A stretch of 64,000 nucleotides of DNA. It comes from an uncultured Isosphaeraceae bacterium. Lineage in GTDB: Bacteria; Planctomycetota; Planctomycetia; Isosphaerales; Isosphaeraceae. Below, in pieces: positions 1 to 64,000 of the stretch (position 1 is its first letter; the number at the start of each line of letters is the position of its first letter). The notes beneath the pieces were generated by a model. The model ran no database searches. It had not been told where the DNA came from and worked only from the letters and a program-made list of their open reading frames with translations. The translations under genes and the position numbers were made by a program. The stretch is from the NCBI GenBank assembly GCA_945957605.1, contig CAMFLR010000001.1, forward strand, positions 1,178,001 through 1,242,000, in the 5' to 3' direction.

Positions 1-1051
1 AATGCCGCGTTGGCTGAGCGAAGGGATTTCCGTTTACGAAGAAGAACGGGAAAATCCTGCCTGGGCGTCAACGATGCGGCCCGAGTATCGGGCGATGATT
101 CTGGGCGAGGGCTTCACGCCACTTAGCAAGCTCAGCTCGGCGTTTCTCTCGCCGGGTTCGGCGCTAAAGCTTCAATTCGCATATTACGAATCCGCCCTGG
201 CGATCGAATTTCTCGTCAAGAAATTCGGCCCTGAAGTACTCAATGGAGTGCTTGATGACCTCGGTCGCGGAGTTGCTTTGAACGAGGCGCTGCCAACTCG
301 GACGAAATTGACGCTTTCTCAATTAGACGACGCGTTCACCGCGTTCGCGAAAGCGCGCGCCTCGGCCGTCGCCCCCGAACTGACGTGGGAAAAGTCGGAA
401 CTCTCGCCCAACGCGGATTCTAAGGCGATCCTGGCCTATCTTCAGACCCATCCCAAGAACTTCGACGGCCTCCGACGTCTCGGCGCCAAGCTCGTCGCCG
501 AAAAGAAAGTCACGGAAGCCCGCGAAGCTCTGGAACGATTCAAGACGATGTACCCCGAATACCTCGGCCCCGATAACGCGTACGCCCTGCTCGCGACACT
601 CGCCCACGGCGGCGATGCCAAAAGCGAACGCGCCGCGCTGGCCGAGTGGGCATCGAAAGACGGCAACGCATTTCCCGCGCTACTGCGAATGTCCGAGCTC
701 GACGAATCCGCGAGCAACTGGCCGGCCGTGGCCGACGACTCCCAGCGTCTTCTGGCGATCAACCCGCTCCGAGCCGAACCACATCGGCGTCTCGCTCTCG
801 CCTCAGAAAAACTCGGCAAGCCTGCCGATGCCGTAATCGCGTATCGCGCGGCGGCGGTGCTCGACGAATCCGACCCCGCCGGCACTCACTATCGACTTGC
901 CAGGTTGCTGCAGCAGGTCGGCAATACAAACGAGGCCCGCCGCGAAGTACTCAAGAGTCTGGAAAACGCTCCGCGCTTTCTCGACGCTCATAAACTGCTG
1001 CTCGAACTGACCGCGACGAAGCCCAAGTCCGATGGAGCGCGATCCCGATGA
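1..1051 (+). CDS. Peptidase MA-like (gluzincin) domain plus TPR protein, 3' part
   Basis: The gene enters from outside the window, so only its last 349 residues are visible. The first residues (PRWLSEGISVYEEE) look like the segment after the HExxH helix of gluzincin metallopeptidases, where a W-x-x-EG motif supplies the third zinc ligand. The HExxH itself would lie upstream of base 1. About residues 135-340 are helical, with TPR-like spacing (for example the A..Y..AA.LDESDPAG..YRLA segment). The stop overlaps the next start as ATGA at 1048-1051, so it heads the same transcription unit as the DUF4159 and MoxR genes. Planctomycete homologs are large secreted or periplasmic proteins; whether this one is catalytic cannot be judged here. 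Confidence 0.75.
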   Translation, partial: MPRWLSEGISVYEEERENPAWASTMRPEYRAMILGEGFTPLSKLSSAFLSPGSALKLQFAYYESALAIEFLVKKFGPEVLNGVLDDLGRGVALNEALPTRTKLTLSQLDDAFTAFAKARASAVAPELTWEKSELSPNADSKAILAYLQTHPKNFDGLRRLGAKLVAEKKVTEAREALERFKTMYPEYLGPDNAYALLATLAHGGDAKSERAALAEWASKDGNAFPALLRMSELDESASNWPAVADDSQRLLAINPLRAEPHRRLALASEKLGKPADAVIAYRAAAVLDESDPAGTHYRLARLLQQVGNTNEARREVLKSLENAPRFLDAHKLLLELTATKPKSDGARSR

Positions 1052-1935
1052 ACCAACGCCGTCGGCTGATTCTCTTCGTCTTGCCACTTGCGCTCCTCGT
1101 TGCTTCCGGGGTCGCCATCGCTCAGCGATTCGGCGGCCGCTACGGCGGAGGCGGCATTCCCAGCCTCCCAGACGACCGCGCCGGTGTGCCCGACTGGAAA
1201 AATGACAGTCGCTTCAAGAGCGATGTGTTCACATTCGTCCGCGTCAAATACACGTCGGTCTGGGGCGGTGGCGGAGGTGGATTTGGACGTCGAGGTGGTG
1301 GCGGAGGCGGCTGGGCGACCGACTTCCCCGATAGTGATCTCAATTTCTCCTATCGGCTCCAGCAACTTACGTCGCTCAAGGTCGAGCCCAATCCGATCAT
1401 TCTCGAACTGACTGATGAAAAGTTGTTCGACTACCCATTCATTTACATGATCGAGCCGGGAAGCCTTTATTTCTCCGACGAAGAGGTCGTGGCCCTGCGT
1501 CGCTACCTGCTTAACGGCGGCTTCCTGATGGTTGACGACTTCTGGGGTGATAACCAGTACGAAAATCTCCGCGATCAACTCAAGCGTGTGTTTCCGGATC
1601 GCGAGCCGCAAGAGCTTCCGCTCGACCACGACATTTTCCGTTGCGTCTACAAGCTCAAAGAAAAGCCGCAGGTTCCCAGCATCAACGCCGCCCAGTGGGG
1701 CCGGAGCCAGGGGATCACCTACGAATATTCCCGCGACGGCAGCGATACCAGCAAGGTTCACTATCGCGGGTTGACGGATGATAAGGGCCGCTTGATGGCG
1801 ATCATCTGTCACAACACCGACCTCGGCGATGGCTGGGAGCGCGAAGGGGAAGATCCCTGGTACTTCCACGAGTTTTCCGAAAAGAAGGCGTACCCGATGG
1901 GCATCAACATCGTCACCTACGCCATGACCCACTGA
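1048..1935 (+). CDS. DUF4159 domain protein, secreted
   Basis: A 295-residue protein. Residues 7-26 form a hydrophobic signal peptide ending near AIAQ. The body matches DUF4159, a domain with a glutamine-amidotransferase-like fold often found beside MoxR/BatA genes; the recognisable core is the LNGGFLMVDDFWG stretch near residues 151-163. A glycine-rich insertion at about residues 73-88, with two runs of six glycines, breaks the N-terminal part of the domain. Its start overlaps the preceding stop (ATGA), and 66 bp separate it from moxR. A role in the envelope-linked MoxR system is inferred from context only; no enzymatic activity is known for the family. Confidence 0.85.
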   Translation: MNQRRRLILFVLPLALLVASGVAIAQRFGGRYGGGGIPSLPDDRAGVPDWKNDSRFKSDVFTFVRVKYTSVWGGGGGGFGRRGGGGGGWATDFPDSDLNFSYRLQQLTSLKVEPNPIILELTDEKLFDYPFIYMIEPGSLYFSDEEVVALRRYLLNGGFLMVDDFWGDNQYENLRDQLKRVFPDREPQELPLDHDIFRCVYKLKEKPQVPSINAAQWGRSQGITYEYSRDGSDTSKVHYRGLTDDKGRLMAIICHNTDLGDGWEREGEDPWYFHEFSEKKAYPMGINIVTYAMTH

Positions 1936-2001
1936 CCCGGCCGCGCGGCAAATGACCCATGCCGAGCCAGTCCCGACCCAGACCGAGCGAGAGGAGCGAG
2001 C

Positions 2002-3018
2002 GTGACGAAGGACGATTCCGCCCTTGCCTTTGAGAACGAACGACTCGCCGTCGAGAAGGTGCACGAAAGCCGTGGCCGAATCGAACACGAGCTGCGTAAG
2101 GTGATCGTCGGCCAGAAGGAGGCGACGCATCAGCTTCTCATCAGCCTTTTCGCCGGCGGCCACTGCCTCATCACCGGCGCGCCTGGACTCGCAAAAACGC
2201 TGCTCGTTCGCACGATCGCTCAGATTTTTCGCCTCAAGTTTCAGCGCATCCAGTTCACGCCCGACCTCATGCCGGCCGACATCACCGGCACCGAAATCCT
2301 CGAAGAAACAACCGACGGCCGGCGCAGAATGCAGTTCGTCAAAGGGCCGATCTTCGCCAACGTGATTCTCGCCGACGAAATCAATCGCACCCCACCCAAA
2401 ACCCAGGCCGCGCTCCTCGAAGCGATGCAGGAACACCAGGTCACCGCGGCCGGCGTTCGCTATCCGCTCGAAGAACCGTTCTTCGTTCTCGCCACGCAAA
2501 ATCCGATCGAGATGGAAGGGACGTATCCGCTCCCCGAAGCCCAGCTCGATCGATTCATGTTCAACGTCATCGTTGATTACCTATCCGAAGATGATGAAGT
2601 GTCGGTCGTCAAGCAAACAACGGCTCGCGCGTTCGAGCCGATCGAGCCGCTGTTCGACGGTGCCGACGTTCTGCAATTCCACGAAGTCGTCCGCAAAGTG
2701 CCGATCGCCGAAGATGTCGTGCGGTATGCGGTTCGATTAGCATCGGCAAGCCGCCCTGGTCCCGACGCCCCCAAGTTCGTTAATGACTGGGTGAGTTGGG
2801 GAGCAGGACTTCGCGCAGCCCAATCGCTCGTTCTTGGAGCCAAGGTTCGCGCGCTTCTGGGCGGCCGATTTCACGTCGCGCCCGAGGACATTCGCTCACT
2901 TGCTCACCCGACATTACGACACAGAATCCTGCTGGGCTATCGAGCCGAGGCCGATGGTGTTTCGGTCGATTCGGTGATCGATCGTCTCGTTGAACATGTA
3001 AAAGCGCCAATCACCTGA
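2002..3018 (+). CDS. moxR: MoxR family AAA+ ATPase (operon 1)
   Basis: 338 residues, full length for a MoxR ATPase. Visible motifs are Walker A GAPGLAKT (59-66), Walker B VILADE (121-126), sensor 1 ATQNP (164-168) and the conserved AQLDRF loop (180-185) with the arginine finger. The start is GTG at 2002, chosen because GAGGAG lies just upstream at 1991-1996. MoxR ATPases act as chaperone-like remodelling factors for VWA proteins, and VWA genes follow immediately. The stop shares one base with the DUF58 start (TGATG). It resembles the second MoxR at 27948-28979 in length and motifs, but differs enough to be an old paralog. Confidence 0.95.
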   Translation: MTKDDSALAFENERLAVEKVHESRGRIEHELRKVIVGQKEATHQLLISLFAGGHCLITGAPGLAKTLLVRTIAQIFRLKFQRIQFTPDLMPADITGTEILEETTDGRRRMQFVKGPIFANVILADEINRTPPKTQAALLEAMQEHQVTAAGVRYPLEEPFFVLATQNPIEMEGTYPLPEAQLDRFMFNVIVDYLSEDDEVSVVKQTTARAFEPIEPLFDGADVLQFHEVVRKVPIAEDVVRYAVRLASASRPGPDAPKFVNDWVSWGAGLRAAQSLVLGAKVRALLGGRFHVAPEDIRSLAHPTLRHRILLGYRAEADGVSVDSVIDRLVEHVKAPIT

Positions 3019-4019
3019 TGCCAAAGTCTAGCAACGAACCAGCCACCGACACTCAAACCGCAAACGCTCGAGGAGCGTCGGCCCGGCCGTCTTCGTCGCT
3101 AATCGACCCGGCCACCTTGATGCGCATCAAGAACCTGCAGGTTCGCGCCCGGGTGGTCGTTACAGGCTTTCTCAAAGGCATTCATCGCAGCCCCTACCAC
3201 GGTTTTTCGGTCGAGTTCAGCGAGTACCGTGAGTACAGCGTGGGCGACGATCCGCGTTATCTCGACTGGCGTCTTTATGCCAAGTCGGACCGCTATTACA
3301 TCAAGCGATTCGAGGACGAAACAAACCGGCGCTGCTATCTCATTGTCGATAACAGCCGGTCGATGGGTTACGGCACGCTCGGCTATTCAAAGGCAGAATA
3401 CACCCGCACCACTGCCGCCACGCTCGCCTACTTCCTCAACACCCAGCGCGATGCCGTCGGCCTTCTGACATTTGAAAATACAATCACCGATTATCTCCCC
3501 GCCCGCCATCGCCCCGGCCACATGCGGCGAATCATGGCGATCCTCGCCCGCGAGCCGCAAGGAAAAGCCACCAATCTGACTGACCCGCTCGACCAGATCG
3601 CCGCGACCGTGCAAAAACGCGGGCTGGTCGTGCTGCTGTCGGATTTGCTCGCCCCGGCCGAGCCCTTGAAAGCCCGGCTCGGCTATTTGCGGTCGCGCGG
3701 TCATGAAGTGGTTGTCTTGCGAATTCTCGACCCCGCCGAGGTGAATTTCTCGTTCGAATCTGCTGCATTATTTCGCGACGCCGAATCGGGACGCGATCTC
3801 TACGTCGATCCGGCAGAATCCCGCGCCAGCTATTTGAAAAAGTTCGCCGCTCACAATGCTGCAATTGCTCAGACTTGCCTCGATTTGGGCGTCGACTATG
3901 AATTGGTGACAACCGATCGCCCGCTTGAACTCGTGCTGTTCGACTTGCTGCGAGCAAGGGCCCGGCGTGGGCGTTCGACGAACCGGCGAGCCGCCTCTGG
4001 CCGTGGGGGCGTCGTATGA
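3018..4019 (+). CDS. DUF58 protein with VWA-type metal site (operon 1)
   Basis: 333 residues, a typical DUF58 protein. The diagnostic segment around residues 66-91 (VEFSEYREY, GDDPRYLDWRLYA, SDRYYIKRFE) is present. It is followed by a VWA domain with an intact DxSxS metal-ion site, DNSRS at 111-115. No membrane segment is obvious. DUF58 proteins are the usual partners of MoxR ATPases. The start overlaps the moxR stop by one base, and its end overlaps the BatA-like start as ATGA (4016-4019), so translational coupling is likely along this stretch. Confidence 0.93.
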   Translation: MPKSSNEPATDTQTANARGASARPSSSLIDPATLMRIKNLQVRARVVVTGFLKGIHRSPYHGFSVEFSEYREYSVGDDPRYLDWRLYAKSDRYYIKRFEDETNRRCYLIVDNSRSMGYGTLGYSKAEYTRTTAATLAYFLNTQRDAVGLLTFENTITDYLPARHRPGHMRRIMAILAREPQGKATNLTDPLDQIAATVQKRGLVVLLSDLLAPAEPLKARLGYLRSRGHEVVVLRILDPAEVNFSFESAALFRDAESGRDLYVDPAESRASYLKKFAAHNAAIAQTCLDLGVDYELVTTDRPLELVLFDLLRARARRGRSTNRRAASGRGGVV

Positions 4020-6154
4020 GCTTTCTCGCTCCGCTCTATGCCCTGGGCGCTCTGGCGATCGCCGCTCCGCTTTTCTTTCATCTGATTCGCCGCACGCCCA
4101 GGGGCGAAATGCCGTTCAGTTCGCTGATGTTCCTCACGCCGTCGCCGCCCAAGGTGACGCGTCGGAGCCGGCTCGACGACTGGCTTTTACTCGCCCTCCG
4201 CGCTCTGGCACTGGTGCTGATCGCGTTCGCGTTCGCCCGCCCCTTTTTTCGACAACAAGCACTAGCCGATCCTGGCGACACACCTGGCCGACGCGTCGTT
4301 CTGCTCGTCGATACCAGCGCCAGTATGAGGCTCGCCGATCTATGGGCGAAGGCAAAAAAAATCGCGAGCGACGTGATCGAAACCGCCGATGCACGCGACA
4401 AACTCGCGCTCCTCGCCTTCGACAACCAGACGCGCATAATGCTCAGCTTCGAGGAATCCGCCACGCTCGATCCCGCCCGGCGCAAGGCGGTCGCGCTCGC
4501 ACGTCTGAACGAACTTGCTCCCACGTGGGGCGGAACACACCTCGGCCAGGCGCTCGTCGATGCGGTCTCTGCTGTTTCGGGCGGCAACGACGCCACTGGA
4601 TCGGCTGGGCACGTCCCGCGCCGTGTCATTCTCGTGAGCGACCTCCCGCGCGGAGCGCGACTCGACGAACTCGGCGGCCTCGAGTGGCCTTCCGACGTAA
4701 CTCTCGAACCGATGCGCGTCGCCGATCTCGGCTCGAACGCGGGGATTCATCCACTCGCCGACGCCGAACCAGAAACAGGCAAGAACAAATCGGCCGCCGA
4801 CAAAGGGCTTGGTCCCGATCGCCGCGTCGGAGTTTCCAACGACACCGCTTCACACAAGGACGCGTTCACACTTTCGTGGGTCGACGAGACCGGCAAAACC
4901 GTCGGCGATCCAATTTCCACATATGTTCCCGCCGGCGAAAGCCGCGTGGTCCGCGTTCCCCGACCCGTAAATACGAACCGCAAACGTGTCTCGCTGGTTC
5001 TGCAAGGTGACGACAGCGCGTTTGACAATACACTCGCGTTCGCCGATCCCATTCGCGATGAGGCAAATGTCGTCGCCCTTACAAACGACGCGGCCGACGA
5101 TCCTTCGGGTTCACTCTATTACTTGATGCGTGTTTTTCAGGACGATCCCAAGCGCGGTGTGAAGGTGAATGCTATCGCGACGAGCGCTTCGCTCTCGCTC
5201 GACCCTAGGGCGGTTTCGTTAGCAGTCGTTCTAGGCGAAACAAACGCCGAAAACGGCAGTCGGCTACGCGAGTACGCTCGCGCGGGCGGGACGGTGTTCG
5301 CGGTCGTCAATGGGCCTGGGTCCCTCGCCACAGTGGCGACGATTGCCGGCGTTGCACCTTTTGAGGCGGCGGAAAGCTCGAACAATCGGGACATGATGCT
5401 CGGCGAAATCGCTTTCGAGCATCCGCTGTTCGCTCCGCTCGCCGGACCACAATTCAACGATTTCACTAAGATCCGCTTTTGGAAACACCGTAAAGTCGCA
5501 GCCAATGCACTCGGCGAATCGCGCGTCATCGCACGCTTCGAAAACGGCGATCCCGCACTCATCGAAAAGACTGTAGGCAAGGGACGCTTATTGCTAATGA
5601 CAAGCAGTTGGCGGCCGGCCGACAGCCAGCTCGCGCGTTCGTCGAAGTTTGTTCCGTTGATGGCCGGCCTACTGGAATCGCGCGAGCGTCGCCCTGACAC
5701 CGACGCAATTTACACCATTGGCGATCGAATCCCGCTGCCCGCCTCAGTTGATCCCGCGATGAGTCTCACCATCCGAAAGCCCGACGGCAAATCATCTGCG
5801 GTCGCAAAAGGAGCGTCGGCATTCGAAGGAGCCGACCAACCTGGCGTTTACGTCGCCGATTTGAAGGGTGTTCCCTGGTCATTCGCAGTCAATCTCGACC
5901 CGGCCGAAAGCAAAACGTCGCCGCTGGCGGATGAAACGCTCGAACAGCTCGGCTGCCGGCTCGCAAGGTCTGAAATGGCGGCAGCAAATCCCGAAGAACT
6001 CAGGCAACTGCAAAACGCTGAGCTCGAAGGTCGCCAGAAGTACTGGCGGTGGCTGGTACTGGCGGCGGTCGCCGCATTGACCGTCGAAACCTGGCTGGCC
6101 GGGCGCCTCGCGCGTCCCCGGACGGTCCAAGCAGGGGAGGCCGTGTCGGCATGA
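4016..6154 (+). CDS. BatA-like VWA membrane protein (operon 1)
   Basis: 712 residues. The N-terminus has the aerotolerance BatA double-membrane layout: a hydrophobic helix at 3-25, a short loop, and a second helix at about 56-76. A VWA domain follows with the DTSAS metal site at 99-103. The long C-terminal part is beta-rich, and a final membrane helix lies near residues 676-700 (WRWLVLAAVAALTVETWLAG). The bulk of the protein should therefore face the periplasm. It is coupled to DUF58 and to the DUF4175-like gene by ATGA overlaps. The paralog in operon 2 is 24961-26973. Bat proteins have been linked to aerotolerance and envelope integrity, but no specific function can be read from this sequence. 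Confidence 0.9.
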   Translation: MSFLAPLYALGALAIAAPLFFHLIRRTPRGEMPFSSLMFLTPSPPKVTRRSRLDDWLLLALRALALVLIAFAFARPFFRQQALADPGDTPGRRVVLLVDTSASMRLADLWAKAKKIASDVIETADARDKLALLAFDNQTRIMLSFEESATLDPARRKAVALARLNELAPTWGGTHLGQALVDAVSAVSGGNDATGSAGHVPRRVILVSDLPRGARLDELGGLEWPSDVTLEPMRVADLGSNAGIHPLADAEPETGKNKSAADKGLGPDRRVGVSNDTASHKDAFTLSWVDETGKTVGDPISTYVPAGESRVVRVPRPVNTNRKRVSLVLQGDDSAFDNTLAFADPIRDEANVVALTNDAADDPSGSLYYLMRVFQDDPKRGVKVNAIATSASLSLDPRAVSLAVVLGETNAENGSRLREYARAGGTVFAVVNGPGSLATVATIAGVAPFEAAESSNNRDMMLGEIAFEHPLFAPLAGPQFNDFTKIRFWKHRKVAANALGESRVIARFENGDPALIEKTVGKGRLLLMTSSWRPADSQLARSSKFVPLMAGLLESRERRPDTDAIYTIGDRIPLPASVDPAMSLTIRKPDGKSSAVAKGASAFEGADQPGVYVADLKGVPWSFAVNLDPAESKTSPLADETLEQLGCRLARSEMAAANPEELRQLQNAELEGRQKYWRWLVLAAVAALTVETWLAGRLARPRTVQAGEAVSA

Positions 6155-9100
6155 GCAACGAACTTCGTCATGCGTTGGAACAGGTCGGCCGCCGCTTCCG
6201 GCGCGTCAATCTTGGCTTCGGCCTCGCGGCGTGCTGGGCAATCTGGGCGATCGTCGTCGCGTGCTGTGCGATTGCGACTCGTGGAAGCGTACCAAGCTTT
6301 GGTTTGCTGACAACACTCTCAATTCTCGCCGGCGTGTCGGCCCTCACGTGCCTGTTTCTCGGGCTGAGATCGGCACGAGACACGACCTGGATCGCCCGGC
6401 AAATCGAAGCCGCTCACCCGAGCCTGAATGCTGGCCTGCTCGCCGCGCTCGAAGAGGTGACAAAATCAGGCGGCCGACTTGGCTTCTTGCAGTCGACTGT
6501 CGTTCGCAACGCGCTCGATCATCGCCGCACCCACGGCTGGACCGACACCGTACCGACTCGTCGCATCCTCTCCGCCGATGCGCTTCATCTGGTTTCGTTC
6601 GTTGCTTTGGTCGCCGCATCGTTCTGGCTTGTCAGGCCGTCATTCGTTCAAGGTGCAAATGGCGAGTCTGGCGTTGAGGTAGCGAAGGGCGAATTACCTT
6701 CGATCACGGTCGATCCCGGAGACACCGAGGTCGAGCGTGGAGCGCCGCTTCTCGTCGTGGCTCGGTTCGATAAGGCCGTACCTGCCGAATCCTCGCTCGT
6801 TTTGGAAGATGGCAAAACGCCCGCGCCGCGCCCGATGACGCGAAGCCTGGAAGATCCTGCCTTCGGAGCTCGTGTCGAGTCGGTCGAAGCCGACATGAAT
6901 TATCGCGTGACCTTCGATGGCGGCTCCTCTCCCACCTACAAGGTCAAGGTCTTCGAATACCCCGAATTGCGGCGTGCCGACGCCCGGCTCGTCTTCCCGC
7001 AATACACATCGCTCGACACGAAATCGGTCGAAGACGTCCGCCACGTCAACGCCGTCGAAGGAACCGAACTTACACTCATCGGCCGCCTCAACAAAGAGGT
7101 CGCCATCGCCCAGTTGGTCGACGAAAAAGCGGAGAAGATCATCCCGCTCACTCCCGATACGACGTCCCCCAACGAACCAATTTACAAGGCGACTTGGACG
7201 CTCGCGGAGTCGGGACGTTACAAGGTAAGGCTCGTCGACAAGCAAGGCCGACCCAACAAGCTGAACACCGAAATCGTCGTAAACGTATCGAAGAACAAGC
7301 CGGCGGCGGTAGCGGTGACAGTGCCTTCGCACGACGTTCGCGTTTCGCCCGTTGAAGAACTCACTCTCAAGGCCAACGCCGAAGATGACTTCGGCGTGAT
7401 CCGGCGCGGCTTGACCTACAGCGTCACTGGCGGCGAACCGAACGAGTTGGAGTTGGGAAAGGTCGATTCCAAAACTCAGGCGCCCAAGAAAGTACAGGAT
7501 GAATACATCCTGGCGTTCGAGTCGCTCAAAGCCGCGCCCGACCAGCTCGTCACCTATTTCTTCTGGGCCGAAGATCTTGGCCCCGACGGCAAGCCCAGAC
7601 GCACGTCGGGCGATATGTTTTTCGCCGAGGTTCGCCACTTTGAGGAAATCTTCCGGCAAGGTGAAGCTCCTCCCGGCGGCTCCGAAAGCGAGCAACAGGA
7701 AGGTCAGCAAGGCAACGCCCGCGAGGCTGGCGAACTTTCGGACTTGCAAAAAGAGGTCATCAACGCGACCTGGAAGCTGATCCGCCGCGAAACCAGCGCG
7801 AAGCCCACCGACACCTTTGCAGCGGACGCCGAGGCGATTCGGCAAGGACAAGCATCGGCGATCGAGAAAGCCGAAGCGCTGGGAGAGAAGCTCACCGACG
7901 AGGTTTCCAAGGCAAACCTCAAAACTGCGCTGACGTTCATGAAAGACGCTGAGGCGAAGCTCGCCGCGGTTGCCAAAAACGCCTCGGTCCCAGGCCTCAA
8001 TCCAGCCCTTTCGGCCGAGCAAGCGGCATCACAAGCACTCCTGAAATTGCGTGCCCGCGAGTTCGACGTTGTGAAGCGGAATCAACGTCAGCAGCAAAGC
8101 AGTCGATCGTCGTCGTCGGGCAGTCCCTCGCAGCGTCAGCTCAATCAACTCGAGCTTTCGAACGACGAGAACCGCTACGAGCAGCAAAAATCGGCGAAGG
8201 CTCAGGAGCCTACAACCAAACGCGAGCAGGAGCAGGCCGAGACTCGACAGGTGCTCAACCGGCTCAAAGAACTGGCCCAGCGTCAGGCCGATTTGAACGC
8301 GCGACTCAAGGAGATGCAGTCGGCCCTCGACGCGGCCAAGACACCCGAAGCCCGCGAAGAACTTCAACGTCAACTCAAGCGGCTTCGCGAGCAAGAGCAG
8401 CAAATCCTCCGCGACACCGACGAGCTCCAGGAGCGGATGGAACGCGAGGAAAATCGCGACCGCATGGCCGAGGCGCGAGAGCAAGTCGAACAGAGCCGCG
8501 AGAACATTCAGAAGGCGGGTGAAGCGATCGAGCAAAACAAGCTCTCGCAGGCCGTCACGGCAGGGACGCGTGCAGGCCGACAGCTCGATCAGACTCGCGA
8601 CGACTTGCGCAAGCAAGCCTCGAACAAATTCTCCGAGGAAATGACCGACTTGCGCGACGAAGCTCGCAAGCTCGACACCAAACAGGAAGAGCTGACCAAG
8701 AAGCTCGAAGAGCAAACCAAGGAACGGCCCAACAAACTTCGCGACGACGGCGATCGCGAACAGACAAAGCGCGATCTTCAGCAGCAGCAAACCGGTCTCG
8801 ACAAGCTCCTCGATCGCATGCGTTCAACCGTGACCTCCGCAGAGGATTCCGAGCCGTTGCTCGCGAAGAATCTCTTCGATGCCGTGAACAAGACGAACGA
8901 GCAAAAGGTGCCCGAGGCGCTAAAAGCCGCCGAGCAACTCGCCGAAGTCGGAATCGCTCCTGAAGCCGCAGCCGCCTCGCGACACGCCTCGAAGGGACTC
9001 GACGACTTGCGGCAAGGCGTCGAAAAGGCAGCCCAAAGCGTGCTCGGCGACGAGACCGCTGCCCTTAAACGCGCGCAGGCCGAGCTTGAAAATCTCGCTC

Positions 9101-10146
9101 AGGAACTCGACCGCGAAATGGCCCGCGCAACTGGCCGTCCACCGGGAACTTCGGGCCAAAACCAGAGGCCAGACAACCAGCTCGCGCAAAATACCAACCG
9201 GCAAAACCAAGCTGGCGGACAACAAGGCCGCGAAGACCAACAAGGCGAACAGCAGCCGGGTGAAGGTCAGCAGAACGACCAGCGAAACCAGCAAGGCCAG
9301 GGCGAGCAGACCAAACAGCAAGCACAAAGCAAGCAGCAGGGCCGCAGTCAACAAGGCCAGCAGAAAGGACAAGGACAACAGCAGGGCCGGCAGGAACAAG
9401 GCCAGCAACCGGGCCAGGGCGAACAGCAGGATCAGCAAGGTCAAGGCGAACAGCAACCCGGCCAACAACAAGGTCAGGGGCAGCAGGGTCAAAGCCAGCA
9501 GAAAAGCCAACAAGGGCGAGGACAACAGGGCCAGGGTCAACAGCAGGACCAGCAGGGCCGGGCCGAGCAACAGGGTCAACAGCAGCCCGGCCAGGGCGAG
9601 CAAGGCCAGCAACCAGGACAGGGTCAACAGGGCCAGCAACAAGGACGAGATCAAGGCGGGCAACAACAAGGTCAACGAGGCGCTCAGCAAGGGGGCATGC
9701 GTCAAGGGTTGCGAGGCAACCCCAACGCGGGTGGCTCGCCAGTCGCCGCTGAGGGAGGCGCCGAAGGCCTTGATCGCGTGGCCGATGCACTAGCAGGCGC
9801 GGCAAATGGACCAATCACCGGCGATGGCTTCCGTCGCTGGTCGGATCGTCTGCGTGACGTCGAAGAACTCCTCACCGACCCCGCGCTTCGTGCCGAGGCC
9901 GCCCGCATTCGCGACCGTGCCCGCGGCGAACGCGAAGAATACAAGCGTCACTCAAAGATGCCCGACTGGACTCGCCTGAAAGACATGGTTGCCGACCCGA
10001 TCAACGAACTTCGGCAACGCGTCGCTGAGGAAGTGCATCGTCGCGAATCGCCCGACTCCCTGGTGCCGATCGACCGCGATCTCGTCCCGCCGCAATATGC
10101 CGAAGGCGTCAGACGATACTACGAGCGGCTCGGGAGCGGCCGATGA
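6151..10146 (+). CDS. DUF4175-like large membrane coiled-coil protein with Gln/Gly-rich tail (operon 1)
   Basis: 1331 residues from ATG 6151, which overlaps the previous stop (ATGA) and has GGGGAGG at 6135-6141. An in-frame extension back to 6049 lies inside the preceding gene and is rejected. Three membrane helices occupy about residues 20-43, 49-70 and 145-167. They are followed by a beta-rich periplasmic-type region, then long charged helices predicted as coiled coil (about 690-900). Residues roughly 995-1185 are almost only Gln, Gly, Asn and a few charged residues in irregular QQGQGQ units. A folded C-terminal segment with many Arg/Glu closes the protein. The architecture fits DUF4175-type proteins encoded beside MoxR/Bat genes. 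The Q/G tract is unusual and its role is unknown. Confidence 0.85.
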   Translation: MSNELRHALEQVGRRFRRVNLGFGLAACWAIWAIVVACCAIATRGSVPSFGLLTTLSILAGVSALTCLFLGLRSARDTTWIARQIEAAHPSLNAGLLAALEEVTKSGGRLGFLQSTVVRNALDHRRTHGWTDTVPTRRILSADALHLVSFVALVAASFWLVRPSFVQGANGESGVEVAKGELPSITVDPGDTEVERGAPLLVVARFDKAVPAESSLVLEDGKTPAPRPMTRSLEDPAFGARVESVEADMNYRVTFDGGSSPTYKVKVFEYPELRRADARLVFPQYTSLDTKSVEDVRHVNAVEGTELTLIGRLNKEVAIAQLVDEKAEKIIPLTPDTTSPNEPIYKATWTLAESGRYKVRLVDKQGRPNKLNTEIVVNVSKNKPAAVAVTVPSHDVRVSPVEELTLKANAEDDFGVIRRGLTYSVTGGEPNELELGKVDSKTQAPKKVQDEYILAFESLKAAPDQLVTYFFWAEDLGPDGKPRRTSGDMFFAEVRHFEEIFRQGEAPPGGSESEQQEGQQGNAREAGELSDLQKEVINATWKLIRRETSAKPTDTFAADAEAIRQGQASAIEKAEALGEKLTDEVSKANLKTALTFMKDAEAKLAAVAKNASVPGLNPALSAEQAASQALLKLRAREFDVVKRNQRQQQSSRSSSSGSPSQRQLNQLELSNDENRYEQQKSAKAQEPTTKREQEQAETRQVLNRLKELAQRQADLNARLKEMQSALDAAKTPEAREELQRQLKRLREQEQQILRDTDELQERMEREENRDRMAEAREQVEQSRENIQKAGEAIEQNKLSQAVTAGTRAGRQLDQTRDDLRKQASNKFSEEMTDLRDEARKLDTKQEELTKKLEEQTKERPNKLRDDGDREQTKRDLQQQQTGLDKLLDRMRSTVTSAEDSEPLLAKNLFDAVNKTNEQKVPEALKAAEQLAEVGIAPEAAAASRHASKGLDDLRQGVEKAAQSVLGDETAALKRAQAELENLAQELDREMARATGRPPGTSGQNQRPDNQLAQNTNRQNQAGGQQGREDQQGEQQPGEGQQNDQRNQQGQGEQTKQQAQSKQQGRSQQGQQKGQGQQQGRQEQGQQPGQGEQQDQQGQGEQQPGQQQGQGQQGQSQQKSQQGRGQQGQGQQQDQQGRAEQQGQQQPGQGEQGQQPGQGQQGQQQGRDQGGQQQGQRGAQQGGMRQGLRGNPNAGGSPVAAEGGAEGLDRVADALAGAANGPITGDGFRRWSDRLRDVEELLTDPALRAEAARIRDRARGEREEYKRHSKMPDWTRLKDMVADPINELRQRVAEEVHRRESPDSLVPIDRDLVPPQYAEGVRRYYERLGSGR

Positions 10147-12494
10147 CCCCGCTTTTTTCGGCCCTCATCTGGGGGGCTCCTCAGTGGTGGGCCGTCGTCT
10201 TCGGAGTCCTCGGCGTCACTTTCGTCGTCACGGCGTGGGGCTACGCACGCGCCGGCGCGAACGGTCGAGTCCGCTTTCTGTGTGCGACTCTCAAAACGCT
10301 TGGCTTCGCAGCGCTGGCACTCAGTTTGGTCGAACCGATGCTCACGGGCTCGCGTCCCAAGAGCGGGGCGAACGCCTTTGCCGTCGTCGTCGACGATAGC
10401 CAGAGCCTTCAAGTTCATGACGCCGGCTCAAGCGAAACACGCGGCGACTGGGTCAAGAATCAACTCGCGAAGGATGAGCCCTGGTCGACGCGCCTCGCCC
10501 AGGATTTCGACGTCCGGCGCTACGCTTTCGATTCGAGTCTCCGCGCCGTCGACAATTTCAGCGGCCTCAAATTCGACGGCAATGGCACCGCGCTCAACTC
10601 TTCGTTGTCATCCTTGTCCGGCCGCTTTCGTGGTCTACCACTCGCCGGCGTCCTCCTGTTCACAGACGGCAATCGAACTGACGCTGGCGATGTCGATCGC
10701 AAGTTGCTTCCGCCAATCTACCCCGTCATTCCCCCGTCAAAACAGGCGGGCAAAGACGTGGCGGTCTCAAAGCTCTCGGTGACTCAAGCAAACTTCGAGG
10801 CAGCTCCCGTCGTCGTCCGTGCCGAGGTGAATGCCGATGGGTACGACGGCAAAACGATCTTCGCCGTCGTCACCGACGAGTCGGGTCGTGACCTCGAACG
10901 TCAGGAAGCCAAAGCGACCGGCGATCGCAAACCGCTCAACTTTCGATTCCAGTTCCGCCCTGAAAAAAAGGGCGTCAGCTTCTACCGCGTCCGAGCCTAT
11001 GCCGAGGGTGAAGAAGCCGACGCGTCGGCCGAGCAAACCGCGGCCAACAACTCACGGCTCGCCGTGGTTGATCAGGGAAGCGGCCCATACCGCGTTTTGT
11101 ACGTCGGCGGCCGGCCAGGCTGGGAGTTCAAGTTCCTAAAGCGTGCCCTCGCCGAAGACGATCAGGTGCGGCTTGTCGGCCTGATTCGAATCGCCAAACG
11201 CCAGCCCAAGTTCGACTTCCGCGACGCCCGCACGCGCGGCCAATCCGAGCTTTTCAAAGGCTTCGATAACGTCGATCCCGACACCGCCGAGCGAGCCGAT
11301 CAACCTGTCCTCATGCGCCTTGATACCGAAGACGAGGTCGAGCTGCGAGACGGCTTCCCAAAAACCGCCGAAGAGTTGTTCCGCTATCACGCCATCGTGA
11401 TCGACGACACGGAAGCAGCGTTTTTCACCGGCGATCAACTCGCGCTGCTGCGAAACTTTGTCTCCGTTCGAGGCGGTGGTCTCCTGATGCTCGGCGGTGC
11501 TGATTCGTTCGCCGATGGCAAGTACGATCGCACACCCGTCGGCGAACTGTTGCCCGTTTATCTCAACAAGACCGCGGCTCCAATTGATCCATCGTCTCCC
11601 GGCCAAAACTACCGCCTCGTACTCACGCGCGAAGGCTGGCTCCAGCCCTGGGTTCGGACTCGCAAAACGGAAGACGACGAGCGGCAACGGCTCGCGGGAA
11701 TGCCTGCGTTTCAGACGCTAAACGTCTCGGGCGAAATCAAGCCGGGCGCGGTCGTGCTCGCCGATGTAACCGACGCCTCCGGCGCAGCGGTGCCGGCGCT
11801 CGCGGTTCAAGCGTTTGGCAAAGGGCACGTCGCCGCGCTTCTGATCGGCGACCTCTGGCGCTGGGGCCTGCGCCGCGGCGATCCCGCCGAGGACGACCTC
11901 GACCGCTCCTGGCGGCAGACGGTTCGCTGGCTTGTCGGTGATGTCCCCGACCGCGTCGAAATCGGCGTGAAGGCCAAGGACGGGGCTCCAGCCACAGCCG
12001 TTGAACTCACGACTCGTGTTCGCGACAGCGAATACCGCCCTCTCGATAACGCCAAGGTCACCGTCAAGATCACGCAGCCCGACGGCCAGGTTTATTCGCT
12101 CGATGCCGAACCCGTCGGCCGCGAACCCGGCGCATACGCCGCCACCTACGTCCCTAAACAGCCCGGCGCCTTCCGCGCGGTTGCCACAGCCGTTGCTCCC
12201 GATGGTTCCGCACTCGGCGCTCGAGAAGCAGGATGGGCCTCGCAACCGGCCGCCGATGAGTTCGCTCGACTTGAACCCGATCGCGCCTATCTGGAAAAAC
12301 TCGCGAAAGACACGGGCGGCGAGGTGGTTGACGGCTCGCGGCTTGCTGCTTTCGCCAGCAGTCTTTCCGCCCGCTCCGCGCCGATCAGTGAGCCGTGGAC
12401 ATCTCCCCTCTGGCACACGCCCTGGTACTTCCTCGCCGCCGTCGTCTTCCTCTCCGCCGAGTGGGGCGTTCGACGCATCAACGGCCTCGCCTGA
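10143..12494 (+). CDS. VWA / glutamine-amidotransferase-like membrane protein (operon 1)
   Basis: 783 residues. Membrane helices at 14-34 and 45-65 are followed by a VWA-like domain with DDSQS (84-88) as its metal-site signature. Near residues 415-475 a class I glutamine-amidotransferase-like fold is suggested by HAIVIDDTEAAFF and RGGGLLMLGGADSF; no catalytic Cys-His pair is evident, so it is probably a non-enzymatic module. A last membrane helix (WYFLAAVVFLSAEWGV) ends the protein. This is the layout of the BatA/amidotransferase-like membrane proteins common in planctomycete MoxR operons. It overlaps the previous gene as ATGA. The operon 2 counterpart is 22769-24964. Confidence 0.88.
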   Translation: MTPLFSALIWGAPQWWAVVFGVLGVTFVVTAWGYARAGANGRVRFLCATLKTLGFAALALSLVEPMLTGSRPKSGANAFAVVVDDSQSLQVHDAGSSETRGDWVKNQLAKDEPWSTRLAQDFDVRRYAFDSSLRAVDNFSGLKFDGNGTALNSSLSSLSGRFRGLPLAGVLLFTDGNRTDAGDVDRKLLPPIYPVIPPSKQAGKDVAVSKLSVTQANFEAAPVVVRAEVNADGYDGKTIFAVVTDESGRDLERQEAKATGDRKPLNFRFQFRPEKKGVSFYRVRAYAEGEEADASAEQTAANNSRLAVVDQGSGPYRVLYVGGRPGWEFKFLKRALAEDDQVRLVGLIRIAKRQPKFDFRDARTRGQSELFKGFDNVDPDTAERADQPVLMRLDTEDEVELRDGFPKTAEELFRYHAIVIDDTEAAFFTGDQLALLRNFVSVRGGGLLMLGGADSFADGKYDRTPVGELLPVYLNKTAAPIDPSSPGQNYRLVLTREGWLQPWVRTRKTEDDERQRLAGMPAFQTLNVSGEIKPGAVVLADVTDASGAAVPALAVQAFGKGHVAALLIGDLWRWGLRRGDPAEDDLDRSWRQTVRWLVGDVPDRVEIGVKAKDGAPATAVELTTRVRDSEYRPLDNAKVTVKITQPDGQVYSLDAEPVGREPGAYAATYVPKQPGAFRAVATAVAPDGSALGAREAGWASQPAADEFARLEPDRAYLEKLAKDTGGEVVDGSRLAAFASSLSARSAPISEPWTSPLWHTPWYFLAAVVFLSAEWGVRRINGLA

Positions 12495-12511
12495 ACGGAG
12501 CGAATCGACAC

Positions 12512-13474
12512 GTGACGATCACCTCACTAGTCGTCTGTCTCTGCCTCACCGCAGCTCCGCCGGCTGACGACCGTCCGTGCGTCATCACTGTCGTCGGTGC
12601 GCCAGGAACGCCCGAGTACGCGGGCCGGTTCAAGGAATGGGCGCATCTCTGGCAGGCCGCTGCAACAAAAGGTAACGCCGAGTCGATCCGAATCGGCGAA
12701 GATGAAGACTCGAGCGGCACGCCCGCAAACGATCGCGAACGCCTTCGCACCGCACTCGCCGAACATTCGCAACCGTCCGGCGGCCCAATCTGGCTCGTGC
12801 TGATCGGCCACGGCACGTTCGACGGCAAGAAAGCCAAATTCAACCTTCGCGGCCCTGACGTCGATTCGTCGGAACTCGCCAACTGGCTCGCGACAGTCAA
12901 GCGTACCGTGGCCGTGATCGATTGCTCGTCGGCGAGCGGGCCGTTCGTCAACGGACTCTCAGGCTCGAACCGCGTCATCGTCACGGCCACTCGAAGCGGC
13001 GACGAGCAAAACTACGCTCGCTTCGGCGGCCACATCGCCGCGGCAATTGGCGACACTCGCGCCGACCTCGACAAGGACGGCCAGGTCTCGCTGCTTGAGG
13101 CATTTCTCACCGCAGCGAACCGCGTCGCCGAGTCGTACAAGACCGACGCCCGACTCGCCACCGAGCACCCTCTCATCGACGACAATGGCGACAAACTCGG
13201 CACTCCCGCCGAGTGGTTCCAGGGCGTTCGTGCCACAAAGAAAGCCCGCGACGGCACCACCGCCGATGGCTTTCGCGCCCATCAGCTTCACCTCATCACC
13301 GGCGCAACCGATCAAGCTCTCTCCGCCGAAGCACGCAGCGAGCGCGATCGCCTTGAACTCGAAGTCTTTGCTCTCCGCGAACAAAAATCGAAACTGCCCC
13401 CGGACGAATACTATGCGAAGCTCGAAGCGTTGATGCTCAAGCTCGCCCAGCTCTACCAGGCCAAGGGCAAATAG
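12512..13474 (+). CDS. Caspase/legumain-like (C13-type fold) protein with EF-hand loop
   Basis: 320 residues from GTG 12512, chosen because ACGGAG precedes it at 12495-12500 and a short hydrophobic leader follows. A longer reading back to 12395 lies in the previous gene. The core shows a His-Gly and a Cys in the positions of the clan CD catalytic dyad: LIGHGTFDG with H100 and VIDCSSASG with C138, each after a hydrophobic strand. A perfect 12-residue EF-hand loop, DLDKDGQVSLLE, is at 185-196. A helical C-terminus follows. It is the last gene of operon 1, 17 bp after the VWA gene, and has no copy in operon 2. Protease activity is inferred from the dyad and not established; substrates are unknown. 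Confidence 0.75.
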   Translation: MTITSLVVCLCLTAAPPADDRPCVITVVGAPGTPEYAGRFKEWAHLWQAAATKGNAESIRIGEDEDSSGTPANDRERLRTALAEHSQPSGGPIWLVLIGHGTFDGKKAKFNLRGPDVDSSELANWLATVKRTVAVIDCSSASGPFVNGLSGSNRVIVTATRSGDEQNYARFGGHIAAAIGDTRADLDKDGQVSLLEAFLTAANRVAESYKTDARLATEHPLIDDNGDKLGTPAEWFQGVRATKKARDGTTADGFRAHQLHLITGATDQALSAEARSERDRLELEVFALREQKSKLPPDEYYAKLEALMLKLAQLYQAKGK

Positions 13475-13509
13475 CGAAGTCTCAGGCGGCTTGAGCGACT
13501 GAACCCGAG

Positions 13510-16257
13510 TTATTTCGCCTTGAGCAAAGAATCCACCGCCTCGTGCAAGCGTTCCTTCAGGTCGGGACTGCTACCGACGAACACGCGTGCCACCTTGCCC
13601 TCGCGATCGATGACCACGGTCTGAGGGATTGCCACAGCCTTGTATTTTCCCGCCACCGCGCCGTCGCGATCGAGCGCAACCGTCGGATGCAGATTGATTC
13701 GTTTGAGTAGCGCGTTGATCTTATCGGGCCCTTCTTGCAGATTCACCGCGAACAGTATTACGCCCCGATCCTTGAATTCTTCAGCCACGCCATCCACCTG
13801 CGGCATCGCCTGCAGGCAAGGCCCGCACCAGGTCGCCCAAAAATCGAGAATGACGACCGAGCCCTTGGTATCAGCCAGATGGATTCGCTTGTCCCCATCA
13901 CCAAGCAGGTTCAACGTGAAGTCAGGCGCAGGCTTGCCCACAAGGTCAGACTCTGTGCCGGCGTCTGATTCCCCTCCCTGAACATATTTGGGCTCGGGGG
14001 CGTTGTGGAGTTTCCACTGTTGCGTGGCGAGCTTGGCTGCTTCCTGCTCGATGCGACTACCGATCAGCAATTGATCAATTTCATTGTTCTGGACGTTGCA
14101 CTCGCCAAACACTTCGCTCTTGCCGCTCAGCTTTCGATCGGCGAACTTTTCTGCAAAAAAGGTGAGCCTCATGTTCTCCTTGCCAATCGCCTGCACGCGG
14201 ATCTGGCCCGATGGTGCGGCCGGAGCGGGGGGCAGCTTGGTGGGATCGAGCTCGTCGCCGTGCAACCAGGTGATTCGCGCCACGCGCTCCCGCGGGATTT
14301 CACGCGTTTCCAGTCGCACCTCAAAACTCAGAGTCTTGTCGTTCATCGCCACCACTCGGCCGCGAAGATAGTCGCCATTGGTGGAGCGGAGCAACTGAGT
14401 CGGCGGGCTGTCTTTTTGCATTCGAGGCAGCGTGAGCAGCCGGTCGTATTTCGATCGGTTGAGAGTAATCGTCCTGGTCACGTCAGGGCCAAGCTCAACC
14501 GCCTTCACCTTGTCGTGAGACACAAACGACTTCTCAGATGACGAACTCTTGAACCAAACGCCTTCCTCGTCAATCTTGAGAATATCAGCGACGATCATGT
14601 CGCCGGTTCGCAGATGAAGTTGCTTCTTTCCGCGATCGATAATCGGCGGCGTCGTATATTGCGCCGGTTGCCCCGCGCGGACGACGCCCTGAACCACGAC
14701 ACGTCGCACGGCGCCGGGTTGTTGAATCGCTTCGGTCGCGGTCGGGTTTTTTACTTCGCGGTAAACAATGCGTCCCGAAACACCCGGTTGAAGTGGCGAC
14801 GATGAACTGCTACCAAGCGGACGCCAGACCAGGCATGCTTCCTTCGCGCTGCCGGTGCCCGGCAAGAGAGTCCCCTTAATCTGAACACCATCCGCCTCGA
14901 GGGTTCCCACCGTCTGTTCAACCTTCACATCGGGCCATTCATAATTGATCGGATTGAGATTCCGAAGCGCGGCAATTGGGAGAACGATCGTTTCTTTGAT
15001 CCCAGCAACCGCAATGCTGACCTTTGCATCGGCGACCTTTTGCAACGTGCCTGAAACACGCGTGCCATCGGCTGCAGTAAAGCGAATCGCCGGCGACTTG
15101 CTCTCAACAGTTGGCACGGCAAACTGCGCCGACTTCACCTGATCGAGCTTGATTCGTGTATCCGTTTTACCCGAGGTTACTACTAGCTCTTTGGTCGCAG
15201 CGTCGAAAGTAACCTTCTCGCCAGCAACGACCGAATCATCCCGGCGTATGATTTTTGTCGTGCCGTCTCCCAGCTCGGTCGGCAGAATGCCGTTCCAGGT
15301 GCTGATTCGAAGCCGCTCGATGCGAACATCGCCCAGAGCGTTTCCAAGCCAGACGCCACCGGGAGGCTTTGCCGTCCTTGCGCTTACTTGCAGGCTGGCC
15401 AGCTTTCGTCCTTCGGGCGTGAGCACGAAATAACGCCCGTTCGTCGAGTCAAGAAAGAGCAACAGATGCGCGCGGCCCGGCTTGTTGTCGACCGTCTGAA
15501 ACCCAGCGAGATCCGCATCGGAGTTGGTCTCGATCACGGCGGTCAGCTTGCCGTCAACCACTTCGAGCCGGAACGACTCGCGAGTACTTTCGCGTTCCTG
15601 GCCCGTCCCAAACGCGAGCACAAAACTCGGCTTCATCGACCACGACACTTCGAGTTCGATCGCCGCGACCGCGGGTACGCCAAGGTCTGCGAAAATAGAT
15701 GAGCCGCCGACAATCGATACGAGATCGCCCCCCTCCTCTTTCCAGCCATTCGCCGACGGTGCTTTCCACTCCGAAAGGCCGTTCGGCCCGACATACAGGA
15801 GTTCTCCACCAGGCTGAAGCAAAGAAAAACGCTTCAGTTTCGATCGATCAAGATGGATCGCGCCGACCGGCGAGACGTCCAGTTCAACGTCCTTGTCCGT
15901 CATTCGAACGAGCGAGCCAAACAGAAGATCACCACCCGCCGTCTCAAACGCAAATTCCCCCTTCGGCTTCACGAGCGCTTTGGGACTCGGCCAGCGCACC
16001 GCGGAGATGTTCCATGGCGCAAACGACAATTGCGCCGCAAATGCGTCGCCTTTCCAGAGCAACTCGTTCGGCTTCGGCGAGTCGCACAGCGAACCAGCGA
16101 TATAGCCACCATCGAGCAAGTAAATTGTCGGCTTCGCCGCTTGCGGCTCGGCTGGCGCTGCTGTCTGTCCGCGTGCAATTGAAAATGTGGAAACACCTAA
16201 CGCAGCCAAAGCGATGATCGGTATGCGACGGCTCATCCGAAGTAGCTCACGGCTCAT
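13510..16257 (-). CDS. Long secreted protein with C-terminal TlpA-type thioredoxin domain
   Basis: 915 residues from ATG 16257; GAGG lies 7 nt upstream (16265-16268). A GTG at 16263 would add two residues. A signal peptide ends near the ARGQT stretch. The long middle (about 40-750) is beta-rich and appears to repeat a motif of the type L.DG....G.L (for example FTAADGTRVSGTLQKV, RLASL and MIVADILKIDEEGVWFKS). The C-terminal 150 residues are a TlpA/redoxin domain with FWATWCGPC (active-site CGPC near residue 810) and a cis-Pro loop (VAIPQTVVID). Such a domain usually reduces or isomerises extracytoplasmic disulfides. It is the last gene of operon 2 and converges on operon 1. The size is far above the 150-200 residues of plain TlpA proteins. 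Confidence 0.85.
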   Translation of the reverse strand: MSRELLRMSRRIPIIALAALGVSTFSIARGQTAAPAEPQAAKPTIYLLDGGYIAGSLCDSPKPNELLWKGDAFAAQLSFAPWNISAVRWPSPKALVKPKGEFAFETAGGDLLFGSLVRMTDKDVELDVSPVGAIHLDRSKLKRFSLLQPGGELLYVGPNGLSEWKAPSANGWKEEGGDLVSIVGGSSIFADLGVPAVAAIELEVSWSMKPSFVLAFGTGQERESTRESFRLEVVDGKLTAVIETNSDADLAGFQTVDNKPGRAHLLLFLDSTNGRYFVLTPEGRKLASLQVSARTAKPPGGVWLGNALGDVRIERLRISTWNGILPTELGDGTTKIIRRDDSVVAGEKVTFDAATKELVVTSGKTDTRIKLDQVKSAQFAVPTVESKSPAIRFTAADGTRVSGTLQKVADAKVSIAVAGIKETIVLPIAALRNLNPINYEWPDVKVEQTVGTLEADGVQIKGTLLPGTGSAKEACLVWRPLGSSSSSPLQPGVSGRIVYREVKNPTATEAIQQPGAVRRVVVQGVVRAGQPAQYTTPPIIDRGKKQLHLRTGDMIVADILKIDEEGVWFKSSSSEKSFVSHDKVKAVELGPDVTRTITLNRSKYDRLLTLPRMQKDSPPTQLLRSTNGDYLRGRVVAMNDKTLSFEVRLETREIPRERVARITWLHGDELDPTKLPPAPAAPSGQIRVQAIGKENMRLTFFAEKFADRKLSGKSEVFGECNVQNNEIDQLLIGSRIEQEAAKLATQQWKLHNAPEPKYVQGGESDAGTESDLVGKPAPDFTLNLLGDGDKRIHLADTKGSVVILDFWATWCGPCLQAMPQVDGVAEEFKDRGVILFAVNLQEGPDKINALLKRINLHPTVALDRDGAVAGKYKAVAIPQTVVIDREGKVARVFVGSSPDLKERLHEAVDSLLKAK

Positions 16258-16266
16258 CGCCACACC

Positions 16267-17295
16267 TCATCGCTCATAGATTGGGAGAAACTTATAGTTT
16301 AGTGCGAGCGCGAGCAACGACATCGACGTGCAAAACGTAGGACCGTACGATCCCTTGAAACTGCCATCCGCATTTTGCGACGGCTTGAGCTGCCTGATGA
16401 TGAGCTTGTTCCACTTCTCCCAGGCCGGCACATCGCCCTGGAACAGCGCCTGTGCCTGGTAGTAGCGAGCATACTCAGGATAAGAGCCGGAGTTCTGCTC
16501 GAGATTCCCGGTGAGATATCCCAATGTCGCCTTGAATTGCGGCAAATCCTTCCGACGCGCAAGCGAGTACACGAGCGCCGCAATCGATGTACGAGCAACC
16601 GAATCACCGAAGGCCCCAATACCCGAATAGGCGACATCGCCACTTGCCGAAGTCATTTTCATATAATAGGCCACTGCTTTTTCGATGACTTCGTCGGGCA
16701 CTTCGATTCCCGCGTTGCGCGCGGCGAGCAACCCCACAGTCACGGCGCCGGAGACCGACGTATCGGCATCCTGGCCCGACGGTGAATATCTCCAGGCGCC
16801 ATTAGGATTTCGTTTTTGCGACGTGATCGCCGCGCGAACAGCAAGCTCGAGCGCCTGGCCAATCGAGCGCGGCGTTTTGCCGTCGGGCCAGAGCGTACGT
16901 TCATCGACGGCACCATAGGCTTCTGCGAGCGCGAGCATCGCGAAACCATGGTGGTACATACTTTGCCCCATGATCCCGGTTCCAGGATCCTGAGCATTGA
17001 TAATACTTCGGAGCGCCCGCCTGACATTGTTGCTATAGATGCCGAAGTTCGGGTCTTCGCCCGATGCGAGGAACGCCATCAGGGCGATTCCCGTACCGCC
17101 AGGCCCGTGCTCCATCCCGCCGGTCCAGTCGCCATTCTCCGACTGGCTCGACGCCAGGTACTGCAAACCGCGGTCGTACATCTCGCGCACATCGCGCGGG
17201 ACAACATCACCGTGCTGTATGGCCATCGGCTGCGCATGCGCCAATCCGCCACAGGCCGTCACGAGCAACAAGGCGAGCATACTTCGTGCGGTCAT
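16267..17295 (-). CDS. Squalene-cyclase/prenyltransferase-repeat (alpha-toroid) secreted protein
   Basis: 342 residues, with a signal peptide (MTARSMLALLLVTACGG, ending near AHA). The mature part consists of alpha/alpha-barrel repeats of the prenyltransferase/squalene-oxidase type. Visible units include YLASSQSENGDW, GTGIALMAFLASG, HGFAMLALAEAYG and TSISALVYSLARR-like segments. The catalytic DxDD acid motif of true squalene-hopene cyclases is not seen, so a structural or binding role is more likely than triterpene cyclisation. An AAGG Shine-Dalgarno lies 8 nt before the ATG. It ends 3 bp before the TlpA-fusion gene's GTG and starts 2 bp after the preceding gene, so it is part of operon 2. Confidence 0.82.
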   Translation of the reverse strand: MTARSMLALLLVTACGGLAHAQPMAIQHGDVVPRDVREMYDRGLQYLASSQSENGDWTGGMEHGPGGTGIALMAFLASGEDPNFGIYSNNVRRALRSIINAQDPGTGIMGQSMYHHGFAMLALAEAYGAVDERTLWPDGKTPRSIGQALELAVRAAITSQKRNPNGAWRYSPSGQDADTSVSGAVTVGLLAARNAGIEVPDEVIEKAVAYYMKMTSASGDVAYSGIGAFGDSVARTSIAALVYSLARRKDLPQFKATLGYLTGNLEQNSGSYPEYARYYQAQALFQGDVPAWEKWNKLIIRQLKPSQNADGSFKGSYGPTFCTSMSLLALALNYKFLPIYER

Positions 17296-17297
17296 GA

Positions 17298-18191
17298 TTA
17301 GCGCCTTCTCAGAACGTTGGCCGGAGGAGGACTTGAGCCGCTACCACCGGCAGGTACATATCCATTGGCCTTCAGCGACTGCTCCCACCCCCGCATCATT
17401 TGAAACTGCCGCTCCAAAGCCTGGAACTGGGCGTTGTCGAGAAAAGACTTGAACTTGTCGACAGGAATCTTGGAAGCCTGAAAAAAGACAACCTGAAACT
17501 CCTGCGAGCCCATGCTCTTTGGCGGCAGAGTCTCTTCGAGGACGACACGTGAAAACTGCTTTCGCTGATCGGCAGTCATTCCGAGCGCCAGCCCGAGTTT
17601 GGCAGTGAGGATTTCGACACCCGCAGAGTACCGGTACTGGGCTCGTTCGCGCATCGTCCGTTCAAAAAGGGTCGCCTGGTCCTTGTCGAGCGTACGACCT
17701 ACCGCTTTGACGAAAATGGAGTTATCGCCGTGCAACCCCATGGTTACCGCTTGTCGCAAGGGTTGAATTTCTTTCTGATAGAAATTCATGAACAAATTCT
17801 GGTCTTTGCGCACTTCCTCGAATTTGATTCGCTGCGATTCCGCGCGATCGACGAACCGTTTGATATCGAGATGACCAGCGAGCATCAGCTTCGCCTTTTG
17901 GTCGCTGGTCAGCTTGCAAACCTTTTCGAGCTCGTCAACCTTCAACAAAAGCCCAGACTCAAGTCGATCGACTGGCGTTCGCCCCACCACACGACGCCCA
18001 TCTGGCCCAATGACGTAGTTGACGCTTCCATAAACGTAAGAATCAAACTGTACCGCAGCGACTTCGAAATTCCGGGCCATCGCAGCCTGGGGCGCATCGT
18101 CTTCCACAACCTCGTTCTGGGCGAACGCGCAAGGTGCAAAAACCAAAGTCGCGGCCGTCAGACATATCATCCGCGAGAGCTTATGATCCAT
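17298..18191 (-). CDS. Secreted helical protein of unknown function, paralog of the next gene upstream
   Basis: 297 residues with a clear signal peptide (cleavage near CAFAQ). The remainder is helical with recurring L-T-x-D-Q motifs (KLTSDQKAKL, GMTADQRKQF), as in many planctomycete secreted helical proteins. It can be aligned by eye with the protein at 18230-19324. Shared elements are KVCKLTSDQ versus NVCKTSKDE, LGLALGMTADQ versus LDRALNLSADQ, and a FLD..Q.QALERQF versus FLEVLDERQKSIWN segment. The pair therefore looks like a tandem duplication. It sits within operon 2 between the DUF4175-like and squalene-cyclase-like genes. No known family was recognised, and no function is proposed. Confidence 0.8.
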   Translation of the reverse strand: MDHKLSRMICLTAATLVFAPCAFAQNEVVEDDAPQAAMARNFEVAAVQFDSYVYGSVNYVIGPDGRRVVGRTPVDRLESGLLLKVDELEKVCKLTSDQKAKLMLAGHLDIKRFVDRAESQRIKFEEVRKDQNLFMNFYQKEIQPLRQAVTMGLHGDNSIFVKAVGRTLDKDQATLFERTMRERAQYRYSAGVEILTAKLGLALGMTADQRKQFSRVVLEETLPPKSMGSQEFQVVFFQASKIPVDKFKSFLDNAQFQALERQFQMMRGWEQSLKANGYVPAGGSGSSPPPANVLRRR

Positions 18192-18229
18192 CGTTCATTC
18201 TCTTAGCGAGACCGCAAGAAATCGAATCT

Positions 18230-19324
18230 TCACTTGACCTGAACAGGGGCCGCCTTGGCAGCGGGACGTGCCCTGATCATGACGGCTGGCGCGGCGGGAG
18301 CAACCGGAAGCGCTTGCACAGCACCTTGCAGGACCATGCCCCCTCCTGGCTGGGGGGCCGCCTTATCGAGCCCCGTCAACCGGCGAAACATCTCTTTGAT
18401 CGCTCGATTCGCATTTGCCTTCGCCCGTTCAGCCTGAGCGTCGGGATGGTCTTCCTCCGCAAAATCGTTCGCGTTGAAATTGATTCCCTGGACGCCGAAG
18501 TTTGACGTGCCGTAATTGATCTTGGCTGTCGAGTTCCAGATCGACTTCTGGCGTTCGTCGAGCACTTCGAGAAATGAACGATCCATTATATTAGGAAAAT
18601 AACCTTCGTTATTGTACATATGCATATCGAGATTTTCGATCATCTGATCGTTCGATTTAACGAGCGCATCTACGATCCGAATTTTCTGATCGGCGCTCAA
18701 GTTAAGAGCACGATCGAGACGTGCAACTAGCGAGCGAGCGCTCGCCTGGCGATCGGCACTAATTCTCAGGTTGACTTCAGATTCGTAGAGCCTCGCCTTT
18801 TCGGGCGAGAGATTGGCCCGTATCGCGGTCAAAAGAAAACGCTGAATCGCTTCAGCGTTCACCGTGACCATTTGACCGGCTCGCCCTTGCTGGGCATTCT
18901 TCTGCCACTCGACATAAGAGTCTATCAGTTGGTTGAGCCCCTTCTCACCGGCCGCTGCGATTTTGAGTTGCTCATCTTTTGACGTCTTGCAGACGTTCCG
19001 AATCAGATGCAACTCTGCGCGAAGCACGGGGCGAATCTGTTGCGAAAGCTGTGCGGCCATCGCATCGTCCTGCCCTGCTTGCAGGCCGGCATTGAACAGT
19101 TGCATTCGTCCCACGGCCACGGCTTGTTCCGCAACAACCGCCCCCTTCGCCGGCACGGCCTTTTTCACGAATTTTTCCACAACAACCGCCGGCTTGGCTG
19201 CGGGCTTGGCCACTTGAGCATCGGCGGCAAAGACGACCGTTATGCTTTGCGCGGAAGCGATCGCCGTGGTCAGGACGATCGCCACCGCGCCTGTAGCTGT
19301 CAAGCGCTCGAAGAGCCTTCTCAT
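18230..19324 (-). CDS. Secreted helical protein of unknown function, tandem paralog
   Basis: 364 residues from ATG 19324, preferred because GGGAG lies about 9 nt upstream and the first 27 residues form a signal peptide (ending ASAQ). A GTG at 19360 overlapping the previous stop as GTGA is possible but would bury the signal peptide. An Ala/Lys/Val-rich stretch follows the leader. A helical domain with LSADQ and SPEKARLYESEV segments comes next, then a Pro/Ala/Val-rich tail. It is a diverged duplicate of 17298-18191. Its location in operon 2 suggests an extracytoplasmic job linked to the MoxR/VWA membrane proteins, but nothing in the sequence identifies it. Confidence 0.78.
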   Translation of the reverse strand: MRRLFERLTATGAVAIVLTTAIASAQSITVVFAADAQVAKPAAKPAVVVEKFVKKAVPAKGAVVAEQAVAVGRMQLFNAGLQAGQDDAMAAQLSQQIRPVLRAELHLIRNVCKTSKDEQLKIAAAGEKGLNQLIDSYVEWQKNAQQGRAGQMVTVNAEAIQRFLLTAIRANLSPEKARLYESEVNLRISADRQASARSLVARLDRALNLSADQKIRIVDALVKSNDQMIENLDMHMYNNEGYFPNIMDRSFLEVLDERQKSIWNSTAKINYGTSNFGVQGINFNANDFAEEDHPDAQAERAKANANRAIKEMFRRLTGLDKAAPQPGGGMVLQGAVQALPVAPAAPAVMIRARPAAKAAPVQVK

Positions 19325-19356
19325 GTCCCATCTCCCTGGACTCTTGATTGCGCTTT

Positions 19357-22300
19357 TCACTGACCGGCAGGTTTGCGTTCCAGACGATTGAAGTACTCGT
19401 CGATCCCTGCGCGAAATTCTTCGGGTAGTGACGGTCCGCTATCACCGGTCGATTGCGAGACGCCGTGATCCTCGCGTTTTTCCTTCTCATTCACGCCGGT
19501 TCCCATCAGCGCCAAAGCGGAATCTCGCGTGGAACCGGTGCCACCTCCGCCCGGGTTCGGTCCACCGCCGCCACCCCCTTTGGGATTGATTCGCTTCGAC
19601 TTGAGCAGCAATTCAATCGCTTCGGTTTCGGCGGCGATTGCTGGGTTGCCAGTTTCGGGTCGCGCGAGAATCTGCGTCGCGTCGACCATGACTTCAGAAA
19701 CCTGGCCGAGCAAGTTGAGTTCATAGCCGAATTCGGATTCGGCATCGGGCAAATCGCGAATCTTCTTCACGACCGCGCTCACTCGGTCGTCCAGCTTCTT
19801 TTGCGTGCCCGACAGGTCGCTCGCTTGCTTGATGAATGCACGACCTTCGAGCGCGGGCCGAGCCTGCTCGGCAACGCGAGTTTCCTCGCGAAGGTTGATC
19901 TCGCCTTCCAATATCTGCAAGACTTCCAGAACCAGCGAAGGGGGCAAGCTGCTCTTGGATTTTGATCCCGGGCATTTGCCACTGCCGGTGGGATCAACAA
20001 GGTCTTCAGCCCAGCGATCAAGCGAGTCCGACCAGTACTCGCATTGAGCGATCGAGACGCCGTTTTCCTTCTTGAGATCGTCGCCGATTTGACGCAGGCC
20101 GCCGATCACGTCGGTCTTGCGCATCTCATCGAGCACGGTCTTGAATCGCATGTACTGTCGGCGCTCAAAGTAGGCCTGCAGGTCATCCATGATGAACGAA
20201 ACAACCTGCCCCTGCTTTCCCTGTTGATCAGAGAGTTCGCCCAGCACCTTGGCGGATGCTTCCGGTACCTTCGGCGTCGCAACGCCAAACGCGTCGCCCA
20301 CGTGATCGCCAATTCGGCCGGCGATCTTGTCTTGCAAGCGAGCAGCGGACTTCAAACGCTTCACAAGCGTGCTGCCTTCAAGATTAGCGAGGACCTTGTT
20401 CAGTTCTTCAGCGATCTTGTCGAACTCCGCAAGCAAGTCCTTCTGCTTGACGATTGCGTCGTCAATCGCTTGCTGTGCAGGCGTTTCCGGCGACTTCGCT
20501 CCTGGCTTGGACGCGCCGTTTAACGTTGTCACGGGCAACGTGAGCCGAGGTTGCTTCGGCTTGCTTGGCGAGTCGTCAGGCTTCGCGTTGGCGTTCTTGT
20601 CAGCCGGCTGTTGCGATGATTCGTGATCGGTGATGGTGGGAACTTGAGTCGGCGGCTTTTTGGGAGTTTCGGCCGTGGCCGACGGTTTGCCACCAACGCT
20701 CGAACGCATTTGACCGGCAACCGGACCGTTGTTGGACGGTGTGTTCATCGCGAGCGCCGGCGCCTGGGCCGACTGCTTGAGCAAGTCGGCGACTGAAGGC
20801 ATCCGATTCGCCGAGATATCCTTGAGGATCTGCAACATCTCGGCCCACTTTTCGAGATGGCCGACACCAAACTCGGGGTTGCGCATCGCCTGACGAACCA
20901 GTTCTTCACCCGACCCAACCAACCCGGTCAGACGACGGCCATTGGCGCGTTCTGCGTTGGCCTGATTCTCGACACGTCGGCGATTCTCAGGAAGATCCAA
21001 CTCCTTCGCGTTCAACTCGCGAATCTGCAAGTTTGTCGCATGGAGCTGCAACTCGCGGTCGCGCACTTCGAGCGATTGCTTGTGCCACTTGCTCAACTGC
21101 TCGGTCAGCCAGATCGCATGCTGCTCGGCGTTCAGGACGTAAAGCGTATATGTCGACGAATAAACGCGAGGACGGCCGGGCAGATAATCTTCAGTGTAGA
21201 CCCGCAAATTGATCTGCTGGGGCGATATTCCCAGCGACTTCGCCGAGAAACTGCCCGCCAGTTCGAGCGATTCCTTTTCAGGACCACCCGCGGCCAGCAC
21301 GCGCTCTCCCTTGGCAGGCGATTTCATCAACGCGTCTGCAGCACCTCGCCACTCGATGCCCACAACCTTCACGCCGAAGTCATCCTGGGCGCGAACTTTG
21401 AACGCAAGCTGCTCGGTATCGAGCACAACCTTTTGACGAGGCAAATCCTCGGCGGCGAGCGTGGGCGCTTCGTCGTCGCGGCTGTTCAGCTTGAGTTGGA
21501 ACGGCTCCTTGCCCGAGAGGCCGAACTTGTCTTCCCAGCGGAACTCGACCGAACGGATGTTCTGAACCGTTTCAGTCGGGCTCGTGATCGTCGGCCCAAT
21601 GGGCACGGTGTTTTTACCATCCACCTGTGCAGAGGCAAGATCGCGGCTCGCTGTCGCGGCGAACTGTGCTTCACTGCCTTTCACCATCGAGACCGAACCG
21701 CCGCGAGCGTCTTTGTGCTCGGGCTTGGGCCGTCCCAGGTAGACCGGCAGCTTGATGTCGGCGACAACCCCCGTCAATTCGGGACGCAAAACCGGTTCGA
21801 GTTTGACGTTTTGGCGGACGTCACCAATTGCCAGCGACAGCGGACTATTTTCGATCTGCGCGGGGATGTCGAACTGATAGACGCCATCCACTAAGCGAGC
21901 GACGATGGGAGCCTGCTCGCCTAGCCGGAGCACGCCCTGCTCCGGCTTCCAAAGCGCGTTGGAGTCGAGTTTTGTCGTCAGCGTGAACGCCTCGCCATGG
22001 GGAACGACAACTCGTTCTGGTAGCGTCGAGACGACGGCAAACGTATAGCGAGGGATCGGCTTCCACGGAGCCATCACGCGGGCCCAAGCGTTCGACGCCG
22101 CGGAGGGGTACAACACCGCGAGAATAATAGCGGCGAGAGCCACCGGCGCAACAAGGCCAACCCAAAGCCGGTGCCTGGGGCTGGGCACCGCTTCGAGCAG
22201 ATTGCGCTTCGAAGTTTCTTCAGCAACCTGCTTTACGGCCGCCTCGCAAAGTTCGCGCGATCGCGAGACTTCAAGATCGTTGCGAACGAGTTCGATGACG

Positions 22301-22635
22301 CCTAAGAGTTGATCGCCGAGTCGCGGATGAGTGCGCGTTAGTAGTCGGGCGAGTTGATCGGGCTTCCGGCGCTGCCAGACCCAGCGGTGCAGTGCGAATA
22401 CTGCGTAGGTGCATCCAGCAAGCGCCGCGACAAAGAGCGCGGTGCGCGCCGATGCGGGCGTGTCCCAGAACCGGTCGAGGGCAAACATCAGCAGACTTGC
22501 AACAAAAAGCCCGAAGGCGGCGGCACAGAGTGCTTCGACCGTTTTTATGGCCCAGACGCGACGACGATAGCCGTCGAGTTGTGCACAAAGCGAGTCGGGA
22601 AGTCTCAATATGTCTGCCGATCGTGAGTCGCTCAT
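19357..22635 (-). CDS. DUF4175-like large membrane coiled-coil protein (operon 2)
   Basis: 1092 residues from ATG 22635, chosen because GAGGAG stands 7 nt upstream. A 13-residue longer reading has no such site. Membrane helices lie at about 34-54, 65-83 and 155-176. They are followed by a large periplasmic-type region with charged helical stretches, a Pro/Lys-rich linker and a glycine-rich patch near the C-terminus (GGGGGGPNPGGGGTG). The layout repeats that of 6151-10146 (three N-terminal helices, HP.L..QLL/GLL motif after the second, coiled-coil body). The two are therefore treated as paralogs; the Q/G tract of the operon 1 protein is absent here. 133 bp separate it from the VWA gene upstream. 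Confidence 0.85.
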   Translation of the reverse strand: MSDSRSADILRLPDSLCAQLDGYRRRVWAIKTVEALCAAAFGLFVASLLMFALDRFWDTPASARTALFVAALAGCTYAVFALHRWVWQRRKPDQLARLLTRTHPRLGDQLLGVIELVRNDLEVSRSRELCEAAVKQVAEETSKRNLLEAVPSPRHRLWVGLVAPVALAAIILAVLYPSAASNAWARVMAPWKPIPRYTFAVVSTLPERVVVPHGEAFTLTTKLDSNALWKPEQGVLRLGEQAPIVARLVDGVYQFDIPAQIENSPLSLAIGDVRQNVKLEPVLRPELTGVVADIKLPVYLGRPKPEHKDARGGSVSMVKGSEAQFAATASRDLASAQVDGKNTVPIGPTITSPTETVQNIRSVEFRWEDKFGLSGKEPFQLKLNSRDDEAPTLAAEDLPRQKVVLDTEQLAFKVRAQDDFGVKVVGIEWRGAADALMKSPAKGERVLAAGGPEKESLELAGSFSAKSLGISPQQINLRVYTEDYLPGRPRVYSSTYTLYVLNAEQHAIWLTEQLSKWHKQSLEVRDRELQLHATNLQIRELNAKELDLPENRRRVENQANAERANGRRLTGLVGSGEELVRQAMRNPEFGVGHLEKWAEMLQILKDISANRMPSVADLLKQSAQAPALAMNTPSNNGPVAGQMRSSVGGKPSATAETPKKPPTQVPTITDHESSQQPADKNANAKPDDSPSKPKQPRLTLPVTTLNGASKPGAKSPETPAQQAIDDAIVKQKDLLAEFDKIAEELNKVLANLEGSTLVKRLKSAARLQDKIAGRIGDHVGDAFGVATPKVPEASAKVLGELSDQQGKQGQVVSFIMDDLQAYFERRQYMRFKTVLDEMRKTDVIGGLRQIGDDLKKENGVSIAQCEYWSDSLDRWAEDLVDPTGSGKCPGSKSKSSLPPSLVLEVLQILEGEINLREETRVAEQARPALEGRAFIKQASDLSGTQKKLDDRVSAVVKKIRDLPDAESEFGYELNLLGQVSEVMVDATQILARPETGNPAIAAETEAIELLLKSKRINPKGGGGGGPNPGGGGTGSTRDSALALMGTGVNEKEKREDHGVSQSTGDSGPSLPEEFRAGIDEYFNRLERKPAGQ

Positions 22636-22768
22636 GAAATAACTCCTCGCCGATTCGAGACAGTCCGGATTCAATAAGACTACGATACCCCGTAACGCGC
22701 TGATGATGTCCTAAGAAAATCAAATTATTTCAAGCCCACCCGTTGCGAGCCGGTCCAAAGTCCGCAGA

Positions 22769-24964
22769 TCAAACGAGCCCCACAGCCTTGCGTCCCACCC
22801 AGAACACGCCCATCAGGCCGATGATGCTGAACGCGAGCACCGGCTGACTCCAGAGCGGGATGCGACGGATCGCGGGCGGCGGATCGGGCAAACGGTTGAG
22901 CGTTTGAAGCAATTCGTCGGGCTTGCCGACAGGAATCACCTTGCCACGAGTGACGTGGGCGAGCTCTTCCATGACTTCGGGACGCGCGGATTTGCCGACC
23001 TGTTCAGTGGTGGCCCCTTGCGCAAAGAACGAGGTCTCGAGCGTTGCGGCCGTCGACTTTGAAGTGAGCGTGACCTGATGCTTGCCTGGCTCTTCAACAT
23101 GATAAGAACCCGCAAACACGCCCCATTCGTCCCCTTCGGAGATCAAACGAACGACCTCGGCCTTGCCCGAAGGAGCAACAATTCGCGCTGTGACTTCCCC
23201 TTGGCGAAGCGGTTCGCCACCACGGTCCATCACATTCGCATGAATCGACAGCGACTGGTGGAGTTTGGGCTGGTCGGGCGTGTAGTAGAGACGCATCGTC
23301 TCGCCCTTTGCCATGTTGCGCTGATACGCCATCCAGCGCACCACTTGCCCCCAGAACCGGTAGTGGTACTTGTCCTCGACTCCCTTACGCCAGCGCCAGG
23401 CACCGTCGGTCCCCATGAACAGAACCTTCCCCGCCCCGTAGATACGCGTCGCCAGTAATGGGATTCGCCCATGCTCATTCGTCGAATCTTTGTGCACACA
23501 TAGCACATCGCTACCCGCCTTGGCGCGAACGACAGGTGCATACCACTGGAAACCCGGCAAACCTTCCCAAACTTCGGCATTATCGTCTTCAGTGTCGGCA
23601 AGTTTGGTGAGCAAGCTCCTGCGACCAAGCTCCGTCAGCTCGAAATGGTTCGGCGTGCGTGAACCCCAGCCACCGGGCTGACCCGAGTCGAGCACGACTG
23701 GGCAAAGGTCGCCAAGTTCAGTATCGAGCAGCGAGAATTCCCGCCCGAACATCCCCGGCATGAAGACCAGGCCGCTGGCCTGCCGTTCGACCAATCCCTT
23801 GAGCAGCCGACACTGTTCCGTCGTAAGCTGGCCATCCTCGACCCCAACATCGCCAAGAAACACGACGTCGTACTTCGAGAGTTCATCCAGGCCCGACGGG
23901 AACTGGCGAATGTAATCTTTATTGCCGCCGCCCGGCTTGCTTAGTCCCGGGTGAAAGAGCAAGCAGGAAAGTTCGATCCCCGGATCGCGCGAGAGTGCAT
24001 TGCGTAGATAACGATACTCCCAGCGCGGATACGACTCGACCACCAAAACCTTGAGCTTCTCTTCGCGAATCGCAATCGGTGCCGAGAGTGCATTGTTGTC
24101 GGCGAGTAGTTCGTCGGAATGTTTGGGGACATTAAGCGTCAGCGTGAAGTCACCCGAACCTTTCGGCTTCCAGATCAGTGCGTCGCTCGTTCGTCCCATC
24201 GCGGCGATGCGAACTTCCTTCGAGACCACTTCTCCATCGGACGAGCGGAGCGATACCGTCGTCATATAGTCGCGCGGAAGCGCACTATCGATCGTAAACG
24301 GCACGCGCACCGTCTTGCCGGAGACGCCGAACGTGGGGACATCGAGGCTCAAAACCTCAACATCCGGCAAGCGTGTTTTGCTGCCGACAGGCACCGCGAA
24401 CAACGGCACATTCTTCATGCGCAGCCGCGTGGCGGCCTGAACCGGGGCCTGGCCCTCGTTCCAGTCACCGTCGGACGCGAGCACAACGCCCAGTAGATTC
24501 GGGATCTTTTCCGCCGCAGCAAGCGGTTCGTAAAGATCGCTCCCCTTGCCGCTCTTGGCCGACGAAAACGGCTGGATCACAACATCCCAGCGCTTGCGAA
24601 TCGACTCCCACGCCGCGGGATCGATCAAACTCGTAAGAGCCGCCGCGCGTGTCGTTGCGGAAACGGCTTGCTTTGACGTATCGACGACGTCACGCGTGTC
24701 CATACTACGGGAATCGTCCCAGAGCACGGCGATCGTCGGCCTTTCCTTGGGACGGTATTCCTCAACCCATTCCGGCTGGTTGAGCATGACGACGGCGATA
24801 AAAACGAGCACGAAGCGAATGCCTTCGAGCATCGCCATCGATCGGCGATATCCACTGCGCCGCCATGCCACAAAGCCGAGACAAGCGCATGTAATAACCG
24901 CGAGCGTCGAGACGACAAGCGATGTGACCGACCAGGCGAATGTGAGTTGATGGGAGACGTTCAC
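22769..24964 (-). CDS. VWA / glutamine-amidotransferase-like membrane protein (operon 2)
   Basis: 731 residues from GTG 24964, which overlaps the BatA-like stop as GTGA; a reading from 25033 would lie inside that gene. Membrane helices are at about 12-34 and 48-62, then a VWA-like domain with DDSRS (83-87). A glutamine-amidotransferase-like segment follows near 361-430 (KYDVVFLGDVGVEDG, RQASGLVFMPGMFG), and a C-terminal membrane helix ends the protein. It corresponds to 10143-12494 in operon 1. Here, however, it comes before the DUF4175-like gene instead of after it, so gene order differs between the operons. Confidence 0.87.
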   Translation of the reverse strand: MNVSHQLTFAWSVTSLVVSTLAVITCACLGFVAWRRSGYRRSMAMLEGIRFVLVFIAVVMLNQPEWVEEYRPKERPTIAVLWDDSRSMDTRDVVDTSKQAVSATTRAAALTSLIDPAAWESIRKRWDVVIQPFSSAKSGKGSDLYEPLAAAEKIPNLLGVVLASDGDWNEGQAPVQAATRLRMKNVPLFAVPVGSKTRLPDVEVLSLDVPTFGVSGKTVRVPFTIDSALPRDYMTTVSLRSSDGEVVSKEVRIAAMGRTSDALIWKPKGSGDFTLTLNVPKHSDELLADNNALSAPIAIREEKLKVLVVESYPRWEYRYLRNALSRDPGIELSCLLFHPGLSKPGGGNKDYIRQFPSGLDELSKYDVVFLGDVGVEDGQLTTEQCRLLKGLVERQASGLVFMPGMFGREFSLLDTELGDLCPVVLDSGQPGGWGSRTPNHFELTELGRRSLLTKLADTEDDNAEVWEGLPGFQWYAPVVRAKAGSDVLCVHKDSTNEHGRIPLLATRIYGAGKVLFMGTDGAWRWRKGVEDKYHYRFWGQVVRWMAYQRNMAKGETMRLYYTPDQPKLHQSLSIHANVMDRGGEPLRQGEVTARIVAPSGKAEVVRLISEGDEWGVFAGSYHVEEPGKHQVTLTSKSTAATLETSFFAQGATTEQVGKSARPEVMEELAHVTRGKVIPVGKPDELLQTLNRLPDPPPAIRRIPLWSQPVLAFSIIGLMGVFWVGRKAVGLV

Positions 24965-26973
24965 GCGACGACACTCTCCCTGCGCATCGGGGCCGATATG
25001 GGAGACGCCTGGTTCTGCCGTCTCGGTAAGCAAAGCGCGGCTTCCATGATCATGGCAATGATCATAAAGATCAAGAACATGCGCCAGATTTCATGGATCA
25101 GCGAACCGGCCCCGCCAGCCTTGTCGTCGACTCGCGAAAAATCGAGGCCGCGAAAGAGTGAGGCAACGCGATCGTCGCTGACTACCGGAGCAGCATCTTC
25201 CGCAGCGGGACGATTCACCGCGAGCACCTTGTCTCCGGACTCATAGACACCGCGGTGAAGCGCATATTCGGTCGAAATCGCTTCAGACGCACCGGCCAGC
25301 CGCTTCCATTGCTCGGGATTGTCGGATTGAGGTAGTCCGGCGGAAACATCGCGGTTCTTCTCGAGACTACCGGTCCCCGCTCTCAGTGCGCGTTGAATCA
25401 TGACGTAGAAAACAACGCCGTCGGTCGCGAGTGATGAATCGCTCGGCGCCGCCGTGGTCGAACAAAAATAGACGCCACCCAAATCGGTCGCAACACGGCT
25501 GAGTAGCGTAGCCCCACCTCGCAAAGTCGCAAGTGGCGTAGCAGTTCCCTCAGCGGCGCAAATCCGCCGGACCTTGATCTGACCAACAGGCAGCGCAGCA
25601 CCACTATTCGTGTGCATCAGCAGGTCTTGATCGCCGCGCCAGTTTTCCACGGCGGCCTGATTGGGATCATCACGCCAGCTCGTCCAGTGCACACCAAACG
25701 TAGTGGCATTTCCCGGCGTCTTCGGCGGAAAGAAAATGACTTGCCCACCGCGCGCCACCAGCGCACGCAGCCTCTCGGCTTCCTCTTCCTCAGGAAGCGG
25801 CGCCTGCCACAAGACCAAGGAGACAATGCTCCAATCAACCGACGAAAGCTGACCGAGATCGACAATCTCGGCCGTGCACGTCAAACCCGGTTCGGGCGTC
25901 ACCTCTGCCGCGAGCTGCAGTGGTCGACTCGCCTGCGGATCTTCGGTCACGATCAGCGTCCGACGAGCCACGGGCGGACCGAACGCGAAGTAGAACTCGT
26001 TGTCAGCCCGGTTAGCGTCGGCCGGAATAGAAACCTTGCCCCAACCGCGTTCGCGCGTCTTGTCGAGCGGAATGCGATAATCTTTGAGGTCGTAATGCGG
26101 ACCAGTCATTTCAATGGCGGTTTCCGATCGGGCTCCCGCGATTTCGAACTGCAACGGCACGTTAATTCGACCATCGCCACCCTCTTCACGGGTGATTCGG
26201 AGCGAAACGAGCAACTCAGCGCCGTCGCCAGTCACATGCCGACGTGCCTCGGAAACACGCACTGAGAGATTTTCGGGTGCGGGTGCCGCGTATGCAACGA
26301 GCAGAAATCGCACAGTGTTCGGAAACGCCTGATAACCTTCGTGAATCGCCTGCCATCGCGCATCGCTCGGGTTCCAGTCGTTGGCACGCACGTCGGAACA
26401 AATCCAGATATCGGTACGCCCCGCCTGATTGGCCTTGATGTAATCGTGAGCCGATTGCAGCATCGCCGGCATATCGCTCGACGCGCTGGTTGGACCAATC
26501 TCCGTAATCGCCGCGAGCGCCTTCGACAGTTCGATCGCAATCGGCTTGGTACCGTCACCGTCGATAATCACGACCTTGGGCGATCCCACCGTTTCCAGCG
26601 CCGACTTCAGCCGCCGCAAACCCGTCTCACGCTTGGTACCACCGGCCGCTGCCCCCTCCTGCTCCATGCTCGGCGAGCGGTCGATCACGAGAATCGTCGT
26701 ATCGGTTCGGCCGCCCGCAGCAAGCCCGAGCCATCCCTGCGCGAGCGGACGGCTGGCAGCGAAAATCAGCCCTGCGATCGCCGCCATGCGTGCCGCCATG
26801 ATGAGCCACTGGCGCAGCCGCGCATAGCCACGCGACATTCGCGTGGCCGCGAGCAGAAACATCATCGCCGCCCAGCGCACCGTTTGATAGCGCCGCTGGT
26901 TGATCAGGTGGATCACAATCGGCAGGCTAACGAGCGGTAGTGCGACCAGAAGCAACGGTTGAAGGAAGTTCAT
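24961..26973 (-). CDS. BatA-like VWA membrane protein (operon 2)
   Basis: 670 residues. The N-terminus is a standard BatA motif: MNFLQPLLLVALPLVSLPIV, then HLINQRRYQTVRWAAMMFL and a second helix at 55-73. A VWA domain follows with DRSPS (98-102) as its metal site; Arg and Pro in the variable positions are tolerated. The middle is beta-rich with possible amidotransferase-like features, and a C-terminal membrane helix (WRMFLIFMIIAMIMEAALCL) closes it. It starts one base after the DUF58 stop with a purine-rich AGGGGG upstream. It is the operon 2 equivalent of 4016-6154. Confidence 0.9.
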   Translation of the reverse strand: MNFLQPLLLVALPLVSLPIVIHLINQRRYQTVRWAAMMFLLAATRMSRGYARLRQWLIMAARMAAIAGLIFAASRPLAQGWLGLAAGGRTDTTILVIDRSPSMEQEGAAAGGTKRETGLRRLKSALETVGSPKVVIIDGDGTKPIAIELSKALAAITEIGPTSASSDMPAMLQSAHDYIKANQAGRTDIWICSDVRANDWNPSDARWQAIHEGYQAFPNTVRFLLVAYAAPAPENLSVRVSEARRHVTGDGAELLVSLRITREEGGDGRINVPLQFEIAGARSETAIEMTGPHYDLKDYRIPLDKTRERGWGKVSIPADANRADNEFYFAFGPPVARRTLIVTEDPQASRPLQLAAEVTPEPGLTCTAEIVDLGQLSSVDWSIVSLVLWQAPLPEEEEAERLRALVARGGQVIFFPPKTPGNATTFGVHWTSWRDDPNQAAVENWRGDQDLLMHTNSGAALPVGQIKVRRICAAEGTATPLATLRGGATLLSRVATDLGGVYFCSTTAAPSDSSLATDGVVFYVMIQRALRAGTGSLEKNRDVSAGLPQSDNPEQWKRLAGASEAISTEYALHRGVYESGDKVLAVNRPAAEDAAPVVSDDRVASLFRGLDFSRVDDKAGGAGSLIHEIWRMFLIFMIIAMIMEAALCLPRRQNQASPISAPMRRESVVA

Positions 26974-26974
26974 A

Positions 26975-27886
26975 TCAGCGAACCCCCTGCGACGTCGTCC
27001 GGCCGACGAGGAAGCGAATAATCACCTGCTCATAGGCTTCGTCAATGAGCGTGCGGTGATAGTCGACAGCCGATTCGAGCACCACGGCTTTCAAGTTCTC
27101 GAGGTATTCGCGGACCGCCTTTTGATAGCGGTCCGCAATTTCGTTCGGCTCGGCAAATATCGCGGGGCCGCCTTCCATATCCAGAAACCGCATCGGCCGA
27201 TGAAAATTGAGGTTCAACTCGAGCGGGTCGAGCAAATGAAAAACCGCGACGTCGTGCTTGCGGAATCGTAGATGCTGAAAGCACGAGCGGAGCGATTCGG
27301 GCTCGACAAACAGGTCAGAGATTATGACCACGAGCGCACGTTGCCGCACGGTTTCGGCTAACTCGTGCAGCACCTCGGCCAGTCCTGTGGTGCCTTGCGG
27401 CTTTGCCTGTTCGAGAACGTCGAACACAGCCATGAGGTGTGCAGGATTTCGACGGGGCGGAACGGTTCGCACCAGGCCATCGGCCACGCACGCGAGTCCG
27501 ACGGCGTCACCTTGCTGCGCGGCGAGGTAGCCGATCGCGCCGGCAAGTTTCCGGCCGTATTCGATCTTGCTAATCTTCGGCGCACCGAAATCCATCGAGC
27601 CGCTGGTGTCGAGCACCAGGCAACAGCGCAGGTTGGTGTCGGCCTCAAACTCTTTGACGTAAAAGCGGTCGGATCGGCCGTATGCCCGCCAGTCGAGCCG
27701 CCGGAGATCGTCGCCTGGAACGTATTTCCGGTACTCCGCAAACTCGACGCTCGAACCTCTGTGCGGGCTGGGATGCCGCCCGGAAACCGTTCCTTGCATC
27801 GGCTTCCGCGCGTGCAAGGGGAACCCCGCCAGCTTGGAGAGCACGGCGGGGTCGAGGAACGATCGTGATCGACGGTCGGGGAACAT
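26975..27886 (-). CDS. DUF58 protein with VWA-type metal site (operon 2)
   Basis: 303 residues. It has the DUF58 hallmark segment (VEFAEYRKY, GDDLRRLDWRAYGRSDRFYVKEFE, about 48-81) and an intact VWA metal site DTSGS at 93-97. It is shorter at the N-terminus than the operon 1 DUF58 protein and lacks its Ser/Thr/Ala-rich leader. It lies 61 bp after moxR and one base before the BatA-like start, which is the classic MoxR-DUF58-BatA order. DUF58 proteins are presumed cytosolic partners of MoxR; nothing here contradicts that. Confidence 0.93.
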   Translation of the reverse strand: MFPDRRSRSFLDPAVLSKLAGFPLHARKPMQGTVSGRHPSPHRGSSVEFAEYRKYVPGDDLRRLDWRAYGRSDRFYVKEFEADTNLRCCLVLDTSGSMDFGAPKISKIEYGRKLAGAIGYLAAQQGDAVGLACVADGLVRTVPPRRNPAHLMAVFDVLEQAKPQGTTGLAEVLHELAETVRQRALVVIISDLFVEPESLRSCFQHLRFRKHDVAVFHLLDPLELNLNFHRPMRFLDMEGGPAIFAEPNEIADRYQKAVREYLENLKAVVLESAVDYHRTLIDEAYEQVIIRFLVGRTTSQGVR

Positions 27887-27947
27887 GGGGGCGTGTTTCC
27901 TCGCTCGCTACGCGTCGTCGAAACAGCGTCGGGAACGTCGCGACCGA

Positions 27948-28979
27948 CTACCGTTCGGCCTGAGACTCCTGAACGATCCGGCGGACGATCGCCCGTGCGT
28001 CAATCCCCTCCGCCTGCGCCGCGAAGGTTGTGATGATCCGGTGCGTGAGCACGGGTGCAGCGACTTCCTGGACGTCTTCGAGACGCACCATGTAGCTGCC
28101 CAGCAAAGCCGCTCGTGCCTTTGCACCAAGGATCAAATACTGCACTGCACGAGGGCCGGCACCCCACGAAACAAGCGGTTTGAGCCACGACGGCGCCGAG
28201 GGATCGGCGGGACGCGTCTTCCGCACAAGCCGGGCTGCGTAGGTGTAGATATGATCCGGCACCGGAACGCGGCGAATTAGACTCTGGAACGCAATCACGC
28301 GTTCAGGAGTCAGCAAATGATCGAGCCGAGGCAAGCCTTCGCCCGTCGTCGTCCGCGCGATCTGGATTTCCTCTGCCTCCGAGGGATAGTCGAGTTCGAT
28401 CAGGAACATGAAGCGGTCGAGTTGAGCTTCGGGAAGAGAGTAAGTCCCTTCTTGCTCAACGGGATTCTGCGTGGCGAGCACCAGAAACGGCGGCTCGAGC
28501 GCGAACGTTTTGCCCAACACCGTCACGTTCTGCTCTTGCATCGCCTCGAGCAGCGCAGCCTGCGTTTTCGGTGGGGCACGGTTGATCTCGTCGGCTAGGA
28601 CCATGTTGGCGAAAATTGGTCCGTAGATGAACTGAAATTCCCGGCGATTATTCTCACCTTCCTGGAGAATATCGGTGCCGGTAATGTCCATCGGCATCAG
28701 GTCGGGCGTGAACTGAATGCGGTTGAACTTCAGGCTCATCGTCTGGGCAAGCTTGCTAACTAGCAGCGTTTTGGCGAGCCCAGGAACGCCCATCAGAAGG
28801 GCATGTCCTCGTGCGAACAAACAAATCGACAAACGTTCAATAACTTCTCGCTGCCCAACAATCACACGGCCGAGTTCGTTACGAAGTCGACCATAAACCT
28901 CCCTCAATTCATCGATCGCCTCCACCTCGTTTGCGCTCAATCGCTCTTCGGAAGAGACCGCGTCATTCAGCGACATCAT
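27948..28979 (-). CDS. moxR: MoxR family AAA+ ATPase (operon 2)
   Basis: 343 residues. Walker A GVPGLAKT (64-71), Walker B MVLADE (126-131), the INRAPPKTQAALLEAMQE block, sensor 1 LATQNP and the AQLDRFMF loop are all intact. Two adjacent ATGs open the gene. GGAG is 5 nt before the first and 8 nt before the second, so the second (28976) may be the real start. It is the first gene of the minus-strand operon 2. A 414 bp gene-free stretch precedes it, so the operon promoter should lie there. ATP-driven remodelling of the downstream VWA proteins is the expected role. Confidence 0.95.
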   Translation of the reverse strand: MMSLNDAVSSEERLSANEVEAIDELREVYGRLRNELGRVIVGQREVIERLSICLFARGHALLMGVPGLAKTLLVSKLAQTMSLKFNRIQFTPDLMPMDITGTDILQEGENNRREFQFIYGPIFANMVLADEINRAPPKTQAALLEAMQEQNVTVLGKTFALEPPFLVLATQNPVEQEGTYSLPEAQLDRFMFLIELDYPSEAEEIQIARTTTGEGLPRLDHLLTPERVIAFQSLIRRVPVPDHIYTYAARLVRKTRPADPSAPSWLKPLVSWGAGPRAVQYLILGAKARAALLGSYMVRLEDVQEVAAPVLTHRIITTFAAQAEGIDARAIVRRIVQESQAER

Positions 28980-29393
28980 TCAACTCCATTGACGTGTCGA
29001 GGGGGGCGAACGGCGTCATTGAGAATTGTCGTGTGTTGTCAGTCAGATTTCCATCCTAATTTCTTCGAACTGAGCACGATCGTCAAGCGGGTTCCGAATT
29101 ATGAAAGGAGTACAAAGAATTGCTCCATATTCTCGATCGAATTTACAAAATTATGTGCACATAGCGTAGGATCACCGATGGACGTGATCGGGGAATAAAG
29201 GGGCGCGTCTGGGCGATGTCATTCTCTTTGACGCGGTCTAGCGCTCAATGATTCACAATATTCTCAATAAATTGTTTTCAATAAAAATCTAATCGCGCCG
29301 ACCGATCTGAATCGAGGACTCTCCACATCCTCTGGTTTAACACGTCGACACTCTAATCAATCACAATCACGAGATGAAATTCGCACGAGCTAA
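28980..29393. other. Gene-free region upstream of operon 2
   Basis: No open reading frame with coding character. The stretch is clearly more AT-rich than its neighbours, most of all at 29240-29300, where CAATAAA occurs twice. It must contain the promoter of the MoxR operon 2 transcribed leftwards. No convincing -35/-10 pair could be fixed by eye. The only precise element seen is the 12-bp palindrome listed separately. Confidence 0.6.
29152..29163. promoter_or_regulatory. 12-bp perfect palindrome upstream of moxR operon 2
   Basis: TATGTGCACATA reads the same on both strands and lies about 175 bp before the moxR start, inside the AT-rich gene-free region. It could be an operator for a dimeric regulator. 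A 12-bp palindrome can also arise by chance, so this is only a candidate. Confidence 0.25.
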
Positions 29394-29813
29394 TCAACCA
29401 GCCTGGAACCGATCCGCGAACCGGTTCAACAAATACTCCCAACCCTTCTCATGACCTCGTCCAAACTCATCATCGGGCAAGTTTTCATGGCGGAGCGTCA
29501 ACAGCGTGTCATCGCCCTTGGGCTGAAACGTCACGGTCACAAGCGATTCAAGGCCGCGCGTGTGAAGCGACATCCAGGTGTACTGCACTTTTGAAGGGCG
29601 GTCGACAATCGTAAATCGCCCGTAATGTGGCTTGTGCTCCCCCTTCTCATTGATAAAGAGCCAGTAGTACAGGCCATCGACCTGGGGATCGAGAACCAGT
29701 TTCGTGGCCTCGTTCCAGGGAGTTCCGGGACACTCGGGATCGAGCCAACCGTCGAAGACTTCGACGGTCGAGGCAGGAATCGTGCGTGACACTTCGATAT
29801 CAATCGTCTTCAT
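29394..29813 (-). CDS. SRPBCC (AHSA1-type) domain protein
   Basis: 139 residues from ATG 29813. A GTG at 29825 with GGAAG 7 nt upstream would add four residues and is also plausible. The fold family is START-like SRPBCC of the AHSA1 group: a first strand IEVSRTIPASTVEVFDGW, the central VDGLYYW and HYGRFTIVDRPSKVQYTW strands, and a C-terminal helix GHEKGWEYLLNRFADRF. Members bind small hydrophobic ligands or act in Hsp90-type regulation. The start lies inside the end of the ArsR gene, and such ArsR-SRPBCC pairs are a common two-gene unit. Ligand unknown. Confidence 0.88.
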   Translation of the reverse strand: MKTIDIEVSRTIPASTVEVFDGWLDPECPGTPWNEATKLVLDPQVDGLYYWLFINEKGEHKPHYGRFTIVDRPSKVQYTWMSLHTRGLESLVTVTFQPKGDDTLLTLRHENLPDDEFGRGHEKGWEYLLNRFADRFQAG

Positions 29814-30153
29814 TTCGGGCTTCACGGCTTTTCTTCCTTTTCTTCTTGAACGCGTCCTCAAACGTATCGAGATGTTCGTTCCAGAAATGCTCATATTCAT
29901 GCACCCAACCCGAAACGAGCCGAAGCGGTTCCGGGCGAAATGATATGAGCACCTCTCGCCCCTGCTTCTCGCGGACGATCAGGCCAGCGCGTTCAAGGAG
30001 CTTCAGATGTTTGGTGATCGCATTCAGCGCGAGGTCGAACGGTTTGGCGATGTCGGTAAATCGCGCAGGGCCAGCCGCAAGTTGTCCGATGATCGCTCGC
30101 CGCGAGGGATGCGAGATTGCAGTAAGAACGTCCGACAATTGATCCAAACTCAA
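29800..30153 (-). CDS. ArsR-family winged-helix transcriptional regulator
   Basis: 117 residues starting at TTG 30153; AGGT lies about 8 nt upstream and no in-frame ATG is available. A winged helix-turn-helix occupies about residues 8-80 (AISHPSRRAIIGQLAAG, NAITKHLKLLERAGLI, REKQGREVLISF). The cysteine metal sites of ArsR/SmtB sensors are missing, so it belongs to the non-metal subgroup usually paired with SRPBCC proteins. The C-terminus ends in a Lys/Arg cluster that overlaps the next start. It lies 36 bp after the hydrolase gene. It is the obvious candidate to bind the inverted repeat at 31111-31136. Confidence 0.9.
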   Translation of the reverse strand: MSLDQLSDVLTAISHPSRRAIIGQLAAGPARFTDIAKPFDLALNAITKHLKLLERAGLIVREKQGREVLISFRPEPLRLVSGWVHEYEHFWNEHLDTFEDAFKKKRKKSREARNEDD

Positions 30154-30189
30154 TGTTGCACACCTGTTTCGGATGAACCTAAAAGCGTT

Positions 30190-31056
30190 TTATCGACTCA
30201 AACCCGGGTAGAAACCGGAATCGATCGTACTTAAAGGAGGCTTGTTGGTAGACGCGTCGAGAAACGTGGCGACAGTCGGCAGAAACCGCTCTGGCTCGGA
30301 GAAGAGCACGAAATGGCTGGCATCGGGAATGACGGCGAGTTGTGCACTGGGAATGATCCGCGATAGCTCCGCGCAGCGTTCGACGGGAATCAAGTCGCGA
30401 TCACCGCATGCGATCAGCACGGGTGTTTTGATCGCTTTCAACTGGTCGAGTGAAAAGCCTTTCCACTCGATTCCGCAGCTCAACGCTTTGGAAAACACTG
30501 TGGGCCATTTCTTGGGATCAGGCGCCACCTTCAGGTACTCATCGCGCTCCCACTTGACGTGTTTCGAGTCGTAAGTGACGAGCGTGGCAACTTCCCTGGG
30601 AATCGGTACGAGCGGACTGCCGTAGGAAACGACTCTACGAACGAGTTTCGGATGCCGGACCGCCATCATCACAGCGATCGTGCCGCCGAAGCTATCGCCG
30701 AAGAAATCGGCCTGGTCGATTCTGAGGTGCTTCAAGAGCGCGGCAACGTCGTCGGCATGTTGTTCGCAAGTCATGGGACGATCAACGTCGGCCGTACGAC
30801 CGTGCCCCTGAAGATCCATGATGATCCACTGGCGATTGGTAGTGAGCCGAGGAATCAGCGCACTCTGGCTTCCGACCGGGTGAATGAAGACGGCAGGCTT
30901 ACCTTCGCCGACGATCTCGTAATACATCGAGAGACCATTCACCGGCGCGTAGCCCGTTTTCTTCTTCACCGATATCGACTGCCCCGATGACTCGCCTGCG
31001 ATCGCCAAAACGCACGCGATTGCGAGGGCAAGCGTTGTCACAAAACGCCGCGGCAT
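30190..31056 (-). CDS. Alpha/beta hydrolase, secreted
   Basis: 288 residues from ATG 31056, with AGGAGG 8 nt upstream; a GTG three bases earlier is less well placed. A signal peptide (LALAIACVLAIAGESSG) precedes an alpha/beta-hydrolase fold: oxyanion-side HPVG (60-63), nucleophile elbow FGDSFGG with Ser122, an acid in the ACGDRDLIP segment, and the catalytic His in DASHFVLF. The product is thus predicted to be an active extracytoplasmic serine hydrolase (esterase or peptidase type); substrate unknown. It heads a three-gene unit with the ArsR and SRPBCC genes and is divergent from the ECF sigma gene at 31378. Confidence 0.87.
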   Translation of the reverse strand: MPRRFVTTLALAIACVLAIAGESSGQSISVKKKTGYAPVNGLSMYYEIVGEGKPAVFIHPVGSQSALIPRLTTNRQWIIMDLQGHGRTADVDRPMTCEQHADDVAALLKHLRIDQADFFGDSFGGTIAVMMAVRHPKLVRRVVSYGSPLVPIPREVATLVTYDSKHVKWERDEYLKVAPDPKKWPTVFSKALSCGIEWKGFSLDQLKAIKTPVLIACGDRDLIPVERCAELSRIIPSAQLAVIPDASHFVLFSEPERFLPTVATFLDASTNKPPLSTIDSGFYPGLSR

Positions 31057-31377
31057 CACGCAAACCTCCTCTTATATCGAACACAACCCGACCCCCGACC
31101 GGTCAGGAATAACATTACACCCAAAGGTGTAATGTTGGCAAGAAGATTTGCCGGGTCAGAAACTCGTCATTTTGCGAGAATCGAGATCTCGACCGGCGCG
31201 AAGTCACAAAGTGTCCTGGCACGTCGAGGAAATGAATTCCTCATAATTGCCTGATTTCTTGTTACCTTTCCGGAATCGCCGGTATATAGACGCAGCACAA
31301 TCCCAGAATTCGTTTCGCAAACCTGGCCCCGCGTTCGCCAGAGCGGAAGTGCGGCGGCCTTTTGTACGATCCGATCG
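31057..31377. other. Divergent promoter region between hydrolase and ECF sigma genes
   Basis: About 320 bp with no coding sequence. It must carry promoters for two divergent units. It contains the long inverted repeat at 31111-31136 and a GACCGGTC palindrome at 31097-31104. The remaining part towards the sigma gene shows no motif that could be assigned. Confidence 0.6.
31111..31136. promoter_or_regulatory. Perfect 11-4-11 inverted repeat, candidate operator
   Basis: The arms AACATTACACC and GGTGTAATGTT are exact reverse complements separated by CAAA. The element lies 55 bp upstream of the hydrolase start, where a promoter/operator is expected. The same transcription unit encodes an ArsR-family repressor. 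There is no T-tract, and it follows no gene on either strand, so it is not a terminator. It is most simply the binding site of that ArsR protein; the divergent sigma gene might also be affected. Confidence 0.65.
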
Positions 31378-31896
31378 ATGAATAGCGACCTGCAAACAGA
31401 ACGATTCATCCAGAGTCTGACCGACCACCAAGGGCGGCTCTTCGTTTACCTCGTATCGATGCTCGGTGACGTGCATGATGCGCGTAACGTGCTTCAGGAA
31501 ACGAACATGGAGCTCTGGCGCAAGTCGGATCAGTTTATTGATGGAACCGACTTCGCCGCCTGGTCGCGGAAGATTGCGCACTTCAAGATTCTCGCTTTTT
31601 TGCGCGACAAGAAGCGCGATCGCCATATGTTCGACGAAGCCCTCATCAACCAACTCGCCCAGCGTCCACAATCGATCGACGACGACGGAGAGCTTCACGT
31701 CGCACTCCGGCATTGTCTCGCTGCGCTGCCCGATCGGCTTCGAGTTTTGATCAGCGGCCGTTACGGCTCCGACCATTCGATTCGCCATCTCGCACAGCGA
31801 ATTGGCAAGTCTGAAGCGGCAACAAAGGTTACATTGTCACGGGTCCGGAAACTGTTGATGGGCTGCATCGAAAAGCAGTTGGCGGCCGGCTCATGA
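31378..31896 (+). CDS. ECF-type RNA polymerase sigma factor
   Basis: 172 residues, the usual ECF length. Region 2 is visible near residues 15-50 (GRLFVYLVSMLGDVHDARNVLQETNMELW). Region 4 is near 125-165 (LISGRYGSDHSIRHLAQRIGKSEAAT, then VRKLLMGCIEKQL). It differs from the two kinase-linked sigma factors in this window (40260 and 53289) and is of the type found beside FecR-LamG proteins in planctomycetes and verrucomicrobia. Its stop overlaps the start of the FecR gene as ATGA, so the FecR protein is the likely membrane-bound regulator of this sigma factor. Confidence 0.92.
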   Translation: MNSDLQTERFIQSLTDHQGRLFVYLVSMLGDVHDARNVLQETNMELWRKSDQFIDGTDFAAWSRKIAHFKILAFLRDKKRDRHMFDEALINQLAQRPQSIDDDGELHVALRHCLAALPDRLRVLISGRYGSDHSIRHLAQRIGKSEAATKVTLSRVRKLLMGCIEKQLAAGS

Positions 31897-33614
31897 CAAA
31901 TGACTCTTCTCGACATGACGAACTCTTCGAACTGCTCTCCGACCTGGTCGACAGCGAGTTGCCGCCGGCCAGGGCGGAACGGCTTAGAGACTTGCTGCGC
32001 GACGATCCCGAGGCCCAAGATTTGTACCTGGAGTTCATGAAACTCCACGCCCACCTCCACCTCGCTTACGACTCGGGTGCAGGCGCGGCGGACATGCCGG
32101 GCGGGTCGTCGATGCCGCTCAAGCCGTTGTCGATCTCACCGTTCGAAGCGGCCGAAAGTGGCGCGATCGCCGATGAACTGGATATCAACGCAGGCGCACA
32201 TCCAGCCGGACGATTCTGGCCTTCCCCGCTTGTGATCGGCTGGGCTCTGGCTGGACTTTTCGCGATCGCTCTCCTGATTGTCTCCCGCCCTGTCGAGCCG
32301 CGGAAATCTCAGGTCGCAACTCGCCCGCTGGAAAAAGTCGAGCTGTCGAATGGCCTGGCGGTCGTCGTCAAGGCAACGGGAGCACGGTGGAAGACAAGCG
32401 GCGGTCGAGTTCCCAAAGAAGGTGACCTTCTGCCGCAGTGTCGGTTGGACGTCGCCGAAGGTCGTGTGATGCTGTCGATGCTCAGCGGCGTGACGGTGAT
32501 CGTCGAGGGGCCGGCCGATATCGAATTACTGTCGATGGATCGGATCACCTGCCACCGCGGTAAGCTGCGGACGAAGGTGCCCGAGGGCGCTGAAGGCTTC
32601 GTTGTAACCGGACCCAATTCGGCGGTGATCGACCTTGGAACCGAGTTTGGCATCAACATCAATCAGGACGGCAAGTCGCGTGGCAAGGTCTTCAAGGGTG
32701 AAGTTGAAGCTGCACTGATTGGCACGACTGGTTCGATGCGACGAAGTCAGATCATCAAGGAGGAGAGTGAAGCGTTCGAGATCGATCCCGGCACGGGTTT
32801 CATCGGTCCGCTTCGAGCCCCCGAAGAGTTCGTCACGACAACAAACTCCGACCTCGCTCCGTTGGTCCTGGCTCCCGGTTATCGCGACTCTATTCTGGCA
32901 GCCCACCCGAAGTGCTACTGGCGATTCGATTCGCTGAGGGACGGCAAGATTGCCAACGAAGTGACGGATGCAGCGCCACTTCTTGCGATAGGGCCCATCA
33001 AGCTCGCCGGAACGTCGAATGATAACCGTTGCGTTGTCTTCGGGTCTGGCGAGAACGATCAGTATCTTCGGATGGACGGCTCCTGGAAGCCGGACAAATC
33101 GCGCGGATTCGCGATCGAGCTTTGGTTCCAGTCAGACATGATCGGCCACGCCGCGCTCGCGGGCTTGCTAGCTCCGAAAGACACCACGAACCACCTCACG
33201 CTCTTGGAGCTGACATCATCGAGCCGGCGGACGCTTTTCCCGCCTGCGTCGGTGCGGTCGCTCTATCGCTGGCCAGCCAGTCGAGGCGGCGGAGAGAACG
33301 TCTTTTCGAGCAACATCTATATCCCTTATCGCTGGCATCACGTTGTGACGCAGCTTGCCGCCGATCGCATGGAACTCTATCTCGACGGCGTGTTGCAGAC
33401 GTCACAGCCCATTGAACGTCGCGGCTCGGAGGTCTGCCAGTTTTTGCTGGGCCGACTGAGCACGCTCACGGGAAGCGACACCATTCATCATACCGGCTAC
33501 CGACGTCCGTTCGTCGGCTTGATGGATGAGGTCGCTCTTTACGATCGCCCTCTCTCCTCTGAAGAAGTTCGTGCCCACCTCCACTTCGCGGCCCGTCCGG
33601 GTCGTGCTGACTGA
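31893..33614 (+). CDS. FecR-domain transmembrane regulator with LamG-like domain
   Basis: 573 residues. Residues 1-60 are a cytosolic helical part similar to anti-sigma N-termini ([35 protein letters not shown]). One membrane helix lies at 111-131. Outside, a FecR-like beta domain spans about 190-270 ([30 protein letters not shown]). A concanavalin/LamG jellyroll lies at about 340-570 ([46 protein letters not shown]). This is the standard trans-envelope sensor layout paired with an ECF sigma factor: the LamG part could bind glycan outside and pass the signal through FecR. The ligand is not predictable. Confidence 0.9.
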
Positions 33615-33829
33615 CCGTTAGGATCCCCCACGGTTTTCTTCGCTCGGCCCGCTTGAGGTCCGAGTCAGGGGCCGTCGTCGAAATTTCCCGTTTGCTTGAG
33701 AAGTCTCGAGGACCGAGACCAAGGCGTGCCTACGGACATTGCCAGAGATGCGGCTCCTCGTTTTCCGTCACCGTCCCTCAGATTGACCAGGTTGAAAGCG
33801 TTTCATTCCCGAATTGCCAGGAGAAATTC

Positions 33830-34852
33830 ATGCGTCGCCGCGGTTTCACATTGATCGAATTGCTCGTCGTCATCGCCATCATCGCTGTTCTTATCGCCTT
33901 GCTGCTTCCCGCCGTCCAGGCGGCCCGCGAGGCCGGTCGGCGCGCTCAGTGCGTTAACCAGCTCAAGCAAATCGGCCTCGCGATTCACAACTACGAAAGC
34001 TCGATCGGCTCGCTGCCCTGGGGTGAAGGCCGTTACGGGCTAAACACCTCCCCTTCGTCGCTGCTGCTGATGCTGCCCCAACTCGAGCAGTCCTCGCTCT
34101 ACAACACGTTCAACTTCTCGTCGCTGATCAACAACGGCCTCTGGAACTCGCAAAACTTGGTCAACTCGACCGGCCAGTTGACGACCGTAAACACCTTTAT
34201 CTGCCCGTCCGATATCAATCGGATCAGCCTGGCAACGAACGGATTCCCGAACGGTAACCCAGGCGCGAACAACTACGCCGCCAACGCGGGCAACGTCGCG
34301 GCAAGCTTCAACACCGCGGCAATCAGCGCCACCAGCGGCCCCTTCCCTGGCAACACCGGCGTCTGCATCAAGCTCGCCTTCATTATCGACGGCACGTCCA
34401 ACACCGCCGCCTTCTCCGAGATCGTCAAGGGCGTCGGCGGTTTCGCCAATAACCTCGACAACCTCAGCCCATCAGCAACGCCAGTCAAGCTTTCGGCAGC
34501 GAGCAGCGGCATCCCCCAAACCGACTACAACTCGTGCAAGGCGGGAGTTCCTTCACTGGTGACCGCTAACACGGGCGGCTTCCCGCTGGGCGCCTGCTGG
34601 TGGTGGGGCCGGTCGGGCCAGAACCGGTTTAACGGCGTCATGACGCCCAACGGATTTAGCTGCGACTACGCCGGCGACAACTCCGATAGCGACGCCGACG
34701 CGATCACTGCGGGCAGCCGCCACTCAGGGGTTGTCAACGTCTTGATGATGGACGGTTCAGTTCGCGGAGTGAAGAACTCCGTAAACCCCGTCACTTGGTG
34801 GGCGATCTGCTCGATGTCCGGCGGCGAAGTCGTTTCCGCCGACGCATATTGA
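33830..34852 (+). CDS. DUF1559 protein with type IV prepilin-like N-terminus
   Basis: 340 residues from ATG 33830, with AGGAG 6 nt upstream. An in-frame extension to 33653 is rejected because it would bury the prepilin signal. The N-terminus is [20 protein letters not shown], with the processing site after Gly5 and Phe as first mature residue. The DUF1559 body follows, with the C-terminal signature [19 protein letters not shown]1559 is hugely expanded in planctomycetes and resembles type II secretion pseudopilins; individual roles are not known. It lies 215 bp after the FecR gene, probably within the reach of the linked ECF sigma factor. It is followed by two hairpins. Confidence 0.93.
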
Positions 34853-34897
34853 GCGAGCCGACCGCTGTCGAATTGCAGCAAATTTCGTCAGACACGT

Positions 34898-34929
34898 TTG
34901 CGGAGTGAATCCCCCTCTCCACTCCGCAA
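34898..34929. terminator. First hairpin between convergent genes
   Basis: A perfect 10-bp stem (TTGCGGAGTG and CACTCCGCAA) with a 12-nt pyrimidine-rich loop lies 45 bp after the DUF1559 stop. There is no U-tract, so termination may depend on structure or be bidirectional. Confidence 0.5.
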
Positions 34930-34935
34930 CTCAAA

Positions 34936-34970
34936 GCCGAGGGACCACATTGTAGGAGCGGTCCCTCGGC
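34936..34970. terminator. Second hairpin between convergent genes
   Basis: A perfect 11-bp GC-rich stem (GCCGAGGGACC and GGTCCCTCGGC) with a 13-nt loop lies 7 bp after the first hairpin and 14 bp before the stop of the convergent Vgb-like gene. Its placement between two converging genes suggests a shared bidirectional terminator, although a T-tract is lacking. Confidence 0.6.
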
Positions 34971-34984
34971 CGACGGAAATCGAA

Positions 34985-36514
34985 TCAACTTCTGCGACCG
35001 GAAATGATCGCGCGGAAGTTGCTGCCAGGAAGGCCTAATCCATTGCCTGAGAGCTTCACGCCCTGGACGCTCGACACGGCATGGCTGCCCGACCCGTTGA
35101 CCGTAAGTTGATAGTTCTGCGCGGGATTGAGGTGGCCACGAACGCGAAGAACGATCGAATTGTGCACCTTGTCGTATGTGGCCTGGACTTTGACCACATG
35201 CGACGCCCGGCCTGGCGCGGCGATCGTTTCGAGACGATAATTCCGTAAGTCTCGTACCGAATTCGCATTCGCCGCAGCGCTCAGAGTGAGCACGATATCG
35301 GTGGAATTTTGATGGACCGTCACCTGCGGCACGGCGGTGACAAGCAGGCTCGATTGAGGAAGCACGAGTTCGCCAATCGCTGACCGAAGATCGGTATAGT
35401 CATTCTCCGCGAACCAAATTTGACCGTTCGGCCCAACGGTTATTGCCCCCGAATCACCATCGACGTAAGCGAACGTCGAATTGTTGACGGTTGTCTCAGA
35501 AACGATGCCTGACGCGTTGATTTCGCCGATCTTGTAAATCAGCGGTTGATTCGCACCATTTGAAGATCGAGCGGTTTCCGTGAAAATCGCGTCGCCGTTC
35601 GGGCCTCGCGAAATCGCGCCGACGCTCCCACCCGGGTTGCTCAGCGGGTAGGTCGTTATTTTCCCCGAGGGCGTAATGATACCGACCAGCGAGCCCGCGT
35701 TTGGATTGACGTTCGTAAGTGTCTCGGTGAAGTAGACATTTCCGTCAGCCGCGCCGACCATGCTCTGAATCACTCCCCCCATTGGAGCTGCAAATTTGGT
35801 GAAAACACCAGCCGGTGTCGCGCTGCCATATGCAGTAAAGATCGTTCCATTCTGGGATACAGCGATTGGCCCAAGTGTATAGTGGCCCGTATCTACTGGC
35901 GTCACGATGCCGTCCGGCGTGATCTTATCGATGAAGTCGAAGTTGCCAACGCCACCACCAGAGGGCTGTCCTGCCCCGATGTAGACGTTGCCATTTCCAC
36001 CAACGACAAAATCGATTGTCGTAAAGATCGGGCCATTCTCTGCGCCCGCAGGCACGTTGTTATCAGGGTATTTGAGGTATTCGCTGTTGAGAATGGGGTA
36101 CGACAGAGGAATCACCGTCACGGAGCCGTCGGGATTAACTCGATCCAGACCAAGACTGTACTGATTGCCCGCGGTTGAATCGGTCAAGACGTAAAGGCTG
36201 CCATCGGGGCCTGATGCCAGTGCACGAGGGCTCATAATCACACCGGCTGCATCGATCGGAAGGTGCGCTTTGAACGTCCCGTTGGGAGTGATGTGCTGCA
36301 AGAAGTCGGTGCCTGGATAGCCGATATCCCTAGCTGCTCCTGTTTTTGAGATGTACCAAACATCTCCTCCCGGACCGGCGGCCATCTGGCCCACGAATTG
36401 ATAGGAGGGAAGTGGGAATTGCTGCACACTCGTCAAAAGCTGCCGTGTTTCGAGCGTTTCTACGGCGACGGCGAGCGAAGTCCGGCAGATGTTCTTTCGG
36501 CGCAAACGATTCAT
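34985..36514 (-). CDS. Vgb/streptogramin-lyase-like beta-propeller protein with LExRxLL tag
   Basis: 509 residues. The N-terminus RRKNICRTSLAVAVETLETRQLLTS contains the LExRxLL motif that planctomycetes place at the start of many large exported proteins in place of a normal signal peptide. Residues about 35-400 are repeated propeller blades with DGNVYFTE, GPNGDAIFTE, GPNGQIWFAEND and GSLYVLTD elements, as in virginiamycin B lyase and related proteins. The C-terminal 100 residues are beta-rich, like a Big/Ig-type domain (YQLTVNGSGSHAV). Lyase activity is not implied: most distant Vgb-like propellers are not antibiotic lyases. It is a single gene, convergent with DUF1559. No strong Shine-Dalgarno is seen. 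Confidence 0.85.
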   Translation of the reverse strand: MNRLRRKNICRTSLAVAVETLETRQLLTSVQQFPLPSYQFVGQMAAGPGGDVWYISKTGAARDIGYPGTDFLQHITPNGTFKAHLPIDAAGVIMSPRALASGPDGSLYVLTDSTAGNQYSLGLDRVNPDGSVTVIPLSYPILNSEYLKYPDNNVPAGAENGPIFTTIDFVVGGNGNVYIGAGQPSGGGVGNFDFIDKITPDGIVTPVDTGHYTLGPIAVSQNGTIFTAYGSATPAGVFTKFAAPMGGVIQSMVGAADGNVYFTETLTNVNPNAGSLVGIITPSGKITTYPLSNPGGSVGAISRGPNGDAIFTETARSSNGANQPLIYKIGEINASGIVSETTVNNSTFAYVDGDSGAITVGPNGQIWFAENDYTDLRSAIGELVLPQSSLLVTAVPQVTVHQNSTDIVLTLSAAANANSVRDLRNYRLETIAAPGRASHVVKVQATYDKVHNSIVLRVRGHLNPAQNYQLTVNGSGSHAVSSVQGVKLSGNGLGLPGSNFRAIISGRRS

Positions 36515-36822
36515 GGTGTATCATCCGTGGATGCGAATTCAAGGAAACCGGCGTCCGTGAGGAGCACGGAGTTTTATCGTAAATGACCAACAAGGTCAAC
36601 TCATGGAATTACATCTCAAGTCGTTATGTTGACGAATTTCACGCCATAGGGTTGACACTGATAGAGTCGCCACCAAAGCAGCAGCCCGAAGTTCTGCCGA
36701 AACCCATGCTTCGCCAAAATTGAGGCAAAACAGCAATGGTCCCAAGCGCAATCACTCAACATCACGCTGCGATTTTGCTGACGACACACATGTTTATGAA
36801 CTCTGCGTGATACAAACCGAGC
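36515..36822. other. Gene-free region upstream of the beta-propeller gene
   Basis: 308 bp with no credible coding sequence. It lies between the start of the Vgb-like gene and the end of the WD40 kinase gene, both on the minus strand. It should hold the Vgb-like promoter and the kinase operon's 3' end. No hairpin or promoter that could be defended was found. Confidence 0.55.
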
Positions 36823-39800
36823 CTACGGCTCCGCACGCCAGAGATGAACTGTCCCATCATGTGCGGCCGATGCGAGAGTGCCGCCGTCGGGCGAAAACGC
36901 CAGCGCATTGATCTGGGCAGACGTGCCAGAGAGATTCAGCAGCTCCTGCCCTGTCACGGGATCCCAAATTCGAATCACCCCCCTGTGACCGGCTGAGGCA
37001 AGTACATTACCATCCGGCGAAAATGCGACCTGACGAAGCTCGTCGCCGTCACTATGGATCAAACGAATCGGTATTGCACGCTCGATGTCGCAAATCGTGA
37101 TCGAGCCGAGAGTATCGGCCACTGCGAGCACCTTGCCATTGGGCGAAAACGCCAGCGACATCAAGTTCGAGCGCATAGGAACGACACGCGGAGGAAATGT
37201 GCTTTCACGTTCCAGGTTCCAGATTCGCACATTACCGTCGTTGCCCGCCGAGGCGAGAGTCTTACCGTCGGGCGAGAAGGCGATCGAGTGAACCGAGTCG
37301 GAGTGCCCCTCCATGACGCGAAGCTGCTTCCAGGTTTCGACCTCCCAAACGCGAATGGTGCCATCGGAACCTGCCGTTACTAACCTTTTGCCGGATCTGT
37401 CGAAGCATATCGAGCGAATGCGGTCGCTATGTCCTTGAAGCGTGGTAATAATTTGACCTGTGGAAGCATTCCAAACGCGGACGTTCTCTGCGTTGAGCAG
37501 ATGTCCCGACACCAAGATGTGGCCGTCTGGTGAGTAAGCGATCGCAGAGACTGTACCGCTGCCGCCTTGCCACGCCCTGATCATTTGCCCGGTCGCCGTC
37601 TCCCAGATTTTGATCGTCTCATCTGGTTTGCTGTCGTCGCTTCCTGTCGCGAGTAGACGACCATCGGAAGAGAAAGAGATCGACCATGCCTCGTCGCTGT
37701 GCCCCGCCGGTTGACGCGCCCTGGCATCGTCTCGCATGAATGGCCGCCAACGGCGTACACCTGACGAACTCGAAATCAACAACGACTGTCCATCGGCATC
37801 GAAGATCGGTTTCTCCAGATCCTCTGGACGACCGCGAAATGATGCGAGCCGTTCTCCTGAAGCGACATCCCAGATCGACAGTGGAGGCGGGCCGCCTTCC
37901 TTCCAACGCGCGAAAAAGACCGTCACCAACTTCTTACTATCTGGCGAAAACACGACGTCAAAATAGCGAAACGGTGTGACATGCCCGGTAACGATGTGGT
38001 GCGTTTTATCCGAGTTGCGGTCGATCAGTTCCACATCTCCCCGCTCATCCAGGATGGCAATCGTGGCGCCGTCTGGACTGATCGACAGCCGACCTTCATT
38101 CGCTGGCACATTTCGCTCGCTCAATAGTGCTCCCGTTACACCGTTCCACACCGTTAGGCGATAACCGGGGTTCGAAATCGCCGCAACGATTTGCCCCGAT
38201 TTTGAAGCCGCGAACCCCGAGAAATTTTCAACTCCTCGCTCGGCGCGAAAGTCGCGGATGATCTCGCCAGATCGGAAGTCACGCATCGTGATCATCCTGG
38301 GTGTTTCGTGCGTCAGAATGATTTGCGGAGACGAATCGGAATCGACACGTGAGAATTGATCAAACTGTTGGACGAGTTTCGGGTGATCGACACCATCGGC
38401 CAAACTCCAGAGCCGAGACCGTGAGTTGGGACGCGGATTCGGTCGCGCAGCATGCCCGAACAATCTTCGGTCTGGGAAAAGCCAGCAACTAAGTGACTCG
38501 AAACCACGGTCCATCGGCAATCGCGCGAGGCGACGTCCCGTTGCGACGTCCCAAACGGAAAAGGCATCCGTAGACGCGGAATCGGGAGATCGTTCGGGCG
38601 CTGCGACGAGCGTACCATCCGACGACAACACCGGTTGCTCGATCCGACCAGCGACTCGCTCCATGTCGCGAATCACAGCGCCGGTAGCGGCATCGCGAAT
38701 CTGAAGCCCTGAAGTCTGATCGCTCGTAGCCAGCAGCTTTCCATCCGCCGACAACCCCATTCCGAGAAAATGCGGCGTCGGACCGACAATCTCTACTACC
38801 TCCCGGCGAGCGCGCGCCCAGAGATAGTGCCAGGCGAAGGAACGCGCGCCGTTTCCTCCAGCGTTAAGCGGGATATCCGCCAGAATCTCTTGCGTCCGTT
38901 CCGGCTGACCGGCATCGAGCGCCTGTCCGGCCAGCCGGATTTGCGCACCAAACGCATGACGTTCAGCCGTGCGAGCTTGCGACTTCGCCTCGTCCGCGTT
39001 GCGATCGGCTCGCTTGATTTCGTCCTCGAGCCGCAGGTTAATCGCGCGGAGCCTCCCGTTCGACCACCACCCTGCCCCAACCAATATGATGAGAAGCAGT
39101 GCCAGCATCGACGCCGCGGTGGCCGCAGCCCGACGGTGTTGCCTGGACCAGCGAATGGCGCGTTGCACCGGAGTCGGCCTGCGTGCTCGAATTGGTCGAT
39201 TCGCAATGAAATTGCCAAGGTCGCTGGCCAGTTCAGCAGCAGTCGCGTAACGATCGTTTGGGTCCTTCGTCAAAGCTTTCAAAACGATCGTCTGCAAGTC
39301 GGCAGGAATTGTCGAGTCAAGCGTGCGTGAGAATCGCGGTTCTTCCGATGCGATTCGAATGAGGAGTTGGGCGCGGTCGTCGCCGTCAAACACGGGCCGA
39401 AGCGTGAGAAGCTCATAGAGAGTTGCTCCCAGCGCATAGACGTCGCTTCGGCAATCGAACGGCCCGCGGCTTCCCCTGGCCTGCTCCGGACTGAGATAAC
39501 GCAAGGTCCCAATAACGTCGCCGCTTGCGGTCAGGTCGCTATTCCCGCGGATGCGCGCGAGCCCGAAATCAGCGATCCAAAGATGATTTTCATTTTCGAT
39601 GAGGAAGTTTGAAGGCTTGATGTCCCGGTGCAATACCTCGTGGCGATGGGCATAATCGAGCGCCTCTGCCGCCTGCCGTCCTAGCTCCGCAACCAGACGC
39701 GGCGCCAGTCCATTTCCGCTTTTCAGACGTAGCTCTGCGACGACGTCGGCCAGGTTCCGGCCATCGATTCGCCGCATCGCTAAATAGGGAATCCCGCGCT

Positions 39801-40263
39801 CATTGCCGCAGGCGAATACCGGGACTATGTGCGAATGCTCTAACCCTGCGGCGGCTTGCGCCTCGATCTCAAACCGCCGCATGAGCCGAGGGTCGAGCAA
39901 CGACGCGGACGATAGCACTTTGATCGCCACGCGGCGCCTGAGCGAAATCTGCATCGCCTCGTAAACAACGCCGATACCGCCGCGACCAATCTCGCGCCCG
40001 AGTTGGAAGTCGCCCAGAATGTCGGACGGCCGGGGAATCGCTGAGCCGGCCTCAAGCGACGGATCGTCCTGCGCCAATTCAGACAGCATCCGAATCGCCG
40101 GCAAAAGCTGTGCGAGTACGGTTGTCTCGCCGAAGTCACCCTCGCCCATTTCGGCCAGGTTCGCCTTCTCTCCTCGGGTAATGCGATCGGAGAGTTCGGC
40201 GAGTTGATCGGCGAGCCGTTCCTCATGCGAGCTTGTCGGGCCCGGTGATAGTTCATCGCTCAT
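36823..40263 (-). CDS. Transmembrane Ser/Thr kinase with WD40 repeats
   Basis: 1146 residues. An N-terminal pre-kinase module (about 15-65: LADQLAELSDRITRGE, AQLLPAIRMLSEL) precedes a Hanks-type kinase with GRGGIG loop at 93-98, Lys115, HRDIKPSN near 210 and ADFGLAR near 231, so it should be active. One membrane helix lies near 376-398. From about 480 to the end come WD40 repeats with FSPDGK/TVRVWD-type units, forming one or two propellers outside the membrane. The gene begins with an ATGA overlap behind an ECF sigma gene, an arrangement repeatedly seen in planctomycetes where the kinase is thought to control the linked sigma factor. Confidence 0.92.
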   Translation of the reverse strand: MSDELSPGPTSSHEERLADQLAELSDRITRGEKANLAEMGEGDFGETTVLAQLLPAIRMLSELAQDDPSLEAGSAIPRPSDILGDFQLGREIGRGGIGVVYEAMQISLRRRVAIKVLSSASLLDPRLMRRFEIEAQAAAGLEHSHIVPVFACGNERGIPYLAMRRIDGRNLADVVAELRLKSGNGLAPRLVAELGRQAAEALDYAHRHEVLHRDIKPSNFLIENENHLWIADFGLARIRGNSDLTASGDVIGTLRYLSPEQARGSRGPFDCRSDVYALGATLYELLTLRPVFDGDDRAQLLIRIASEEPRFSRTLDSTIPADLQTIVLKALTKDPNDRYATAAELASDLGNFIANRPIRARRPTPVQRAIRWSRQHRRAAATAASMLALLLIILVGAGWWSNGRLRAINLRLEDEIKRADRNADEAKSQARTAERHAFGAQIRLAGQALDAGQPERTQEILADIPLNAGGNGARSFAWHYLWARARREVVEIVGPTPHFLGMGLSADGKLLATSDQTSGLQIRDAATGAVIRDMERVAGRIEQPVLSSDGTLVAAPERSPDSASTDAFSVWDVATGRRLARLPMDRGFESLSCWLFPDRRLFGHAARPNPRPNSRSRLWSLADGVDHPKLVQQFDQFSRVDSDSSPQIILTHETPRMITMRDFRSGEIIRDFRAERGVENFSGFAASKSGQIVAAISNPGYRLTVWNGVTGALLSERNVPANEGRLSISPDGATIAILDERGDVELIDRNSDKTHHIVTGHVTPFRYFDVVFSPDSKKLVTVFFARWKEGGPPPLSIWDVASGERLASFRGRPEDLEKPIFDADGQSLLISSSSGVRRWRPFMRDDARARQPAGHSDEAWSISFSSDGRLLATGSDDSKPDETIKIWETATGQMIRAWQGGSGTVSAIAYSPDGHILVSGHLLNAENVRVWNASTGQIITTLQGHSDRIRSICFDRSGKRLVTAGSDGTIRVWEVETWKQLRVMEGHSDSVHSIAFSPDGKTLASAGNDGNVRIWNLERESTFPPRVVPMRSNLMSLAFSPNGKVLAVADTLGSITICDIERAIPIRLIHSDGDELRQVAFSPDGNVLASAGHRGVIRIWDPVTGQELLNLSGTSAQINALAFSPDGGTLASAAHDGTVHLWRAEP

Positions 40264-40910
40264 GGCGAAGTTGGTGGCTCCACGCCCATTTTCTCCAGCA
40301 GCTCGCGAAGCCGCTGAAGTGCGCGCATGTGTCGCATCTTGGCAGCGCTTAGACCGATTTCTAGTACTGCCGCGATCTCGTCGAATGCGAGCTGATCGAG
40401 ATAGCGCAACCCCAAAACTTCGCGATCGGGTTCGTCCATTTGCTCGAGCGCCAAAGTCAGTCGTGAGCGGCGTTCTTCGCGATCAAAGTGCCCACGAGGA
40501 GTGAGGTCCTGGCAAGCGAGCCGATCACCCCAACGTGAATCCATCGCGGTGTTGTATTTTGGACCATCGAGTCGTTCTTCCTGCGCGATCCCACGAATCG
40601 TTGACGCAACGTGGTCGCGATGTGTGCGTGCCAACCGGTCAATCGCGAGGCGAAAAAGCCACGCGTAAAAAGGCAAAGGTCGGTCGCGAAGGTAATTGGG
40701 CAACCGCCGGGTAGCATCCGCCAGAGTTTCCTGAACCACGTCGGAAGGGTCGAGCCTGGGCGCCAACCGTTGATCCAATCGCGACGCAATGGCACGTCTG
40801 AGACGGTCGCGGTGTGTCTCGACCAAGGTACGAACGGCCTCGGGATCGCCCGCGGCTGCATCGCGCAAGAGATCGTCGAGTGCGCGTTCTGGCGCCGGAT
40901 CCGAGTTCAT
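40260..40910 (-). CDS. ECF sigma factor linked to a Ser/Thr kinase
   Basis: 216 residues from ATG 40910; an upstream TTG at 40946 would add 12 residues. Neither start has a good Shine-Dalgarno. Region 2 is clear (RLAPRLDPSDVVQETLADAT, YLRDRPLPFYAWLFRLAIDR), and so is region 4 (LGLRYLDQLAFDEIAAVLEI). It is very similar to the sigma at 53289-53903: both share ASRLDxRLAxRxDxSDVVQETLAD and YLRDRPLPF, so both belong to the same kinase-linked group. It is translationally coupled to the WD40 kinase. Kinase-dependent activation is an inference from this linkage. Confidence 0.92.
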   Translation of the reverse strand: MNSDPAPERALDDLLRDAAAGDPEAVRTLVETHRDRLRRAIASRLDQRLAPRLDPSDVVQETLADATRRLPNYLRDRPLPFYAWLFRLAIDRLARTHRDHVASTIRGIAQEERLDGPKYNTAMDSRWGDRLACQDLTPRGHFDREERRSRLTLALEQMDEPDREVLGLRYLDQLAFDEIAAVLEIGLSAAKMRHMRALQRLRELLEKMGVEPPTSP

Positions 40911-41853
40911 TAGTAGGTTCGTACGAAGGTCGGGCGGCTTTTTCAATCGTCCCCGCTTTCTGGCTTATTCTCATGTACGCCATAAACGCTTGCAAGGCCC
41001 CTAAAATCTAGTCCTCAAAAAATTCTTCGATCCGGCTGTGACTTTTTTCCACGAGGCGCGTGATTCATTCCTAGACAGTTCAATTGGGTTTGCGCGCGTC
41101 GTAGATGACGAACGCAAAAGGGCATTGCTCCGCCTCAATGGTCGTCCGATCGTCCCGAACTCCGGGGTTCGACGGTCGGGCGGCCATTGCCAAGGCCTGT
41201 GCGCCTATTCCCTTTATGGCTAGTCACTTAACGCAAAAATCTCGCTAGTGTATTTCAAGAGACGACTTCGAGTCGTCATTCAGCATTTCGGCACTCCTTC
41301 CCGCCGGTCCTAGTAATCAACCGTTCCTGTCGCAGTCTCAAAGGTTCCATTCACCACTGGCTCTGGCGCTTGCGCCACTCGACGTCTAGTTAAAAACATG
41401 CTCGGCACAATTATGCGAATACAATTCGCGAGGCCAGCAATCTTAACGCCTTCGATCTCAATTCAGGAATTCATACAACACTGTTCACTTAAACAAGTTT
41501 AGCCAACGATTGGACTGTTGAAGAAAGCGTCAAACACAATCACAACGATCAATCCTCATCTGCGCCAATAATCAGCGATTCTTCATGCAATGAGTTCGCC
41601 TCGCATTTCAAATCGCAATTCAAAGAAATGAGCAAATGCGGCAAGAGCGTCAAAGTGCTCTTATTTAAATTCCGCGACGTGTTCGATTTTGTGTTAGCCA
41701 TTGTTTGACAGTTGGTGATAGAGTGCAAACAAGACTCGCGCCATCAATTCAACACGTGCGAGGCTTTCGTCGACCGAGTCCAGAGTGACAACGTTTCCCG
41801 CCGCGTTGGGGCGCCGGGAGGTTTTGTGGTGCGCACTTCGATCGGAGAACGTG
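40911..41853. other. Long AT-rich divergent intergenic region
   Basis: About 940 bp between the sigma gene (leftward) and the cytochrome gene (rightward), the largest gene-free stretch here. The part 41380-41720 is markedly AT-rich. A reading frame at 41038-41223 lacks a ribosome site and coding character. Elements seen are a 6-3-6 inverted repeat (GCGAAT/ATTCGC, 41415-41429), a stem-loop at 41643-41662, and a TTGACA hexamer at 41705-41710 without a good -10 partner. It probably carries two promoters and possibly a small RNA. Confidence 0.55.
41643..41662. promoter_or_regulatory. Stem-loop followed by AT-rich tract
   Basis: AAGAGC and GCTCTT pair as a 6-bp stem with an 8-nt loop, followed on the plus strand by ATTTAAAT. 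It resembles a weak intrinsic terminator but no gene ends here, so it might close an unseen small RNA or be chance. Confidence 0.25.
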
Positions 41854-43437
41854 ATGCGGACTTACTCCAAGTCGGCGGGGTCACTTCTTAGTCTAGGGGT
41901 CGCGTTGCTTCTCATCGCTGGCCTGGACGTTCGTCCCAGCGAGGCGGCCGATCCGGTTGCTCCCAAAGATAACCTCGCCCGCGGTAAGGAAATCTTCCAT
42001 CGTGAGTGGCTGCCCGACGATACCCGCACCCACGGCGGTGACGGCCTGGGGCCTGCATACAACGATACTTCGTGCATCGCCTGTCACAACCTTGGTGCAT
42101 CGGGCGGTGCCGGTCCGGCGAATAAAGACGTGCTGATTCTCTCGGCGTTTCCGGTGACCGATCGAAAGGCCAACGGACGTGGCAGCGCCCTTCCATCTTT
42201 TGCAAAGGTCGCAGTCAAGAAGCTGTCAAATGCTGCCGTTGAGGCAAAAGCGGCAGAAAAACCGAATGATGCGAAGGTTGCCGAAAAAACCGACGATGCG
42301 AAGGCCAACTCGAACGTCGACGAGTCCAAAGCTCCAGCGAAGACGGACGCAGACGAACTCGCCCGATTCCATCCTGGCTTCCGCGCAGCGCGAAGCGTGG
42401 TCGTTCATCGCTATGGCACAGATCCGCTCTACGCGGAGTGGCGCCAGCTTTTGCTTGGCCCGCAAGGGATGCAGGGACGTTCGCGAGTTCCCCGATTTTC
42501 CAGACGAGAAGGCGTTCAGGCCGAAATCGATGAGTTACGTGGACAGGTGCAGGCCTCCGAGCGATCATTCCAGATCCCCAAGGAAATCGGCGGTTTCCAG
42601 ATTATTAGCTCACGACGCAATACATCGCCGCTTTTCGGTTCCGGGCTAATCGACTCGATACCCGATGCCGTCATCGAAGCGGGAATGGAGAAGACAGACA
42701 CGCTATTTCCCGAAACCCGCGGACGTGTGAGTCGGTTCAATAATGGCAAGGTCGGCCGCTTCGGTTGGAAGGGCCAATCGCAGAGTCTCGAAGACTTCGT
42801 TCTGACCGCGTGCTCGGTCGAGCTCGGTCTCGAAGTTCCCGGTCACGGCCAGGGGACGCTGCCCAACGCGCTCGCTTACAAACCGCCAGGTCTCGACCTC
42901 GATTCTGGCGAATGTTCGTCGCTCGTGGCTTACGTGCGAAGCATTCCCGCGCCGGTCAAACGCGAATCGGCGAATGCACGCGAAAAGGCGGCGATTCGAG
43001 CTGGTGAGGAATCGTTCCGCGCGGTCGGCTGTGCCTCGTGCCACGTCCCCAAGCTTGGCGCTGTGGAAAACATCTACAGCGACCTTTTGCTGCACGATAT
43101 GGGCGAAACGCTTGGTGATAACGGATCATACGGCGTGTTCATCAACGACTCACCCTCAACCGAGGGGCAAAATACGCCAGATGAAGGCAAGGACGTGAAA
43201 CAGCGCGATGAAGTCGCCACGCGCAAGGAATGGCGCACACCGCCGCTCTGGGGTTTTCGCGACTCCGGACCATACCTGCACGATGGCCGGGCTGAGAACC
43301 TGGAACAAGCAGTTGCCTTCCACGACGGCCAGGCCGCCCGCTCTGCACAGAAATTCTTCGAACTATCGACGAAACAGCGGATGAAGGTTGAGGTCTTCCT
43401 GAAGTCGCTCACCGCACCCGCCGACGCTTCTCAGTAA
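41854..43437 (+). CDS. Di-heme c-type cytochrome oxidoreductase (DHOR/DUF1111)
   Basis: 527 residues from ATG 41854, with GGAG 6 nt upstream. A signal peptide ends near SEAAD (31-33). Two heme-binding motifs are seen: CIACH (74-78) and CASCH (393-397). The DUF1111 'thiol oxidoreductase' signatures are present: GLGPAYNDTSCIACHN, LWGFRDSGPYLHDGRA and AVAFHDGQA. A hydrophilic Ala/Lys/Asp-rich insertion at about 123-165 (repeats of AEKPNDAKVAEK type) is unusual and probably a surface loop. The family acts as periplasmic electron-transfer enzymes; its physiological substrate is unclear. The WD40 lipoprotein gene follows 75 bp later, probably co-transcribed. Confidence 0.9.
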   Translation: MRTYSKSAGSLLSLGVALLLIAGLDVRPSEAADPVAPKDNLARGKEIFHREWLPDDTRTHGGDGLGPAYNDTSCIACHNLGASGGAGPANKDVLILSAFPVTDRKANGRGSALPSFAKVAVKKLSNAAVEAKAAEKPNDAKVAEKTDDAKANSNVDESKAPAKTDADELARFHPGFRAARSVVVHRYGTDPLYAEWRQLLLGPQGMQGRSRVPRFSRREGVQAEIDELRGQVQASERSFQIPKEIGGFQIISSRRNTSPLFGSGLIDSIPDAVIEAGMEKTDTLFPETRGRVSRFNNGKVGRFGWKGQSQSLEDFVLTACSVELGLEVPGHGQGTLPNALAYKPPGLDLDSGECSSLVAYVRSIPAPVKRESANAREKAAIRAGEESFRAVGCASCHVPKLGAVENIYSDLLLHDMGETLGDNGSYGVFINDSPSTEGQNTPDEGKDVKQRDEVATRKEWRTPPLWGFRDSGPYLHDGRAENLEQAVAFHDGQAARSAQKFFELSTKQRMKVEVFLKSLTAPADASQ

Positions 43438-43512
43438 TTCGCTCGCTCTGGCCCCGACAGCCAAGTCGTTCGTGTCGTTGCTCGCCGCACTCACATGATT
43501 AAGGAACGATCG

Positions 43513-46500
43513 ATGAGACGAACCGGGGTCGCTGTCGGGGTGTTTTTCTTGTCGGTGAGTCTCACGACCGGCCTGCCCGGTTGCGGCGGCAATAACCCGC
43601 CCCCTGCCGCGCCGCCGTATAAGAACACGATGAAAGGCCCGGATGACAAGGGCCACACGTTAGCGGCCTACGGCGTTGCCTTCTCGCCCGACGGCAAGCT
43701 CGTTGCCACCACGAGCCGCGACCAGACCGCGAAGGTTTGGGATGTCGAATCTGGCAACGTTCTTGCCACTCTCAACGGCCACCGGAACACGGTAAAAGGT
43801 GTCGCATTCTCCCCCGATGGGAAGACAATTTTCACCGGCGGTTGCGATCGCGCTGTGAAACTCTGGGATGTGGGGACGTACAAAGAAGTTGCGTCGCTCG
43901 AGAGCCCCAACCACGATAACGAGGGAATACTCGCTCTCTCGCCAGACGGCAAAACGCTCGCAGTTTCCGCAGTCGCAAATAACATTCAGCTCTGGGATGT
44001 CGCGTCGCGCAAGCCAGCCCAGATACTGAAGGGACATATCAAACCGATCAAAGCCCTGGCATTTTCGATCGACGGCAAGAAGCTTGCTTCCGCGAGTCAG
44101 GATTTCACGGTTCGGCTCTGGGACATGACCAAACCTGGCGAATCAATCACCCTTAAAGGACACGAAGAGGCCGTTCTCGCACTCGCCTTCGCCCCGGATG
44201 ACAAAACGCTGGCATCCGCTGGCCTCGATCGCTCGGTTCGCTTTTGGGACGCCAACACCGGCGCATCGCTCAAGGTACAGAGCGCGGGTGCGGATCAAGA
44301 CATCGTCGCGCTTGCATTTTCACACGATGGTAAGACAATCGCAATTTCAGCCGCGGTTCTGAGATCGCCTGAGCCGGAAGCCGGAGTGATTCAATTTCAC
44401 GACGTCGACACCTGGGCCGATAAGAGCGGCCTCGTTGGCCATCTTCAAACAATCGGCGCAGTTGTCTATTCGCCGTCGGGTAATCGGATCGCCACAGCGT
44501 CTGAAGATGGCGCGATTCGGCTCTGGAACCCGGAGACGAACATCAGCGAAGTCACGCTCAAAGCCTTCTTTCAAGCGCCTCCGCCAGGTTGGATCAGCGT
44601 GATGGCTCACGCGAGCCCTGTGCGTGCGATCGTCTACATGCCCGGTGACAAAACAATCATCAGCGCGGGTGAAGACAGAACGATTCGCATCTTTGACATT
44701 GCCACGACTGAAGACAAGGTTGTGATCGAGAAGTTCGGCTATCCGCTTCTGGCATTAGCAATTCGCAACGATGGCAAGGAGATTGTCGCAGCGGGATCTT
44801 CGAACAAAGTCACGTTCTGGGACCCGACCGACGGCAAGTCGCTGGGCGAACTTGTCGATGACGCAAAAGAGTACAATTGCGTCGCTTATTCGCCCGACGG
44901 CAAGATCGTTGCCGCAGGAGGCGATGATGGCGGCGCAGTGCTATGGGACGTCGAGTCCAAGAAGGTCATCGCGAAGCTGGCGCGGCACACGAATCTGATC
45001 CGATCACTGAGCTTTTCGCCCGATGGCAAGACTCTGGCAACCGCCGGCGATGATCGTACCGTGAAGGTGTGGGATGTGGCGACGCATGCGATGCTTTCAA
45101 GCCTGGAAGAGCATGGCGACGCTGTGTTTTGCGTGAAGTTCTCACCCGATGGCAAAACGCTCGCTTCGGCAGGTCGCGATGGAAAGATCTTCCTCTGGGA
45201 CTGGAAGGAAGAAACTCCACGCAACATTCTCGGTGGAAATCGTGGCGGAGTATTCGAGGTCACCTTCTCACCTGACGGCAGGACATTGATGGCGAGCGAT
45301 AGCATCGGCTCGATCAAACGATGGGATGCCATGACGGGCCGTATGATTTCCGCCAAAAGCCGTGCGCACTTCTTTGTGGTCCGCGCGATCGCCTTCGCGT
45401 CCGATGGAAAGACCTTCGTGAGCGGGGGTCACGATAGTCGCATCAGAACATGGACCTTGGAGTCGGATTTTCCCCAGACGCGTTTCCAGGGCCACACCGA
45501 GCGCATCTCGGCAATTGCCTTTACTGGCGACAGCAAGCTTGTTGCCACCGGCGGCACATTTGATTTCGTGGCCAAGGTTTGGGAGAGCGAGACCGGCCAG
45601 GAAATTGCGACGCTCGACGGACACACGGGTTGGATCACGTCGATCGCCTTCTCGCCCGACGGCAAAACACTCGCCACTGGTTCAAACGGCTACCGCGGCC
45701 AACTCGGACCGCTGCCCGACTCGGTGATTCCAGGGGAAGTGAAGCTCTGGGATGTCGCGACGTGGAAAGAGTTGCCACCGCTGGCGGGTGACACCGCCCA
45801 AACGAGTTCGCTCGCGTTTTCGCCCGACGGCAAAACTCTTCTCACCAGTTCCTGGCGCGAAAAGCTGACGCTTTGGGATCTGGCGACGCGGAAACCAAAG
45901 AAGGTCATTCCGGCGAAGAACCAATCAGTCAACGCCGTTGCTTTTTCGCGCGACGGCAAGACGTTCTGGTCCGGCAACAACTACGGTGATGTTTCCGTCT
46001 GGAAGACCGAGAATTGCGAACTCGTCAAACGCCTCCGGTCTCACACCCAGAAACTTGCAGCGATGACGCTCTCAGCCGACGGCAAGATCCTCGCTACCGC
46101 TGGCGACGATCGCGGAATTCGACTTTGGAACGCCGAAACCGGAAACTTGCTGGGTGTGCTGAAAGGCATGAAACGACCGATCGCATCGCTCGGATTCTCG
46201 CAAGATGGAACCATGATTGCAGCGGCAGCGTGGGAGGAAGGAACGCTGCGAATCTGGGATGTGAAAAGCCAAAAGCTCACGTGGACGCTGACTGCCCCGC
46301 TCAATAATATGTCAAGCGATACATTCGAGCGGGTCGCGTTCTCACCCAACGGTAAATACCTTTTCGCATCAGCGTTCCGAACTTTGTACACATGGGACGT
46401 TTCTTCCATTCCCAGTCAATTCACGGCATACAAGCCTCCCCCAAGTGATGAAATCGCAACGTTGGGGACGCATACCGACTCGGTTCGCATGTTAAAAATC

Positions 46501-47520
46501 TCGGCCGACGGCCGGACGCTCGTCAGTCTGGGTGACGATGCGGCCGTGAAAATCTGGGACACCGCCGAGCGCCGTGAGCGAGCCAGAATCGGCGGCGATT
46601 CCTCGTGGTTTGTCATCGCCGAAATCTCACCCGACGGCAAGACGCTCGCAACCGGCTCAAAGTACGACGACAACCCGGAAGTCGCCCTTTGGGACACCAC
46701 GACGGGAAAGCCTCTCGGCGTAACTCTCAAAACGCCAAAATGGGTCTCTGCGATCGCATACACGCCCGACGGCAAGACGCTTGTTGCCGGAGATGGTGAC
46801 GGGAATTTGCATTTCGCAGACGCGTCCACCTTGAAGGAATTGCCGACCACAGAGCAGTCGAGCGTGAACGGCAGACTCGCGATGATCGCCCCCGAAGGCA
46901 AGACTGTCGCTTTTGCGAACCTGAATGGTCAGGGGGAATTCTGGGATCTGGAATCGCGCAAGAAACGCGCGTCATTCAAGTACTCAGATCAGCCGCTGAA
47001 CGGCAAGCGATTTGTGACTCGTTTCGCACCAGACGGCAAGATCTTTGCTTCCGGCACGTTCAGATACACAGGAAGCCAACTAGGAAAGATGGTTTCGGCT
47101 GGCATACTCCGATTATTCGACCCATCCGATGGTCGGCAGCTTGCGGAGCTTCTCGGCCAGCAAGGTGCAATTCAGGCGATGGTCTTCGCGCCCGACAGCA
47201 AGACGGTTGCGACTGGCGCCGACACGGGTTCGATCGTCCTTTGGGATATCGCAACTCGCGAGCAGAAGCACCAGTTCAACGGACACACTGGCGCGGTGTA
47301 TCGACTTGCAATGTCGCCCGACGGCAAGACCATGGCCAGCGGCGGCGAGGATGGTGTCCTTCGCTTCTGGGATACGGCGAGCGGGAGGCTGATCGCGTCG
47401 CGAAACGGCCACGAAGAGCGGATTGAAGGGATCGTGTTTTCTGCCGATGGTAAGCAGGCGTTTACGTCGAGCGCAGATAATACGGTGAGAGTTTGGGACG
47501 CTGCCTCGGGCCCGCGATAA
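43513..47520 (+). CDS. Giant WD40-repeat lipoprotein
   Basis: 1335 residues from ATG 43513, with AAGGA 7 nt upstream; a start at 43495 adds six residues. The N-terminus is a lipoprotein signal peptide with lipobox LPGC, followed by a Pro/Asn-rich spacer. The rest is WD40 repeats from residue 50 to the end. More than twenty FSPDGKTLA-like strands paired with VKLWD/IRLWD strands can be counted, enough for three propellers. Codon choice is repetitive (the SPDGK core recurs nearly identically in DNA), which points to internal duplication. It is likely an outer envelope scaffold following the di-heme oxidoreductase. The WD40 units resemble those of the kinase at 36823-40263. Confidence 0.88.
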   Translation: MRRTGVAVGVFFLSVSLTTGLPGCGGNNPPPAAPPYKNTMKGPDDKGHTLAAYGVAFSPDGKLVATTSRDQTAKVWDVESGNVLATLNGHRNTVKGVAFSPDGKTIFTGGCDRAVKLWDVGTYKEVASLESPNHDNEGILALSPDGKTLAVSAVANNIQLWDVASRKPAQILKGHIKPIKALAFSIDGKKLASASQDFTVRLWDMTKPGESITLKGHEEAVLALAFAPDDKTLASAGLDRSVRFWDANTGASLKVQSAGADQDIVALAFSHDGKTIAISAAVLRSPEPEAGVIQFHDVDTWADKSGLVGHLQTIGAVVYSPSGNRIATASEDGAIRLWNPETNISEVTLKAFFQAPPPGWISVMAHASPVRAIVYMPGDKTIISAGEDRTIRIFDIATTEDKVVIEKFGYPLLALAIRNDGKEIVAAGSSNKVTFWDPTDGKSLGELVDDAKEYNCVAYSPDGKIVAAGGDDGGAVLWDVESKKVIAKLARHTNLIRSLSFSPDGKTLATAGDDRTVKVWDVATHAMLSSLEEHGDAVFCVKFSPDGKTLASAGRDGKIFLWDWKEETPRNILGGNRGGVFEVTFSPDGRTLMASDSIGSIKRWDAMTGRMISAKSRAHFFVVRAIAFASDGKTFVSGGHDSRIRTWTLESDFPQTRFQGHTERISAIAFTGDSKLVATGGTFDFVAKVWESETGQEIATLDGHTGWITSIAFSPDGKTLATGSNGYRGQLGPLPDSVIPGEVKLWDVATWKELPPLAGDTAQTSSLAFSPDGKTLLTSSWREKLTLWDLATRKPKKVIPAKNQSVNAVAFSRDGKTFWSGNNYGDVSVWKTENCELVKRLRSHTQKLAAMTLSADGKILATAGDDRGIRLWNAETGNLLGVLKGMKRPIASLGFSQDGTMIAAAAWEEGTLRIWDVKSQKLTWTLTAPLNNMSSDTFERVAFSPNGKYLFASAFRTLYTWDVSSIPSQFTAYKPPPSDEIATLGTHTDSVRMLKISADGRTLVSLGDDAAVKIWDTAERRERARIGGDSSWFVIAEISPDGKTLATGSKYDDNPEVALWDTTTGKPLGVTLKTPKWVSAIAYTPDGKTLVAGDGDGNLHFADASTLKELPTTEQSSVNGRLAMIAPEGKTVAFANLNGQGEFWDLESRKKRASFKYSDQPLNGKRFVTRFAPDGKIFASGTFRYTGSQLGKMVSAGILRLFDPSDGRQLAELLGQQGAIQAMVFAPDSKTVATGADTGSIVLWDIATREQKHQFNGHTGAVYRLAMSPDGKTMASGGEDGVLRFWDTASGRLIASRNGHEERIEGIVFSADGKQAFTSSADNTVRVWDAASGPR

Positions 47521-47541
47521 GCGTATAGATCCGCTTCGGGA

Positions 47542-50190
47542 TCAGCGATCCGCCATCGAGGGAGTCGCCCGCGATCGATCCTTGAGAATATCGTCAACTC
47601 TGCTCGCCGAAAGCAGCGTGTCGCGATGCTCTGGTCCAAGAACCCGGCGCTGCGTTTCGAGGCAGGGACGAAGCAGCGTCTCGGCCTCATCAAGCTTCCC
47701 TTGCGCACGCAAAATCGATGCGAGGGTGCTAATCGCATACAGAGTTGATGGATGCTCTGCGCCGAAGGTTTGACGACGCCCGTCGACGCTTTCGCGAATC
47801 AGTGGCTCGGCCTCGTTGATCCTTCCTTGCCTGTTGAGGACATGGCCAAGGTTGTAGAGCGCGGTGACCGTGTCGGGATGAGCCTTGCCCAGAATCTTGC
47901 GATCGGTCGCGAGGCATTCGCGAAAAATCTTCTCCGCCTCGACGTATTTTCGCTGTTTTTCGAGCGCGGCCCCAAGGTTGTTGAGCGTTGAAAGCAGGTC
48001 GGGATGCTCCGGCCCCTTATCAGCCCGCTGTTCATCAGCCAGCCGTCGATAAAGGGTCTCGGCTTCCTCGTTACGCCCCTGTTGCAGGAAGACATCGCCG
48101 AGGTTGAAGAGTGCCGAAAAGATAATATCAGCGTCGGGTTTCTCGGCCTGGCGGGCATCGACGAGATAGCTGCCATAGAGTTCCTCGGCTTCTTTGAGCC
48201 GATCTCTGGCGCGATAAACTCCTGCGAGATACTCGGCGGCACGCAACGACGTTTTGTGCGAGGGCCCCAAAATGCGGCGAGCATCGGGTAATGCGCGAGC
48301 AAGAATTGGCTCGGCCTCATCCCAACGTCCTAGATGCGAAAGCAAATGCCCATGCTCCGCGGCCGCTTCCAGTCGACCAGCCTCATCGCGATCGCCGAGA
48401 CTTTCGAAAAGCTTCTGAGCTGCGCGATAATGTGATTCACTCTTGATGTATTCGCCCAGGCCGTGATACGCGCGGCCAATGGCGAGTTGAATCGTCGCTT
48501 CAACTTCAGGCTGGCCGGCAAACGACGATCCCACAGTCATCGCCGCGCGATCGAGCGCCTCCGACAGGGTCAGCCGATTTGCAGCCGGGTTGCTTGCGGG
48601 CTCTGCGCGATCGAGCAATCCCTCGATCAGAAATCGGTTGATCGCCGCAGCCCTCGCTGCCTGGCCTCGCGCCTCCCGCTCGGCGACGAGCAAATACTGC
48701 TTCTGCCGCACCTCTTTGCGCCAGCTCCAGGTGATGGCCGCGAAGGCGATGACAATGGTCAGTCCCAGCGCCGCGATCAATCCAGCCTGCAACGGCTTGC
48801 GGCGGCACCACCGCCAGCCCCGAACCATAGGCCCCACAGGACGCGCAACGATCGGTCGCCCATCGAGAAATCGCTCGAGATCCTCGGCAAGCTGCCAGGC
48901 GGTCTCATATCGACTCGAAGGATCCTTCGCCATCGACTTGGCGACGATTGTGGCCAGATCGAACGGCACCGCCGAGTTCAAGCGTCTCAGTGGTGTCGGT
49001 TCTTCCTCGAAAATCCTGCGGAAGATCTCCTGCCGATCGCCGCCTGAAACTGCAGGCTGCAATGCGAGCATCTCATAAAGCGTTGCGCCCAGTGAATAAA
49101 TATCGCTGCGACGATCGACCATCGCCCGCCTGCCCGACGCCTGCTCTGGACTCATGTACCTGAGCGTGCCGGGTAGGTCGCCGGTCACAGTCATACCCGC
49201 ATCGCCCTGCACGTTGGCCATCCCGAAGTCGGCCACCCATAACCCGCCGCGAAGGTCAATCAGAAGGTTAGCCGGCTTGATATCGCGATGCACAATCCCC
49301 TGGTCATGCGCGTACCCGAGCGCCTCGGCTGCCTGCAGACCCATCGTTGCCACAGCGCGGAGGTAGGCTCGAGTCCGAACTGATGGATCGCCCGAATTCT
49401 CGGAGTGATCGACGTCGGATTTCAGTGGCGCATCGGCGCGGCTTCCTTCAATGTCGCGCCGAAACGAGGTTCGTCCCGAAAGCATACCGGCCGCGAGTGC
49501 GCCGAGTCCTTCCGATGGCGGATTGCCCGCAACGACTTCGCCGTGAACAAGGTGGCGCAACTCGCCGATCAAATCAGCCAGGCTCCCGCCCTCGATGAAT
49601 TGCATCGCATAATATGGGACACCGCGCACCAGGCCGACGTCGTGCACCGGCACGATTCGCGGATGCTGCAGCCAGCCAGCCACTTGCGCTTCGAGTTGAA
49701 ACCGCTGCAGGGCGCGGGGATCCATGACTGACGATTGCGGCAGGATCTTGAGCGCGACGCGTCGCTTCAGCGCGGCCTGCTCTGCCTCGTAAACAACGCC
49801 CATCCCGCCACGGCCGACTTCGCGAACGATTCGGAAGTTGCCGAAAACCGCCCGGCCTTCTTCATCGCGGTCGCCGTCGGGTAATTCGCTAGCTTCGTCA
49901 GCAAGCTCGGCGAGACTACGCATAGCTGGAAGCAAACTACGAACGGCATCGGCCCATTCGGGATGCTCCTCGGCGATCTTCTCGACGTCGACCGCCTCAC
50001 CACCCAGAATGCGTTTCGTGGCCTCCTCGACCAGATCGACAAGCACCGGATCGAGCCCCTGCAGGCCCAATAGCGATTCCGACAGACCCGAGCGAGCTGC
50101 ACGCCAAGTCGATGAAGCCGTCGCCGGCCGCGCTTCATCGCGCGACCCCGAGGCGAGCCCAGAATCATTGGGGTCGTCAGGATGAAGCAT
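47542..50190 (-). CDS. Transmembrane Ser/Thr kinase with TPR repeats
   Basis: 882 residues. A pre-kinase module (about 50-97: VDLVEEATKRILGGEAVDV, EEHPEWADAVRSLLPAM) precedes an intact Hanks-type kinase: GRGGMG at 126-131, Lys148, HRDIKPAN near 300 and ADFGMAN near 318. A single membrane helix lies at about 460-480 (GLIAALGLTIVIAFAAITW). TPR repeats of the kinesin-light-chain type run from about 580 to 860 (TLYRRLADEQ, LSTLNNLGAALEKQRKYVEAEKI-type units cut by periodicity). No sigma gene lies directly upstream, unlike the WD40 kinase. The start has only weak ribosome-binding sequence. It converges on the WD40 lipoprotein gene with 21 bp between stops. Confidence 0.92.
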   Translation of the reverse strand: MLHPDDPNDSGLASGSRDEARPATASSTWRAARSGLSESLLGLQGLDPVLVDLVEEATKRILGGEAVDVEKIAEEHPEWADAVRSLLPAMRSLAELADEASELPDGDRDEEGRAVFGNFRIVREVGRGGMGVVYEAEQAALKRRVALKILPQSSVMDPRALQRFQLEAQVAGWLQHPRIVPVHDVGLVRGVPYYAMQFIEGGSLADLIGELRHLVHGEVVAGNPPSEGLGALAAGMLSGRTSFRRDIEGSRADAPLKSDVDHSENSGDPSVRTRAYLRAVATMGLQAAEALGYAHDQGIVHRDIKPANLLIDLRGGLWVADFGMANVQGDAGMTVTGDLPGTLRYMSPEQASGRRAMVDRRSDIYSLGATLYEMLALQPAVSGGDRQEIFRRIFEEEPTPLRRLNSAVPFDLATIVAKSMAKDPSSRYETAWQLAEDLERFLDGRPIVARPVGPMVRGWRWCRRKPLQAGLIAALGLTIVIAFAAITWSWRKEVRQKQYLLVAEREARGQAARAAAINRFLIEGLLDRAEPASNPAANRLTLSEALDRAAMTVGSSFAGQPEVEATIQLAIGRAYHGLGEYIKSESHYRAAQKLFESLGDRDEAGRLEAAAEHGHLLSHLGRWDEAEPILARALPDARRILGPSHKTSLRAAEYLAGVYRARDRLKEAEELYGSYLVDARQAEKPDADIIFSALFNLGDVFLQQGRNEEAETLYRRLADEQRADKGPEHPDLLSTLNNLGAALEKQRKYVEAEKIFRECLATDRKILGKAHPDTVTALYNLGHVLNRQGRINEAEPLIRESVDGRRQTFGAEHPSTLYAISTLASILRAQGKLDEAETLLRPCLETQRRVLGPEHRDTLLSASRVDDILKDRSRATPSMADR

Positions 50191-50496
50191 CGCGAGGACT
50201 CACGCGACGTCGACCTTGGTGATCGCCATTCGAAGCAACGTCAACGCGTCCGGCGCAGTGCGTTCGCCAGCCGCGTCGTCGAAAGGGAGGAGAAGCGAGC
50301 GATAAGTTCGAGAACAAAGGTCTTGCACCCTCAAAAAATCCCTGGCTGGGGATTTCAAGTGGATTCAAGCATACCAGTCCTTGATCACATTCGACCAGAC
50401 CTATCGCGCCCCTTCGGCAAATGTTCGGAGACACCGTCGTCTCCTCTCTACAGCAGCAAGGCAGCGCTACTGTAGCCATCGCGATCGCCGCCAAAC
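50191..50496. other. Gene-free region between TPR kinase and TlpA-like gene
   Basis: 306 bp without a coding frame. It lies upstream of the kinase and downstream of the TlpA-like gene, both transcribed leftwards. It should hold the kinase promoter. An imperfect hairpin (CTACAG/CTGTAG ends, 50449-50475) lies just past the TlpA-like stop but lacks a T-tract. Confidence 0.55.
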
Positions 50497-51627
50497 CTAT
50501 TTCGCAGCCTTGGGCTCAATTTCCGCGATGAGTTTGTTCACGGTTTCTTCGAGTCGCTCGCCACGCAACTCCTTGCCGCGAATCACGCCGTTGGCATCAA
50601 GGACGAAAATGGTTGGATAGTGATCGATGTCGAGCGAATCGATGATCTTTCCCGACGATCCATTCCACCAGTGTGTCCAGGGCATCTTCTCGCGACTGAG
50701 AAAGCTCGTAAGCGTTTCTTTTTCCTCATCGACGCTGATGCTGATCAGCGCGAAGGGCTTATCCTTCAAACGCTCGACCATCTCACGCTCATGAGGAATC
50801 ATCTCGCGGCACGGCCCGCACCAGGTCGCCCAGATGTCGAGCACAACCACTTTACCGCGATAATCCGAGAGCTTCGTTTCCTTGTCGTCGAGTGTCCGGC
50901 CGACGAGCGCGGGCGCCGGCTTGCCGATTTCGAGGTCGGGAAAACGATCGCCATATGTCTCTCGGGCCACCTTTTGATACGATTTCAGGTCAGCCTTACC
51001 ACGCTCCGCACGCGACAGAATCGAGTCGAGGTACGCTTTCCCTTCGTTCGCCTCGACGTCCTTGCGGAGCGACGGGTCCGCCTCGAGCCGTTCGGCCATT
51101 TTGACCAACGCCTCGGTGTGTTGAATCAGGGCTTTGTACGCAACGACTCGAACCTCGCGATCGGGGCTTTGCGCGATGACCTCGTGAACCATCGCCCGCG
51201 ATTCGTCGTCCGGCGATATGACCAGGCGAGGGACGATTCGCTTCATCCGCGGGTCTTTGAGGTAAGTCGTGCGCAGCAGCTTCAGCGTACGCTGCCGAGT
51301 CGGCGGATTCGTAAAGCTTCCGTTCAAAGCATTTTCCACAGCCTCGAAGGCATGCGAATCGTCCGGGTGCTGTTCAGCGAATTCAAGGAACTGCTGCGCA
51401 AACTTCGCCGGCGGGCTTTCTTCGAAGGGAATGTAGAACCGCTTCCCTTCGGCTTTCGCCTTGTCGAAGCGCTTCTTGGCCACGTCGCGAAACGCGAGTT
51501 CTTCAGCGGCAAGCGCCTTCTTGATCGACGCGAAGTCCGCCGCAGGTTGCGACGGCTTCGTGTCCTGTGCCTGCGCGACAGTCGCGGCGAATATCACGAG
51601 AAGCGGTGTCATCATATGTCGCCGCAT
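50497..51627 (-). CDS. TlpA-like thioredoxin-domain secreted protein
   Basis: 376 residues from ATG 51627, where a signal peptide begins (MRRHMMTPLLVIFAATVAQA); the longer reading from 51774 overlaps the DUF1559 gene. The first two thirds (about 30-230) are helical, with a HEAT-like flavour. The C-terminal 140 residues are a TlpA/AhpC-type domain with LDIWATWCGPC (active CGPC near 267-270), FALISISVDEE and DHYPTIFVLD (cis-Pro loop). It probably reduces disulfides outside the cytoplasm. It is the last gene of the ECF sigma/kinase-module/lipoprotein/DUF1559 unit, 52 bp after DUF1559. Confidence 0.87.
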   Translation of the reverse strand: MRRHMMTPLLVIFAATVAQAQDTKPSQPAADFASIKKALAAEELAFRDVAKKRFDKAKAEGKRFYIPFEESPPAKFAQQFLEFAEQHPDDSHAFEAVENALNGSFTNPPTRQRTLKLLRTTYLKDPRMKRIVPRLVISPDDESRAMVHEVIAQSPDREVRVVAYKALIQHTEALVKMAERLEADPSLRKDVEANEGKAYLDSILSRAERGKADLKSYQKVARETYGDRFPDLEIGKPAPALVGRTLDDKETKLSDYRGKVVVLDIWATWCGPCREMIPHEREMVERLKDKPFALISISVDEEKETLTSFLSREKMPWTHWWNGSSGKIIDSLDIDHYPTIFVLDANGVIRGKELRGERLEETVNKLIAEIEPKAAK

Positions 51628-51679
51628 GGCGGTAGTTCTCTCTGGATGGGAATTAGTTCGAGATTCCGAATGACATCGA

Positions 51680-52726
51680 TCAATACTGGTCCGCGCTGAT
51701 GACTTCGCCGCCGTTGCGCGTCGACAGCTTCTGGTAGACGCCAATCTTGGCCCCCGCCGCGAAGGTAAAGCCATAAACCGGCCCTGCGCTCGCGCCCGTC
51801 GGCATGCCGTTGGTCACTGGTGACGCGATTGTCCAGGAGTCGATCGAATCCTTGATGAAGTGCACCGAGCCGTCGCAGAAGGCCGCGTTCACTCCACCGG
51901 GGTGGAAGCTCATGGCGTTGAACGTCGCGTATGTGTTGAGTGCGTTGTTACCGGGGTCGTTCACTGGATCAGAATAACGCCGCGCCCAGTTCGGCGGGAA
52001 CCGGCTCTCAGTGCTCCATTCGCCCGGATCGCTCGCCGTCCACTGGTGATAGAACGGCTGGCTCGAAGGACTGAGGAAGCCCTGGCCGTTTTCGATGAAC
52101 ATCATCGTGCTGCTCGTACCGTCGGTCACCGTCGCAATGGTCACCCGCCCGCCGGCGATGATCGCACCCTGGCCGTAAGCGAGAATTTGCGGATCGGTCG
52201 TGAAAACTCCGGGCGTTGGCATTGTGAGACCGAAGGCACTCGCCGTCCCCACAACTCCCGAGTAGTGGTTGTGGAATTCCTTGAAAGTCGGCGGTCCGAA
52301 TTCCAGTGCGTTTGATGCGAATGCCGAGGGATCGCTCGGGCAGAATAGCGCCGAGAATCCCGCGCCCGGGATTGTCCAGTTGCTCGGGTCGTAGAAGGCG
52401 TTCGAGAAGTTCACTGCGTTGAAGGTCGCGGTCTGCTCGAGGAACTGCGTCATGCGCACCAGTACGGGAACGCCAAGGTTTCCGCCGCCGATTCCGTTAC
52501 AGAGCATCCCTGGAGGATACATGCCGTTCGCGGACTCGTAATTGACGGCTGCCAGCGCGATTTGCTTGAGATTATTTGTGCATTGAATCCTGCGTGCCGC
52601 CTCTCGCGCCGACTGAACGGCCGGCAAGAGCAACGCAATCAGCACGGCGATGATGGCGATCACCACCAAAAGTTCGATCAGCGTAAAGCCTCGACCTCGA
52701 GGCAAGCGAACCTCAGCGCGGATCAT
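51680..52726 (-). CDS. DUF1559 protein with type IV prepilin-like N-terminus
   Basis: 348 residues, with AAGGA 7 nt before the ATG. The prepilin leader MIRAEVRLPRGRG is followed by [20 protein letters not shown]; cleavage is expected after Gly13. The DUF1559 body ends with the FHPGGVNAAFCDGSVHFIKD signature. It is the second DUF1559 gene in the window and the second lying in an operon that begins with an ECF sigma factor. It follows the small lipoprotein by about 100 bp, and the two are probably expressed together. Role unknown beyond resemblance to pseudopilins. Confidence 0.93.
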   Translation of the reverse strand: MIRAEVRLPRGRGFTLIELLVVIAIIAVLIALLLPAVQSAREAARRIQCTNNLKQIALAAVNYESANGMYPPGMLCNGIGGGNLGVPVLVRMTQFLEQTATFNAVNFSNAFYDPSNWTIPGAGFSALFCPSDPSAFASNALEFGPPTFKEFHNHYSGVVGTASAFGLTMPTPGVFTTDPQILAYGQGAIIAGGRVTIATVTDGTSSTMMFIENGQGFLSPSSQPFYHQWTASDPGEWSTESRFPPNWARRYSDPVNDPGNNALNTYATFNAMSFHPGGVNAAFCDGSVHFIKDSIDSWTIASPVTNGMPTGASAGPVYGFTFAAGAKIGVYQKLSTRNGGEVISADQY

Positions 52727-52825
52727 GTTCTGTTCCTTGAAACAAGAAATGAATCGATCGAGGATAAAATGATGTTGATGAAGACTTGTCGAACGACAGG
52801 GAGAGTGGATGGCGGGGAGAGGAAA

Positions 52826-53026
52826 TCAGTGCGAGTTTGAGCCCGGGCGAATCGTCTTTCCTCCTTTTTGCGAGGTCTTCATGTAGCTGACGTTCTGGCT
52901 CGGCCTGGGCAAATCGATCGTCCCTGCATCGCGGGCCGCTTCGTTGCTGCAACCGGCGAAACCAACAATCACAGCAATCAGCGTGACCATCGAAAAAACG
53001 CCAGAGACGCTTCGAGTCATTCTCAT
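52826..53026 (-). CDS. Small lipoprotein
   Basis: 66 residues. A hydrophobic leader ends in the lipobox FAGC followed by Ser, so the mature lipoprotein has only about 40 residues and is polar with a Lys/Gly/Ser-rich tail. The start overlaps the stop of the kinase-module gene as ATGA, which supports it as a real gene. Short lipoproteins of this kind are common next to DUF1559 genes in planctomycetes. No family was recognised, and the function is unknown. Confidence 0.75.
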   Translation of the reverse strand: MRMTRSVSGVFSMVTLIAVIVGFAGCSNEAARDAGTIDLPRPSQNVSYMKTSQKGGKTIRPGSNSH

Positions 53027-53292
53027 AACACACTCTCTCCGAAGGAACCGGGACTTTCAGGATGGGATTCGGCTTGAGACTCGCGGGCGACCGTGCGGCC
53101 GAGTTCGATGAGATGTTCCATCGTTGGGAGGAGTTCGCGGAGAGTGCCGGCGCAATCAGGGTGCTGTGCAGCGTACGCGTCGGGTTCGATCACCTCTCCT
53201 GCCTGCAATCGTCTCGTAATCTCTTCAGTCAGCTCGGCCAGCAAAGGATTCGTTTCGTCTCCTCGTCCAGACGAGTCACTTCCTTCCGTCAT
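53023..53292 (-). CDS. Stand-alone pre-kinase module, ECF-sigma linked
   Basis: 89 residues without signal peptide or membrane segment. It matches the N-terminal module that precedes the kinase domain in both full kinases of this window. The shared pattern is L..L.(E/D).(I/T).R...GE....(A/E).......(T/V).(A/R).LLP.(M/I)..L.EL, for example EEITRRLQAGEVI, AAQHPDC and RELLPTMEHLIEL here. The kinase domain itself is missing. ATGA overlaps join it to the ECF sigma gene upstream and the lipoprotein downstream, exactly where the WD40 kinase sits relative to its sigma factor. It is either a reduced kinase or an independent sigma-binding module. Confidence 0.8.
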   Translation of the reverse strand: MTEGSDSSGRGDETNPLLAELTEEITRRLQAGEVIEPDAYAAQHPDCAGTLRELLPTMEHLIELGRTVARESQAESHPESPGSFGESVL

Positions 53293-53903
53293 CCGTTGCC
53301 CTCCAACCGACCGCGCATGTGAATCAACGCACGAAGTAGCCGCGCTTTGACCGCGCCTTCGGTAATCCCCAGCACCTCGGCAATTTCCGCGGCGCCAAGC
53401 TGTTCGAGATAACGCATCACCAGCACTTCGCGATCGCGCGCCGAGAGTGATGCAAGAGCCGACATGACCTGATCGCGACGTTCCTTGCGCGAGAGCCGAT
53501 TGCTCGGGCTGGTGTCGTTTGCCATGAACCGGCGAATGAGCTCACGCGACGAGCCGTCGAGACGCTCATCGGCATGGTCTTCGCGGTTGATGCTTCGACG
53601 TTGCGAAACGATGTGCCGCCGGTGCGTGTCGATCACACGCTCGCCGGCAAGCTGACGCAGCCACATCAGGAACGGCAGCGGCCGGTCGCGCAAATAGTCG
53701 TCGAGACGCTTCGAAGCATCGGCGAGGGTTTCCTGCACGACGTCCGAAGCGTCAACCCGTGAGGCGAGGCGACGATCAAGCCGCGACGCAACCATTCGCC
53801 TCAGGTTCGCTCGATAAAGCTCCAGCAGTTCCTGGCGAGCAGCGCCGTCCCCCTGCCGTGCTCGATCGATCAACTCCTGAGCTATGTTGGCCGTCCCGGT
53901 CAT
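53289..53903 (-). CDS. ECF sigma factor of the kinase-linked group
   Basis: 204 residues, with GAGGAG 8 nt before the ATG. Region 2 has SRVDASDVVQETLADAS and LDDYLRDRPLPFLMWL. Region 4 has ALASLSARDREVLVMRYLEQ followed by AAEIAEVLGITEGAVKARLL. It is closely related to the sigma at 40260-40910, which is followed by a full kinase, whereas this one is followed only by the 89-residue kinase-type module. It heads a five-gene leftward unit that ends in the TlpA-like gene. The region to its right is a divergent promoter area. Confidence 0.93.
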   Translation of the reverse strand: MTGTANIAQELIDRARQGDGAARQELLELYRANLRRMVASRLDRRLASRVDASDVVQETLADASKRLDDYLRDRPLPFLMWLRQLAGERVIDTHRRHIVSQRRSINREDHADERLDGSSRELIRRFMANDTSPSNRLSRKERRDQVMSALASLSARDREVLVMRYLEQLGAAEIAEVLGITEGAVKARLLRALIHMRGRLEGNG

Positions 53904-54312
53904 GGTTTCGTCTCCTCAATCCATACCCCGTGATCGCGCAAAAAAAGATACGCGGAAAATCTCATGAAATTCTCGTTTCGATTGCTGAACGTTGTAACCA
54001 CGGTAAAGAACAGTCACTTACGTCAGAATGTTGAATTGTAGCGAGCGAGGCAATTCGGCTTCCGTCAGCCTGCTGAGATCCGAAACTTCACGCCGATCCG
54101 GGGTTGCTGGTCCACTTCAGTCAGCCATTTCTCAGCACGTTTGCGAATGAGTCATGCTTGAATGCACCGTGGGATTGCTTACGCCTCGGTAGTCGGGCAA
54201 AATGCTGGTCCGACGGCTTCATTCGTTAGCCGTTCCCCGCTCGAGCGAAGAGGCATTCGTTCGGCTCGCGGGAAAAGCTTATTGGCTCGAACATCCATTC
54301 GGACTCCCCCTC
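53904..54312. other. Divergent promoter region before the MolR-like cluster
   Basis: About 410 bp between the ECF sigma gene (leftward) and the WGR-DUF4132 gene (rightward). It contains AT-rich patches near 53935-54050, including an A7 run at 53940-53946. The part 54202-54312 could be an N-terminal extension of the WGR gene, but it has no ribosome site and no family match, so it is treated as leader. No operator could be defined. Confidence 0.5.
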
Positions 54313-57300
54313 ATGGCCGATCCAATCGACGCCTCCGCGAACGACTCCCGGCATCTTACGTTCTCCGAAGGAAGCTCTCACAAGTTCTGGAAGATCGAAC
54401 TCGACGGATCGTCGCACACCGTTGTGTACGGCCGAATCGGGACCAATGGGCAAACCCAAACGAAAGACTTCAACGACGAAGCCGCGGCCAGAAAATCTTT
54501 CGACAAGCTCGTCGCCGAAAAGATCAACAAGGGATACGCCGACGCAACGGCGGGTGCTGCAGCCACGGCAAAACCAGCAGCGCCGAAGTCAGCCACCCCG
54601 GAGAAGGGCGAGGCGTCGACCGCTCCCGCTAAGCCAGCGAAGGCAACGAAGTCGAAGAAGGCGGTCGTCGAGGATGCGACTTCGGAAGCGGCCGAAGCGG
54701 AAACTCCGCGAGCGGAAGTCCAAGTACCTTCGTCCAATGCGATCGTCGTAGAAATCCATCGCGAGATCCGTCTCGAACCCGAAGATTGGTTTCGCGCGAG
54801 CTTTCGGCCTCGCCCTGCCCTTGAACGGAAGCCGCCGCGCCCATTCGACAAAGACGCCTGCTTGCAGCGATTGTCAAAGCTCAAGACAACATCGTATGGC
54901 TATGAAGTTCGATGGGTTGATTTGAACCTTCCCGACAGCCTCTCGCGCGAAGAAGCGCATTTCTGGCTCATCGCGATGACTGAAAAGCGCGACCGTGACT
55001 CGCCAATGCCGGCGCTTGCAGCGAGCATGGGAAAGAAGAAGTCGATCGACGGAAACGTGTCGGTCGACGATGTTATTGATCGGATCAAGAAAGTCGGACA
55101 CCGAATGCCGGATGAGATCTCGCTCACTCTCGCGAACCTCTTTTCTCCCGAGGATCATGTCGAAGAGATCCTGAAACGCGACGCGGTCCCCAATCAGAGT
55201 TTTTGGCAACAGTCGGCAATCATCATGTCGTTGGTCGAAGGATTCACGAAGCACTGCGTCCCCTATCTTTCCCAGTCCCAGCGTGAGTCTATTTGCAAGA
55301 GGATTCGGCAGGATTGGGACCCGACGAAGCAACCCATAAGCTACAATTCCTTCCCAGCGCAATACTATCTCGCAGCCGCGCTGGGAATGCACGACGCCGT
55401 CTACGAAATTACGTCACATTGGAACAACGATCGCTACACGAAAGAAACGTGGCGGAACAACAGTGAGAATCCACAGGAGCTCGTTTTCGGTCTTGGTTCG
55501 CCGGAGTTAATAGCATCGGAATGGAGAAGGCTCAAACTCCCAGTGCGTTCGCCCGACCAAGTCCGTTCGTTCCTGGCCTGCACCGAGTATTCCGCTCTCG
55601 ACTGCATCGCCGACACGATTGTGGAAGTTACAGATAAGGCTCTCTGCGAGACACTGCTCAAGACTTTCGCCCTGGTCATCGCGCCCGAAGCCGCCGAACC
55701 GATGTTGAGGTGCAAGCTGTCGTCGAAGGCTCCGGCGATCGCCCGCGACTGGCTCGATGAGCACGTTGGGTGCGCCGTGGCCGGACTGATCGAAACCGCT
55801 GCCGGCCGTGGTCAACTTGCGGACGGGGCCATCGAGTATCTGTGGAATATCAAGCGCAAGGGAATGAGCGACGTGATCGTCTCGGCTTTGAAGACTGCGA
55901 AGCCGGAAAAGGCATCGCGCATTCAGGCCGAAGTCCTCGATCGCGAGGATAAGGTCTACGAGCCGTTCGACGCGAAATCCACTCCCGAATGGTTGTCCAA
56001 AGCGATCGAGGCGATTGGCACCACCAAGCGAACATCCTTACCGCCGTGGGCCTCGCCCTTGACGATGCCTCCCCTGCCGGTTGGGGATAAACGGTTCAAC
56101 GACGAGCAGATTACGATCCTCCTCCAGCGCCTTGCCACCGTACCGCTGGGCGAGAAAGATCCGCTGCTTACGGCGATACGCGAGAATGTGTCGAAATCGG
56201 TCCGGGATGAATTTGCCTGGAAGATGTTTCAATTCTGGCAGGAGGGTGGATTTGCTCCCAAGGAAAAATGGGCGATGGGGGCCACTGCTCACGTTGGCGA
56301 TGATGGGTGCGTTCTCAAGCTAACACCGAAGATTCGCGCGTGGCCGGGCGAGAGCCAGCACGCTCGTGCAGTGTTTGGTCTCGAATGCCTGCGGGCAATC
56401 GGCAGCAGCGTGGCTCTCATGCAACTCGCCGGAATCGCCCAGAAGCTCAAGTTCAAAGGTCTGAAGGCCAAGGCCGAGGAATTCGTCGAAGCAATCGCCA
56501 AGGATCGAGGGCTCACACGAGACGAGTTGGAAGATCGCGTCGTGCCCGACTGCGGGCTTGACGACAACGGTCGTCGCGAGTTCTCCTTCGGACCGCGATC
56601 ATTCTCGTTCGTCCTCGGTGGTGATCTCAAGGCGATGGTTCGAGACGAGGCGGGCAAACTTCGGCCCAACCTTCCGGATCCCAACGCGAAAGATGACGCC
56701 GAAGTGGCGCAAGCGTCCGTCGACGAGTGGAAACTGCTGAAGAAGCAAATCAAGGATGTCGCCACGATTCAAGCTGGTCGCCTCGAACAGGCCATGGTCA
56801 CTGGCCGGCGCTGGAATGCCGAGGATTTCGCGACACTTCTCGTACGTCATCCCCTCATGACGCACCTCGCCCAGAAGCTGATCTGGGCCGGATTCGATGA
56901 GCAGGGAAAGCGTGTGGTCACGTTCCGAGTGACTGAAGAACGCGACTTCGCTAATCCAGATGACGAGAGTGCAACGCTCGACGGTCTGGCAACCGTTGGC
57001 ATCGTCCATCCCCTGGAATTGACCGACGCCGAGCGAAGTCGCTGGGGCGAGGTGATGGGCGACTACGAGATCGTTCCGCCGTTCTCGCAGTTGGGACGCA
57101 CGGTTTATTCCCTTGAATCGAACGAAACGTCGCTCAACGAAATCCAGAGATTCAAGGGGAAGGAGTTGGTCGCCCCAACGCTCGTGTTCACTCTTGAGAA
57201 GCTGGGGTGGGTCCGAGGGCTGGCCATGGACGGCGGCTGCTTCGACGAGCATTCCAAGCAGTTTCCGGCAGCCAACGTCACCGCGGTGGTGGGATATTCG

Positions 57301-57495
57301 GGAACTGTTGCCATGGGGTACATCGACCCTAATGAGTCGCTCACCCTCGGCGCGGTGATTTTCTGCAAGGGTATGCGAAGTCCGTCGGGCTACGGCTGGG
57401 AGCAAAAGGACGTCATAAATCTTGGCAAGGTTTCTCCCATCGTCATCAGCGAGGTGCTTGCCGACCTGAATGTTCTGGCCAGCAAAGCGAAATAA
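54313..57495 (+). CDS. WGR and DUF4132 domain protein (MolR-like)
   Basis: 1060 residues from ATG 54313, just before the WGR domain; a start at 54202 would add 37 unmatched residues. Neither start has a clear Shine-Dalgarno. Residues about 15-75 are a WGR domain ([20 protein letters not shown]), the small nucleic-acid-binding fold also present in PARP-type proteins. An Ala/Lys/Pro-rich linker follows (about 78-130), then a long helical region. DUF4132 comes near residues 750-1000 ([50 protein letters not shown]). This is the layout of E. coli MolR/YehI-type proteins. It is the first gene of a five-gene cluster; molecular function unknown. Confidence 0.88.
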
Positions 57496-57506
57496 GGCGG
57501 GATACC

Positions 57507-58649
57507 ATGGCCAAGAAATCCGCAAGCTCTCAGGTCACGAGCGACGCCAAGGCATCCGATGCCGCAGGCGCGTCCTTACAACGTCCATCGGCCGAGTTCC
57601 TCTATGCCGAGGAACTCGCCTCGCTGGAAACCTCGTGTGCCTCAGAGCCTCGTCCGCCCGGCTGGCGATTGTCTCCTCGCGCGGTACTCGAATTCGTTCT
57701 GGGCTCTCCAGAAAAAGGCGTCGCGTCCAAGTTCGTCGGCCGCCGCGCTTTTCTTGAGCGCTGCATCGTCTCGCTCGCGACAAACCGCGGCCTGATGCTC
57801 ATCGGCGAACCAGGCACTGCCAAGAGTTACCTCAGCGAATTGCTCGCGTCTGCCATCAGCGGCGATTCGACGTTGACGATTCAAGGAAGCGCAGGTACGA
57901 CCGAGGACAACATCCGATATTCATGGAATTATGCCCTGCTCGTTTCCGAAGGGCCGACCGACCGTTCACTCGTCCCCGCGCCGCTCTTTTTGGGGATGAG
58001 CCAGGGCAAGATCGTTCGCTTCGAGGAAATCACCCGTTGCCCCCTCGAAATCCAGGATGTGCTGCTCTCGATCCTCAGCGATCGCGTGATGGCGATCCCC
58101 GAGTTCCAGGATGACAGCCGGATGCTTTTTGCGCGGGCGGGGTTCAACATCATCGCCACGGCAAACACGCGTGATCGCGGCGTTAACGAGATGAGCGCCG
58201 CGTTGAAACGACGGTTCAATTTTGAAACTGTGGCACCAATTTCCGAGATCTCGCAGGAGATGGATCTCGTCCAGCGTGAATCAACGCGTCATCTGGAACT
58301 ATCAAAGGTGCCGGTTACACTTTCTCCCGAGATCACGGAGCTTCTGGTCACGACGTTCCGCGAGCTTCGGCAAGGGAAAACGACAGACGGCAAGGGGATT
58401 GAGCCACTCTCCGCGGTGCTAAGCACGGCCGAGGCGGTTAGCACAGCTTCCGCAGCGGGAATTCATGCTTATTACTATGACAATGGCGTCATTCATCCTC
58501 GGCATTTGATTCAGCACATGGTCGGCACCGTGCTCAAGGACAATCCCGACGATCTCAAGAAGGTGCAGCATTATTTCGAGCACGTCGTGAAGGCTCGCCG
58601 TCAAGCTCATTGGAAGGATTTCTATGACGCACGCGGCGACCTCTGCTGA
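57507..58649 (+). CDS. AAA+ ATPase, MoxR-type (YehL-like)
   Basis: 380 residues. Walker A GEPGTAKS (100-107), Walker B IVRFEE (169-174), sensor 1 IATANTRD (near 216-223) and an ALKRRFN arginine finger (233-239) are present. The N-terminal 60 residues are unstructured and Ala/Ser-rich. It is clearly different from the two MoxR proteins in operons 1 and 2 and belongs to the subgroup that pairs with CoxE-type VWA proteins and DUF5682. It begins 11 bp after the MolR-like gene. Its 3' end overlaps the next gene by 26 nt. Confidence 0.9.
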
Positions 58650-60999
58650 AGACTTCAAGGCGAGGATCCACACGCTGCTCGATCGGCTCTACGACACAAA
58701 CGCCGACGTCGTCTATTTCCCCGTGCGGCATCACAGCCCTGCCGGCGCCGCGCTCGTCGGCGATCTGATCGAGCAACTTCGTCCCTCCGCCGTGCTTATC
58801 GAAGGTCCAAGCGACTTCAACGATCGGCTCGACGAGTTATCGCTGGAACACCAGCTCCCGATCGCGATCTACAGTTATTTTCGAGCGGAAGGAACGCACA
58901 GCGGGGCGTACTACCCGTTCTGCGAATACTCGCCCGAGTGGTCAGCTCTGCGCCATGCTCGACGCTACAGCATACCAACGCAGTTCATCGATCTTCCCTG
59001 GGCCGAAGTCGCGCACTTCAGCCGCTCGACGCAGCGCTACGCCGACGCCGAATTGACGCGCGGACGATATGTACGCACGCTCTGCAATCGCATGCACGTC
59101 GAGGATTTCGACGACCTTTGGGACGCGATCGTCGAATCGCACGAATCGTTGAGTCTCAACGATTATTTGCGACGTGCTCACTCCCTCTGCTTTCACATCA
59201 GACTCTGGGAAGAGACGATTCGAGAGGAAGACCTTCGGCGCGAAGCCTTCATGGCCGAGCAAATCCGCGAAGCTCGCGAGAACGCGACCGGCCCGGTGCT
59301 CGTTGTAACTGGCGGATTTCATAGTAGCGCTCTGGCCGCGCGAATTGAGGGATATCAATTTGCAGAAGCTCACGATGAGCGCCTTGATGTACAGGCACGC
59401 ACGCCCGAAATCGAGGAACGCGGAATCGCGCTTACGACCTACTCGTACGAGCGCCTCGACAGTCTCACCGGCTATAACGCAGGAATGCCGAACCCGGGCT
59501 TTTACGACTACGCGTGGCGGCAGCGCCTGGCTGGGGAAGGATTCTCTCACCAACCGCTTCTTGTCGAGCTCGTTCGAGAGTTCCGCAAGCGGAAACAGAC
59601 ACTCAGCACGGCCGACCTGATTGCCGTCGAAACCTCGGCCCGCGCCCTCGCCGCGCTTCGAGGCCGGGCACACGTCTGGCGGCGCGATTTGATCGATGCT
59701 GTTACGTCAGCACTCATCAAGGATGAACTCGAATACGGTTGCCGATCTCCATTTGTCGATGCCGTCCACGCCGTTTTGCGAGGAAATCGAAGAGGAAAAC
59801 TCGCTCAAGGGACGCGGATGCCACCGCTGGTGGAGGACATCCAGCGTCAGTTGGCCGAGGCACAAATTGAAATCGTTCGAAGCGGTTTGACAGTGACTTT
59901 GGATTTGCTGAAGCCAGATGACCTTCCGAAAAGCCGGCTTCTGCACCGCTTGAAAGTCCTTGGAGTTGCTGGAATCGAACGGACGGGCGGAACAAACTTT
60001 CTAGGGCGAGATGATCTCTCGCGGCTTTGGGAATCGTGGCACCTCCGCTGGAGTCCGGAATTCGAGGCGACTTGCATCGAAGCATCGCGCTACGGCACTT
60101 CGTTAGCGGATGCAACCGCATCTCGATTATCGGAAATGGCTCGCGCCTTCGATCGCGACGCGACAGCCGCTGCCTCGCTCCTGGTGCAGGCAGCCCAGGC
60201 AGGAATCGAAACCATCTCGAACGCGCTGGTCGACCGTCTGAGTGAATTGATCCGCGAGGAATCACTATTCATCGGCGCAGCGGGTGCTCTCGGTCACATT
60301 CTCTTTCTGTATTGCCACGACGAAGCCTTCGGTACGACTCGCTTACCCCGAATCGGTCAGCTTCTTTCGGAAGCGTTCGCGCGATCCTTGTGGCTGCTCG
60401 AGCTGCTGGGTCAGACGGCTGGTAATGAACCCGTGCTCCTTCGCGGTATGAAGTCTCTCCTCGAAACCTCGCAACGCGCCGCCGATTCGTCCGAGTCAGT
60501 TGGCTGCGATCAGGCTGAGTTCATCGCAGTACTGACGCGCGTCGAGCGAGACCCTCGCAAGCTTGCCTGCGTACGGGGCGCGGCGGCTGGCATTCTCTGG
60601 ACGCTTGGCGCAGCGGATGAAGAGCAAATTCTGGCGGACCTCATGATCTTCGCCGCCCCGGCAGAAATCGGTGACTTTCTTTCAGGCCTGTTCGCCCTGG
60701 CCCGCGAAACCGCTCAGCGGAACGCGAAACTCGTGCAGACGATCGACCGCTTACTGACTGAGTTCGGCGCCGACGATTTTCAAGCGTCGCTACCATCGCT
60801 CCGGCTTGCGTTCACCTATTTCACGCCGAGGGAAAAGCACCACATGCTAACAACCCTCTTCGAATCACTTGGACTCAAAGAGATCCGCCCTCTCGCCAAG
60901 TTGACCGTCAACGAAGCCACCGCCGCCGAGGCACTCGCGCTAGAAGAACGCCTCTTCGAAATGATCGCAAAATATGGATTGGAGGCGCCCCATGAGTGA
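58624..60999 (+). CDS. DUF5682 family protein (YehM-like)
   Basis: 791 residues. The start at 58624 lies inside the end of the ATPase gene, with AAGGA 5 nt upstream. Key motifs are VRHHSPAGA (34-42), LIEGPSDF (58-65), [22 protein letters not shown] and [11 protein letters not shown] (near 226-236). The HHSP and GGFH motifs with conserved His and Glu recall the TraB/EreA-type fold, but catalysis is unproven. The second half is helical. It always seems to travel with the MoxR-type ATPase and VWA protein found on either side here. Expected cytosolic. Confidence 0.87.
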
Positions 61000-62128
61000 C
61001 ACCAATCGCCAGGCTCGCTGGCGGCTTGTTATGGGCTCCGGATCCGAACAGCTCTGCGGCAGCCTCAGCGGAGAAGATCTGGTTCGCGACGAATGTCTTG
61101 GCTATCTCTACGATCGCGAATACGGCGCTGGCCGCAACGTGCGCGGAAAGGATGCGGGAGGTACTTCCGGCAGTCTTGGCGAGTCGTCGCTCACAGTTCC
61201 TGACTGGATCAACCGAATCCACGAGTTGTTTCCCAAACGCACCGTCGAGCGGCTTGAGAAGGACGCGCTCGAACGCTACCAACTTGACGAGATGGTCACA
61301 AATCCCGAAGTGCTCGCCCGAGCGCAGCCCAATCTGACGCTGCTCAAGGCTGTCCTGCGAACGAAGCATCTGATGAATCAAGACGTCCTCAAAGCCGCCC
61401 AGCACATCGTTCGCAAGGCGGTCGAGGAGTTGATGAAAAAGCTAGCTGTCGACGTCCGCAACGCCTTCCAAGGTTCGCTCGACCGCCGCAATCGCTCGCA
61501 GTTGAAGATTGCCAAGAATTTCGATATCTCCACAACCTTGCGCCGTAATTTGAAGCACTACGATCCGGCGGAGAAGCGCATTCTCATCGAGACGCCTTTC
61601 TTCTATTCGCGAATTCGTCGGCAGGTCGACCGCTGGCAATTGATCATCTTGGTCGACGAATCCGGCAGCATGATGGACAGTGTCATCCACTCGGCCGTCA
61701 CCGCTTCGATCTTCTACAGCATGAGGATGATGAAGGTGCATCTTTGCATCTTCGATACGTCGGTTGTGGATTTAACCGCCGATTGCGTCGACCCGGTTGA
61801 GACGCTGATGAAGGTACAACTCGGTGGCGGGACCGACATAGGTCAGGCGCTGGAATATGCATCACAGATCGTCGAAAATCCGCGCAGGACGATTGTGGTC
61901 CTGATCTCAGATTTCTTCGAGGGAGCCCCCATCCATCGGCTGTTCGCGGTGGCGAAGAAGCTCGTCGAAAGCGGCGTCACTGCGCTCGGCCTCGCCGCGC
62001 TCGACGAGCGAGCCGATCCCACCTATGACCACGAAGTGGCCGCTCGGCTCGTGCAGATGGGTTGGCACGTGGCCGCAATGACACCGGGCGAACTCGCGAA
62101 CTGGGTTGCCGAAAAGGTCAGAAAATGA
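60992..62128 (+). CDS. VWA domain protein, CoxE type (YehP-like)
   Basis: 378 residues from ATG 60992, with GGAGG 6 nt upstream; it overlaps the previous stop by 8 nt. The C-terminal half is a VWA/CoxE domain with a full metal site: DESGS (222-226), the Thr of GGGTD and a later Asp in ISDFFEG. The N-terminal half is helical, with a possible partner-binding region. Its length and layout match E. coli YehP. It should be the substrate or partner of the AAA+ ATPase encoded two genes upstream. The stop overlaps the next start as ATGA. Confidence 0.9.
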
Positions 62129-64000
62129 CAGCCGCGCGGCGACTCGATTTCCTGGCGTTGACGCCTGATGATCTCGCGATGCTAACCAATCGCGGCACGG
62201 TTAAGCGCGCTCAGAAAGAAATCGAAGACGGTCAGCCTACCTTCGAGTTTCACGAAGAAGAAGGCGGCGCATTTCTATTTCGCTGGTCCGACGGAATTAC
62301 ATGCCGATTCCCTGCCGGGCGGCCAGTACACGACGCCGTTTGCTCGAGCGGACTCGCGGGTATCAGCCGTCACATCATCCGTTCGATTCTCGCCTATCAA
62401 AAGGCGGAAGAGAGTCGAACCGATCAATTGGAGCCGGCAACGTCCTCGGAAGCCCCGGTCGTTGAAGCATCTTCCGCGTCCGATGCAGTTGTCAAAACCG
62501 ATTCGGACGTGACACCACTTCAGATGGAGACCCTGGTTCAATCTGCGCAGAGCTGGGATCCCGGCGCGATTACCGACGATGAACTCGTTTCTCACTTCCG
62601 CAAACCGGCGATTGTCAAGGCGAGGAAACGCTTCGAGCAAGGCATACTTGTAGAATTGACGCGCGGGAGCAAGCCTGTTGCGAGGTTCCTCGATGAGAAT
62701 TGCACGGTCCGGTTTCTGGTGGCGGGCAACCTGCACTACATCTCTGCCGACTGTGCCGAACCCCTCCTTTCGCTATGGGTGCCGATTGCTGTTTGGGCGT
62801 TTCGCGAATTGCCGTCGCATCGACTGGCGGGCATGGTCAGCCTCCAGTCGTCGCCCTTCTCGGTCCCAAAGCCTGAATTCGATAAGCTCGAGTCACTGCT
62901 TGGTGAGCTCTACCGCGACGGGTTGAATGGCGTCGCCGAGTCCTGGTCGCAGCGCCTCTCGCGCGTCGAGCAGATGCTGCGAGACGAGGGGCTCACCTGG
63001 CCGGCCGAGCTTGTCGCGGAGTTAACCCACCAATTCGAGATGTACCGCCAACACGACGCTCGCTTCGAACCTAGGCAGGTCGTGCAACTCGTGGGAGAAT
63101 TGACCGCCCGCTCGCGCGCGATTCTCAACGATACGCGATCAGTTCCCCAACTCCTGATTCGAGGGACGAAATCCGATCGACCTGCCGATATTGCTGGGGG
63201 CCGTATGATCGGCGTGGGTCTGGGAGTGCGGCCCGGCCAGAAGCATACGACGATCAGTGCCTATCTTCAGGACGTTGATTCTGGTGGCGTCGTTGCCGTC
63301 GAACGGACGTTTGCTTCTTCCCCACAAGACGAATCATCACGCTCATTCGTTTCGTTGGCGTCGACCGTTCTCACTCGCGGAATTTCGCTGGCGAGTCTGG
63401 CGTCGTCTCAAGTGCTCCTCAAGTCGGGCAAGCGAACGCCCAGCGGATTGCTCATCCTGCCTCGAACTTCTGCCAATCTCGCGACTCATCCGCAGGCCTA
63501 TCAGTGGGAACAATTGAAGCCTCCGTTCGCCGCAGAAGGCTTCGCCCAACTCGCCGAGCGATTGGACACTCTTCCGCCCTCATGCTTTCGACCCCGCCGG
63601 CGCACCGAAGGGCTTCACGTCGTCGCCGTCAGTCGGGTCGACATGATTGAATTTGATCCCACGACCCAACGCCTCGCTGCAAGAGTCGTCGATTCCGAAG
63701 GTGAAATCGCCACCCTGGTGCATCCGTTCCACCATCGGGGTCGAGAGGGCTTCAACCACCTCGCCGACGTACTTCAAAATCGCGGCGATAGCGTTCGGTT
63801 CATTTCCGGCCATATTCGCTCTCGCGGACGAGCTCTGGAGATCCAGCCCATCGCCATCGTGCTCGACAATGGCCAACGTCGGATCGGCATAAACCCTTGG
63901 TTACCGCTCAATTCAGATATCACTACGAACGACGAGCAAGGGGCCGACAACGATTCGGCGGAAGCGGAATGCGAGACCGATTCACCTATAAAAGCGTTTC
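62125..64000 (+). CDS. SWIM-like zinc-finger protein (YehQ-like), 5' part
   Basis: At least 625 residues with no in-frame stop; the gene runs off the window end. Residues 57-92 ([17 protein letters not shown], then [20 protein letters not shown]) resemble a SWIM finger, but the canonical CxC...CxH is broken. C60, H69, C73 and H83 remain as possible alternative ligands. An acidic/Ser-rich linker (about 95-150) precedes a large unassigned region. The ATGA overlap with the VWA gene, the position in the cluster and the SWIM-like start are the basis for likening it to YehQ. Confidence in the exact family is moderate. Confidence 0.7.

Follow-up and report, generated by a model that had tools for sequence, protein, structure and literature searches.

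In the genome of the Isosphaeraceae bacterium studied here we found 105 kinases, 42 of which have an ECF-like sigma factor gene just upstream, and the question at stake is how each of these kinases finds the right sigma factor. One gene cluster in the window, by which we mean the whole 64,000-nucleotide stretch of DNA that was analysed, puts this question in a tractable form. Directly behind an ECF sigma factor gene it encodes an 89-residue protein, P0001, that resembles the segment which the cluster's kinase carries ahead of its kinase domain. We call this segment the module and its separate copies free modules. An initial annotation had suggested that the module is the sigma-partnering part of such kinases and that the short protein, thought to replace a kinase, could be a minimal anti-sigma factor or adaptor.

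Results

A free-standing module protein behind an ECF sigma factor

The reading frame of P0001 (53023..53292, minus strand) is real, as is the ATGA by which its start overlaps the stop of the sigma factor gene (53289..53292, minus strand), and its own stop overlaps the start of the next gene, P0006, by a further ATGA (53023..53026, minus strand). A spurious frame in GC-rich DNA was rejected because substitutions are concentrated at synonymous sites when this frame is read, but not when either of the other two is. The profile that we built for the module, which is about 50 residues long, was seeded by P0001 and kinase N-termini and places P0001 among the pre-kinase modules (E = 4.8e-22); P0001 is itself one of the seeds, and the independent check is its 42% identity to residues 47-96 of the kinase P0004 (E = 9e-12). 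The E-values together with the conservation rule out chance similarity. The initial annotation had staked its idea on such profile similarity, and on this point the idea survived. The module core of P0001 comprises residues 16-65 (53098..53247, minus strand), and an AlphaFold2 model from a 106-row alignment predicts three helices (residues 16-30, 37-43 and 48-74; mean pLDDT 79.4, about 90 in the core; pTM 0.55).

P0001 lacks a kinase domain, as originally described (no Pkinase match in Pfam), and is thus not itself a Ser/Thr kinase. It matched nothing over the cut-off in Pfam, nothing in NCBIfam and nothing in a library of defence systems. With no anti-sigma family among its matches in Pfam or NCBIfam, it does not qualify by sequence as a class I anti-sigma domain (ASDI), and it has no transmembrane or sensor part. 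The fold of these domains is a three-helix bundle with a fourth helix. PDB fold searches with a shallower and a deeper model of P0001 gave no significant match; RsiW was matched once by the shallower model (Z 2.6, 63 aligned, rmsd 5.3) and not by the deeper one, and we gave this match no weight.

The surrounding cluster retains its kinase

The sigma factor P0002 (204 aa; 53289..53903, minus strand) has ECF regions 2 and 4, with Pfam matches to Sigma70_r2, Sigma70_r4_2 and Sigma70_ECF over the cut-off; it matches TIGR02984 with E = 1.2e-53, yet falls slightly under the cut-off of that family. At the usual acidic DAED motif most ECF sigma factors have an acidic residue that is needed for RNA polymerase binding, and here P0002 carries Ser53 within DASDVVQE. 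A pattern search finds serine at the position of the acid in 115 of the 131 related sigma ORFs, or 116 when P0002 is included; the figure is for the 131-ORF set as a whole, the exact motif pattern giving no string for eight of the 19 sigmas of the clade described below. According to the available parts of the published descriptions, Ser or Thr at this position marks the phospho-site class of ECF sigma factors (PMC8103513), and kinase-regulated members have another motif in place of the acidic DAED, its charge being restored by phospho-Ser or phospho-Thr (PMC8103513, PMC8999054). The two sigma regions, the replaced acid and a kinase gene in the same cluster, that of P0004, are the marks of a kinase-regulated ECF sigma system.

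All genes of the cluster lie on the minus strand. P0002 and P0001 are followed by P0006, a small lipoprotein-like protein (66 aa; 52826..53026) whose translation has a hydrophobic N-terminus and FAGC; by P0007, a DUF1559 pilin-like protein (51680..52726; Pfam SBP_bac_10, E = 7.8e-45, and N_methyl, E = 2.4e-8); by a TlpA/ResA-like thioredoxin protein (50497..51627; Pfam AhpC-TSA and Redoxin), for which we picked the ATG at 51627 as the start of an ORF listed as extending to 51774; and, after about 300 bases, by the cognate kinase P0004 (47542..50190). The latter consists of the module (residues 48-96; 49903..50049, minus strand; profile match 64.4 bits), a kinase domain, a hydrophobic segment and a TPR part (Pfam Pkinase and TPR). 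P0004 shares 81% identity over 334 columns with the Singulisphaera GP187 kinase whose gene immediately precedes that of the sigma orthologue. The suggestion that P0001 replaces a kinase therefore has to be abandoned: the cognate kinase is still present in the cluster and is coinherited with the sigma factor.

Very small proteins resembling P0006 occur in many loci of the P0002-sigma type, in relatives often with G[ST]ID[VL]P after the cysteine; they are possibly sensors or cargo. Elsewhere in the window (31378-34852, plus strand), a second ECF sigma gene is joined by an ATGA overlap to the gene of P0009, which is followed by a DUF1559 gene. P0009 has a FecR match slightly under the cut-off and Laminin_G_3, and the sigma-partner-DUF1559 order is thus the same with another partner.

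The module had also been assigned to the WD40 kinase P0003 (36823..40263, minus strand), behind a sigma factor, P0005 (40260..40946, minus strand; DPSDVVQE), regarded as nearly identical to P0002 in its signature motifs. The junction is indeed of the same kind, the P0003 and P0005 ORFs overlapping by four bases, and the motifs are common to both sigma factors, but their overall identity is 48%. Similarly, the claim about the module held for P0004 but not for P0003, whose N-terminus is a marginal match: E = 0.17 by BLASTP against P0001, 6.4 bits and E = 1.8 with the module profile, nothing at E<=10 with a broader module profile, and E = 0.0046 only when the search was limited to the 105 kinase N-termini.

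Free modules in related genomes

The window genome belongs to the family Isosphaeraceae, together with Singulisphaera, Tautonia and Aquisphaera. We found 11 free modules from 8 of 45 genomes of the family (the window and loci L135, L126, L125, L130, L123, L124, L127, L128, L199 and L200); nine of these and their loci were compared with one another. Every one of them starts on an overlap with the sigma gene (ATGA in nine, GTGA in two), a coupling to the ECF gene of the kind expected of ASDI, and the sigma factors belong to one clade throughout. The order in relatives is kinase, sigma, free module and then usually the lipoprotein-like gene, DUF1559 and TlpA, with the kinase gene immediately ahead of that of the sigma factor in nine of the ten relatives' loci (9/11 overall). 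In the window the kinase is downstream, at the far end of the cluster, and in L199 there is no kinase within the stretch examined. All 18 clade kinases examined carry a module of their own.

Outside the family, a scan of 397 genomes of the class, with at most 13 candidates scored per genome, yielded five short frames, none of them genuine: in L218, L220, L221 and L222 a contig end truncates the frame, which continues into a kinase domain, and L219 is a broken frame whose surrounding stretch contains a sigma and a kinase fragment as well. Some frames are broken up in draft assemblies, and within the family the short frames L131, L133, L137, L160, L201 and L202 were likewise set aside, being either contig ends or kinases divided between two frames. 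One of these, L160 of Singulisphaera GP187 (4026-7132), has the module and the kinase domain in two overlapping frames, which may reflect a frameshift, a misassembly or an alternative route to a detached module. At two further loci (L161 in genome G033 and L164 in G024) a clade sigma is followed after a four-base overlap by a protein of 280-286 aa that, judged by its sequence, looks like an RpoD-type sigma factor, giving a sigma-sigma pair.

In a tree of 42 sigma factors, the 19 of this locus type fall on one side of a branch (support 100/98) and 23 with an adjoining kinase on the other. Nine of the 19 are followed by a free module, two by a relic of one and two by the RpoD-like sigma, and six lack the free module. 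In a kinase tree, the kinases of the clade likewise form a group apart from 12 further sigma-paired kinases encoded in the own genome (SH-aLRT 92). Four changes of the free state are needed on the sigma tree, which is compatible with one gain and several losses. Of the relics, that of Tautonia sociabilis (L138) has kept the ATGA start while the module has decayed, and that of Aquisphaera insulae (L129) no longer has the overlap word; both loci retain sigma and kinase despite the loss. Where the free module is intact, its core is under purifying selection: in six locus pairs, which are not independent and of which the distant ones approach synonymous saturation, dN/dS is 0.11-0.33 over the 50-codon core and 0.38-0.83 over the flanking parts of those genes.

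Kinases that carry the module

The module is associated with sigma factors of the P0002 class. Among the 105 kinases of the own genome, 12 lie beside such sigma factors, and 11 of these have a strong and one a weak module match. With Singulisphaera acidiphila (G027; 51 kinases examined, the search having listed 75 matches), where 8/8 are strong, the tally is 19 strong and one weak out of 20; the modules used to build the profile had come to light through P0001 and its sigma class, so that its sensitivity is highest near that class. Beside other ECF sigma factors the own genome has 30 kinases, of which ten have an Hx3Cx2C N-terminus (one also with a weak module match), four a strong and six further ones a weak module; the remainder comprises four of an ERxxFLxxAC type and six without a pattern. 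Without a sigma gene upstream there are 63, and here 56 show nothing, one has a strong module (P0004), four a weak module and two Hx3Cx2C. The association of sigma and module over the 105 kinases is significant (Fisher's test, p = 1.6e-7). In S. acidiphila, kinases beside other ECF sigma factors (13) divide into three strong, four weak, three Hx3Cx2C and three with nothing, and those without a sigma (30) into five strong, two weak, three Hx3Cx2C and 20 with nothing. In a genome of another family, the 33 kinases examined, from the loci of the 30 best matches, included none beside a P0002-class sigma; seven adjoin other ECF sigma factors (four Hx3Cx2C, one strong and one further weak module) and 26 have no sigma (one strong, one weak).

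The Hx3Cx2C N-termini exceed the cut-off of zf-HC2 in 3 of the 6 scanned. In the accessible text of one study, Hx3Cx2C across helices 2 and 3 is the mark of zinc class I anti-sigma domains (PMC7406223). The occurrence of such N-termini beside ECF sigma factors means that an anti-sigma-like domain can occupy the pre-kinase position. No homology between these N-termini and the module was found, a profile comparison giving a probability of 0.4%. Examples just downstream of ECF sigma genes in the own genome (L241, L252, L266 and L286) are, from their sequences, possible anti-sigma/kinase fusions. A further pre-kinase type, ERxxFLxxAC-like, also adjoins ECF sigma factors (for example L257 and L270; the one scanned had no Pfam match).

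Module sequences follow the sigma factor

Module sequences track the sigma factor more closely than they track their own kinase domain. Over 57 adjacent sigma-kinase pairs, the correlation of distances was 0.62 between sigma and module, 0.40 between sigma and kinase domain and 0.39 between kinase domain and module. The partial correlation of sigma and module given the kinase was 0.55 (p = 0.001), that of the module and its own kinase domain given the sigma 0.19. As controls, ten 50-column windows of the kinase reached at most 0.42 (raw) and 0.26 (partial), and the 50 most variable kinase columns 0.44 and 0.31. The 57 pairs come from a set of 61, in which the pattern of the sigma 2.2 motif is visible in 55 sigma factors, thinned by sigma distance to 57, 47 and 37; the result stands at 47 and 37.

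Adjacency hitchhiking is disfavoured as the source of this signal, because the correlation persists in the 17 loci whose kinase gene precedes the sigma gene, an arrangement in which no part of the kinase is more distant from the sigma gene than the module. In these loci the correlation of sigma and module was 0.76 (partial 0.63, p = 0.0005; leave-one-out partial values 0.58-0.70, with 0.65 when the L159 row was left out), that of kinase and module given the sigma was -0.05, and kinase windows gave 0.38-0.73; the raw value for the whole kinase domain with the sigma, 0.75, equals that of the module. The nine free-module loci alone do not separate the partners, with all distance correlations at 0.80-0.92. 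Correlated distances of this kind are not proof of contact, as other shared constraints can give them.

Discussion

P0001 is best read as a predicted small soluble sigma-binding protein, both the binding and its inhibitory sign being what we infer from the sequences. We lean slightly towards the view that it is a detached pre-kinase module, that the module is the sigma-recognition part of the kinase, and that the free copy restrains the phospho-activated sigma factor and competes with kinase docking. The original proposal of a sigma-partnering module and a minimal anti-sigma factor or adaptor is thereby upheld in part: the association with one sigma class and the sigma-module correlation beyond the kinase domain speak for it, but the comparisons with anti-sigma sequences and folds were negative or without a convincing match. 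Moreover, the module can sit on kinases without a sigma gene upstream (5/30 in G027), which counts against a sigma partner.

A working model would run as follows. P0001 would be translated on the sigma messenger through the ATGA overlap and would probably bind the sigma factor co-translationally. P0002 is expected to be idle until the kinase phosphorylates Ser53, since this residue stands where most ECF sigma factors have the acid for RNA polymerase binding. The free module would hold or shield the sigma factor, in competition with the same module on P0004. Stimulated through its outer TPR part, the kinase would displace the free module and phosphorylate Ser53, and the phosphorylated sigma factor would then transcribe the cluster with its lipoprotein, DUF1559 protein and thioredoxin protein as the presumed regulon.

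Both the anatomy and the sigma-module correlation would look the same if the free module aided activation, binding the sigma factor and presenting it to the kinase or protecting it from degradation; a protein made in step with the sigma factor could well be a chaperone. We regard such a positive adaptor as unlikely, given that the kinase already has its own module (in all 18 clade kinases) and that the relic lineages retain sigma and kinase without an intact free module. The retention of both in L138 and L129 after loss of the module fits a buffer better than an essential activator. The relics, together with the absence of the module from six other clade loci, could also suggest that P0001 is a functionless leftover of a truncated kinase gene that is slowly eroding. 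We consider this very improbable, since 8 genomes have 11 intact copies between them and all of these retain the junction, and selection on the core (dN/dS 0.11-0.33, against 0.38-0.83 in the flanks) disfavours it.

Alternatively, the target could be the kinase. The module might serve the kinase in self-association or docking, in which case a free copy might bind the kinase's module and poison or tune the enzyme, as the presence of the same module on the kinase of the same cluster would allow. To us this seems less probable than a positive adaptor: the module tracks the sigma (partial correlations 0.55-0.63) and not the kinase domain (0.19 and -0.05), modules occur mostly on kinases beside P0002-class sigma factors, and it is the sigma gene, not that of the kinase, to which the free copy is coupled.

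Viewed against known systems, the sigma-restraining module that we favour has several partial counterparts. In PknS-EcfK of Xanthomonas citri and PknT-EcfP of Vibrio parahaemolyticus, whose sigma factors are kinase-activated members of ECF43, a kinase adjoins an ECF sigma factor without the acidic DAED, as here (PMC13147305, PMC8999054). As far as the accessible text goes, PknS phosphorylates EcfK and resembles P0004 as a membrane kinase with an outer TPR part and a helical segment of about 83 residues before the kinase domain; this 83-residue segment, predicted to be helical, is invisible in the solved structure and its role is unknown (PMC13147305). The PknS chain 9eed was absent from the module-profile matches to PDB sequences at E<=10. 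Unlike in the PknS and PknT systems, the sigma factor here, which is of a planctomycete class, has Ser in DASD, and the pre-kinase module is also encoded on its own. With the class I anti-sigma domains (RsiW, ChrR, RskA and RseA) P0001 shares its small size, its predicted helical make-up and the coupling of its gene to that of an ECF sigma factor; it differs in having no sequence match to them and no transmembrane or sensor part, and the weak RsiW match was not repeated. The FecR-like protein beside the other ECF sigma factor of the window (31378-33614) shares the order of ECF gene, ATGA overlap, partner gene and DUF1559 gene, but that partner is a large protein with a FecR match under the cut-off and Laminin_G_3, not a kinase module. 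In the literature, searched mainly by titles and abstract beginnings and with few subscription papers, we found no free-standing pre-kinase module and no sigma-binding role for one.

The free module points to how planctomycetes match dozens of kinases to the right sigma factor. With a selected free copy coupled to the sigma gene, sigma choice becomes directly testable with an 89-residue protein, and a sequence code of module versus sigma could be swapped between pairs. More speculatively, and with more doubt than confidence, we propose that the pre-kinase domains of planctomycetes form an exchangeable sigma-recognition set, comprising this module, the zinc anti-sigma-like Hx3Cx2C domain and others, and that one such domain of the Isosphaeraceae is now a free, co-translated anti-sigma factor competing with its own kinase for one phospho-activated sigma factor. 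If this is true, such kinases would in effect be anti-sigma factors with a catalytic domain, and the free modules would represent a new anti-sigma protein family and a two-competitor switch.

Follow-up and report, generated by a model that had tools for sequence, protein, structure and literature searches.

The window analysed here, a stretch of 64,000 nucleotides from an uncultured Isosphaeraceae bacterium, ends in five tightly coupled genes on one strand, encoding a WGR-DUF4132 protein, a MoxR AAA+ ATPase, a DUF5682 protein, a CoxE-type VWA protein and a YehQ homologue. The features of the locus are as follows:

53289-53903, minus strand: sigma-factor-like gene, divergent from gene 1
53904..54312, plus strand: upstream intergenic region, presumed promoter, common to the divergent sigma-factor-like gene
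54313..57495, plus strand: gene 1, molR/yehI-type WGR-DUF4132 protein, 1060 aa (Pfam WGR 5.6e-19, DUF4132 8.5e-51)
54343..54558, plus strand: WGR domain of gene 1, residues 11-82 (structure superposition)
57507..58649, plus strand: gene 2, MoxR-type AAA+ ATPase, YehL (Pfam AAA_5 5.1e-34; Walker A GEPGTAKS)
58624..60999, plus strand: gene 3, DUF5682 protein, YehM, 791 aa (Pfam DUF5682 1.1e-119)
58681..59358, plus strand: ChaN/Tiki-like domain of DUF5682, residues 20-245 (fold likeness, invariant residues)
60974..62128, plus strand: gene 4, CoxE-type VWA protein, YehP (Pfam VWA_CoxE 1.8e-52; MIDAS motif DESGSM)
62125..64000, on to 64242 in the parent contig, plus strand: gene 5, YehQ homologue, 705 aa (iterative HMM)
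G000:C1:1242286-1243302, beyond the window, plus strand: gene 6, SWIM and LigE-type ATP-dependent DNA ligase, 43 bp after gene 5

Genes 2 to 5 overlap or abut, and a single operon is therefore likely. Gene 5, which opens with the ATG at 62125 and crosses the window edge to its stop at 64242 in the parent contig, was without any match in the Pfam profile search; its homology emerged from an iterative HMM, whose family takes in E. coli YehQ. WGR, DUF4132, DUF5682 and CoxE were all assigned by Pfam, and together with the iterative HMM these searches bear out the original prediction of five coupled genes of the yeh/molR type, though not its description of the cluster as complete, a ligase gene being next in line past the window edge and hence out of its sight. 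The Walker-bearing MoxR ATPase adjoins a VWA protein with the MIDAS signature DxSxS, as expected of a MoxR/VWA pair. All five genes lie on one strand in 60/67 named loci with enough flanking sequence, revealing the strong co-conservation that had been anticipated.

The predicted model of gene 1 (pLDDT 87.7) displays a WGR domain, followed by an alpha-solenoid and DUF4132. Superposition of the modelled WGR domain on 2ra8 (Z 12.4) and on the PARP2 WGR of 6f5b (Z 8.9, rmsd 1.9 over 74) indicates the same fold as the WGR domains of PARP2 and PARP1, which bind 5'-phosphorylated DNA ends; the PARP2 domain on which it superposes is bound to 5'-phosphate DNA. In contrast to the PARPs, gene 1 carries the solenoid and DUF4132 in place of a PARP catalytic domain, and YGR replaces WGR. 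PDB searches with the whole models of MolR and DUF5682 returned mostly generic helical-repeat matches, which were left uninterpreted, and a sequence-profile search of the PDB with DUF5682 gave helical chance matches only.

For DUF5682, the model (pLDDT 90.2) comprises a putative ChaN/Tiki-like N-domain and a helical-repeat C-domain. The N-domain resembles ChaN (2g5g; Z 8.6, rmsd 4.8, 159 aligned) and a Tetrahymena complex IV subunit (Z 10.5), while the Pfam profile Cofac_haem_bdg matched weakly, below its cut-off (E 0.0011). R35, H36, E60, D123 and H233 (gene 3 numbering) are invariant, with H36, E60 and H233 unchanged in 60 sequences. Judging from this modelled fold and the invariant His/Glu/His set, DUF5682 is likely to be the enzymatic part of the cluster.

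Gene 5 had been described as SWIM-like. It does belong to the YehQ family, but both of its CxCxnCxH SWIM motifs are degenerate, with the zinc ligands gone. The first motif is degenerate in just this manner in the partial YehQ of the closest named relative (L084), and at least one SWIM motif is kept in 87/89 YehQ-like ORFs, the exceptions being the window copy and that of L128.

Gene 6 joins an intact SWIM finger to a LigE-type ATP-dependent DNA ligase with the catalytic KxDG and with adenylation and OB domains, matching 4d05 (E 9e-68) and scoring above the family cut-off (NCBIfam PRK09125, 343.9 bits; cut-off 200). The catalytic and OB domains are shared with the minimal LigE ligases (PDB 4d05), which differ in having no N-terminal SWIM finger. 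Most planctomycete orphan SWIM-ligases carry a C-terminal WGR, which is absent from the cluster-linked copies. A WGR-like tail in lig042-type ligases appeared plausible by eye and was rejected, hhalign giving just 30% probability over 23 columns.

The SWIM-ligase lies at the cluster in two genomes, that of the window (G000) and G279, and is mostly an orphan in others. Its absence from all 80 named loci, its position at the cluster in only 1/13 carrier genomes of the relatives set (G000), and the weaker co-occurrence of ligase and DUF5682 among relatives after correction for genome size (z 1.6) would suit a cluster that is complete as described, with the SWIM-ligase behind it a chance neighbour outside the system. 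We regard this as a real but lesser possibility, since gene 6 follows on the same strand after a gap of 43 bp, G279 provides a second independent linkage with a SWIM-ligase that also lacks the C-terminal WGR, and other ATP ligases lie near the DUF5682 clusters of G171, G009 and L154. Altogether, three planctomycete DUF5682 loci besides that of the window have an ATP ligase within ~10 kb. The phylum-wide co-occurrence of the ligase (5/7 vs. 31/294, p 2e-4) likewise speaks against chance, lending weak support only, as genome size accounts for part of the genome-wide co-occurrence of SWIM-ligase and DUF5682.

Analysis of the promoters of related clusters provided insights into their regulation. 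The published PafBC DNA-damage promoter motif, TGTC[AG]G-N10-TA-N3-T (PMC8151990), was found at the cluster start in 29/49 actinobacterial MolR-type loci, 34/42 of its copies there falling into start regions that make up 1.7% of the sequence; in 31 non-actinobacterial loci it was at no cluster start, with two copies elsewhere. A strict form occurred ten times in the 49 loci, always at a cluster start and with an 8-base spacer throughout, and shuffled motifs gave zero matches. The test regions were set after the first matches, against which a second draw, its sites judged by eye, serves as a guard: here the strict form stood at the cluster start of 14/20 newly drawn actinobacterial loci, among them 8/9 canonical type-A clusters, all these counts taking in related strains. 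In Deinococcus taeanensis, an RDRM-like DdrO operator, TTATGTTTCTGGCGTAA (15/17), is placed 20-36 bp ahead of the SWIM gene that opens the type-A cluster (L223); in this one genome it is the only such site at 15/17 in 29 kb, against a chance expectation of 0.012. Mitomycin C was also reported to raise DRA0166 (DUF4132) and DR2173 (WGR) of D. radiodurans in an IrrE-dependent manner, alongside RecG and LigA (PMC8533742).

Upstream of gene 1 in the window (L002), neither of the damage motifs tested, PafBC and Deinococcus, was found, the PafBC motif being actinobacterial and planctomycete damage motifs not being established. The E. coli cluster has no clear SOS box, its best SOS-like site (14/20) lying inside a gene, and no GTTC-N7-GTTC box was seen at the alphaproteobacterial promoters inspected. 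LexA boxes were dismissed as a general feature, showing no upstream enrichment in Gram-positive, gamma or alpha forms; despite this, L106 carries a LexA-type box, CGAACATATGTTCG. Within the literature searched, which is a part of the prior literature, we found no paper tying PafBC to a yeh/molR-type cluster and hardly any discussion of the yeh/molR families, though they are near-core in E. coli.

Because relatives in other bacteria sit behind damage-switched promoters, the orphan yeh/molR cluster probably belongs to the bacterial response to DNA damage. PafBC would read these promoters in Actinobacteria and DdrO in Deinococcus, so that this placement is suggested by regulators unrelated to each other. 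For the window cluster, damage induction would carry over from its relatives. The motifs speak to regulation, not to biochemistry.

The original prediction of a stress or conflict-response machine thus finds backing in its first half, through the PafBC motif, the DdrO-type operator and the mitomycin-induced D. radiodurans proteins. The second half would require an anti-phage or biological-conflict system built on the MoxR-VWA core, with the damage promoters merely reflecting infection as the trigger. MoxR-vWA pairs are indeed the core of predicted conflict systems, including published ternary systems (PMC7159879), and the cluster is patchy in Planctomycetota (31/294 genomes), with some copies plasmid-borne, one of these adjoining a type I restriction system. 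Such a role is nonetheless improbable: PADLOC matched the WGR domain alone and no system, bpMoxR reached 22.6 bits, under the Pfam cut-off of 27, and in E. coli the cluster is near-core (5301/5426 genomes) and almost always chromosomal (5320/5322 places). Relatives are essentially missing from viral collections (IMG/VR 0, phage records one), and the neighbour genes are mostly other than defence genes. With no support for proximity to defence islands from the PADLOC, viral, phage and plasmid searches, that reading was dropped.

Metalloenzyme maturation in the manner of CoxD/CoxE or NorQ/NorD, with DUF5682 as the haem or metal handling partner, would fit the old molR phenotype, the name having come from molybdate utilisation (reference 69 of PMC8533742). 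A CoxE-type VWA is present, MoxR-VWA pairs act in metal insertion (PMC9976466), and ChaN, which the DUF5682 N-domain resembles, binds haem. We consider this reading equally doubtful, as no conserved metalloenzyme gene was recognised among the neighbours, WGR, SWIM and ligase point toward nucleic acid, the relatives have damage-type promoters, and moeA/moeB of D. radiodurans were unchanged under conditions that raised its DUF4132 and WGR genes (PMC8533742).

We therefore favour, with some confidence, a DNA-damage-induced, ATP-driven MoxR–VWA remodelling machine whose substrate would be damaged DNA or protein trapped on it. If the components assemble, the WGR protein would recognise breaks at 5'-phosphate ends or nicks and hold the broken DNA by its solenoid and DUF4132 body, with the SWIM component contributing nucleic-acid binding. 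The MoxR hexamer, via the CoxE-type VWA adaptor, may then remodel a bound client, probably the likely enzymatic DUF5682 or a DNA-bound protein, and the SWIM-LigE ligase, dedicated in this planctomycete, would seal the strand as the last step. The loss of zinc ligands from YehQ here, the rarity of the ligase linkage (two genomes) and the lack of a damage box upstream of the window, E. coli and alphaproteobacterial copies count against this explanation. A more specific variant, which we rate as rather unlikely, is a machine for DNA-protein crosslinks or end clearing, in which the WGR protein locates the break, the bound protein is pulled by the MoxR-VWA motor and removed by DUF5682 as a Tiki-fold metallo-hydrolase, in a purely hypothetical protease role, and the SWIM-ligase reseals; the cluster would then be analogous to p97 working with SPRTN/Wss1-type proteases in eukaryotes. 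Assigned to the damage response by its promoters, the family is no longer an orphan but a repair candidate open to direct test, for which the dedicated planctomycete ligase suggests a possible end product.

Among known clusters, the E. coli yehI-yehL-yehM-yehP-yehQ genes (molR region) agree with the window in all five families, as had been claimed, and in their order, molR-MoxR-DUF5682-CoxE-yehQ. E. coli differs in its extra WGR genes yehF and yehH (a pseudogene in K-12), in the intact SWIM motifs of its YehQ, which are degenerate in the window, and in having neither a ligase gene nor a clear SOS box. Type-A DUF5682 clusters (SWIM-DUF5691/HEAT-MoxR-DUF5682-CoxE), one of which (L035) forms a second DUF5682 cluster in the same genome (G000), share the MoxR, DUF5682 and CoxE core and a SWIM protein, and their actinobacterial and Deinococcus copies have damage-type promoters; in comparison, DUF5691/HEAT replaces WGR-DUF4132 in them, and the SWIM protein is a different one. 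In NorQ/NorD, RavA/ViaA and CoxD/CoxE, a MoxR AAA+ also adjoins a CoxE-type VWA (PMC9976466, PMC7159879). Here, however, the predicted pair is accompanied by nucleic-acid-type domains and a ligase rather than a metalloenzyme, and relatives of the cluster show damage-type regulation; if the damage role holds true, the repertoire of MoxR-VWA pairs would gain nucleic-acid transactions.

The original prediction described five coupled genes, and this grouping is widely conserved: all five lie on one strand in 60 of the 67 named loci with enough flank, the named loci coming from Actinobacteria, Proteobacteria, Acidobacteria, Cyanobacteria, Verrucomicrobia, and Planctomycetes. DUF5682 clusters take at least three forms. 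The window cluster is of the MolR type (type B), type A has the composition SWIM-DUF5691/HEAT-MoxR-DUF5682-CoxE, and in a divergent group the DUF5682 protein measures ~1000 aa (range about 1000-1400 aa). Besides its single type B cluster, the window genome carries a single one of type A:

Window genome (G000), contig C4, 142600-162500: type A cluster (L035) with SWIM, a 533-aa protein, MoxR, DUF5682, and CoxE

In the divergent clusters L243-L247, L196, L197, and L199, from Actinobacteria and Planctomycetota, DUF5682 stands with MoxR and CoxE, next to neighbours without a Pfam match, some of 1650-1750 aa. DUF5682 occurred in 31 of 294 Planctomycetota genomes and in 35 plasmid records, and the E. 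coli cluster in 5301 of 5426 genomes; IMG/VR contigs contained no relative, and one phage record did.

Upstream regions were screened for known damage motifs, the most prominent being the actinobacterial RecA-NDp/PafBC motif. Its strict form, reportedly given by Gamulin in 2004 as TTGTCRGTG-N8-TANNNT, had 10 copies in 49 actinobacterial type B loci, every one at the start of molR or the MoxR gene and with a spacer of 8 bases throughout, and 300 shuffled motifs gave zero matches within the test regions, which were defined after the first hits. The mycobacterial PafBC motif, TGTCGG/TGTCAG-N10-TA-N3-T (PMC8151990), had 42 copies in these loci, 34 of them confined to 1.7% of the sequence and spread over 29 loci; the nominal p of 1e-52 treats the loci as more independent than they are, several strains being closely related. 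It was absent from the cluster starts of 31 non-actinobacterial named loci. A separate actinobacterial sample of 20 further DUF5682 loci, in which several start codons were uncertain and the motif position there was judged by eye, had 14 loci whose cluster start carries the strict form, with one strict match elsewhere; it was present in 8/9 canonical type A clusters and at the start of 4/5 divergent-group clusters. One paper suggested that the mycobacterial motif lacks conservation in S. venezuelae (PMC9380542), whereas RecA-NDp promoters were shown in S. coelicolor (PMC5087735); our data agree with the latter. The Dactylosporangium locus L106 combines two boxes upstream of molR, the LexA-type CGAACATATGTTCG and the PafBC motif.

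In Deinococcus taeanensis, the sole strong site in 29 kb resembling the DdrO-type operator RDRM lies 20-36 bp ahead of the first cluster gene. Mitomycin C raises D. radiodurans DRA0166 (DUF4132) and DR2173 (WGR), both IrrE-dependently, and RecG and LigA rise beside them (PMC8533742). The damage link is established for relatives, from which we infer it for the window operon. A Deinococcus radiophilus plasmid carries the following:

L250, 7918-8224: SWIM gene remnant, closely preceded by an RDRM-like palindrome (13/17)

This remnant resembles a decayed type A cluster; a type I-C CRISPR operon lies ~3.4 kb away.

The domain families first named for genes 1-4 were all assigned by Pfam, far above cut-off. 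In the predicted MolR model (gene 1, mean pLDDT 88), the WGR resembles that of PARP2 (Z 8.9, rmsd 1.9 over 74) and the C-terminal domain is similar to YugN (Z 9.6); the model also contains a solenoid of helices. The PARP2 WGR forms a bridge between 5'-phosphorylated DNA ends (PMC8190142). Residues 20-245 of the DUF5682 model (gene 3, mean pLDDT 90) could be aligned to ChaN (Z 8.6, rmsd 4.8 across 159 residues) as well as to a complex IV subunit from Tetrahymena (Z 10.5), and helical repeats make up most of the rest; R35, H36, E60, D123, and H233 were invariant in 60 sequences. The match to Pfam ChaN/Tiki fell under the cut-off, which makes DUF5682 a candidate member of that family.

Gene 5, ending at 64242 beyond the window, has no Pfam match. 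Its description as SWIM-like held in part: iterative HMM searches group it with E. coli YehQ, but it has lost cysteines in both SWIM motifs. Assembly error does not explain this, since L084, the nearest named relative, has the same degenerate first motif (CSSG..GISRH). At least one SWIM motif is kept in 87 of 89 YehQ-like ORFs. Another Planctomycetaceae MAG holds a second such case:

L128, 13443-15812: YehQ-like protein without CxCxnCxH

Gene 6 lies outside the window, 43 bp downstream of gene 5 on the same strand. Its product carries a SWIM zinc finger, CTCPAWRNQSTLIEKRTCKH, joined to an ATP-dependent DNA ligase, which has an OB domain and the motif KLDG and which we take to be of LigE type. 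Among solved structures the best match is 4d05 (E 9e-68), and the NCBIfam cut-off for PRK09125 is exceeded. In same-class relatives most SWIM-ligase genes are orphans, usually with a C-terminal WGR; this WGR is missing from both copies that sit at a MolR-type cluster, one in the window genome and one in G279. The G279 gene is split across contigs C58 and C285, which presumably belong joined. Ligases were surveyed in ~10 kb around DUF5682 clusters; the label lig042-type comes from locus L042, where the first member of this family lies.

Ligases near DUF5682 clusters
Window genome: SWIM-ligase (gene 6), within ~10 kb of the cluster
G279: lig042-type ligase and SWIM-ligase, divergent from the molR pair
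G171: lig042-type ligase, within ~10 kb of the cluster
G009: lig042-type ligase, within ~10 kb of the cluster
L154: split LigD set of polymerase, ligase, and phosphoesterase, running divergently to the cluster

Only 6 of 294 genomes had strong lig042-type matches; among them, four carry DUF5682, and in three of these carriers the ligase is at the cluster. The linkage is genuine yet uncommon, most clusters having no ligase. One lig042-type frame extends past the ligase:

L182 (genome G145), 2404-5535: open frame of 1043 aa in which the ligase is followed by an AAA+ domain of p97/FtsH-like type

The nearest DUF5682 relatives are from Planctomycetaceae and Fimbriiglobus, upholding the planctomycete assignment, and recent import is not suggested because the GC content of the cluster genes is in line with that of the window. 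Two genes nearby were recognised by eye from translations:

53289-53903, minus strand: sigma-70-family-like gene, divergent from the cluster
47542-50190, minus strand: TPR-bearing Ser/Thr kinase-like gene

The full gene set is best accounted for by a damage-induced MoxR-VWA machine, in which the WGR protein would act as break reader, one component would probably be a hydrolase, and gene 6 may serve as the window cluster's own ligase. As to its chemistry, crosslink or end clearing would be a possible, if rather unlikely, function. The proposed identity as a yeh/molR cluster is borne out, gene order and strand being the same as in E. coli yehI-L-M-P-Q.
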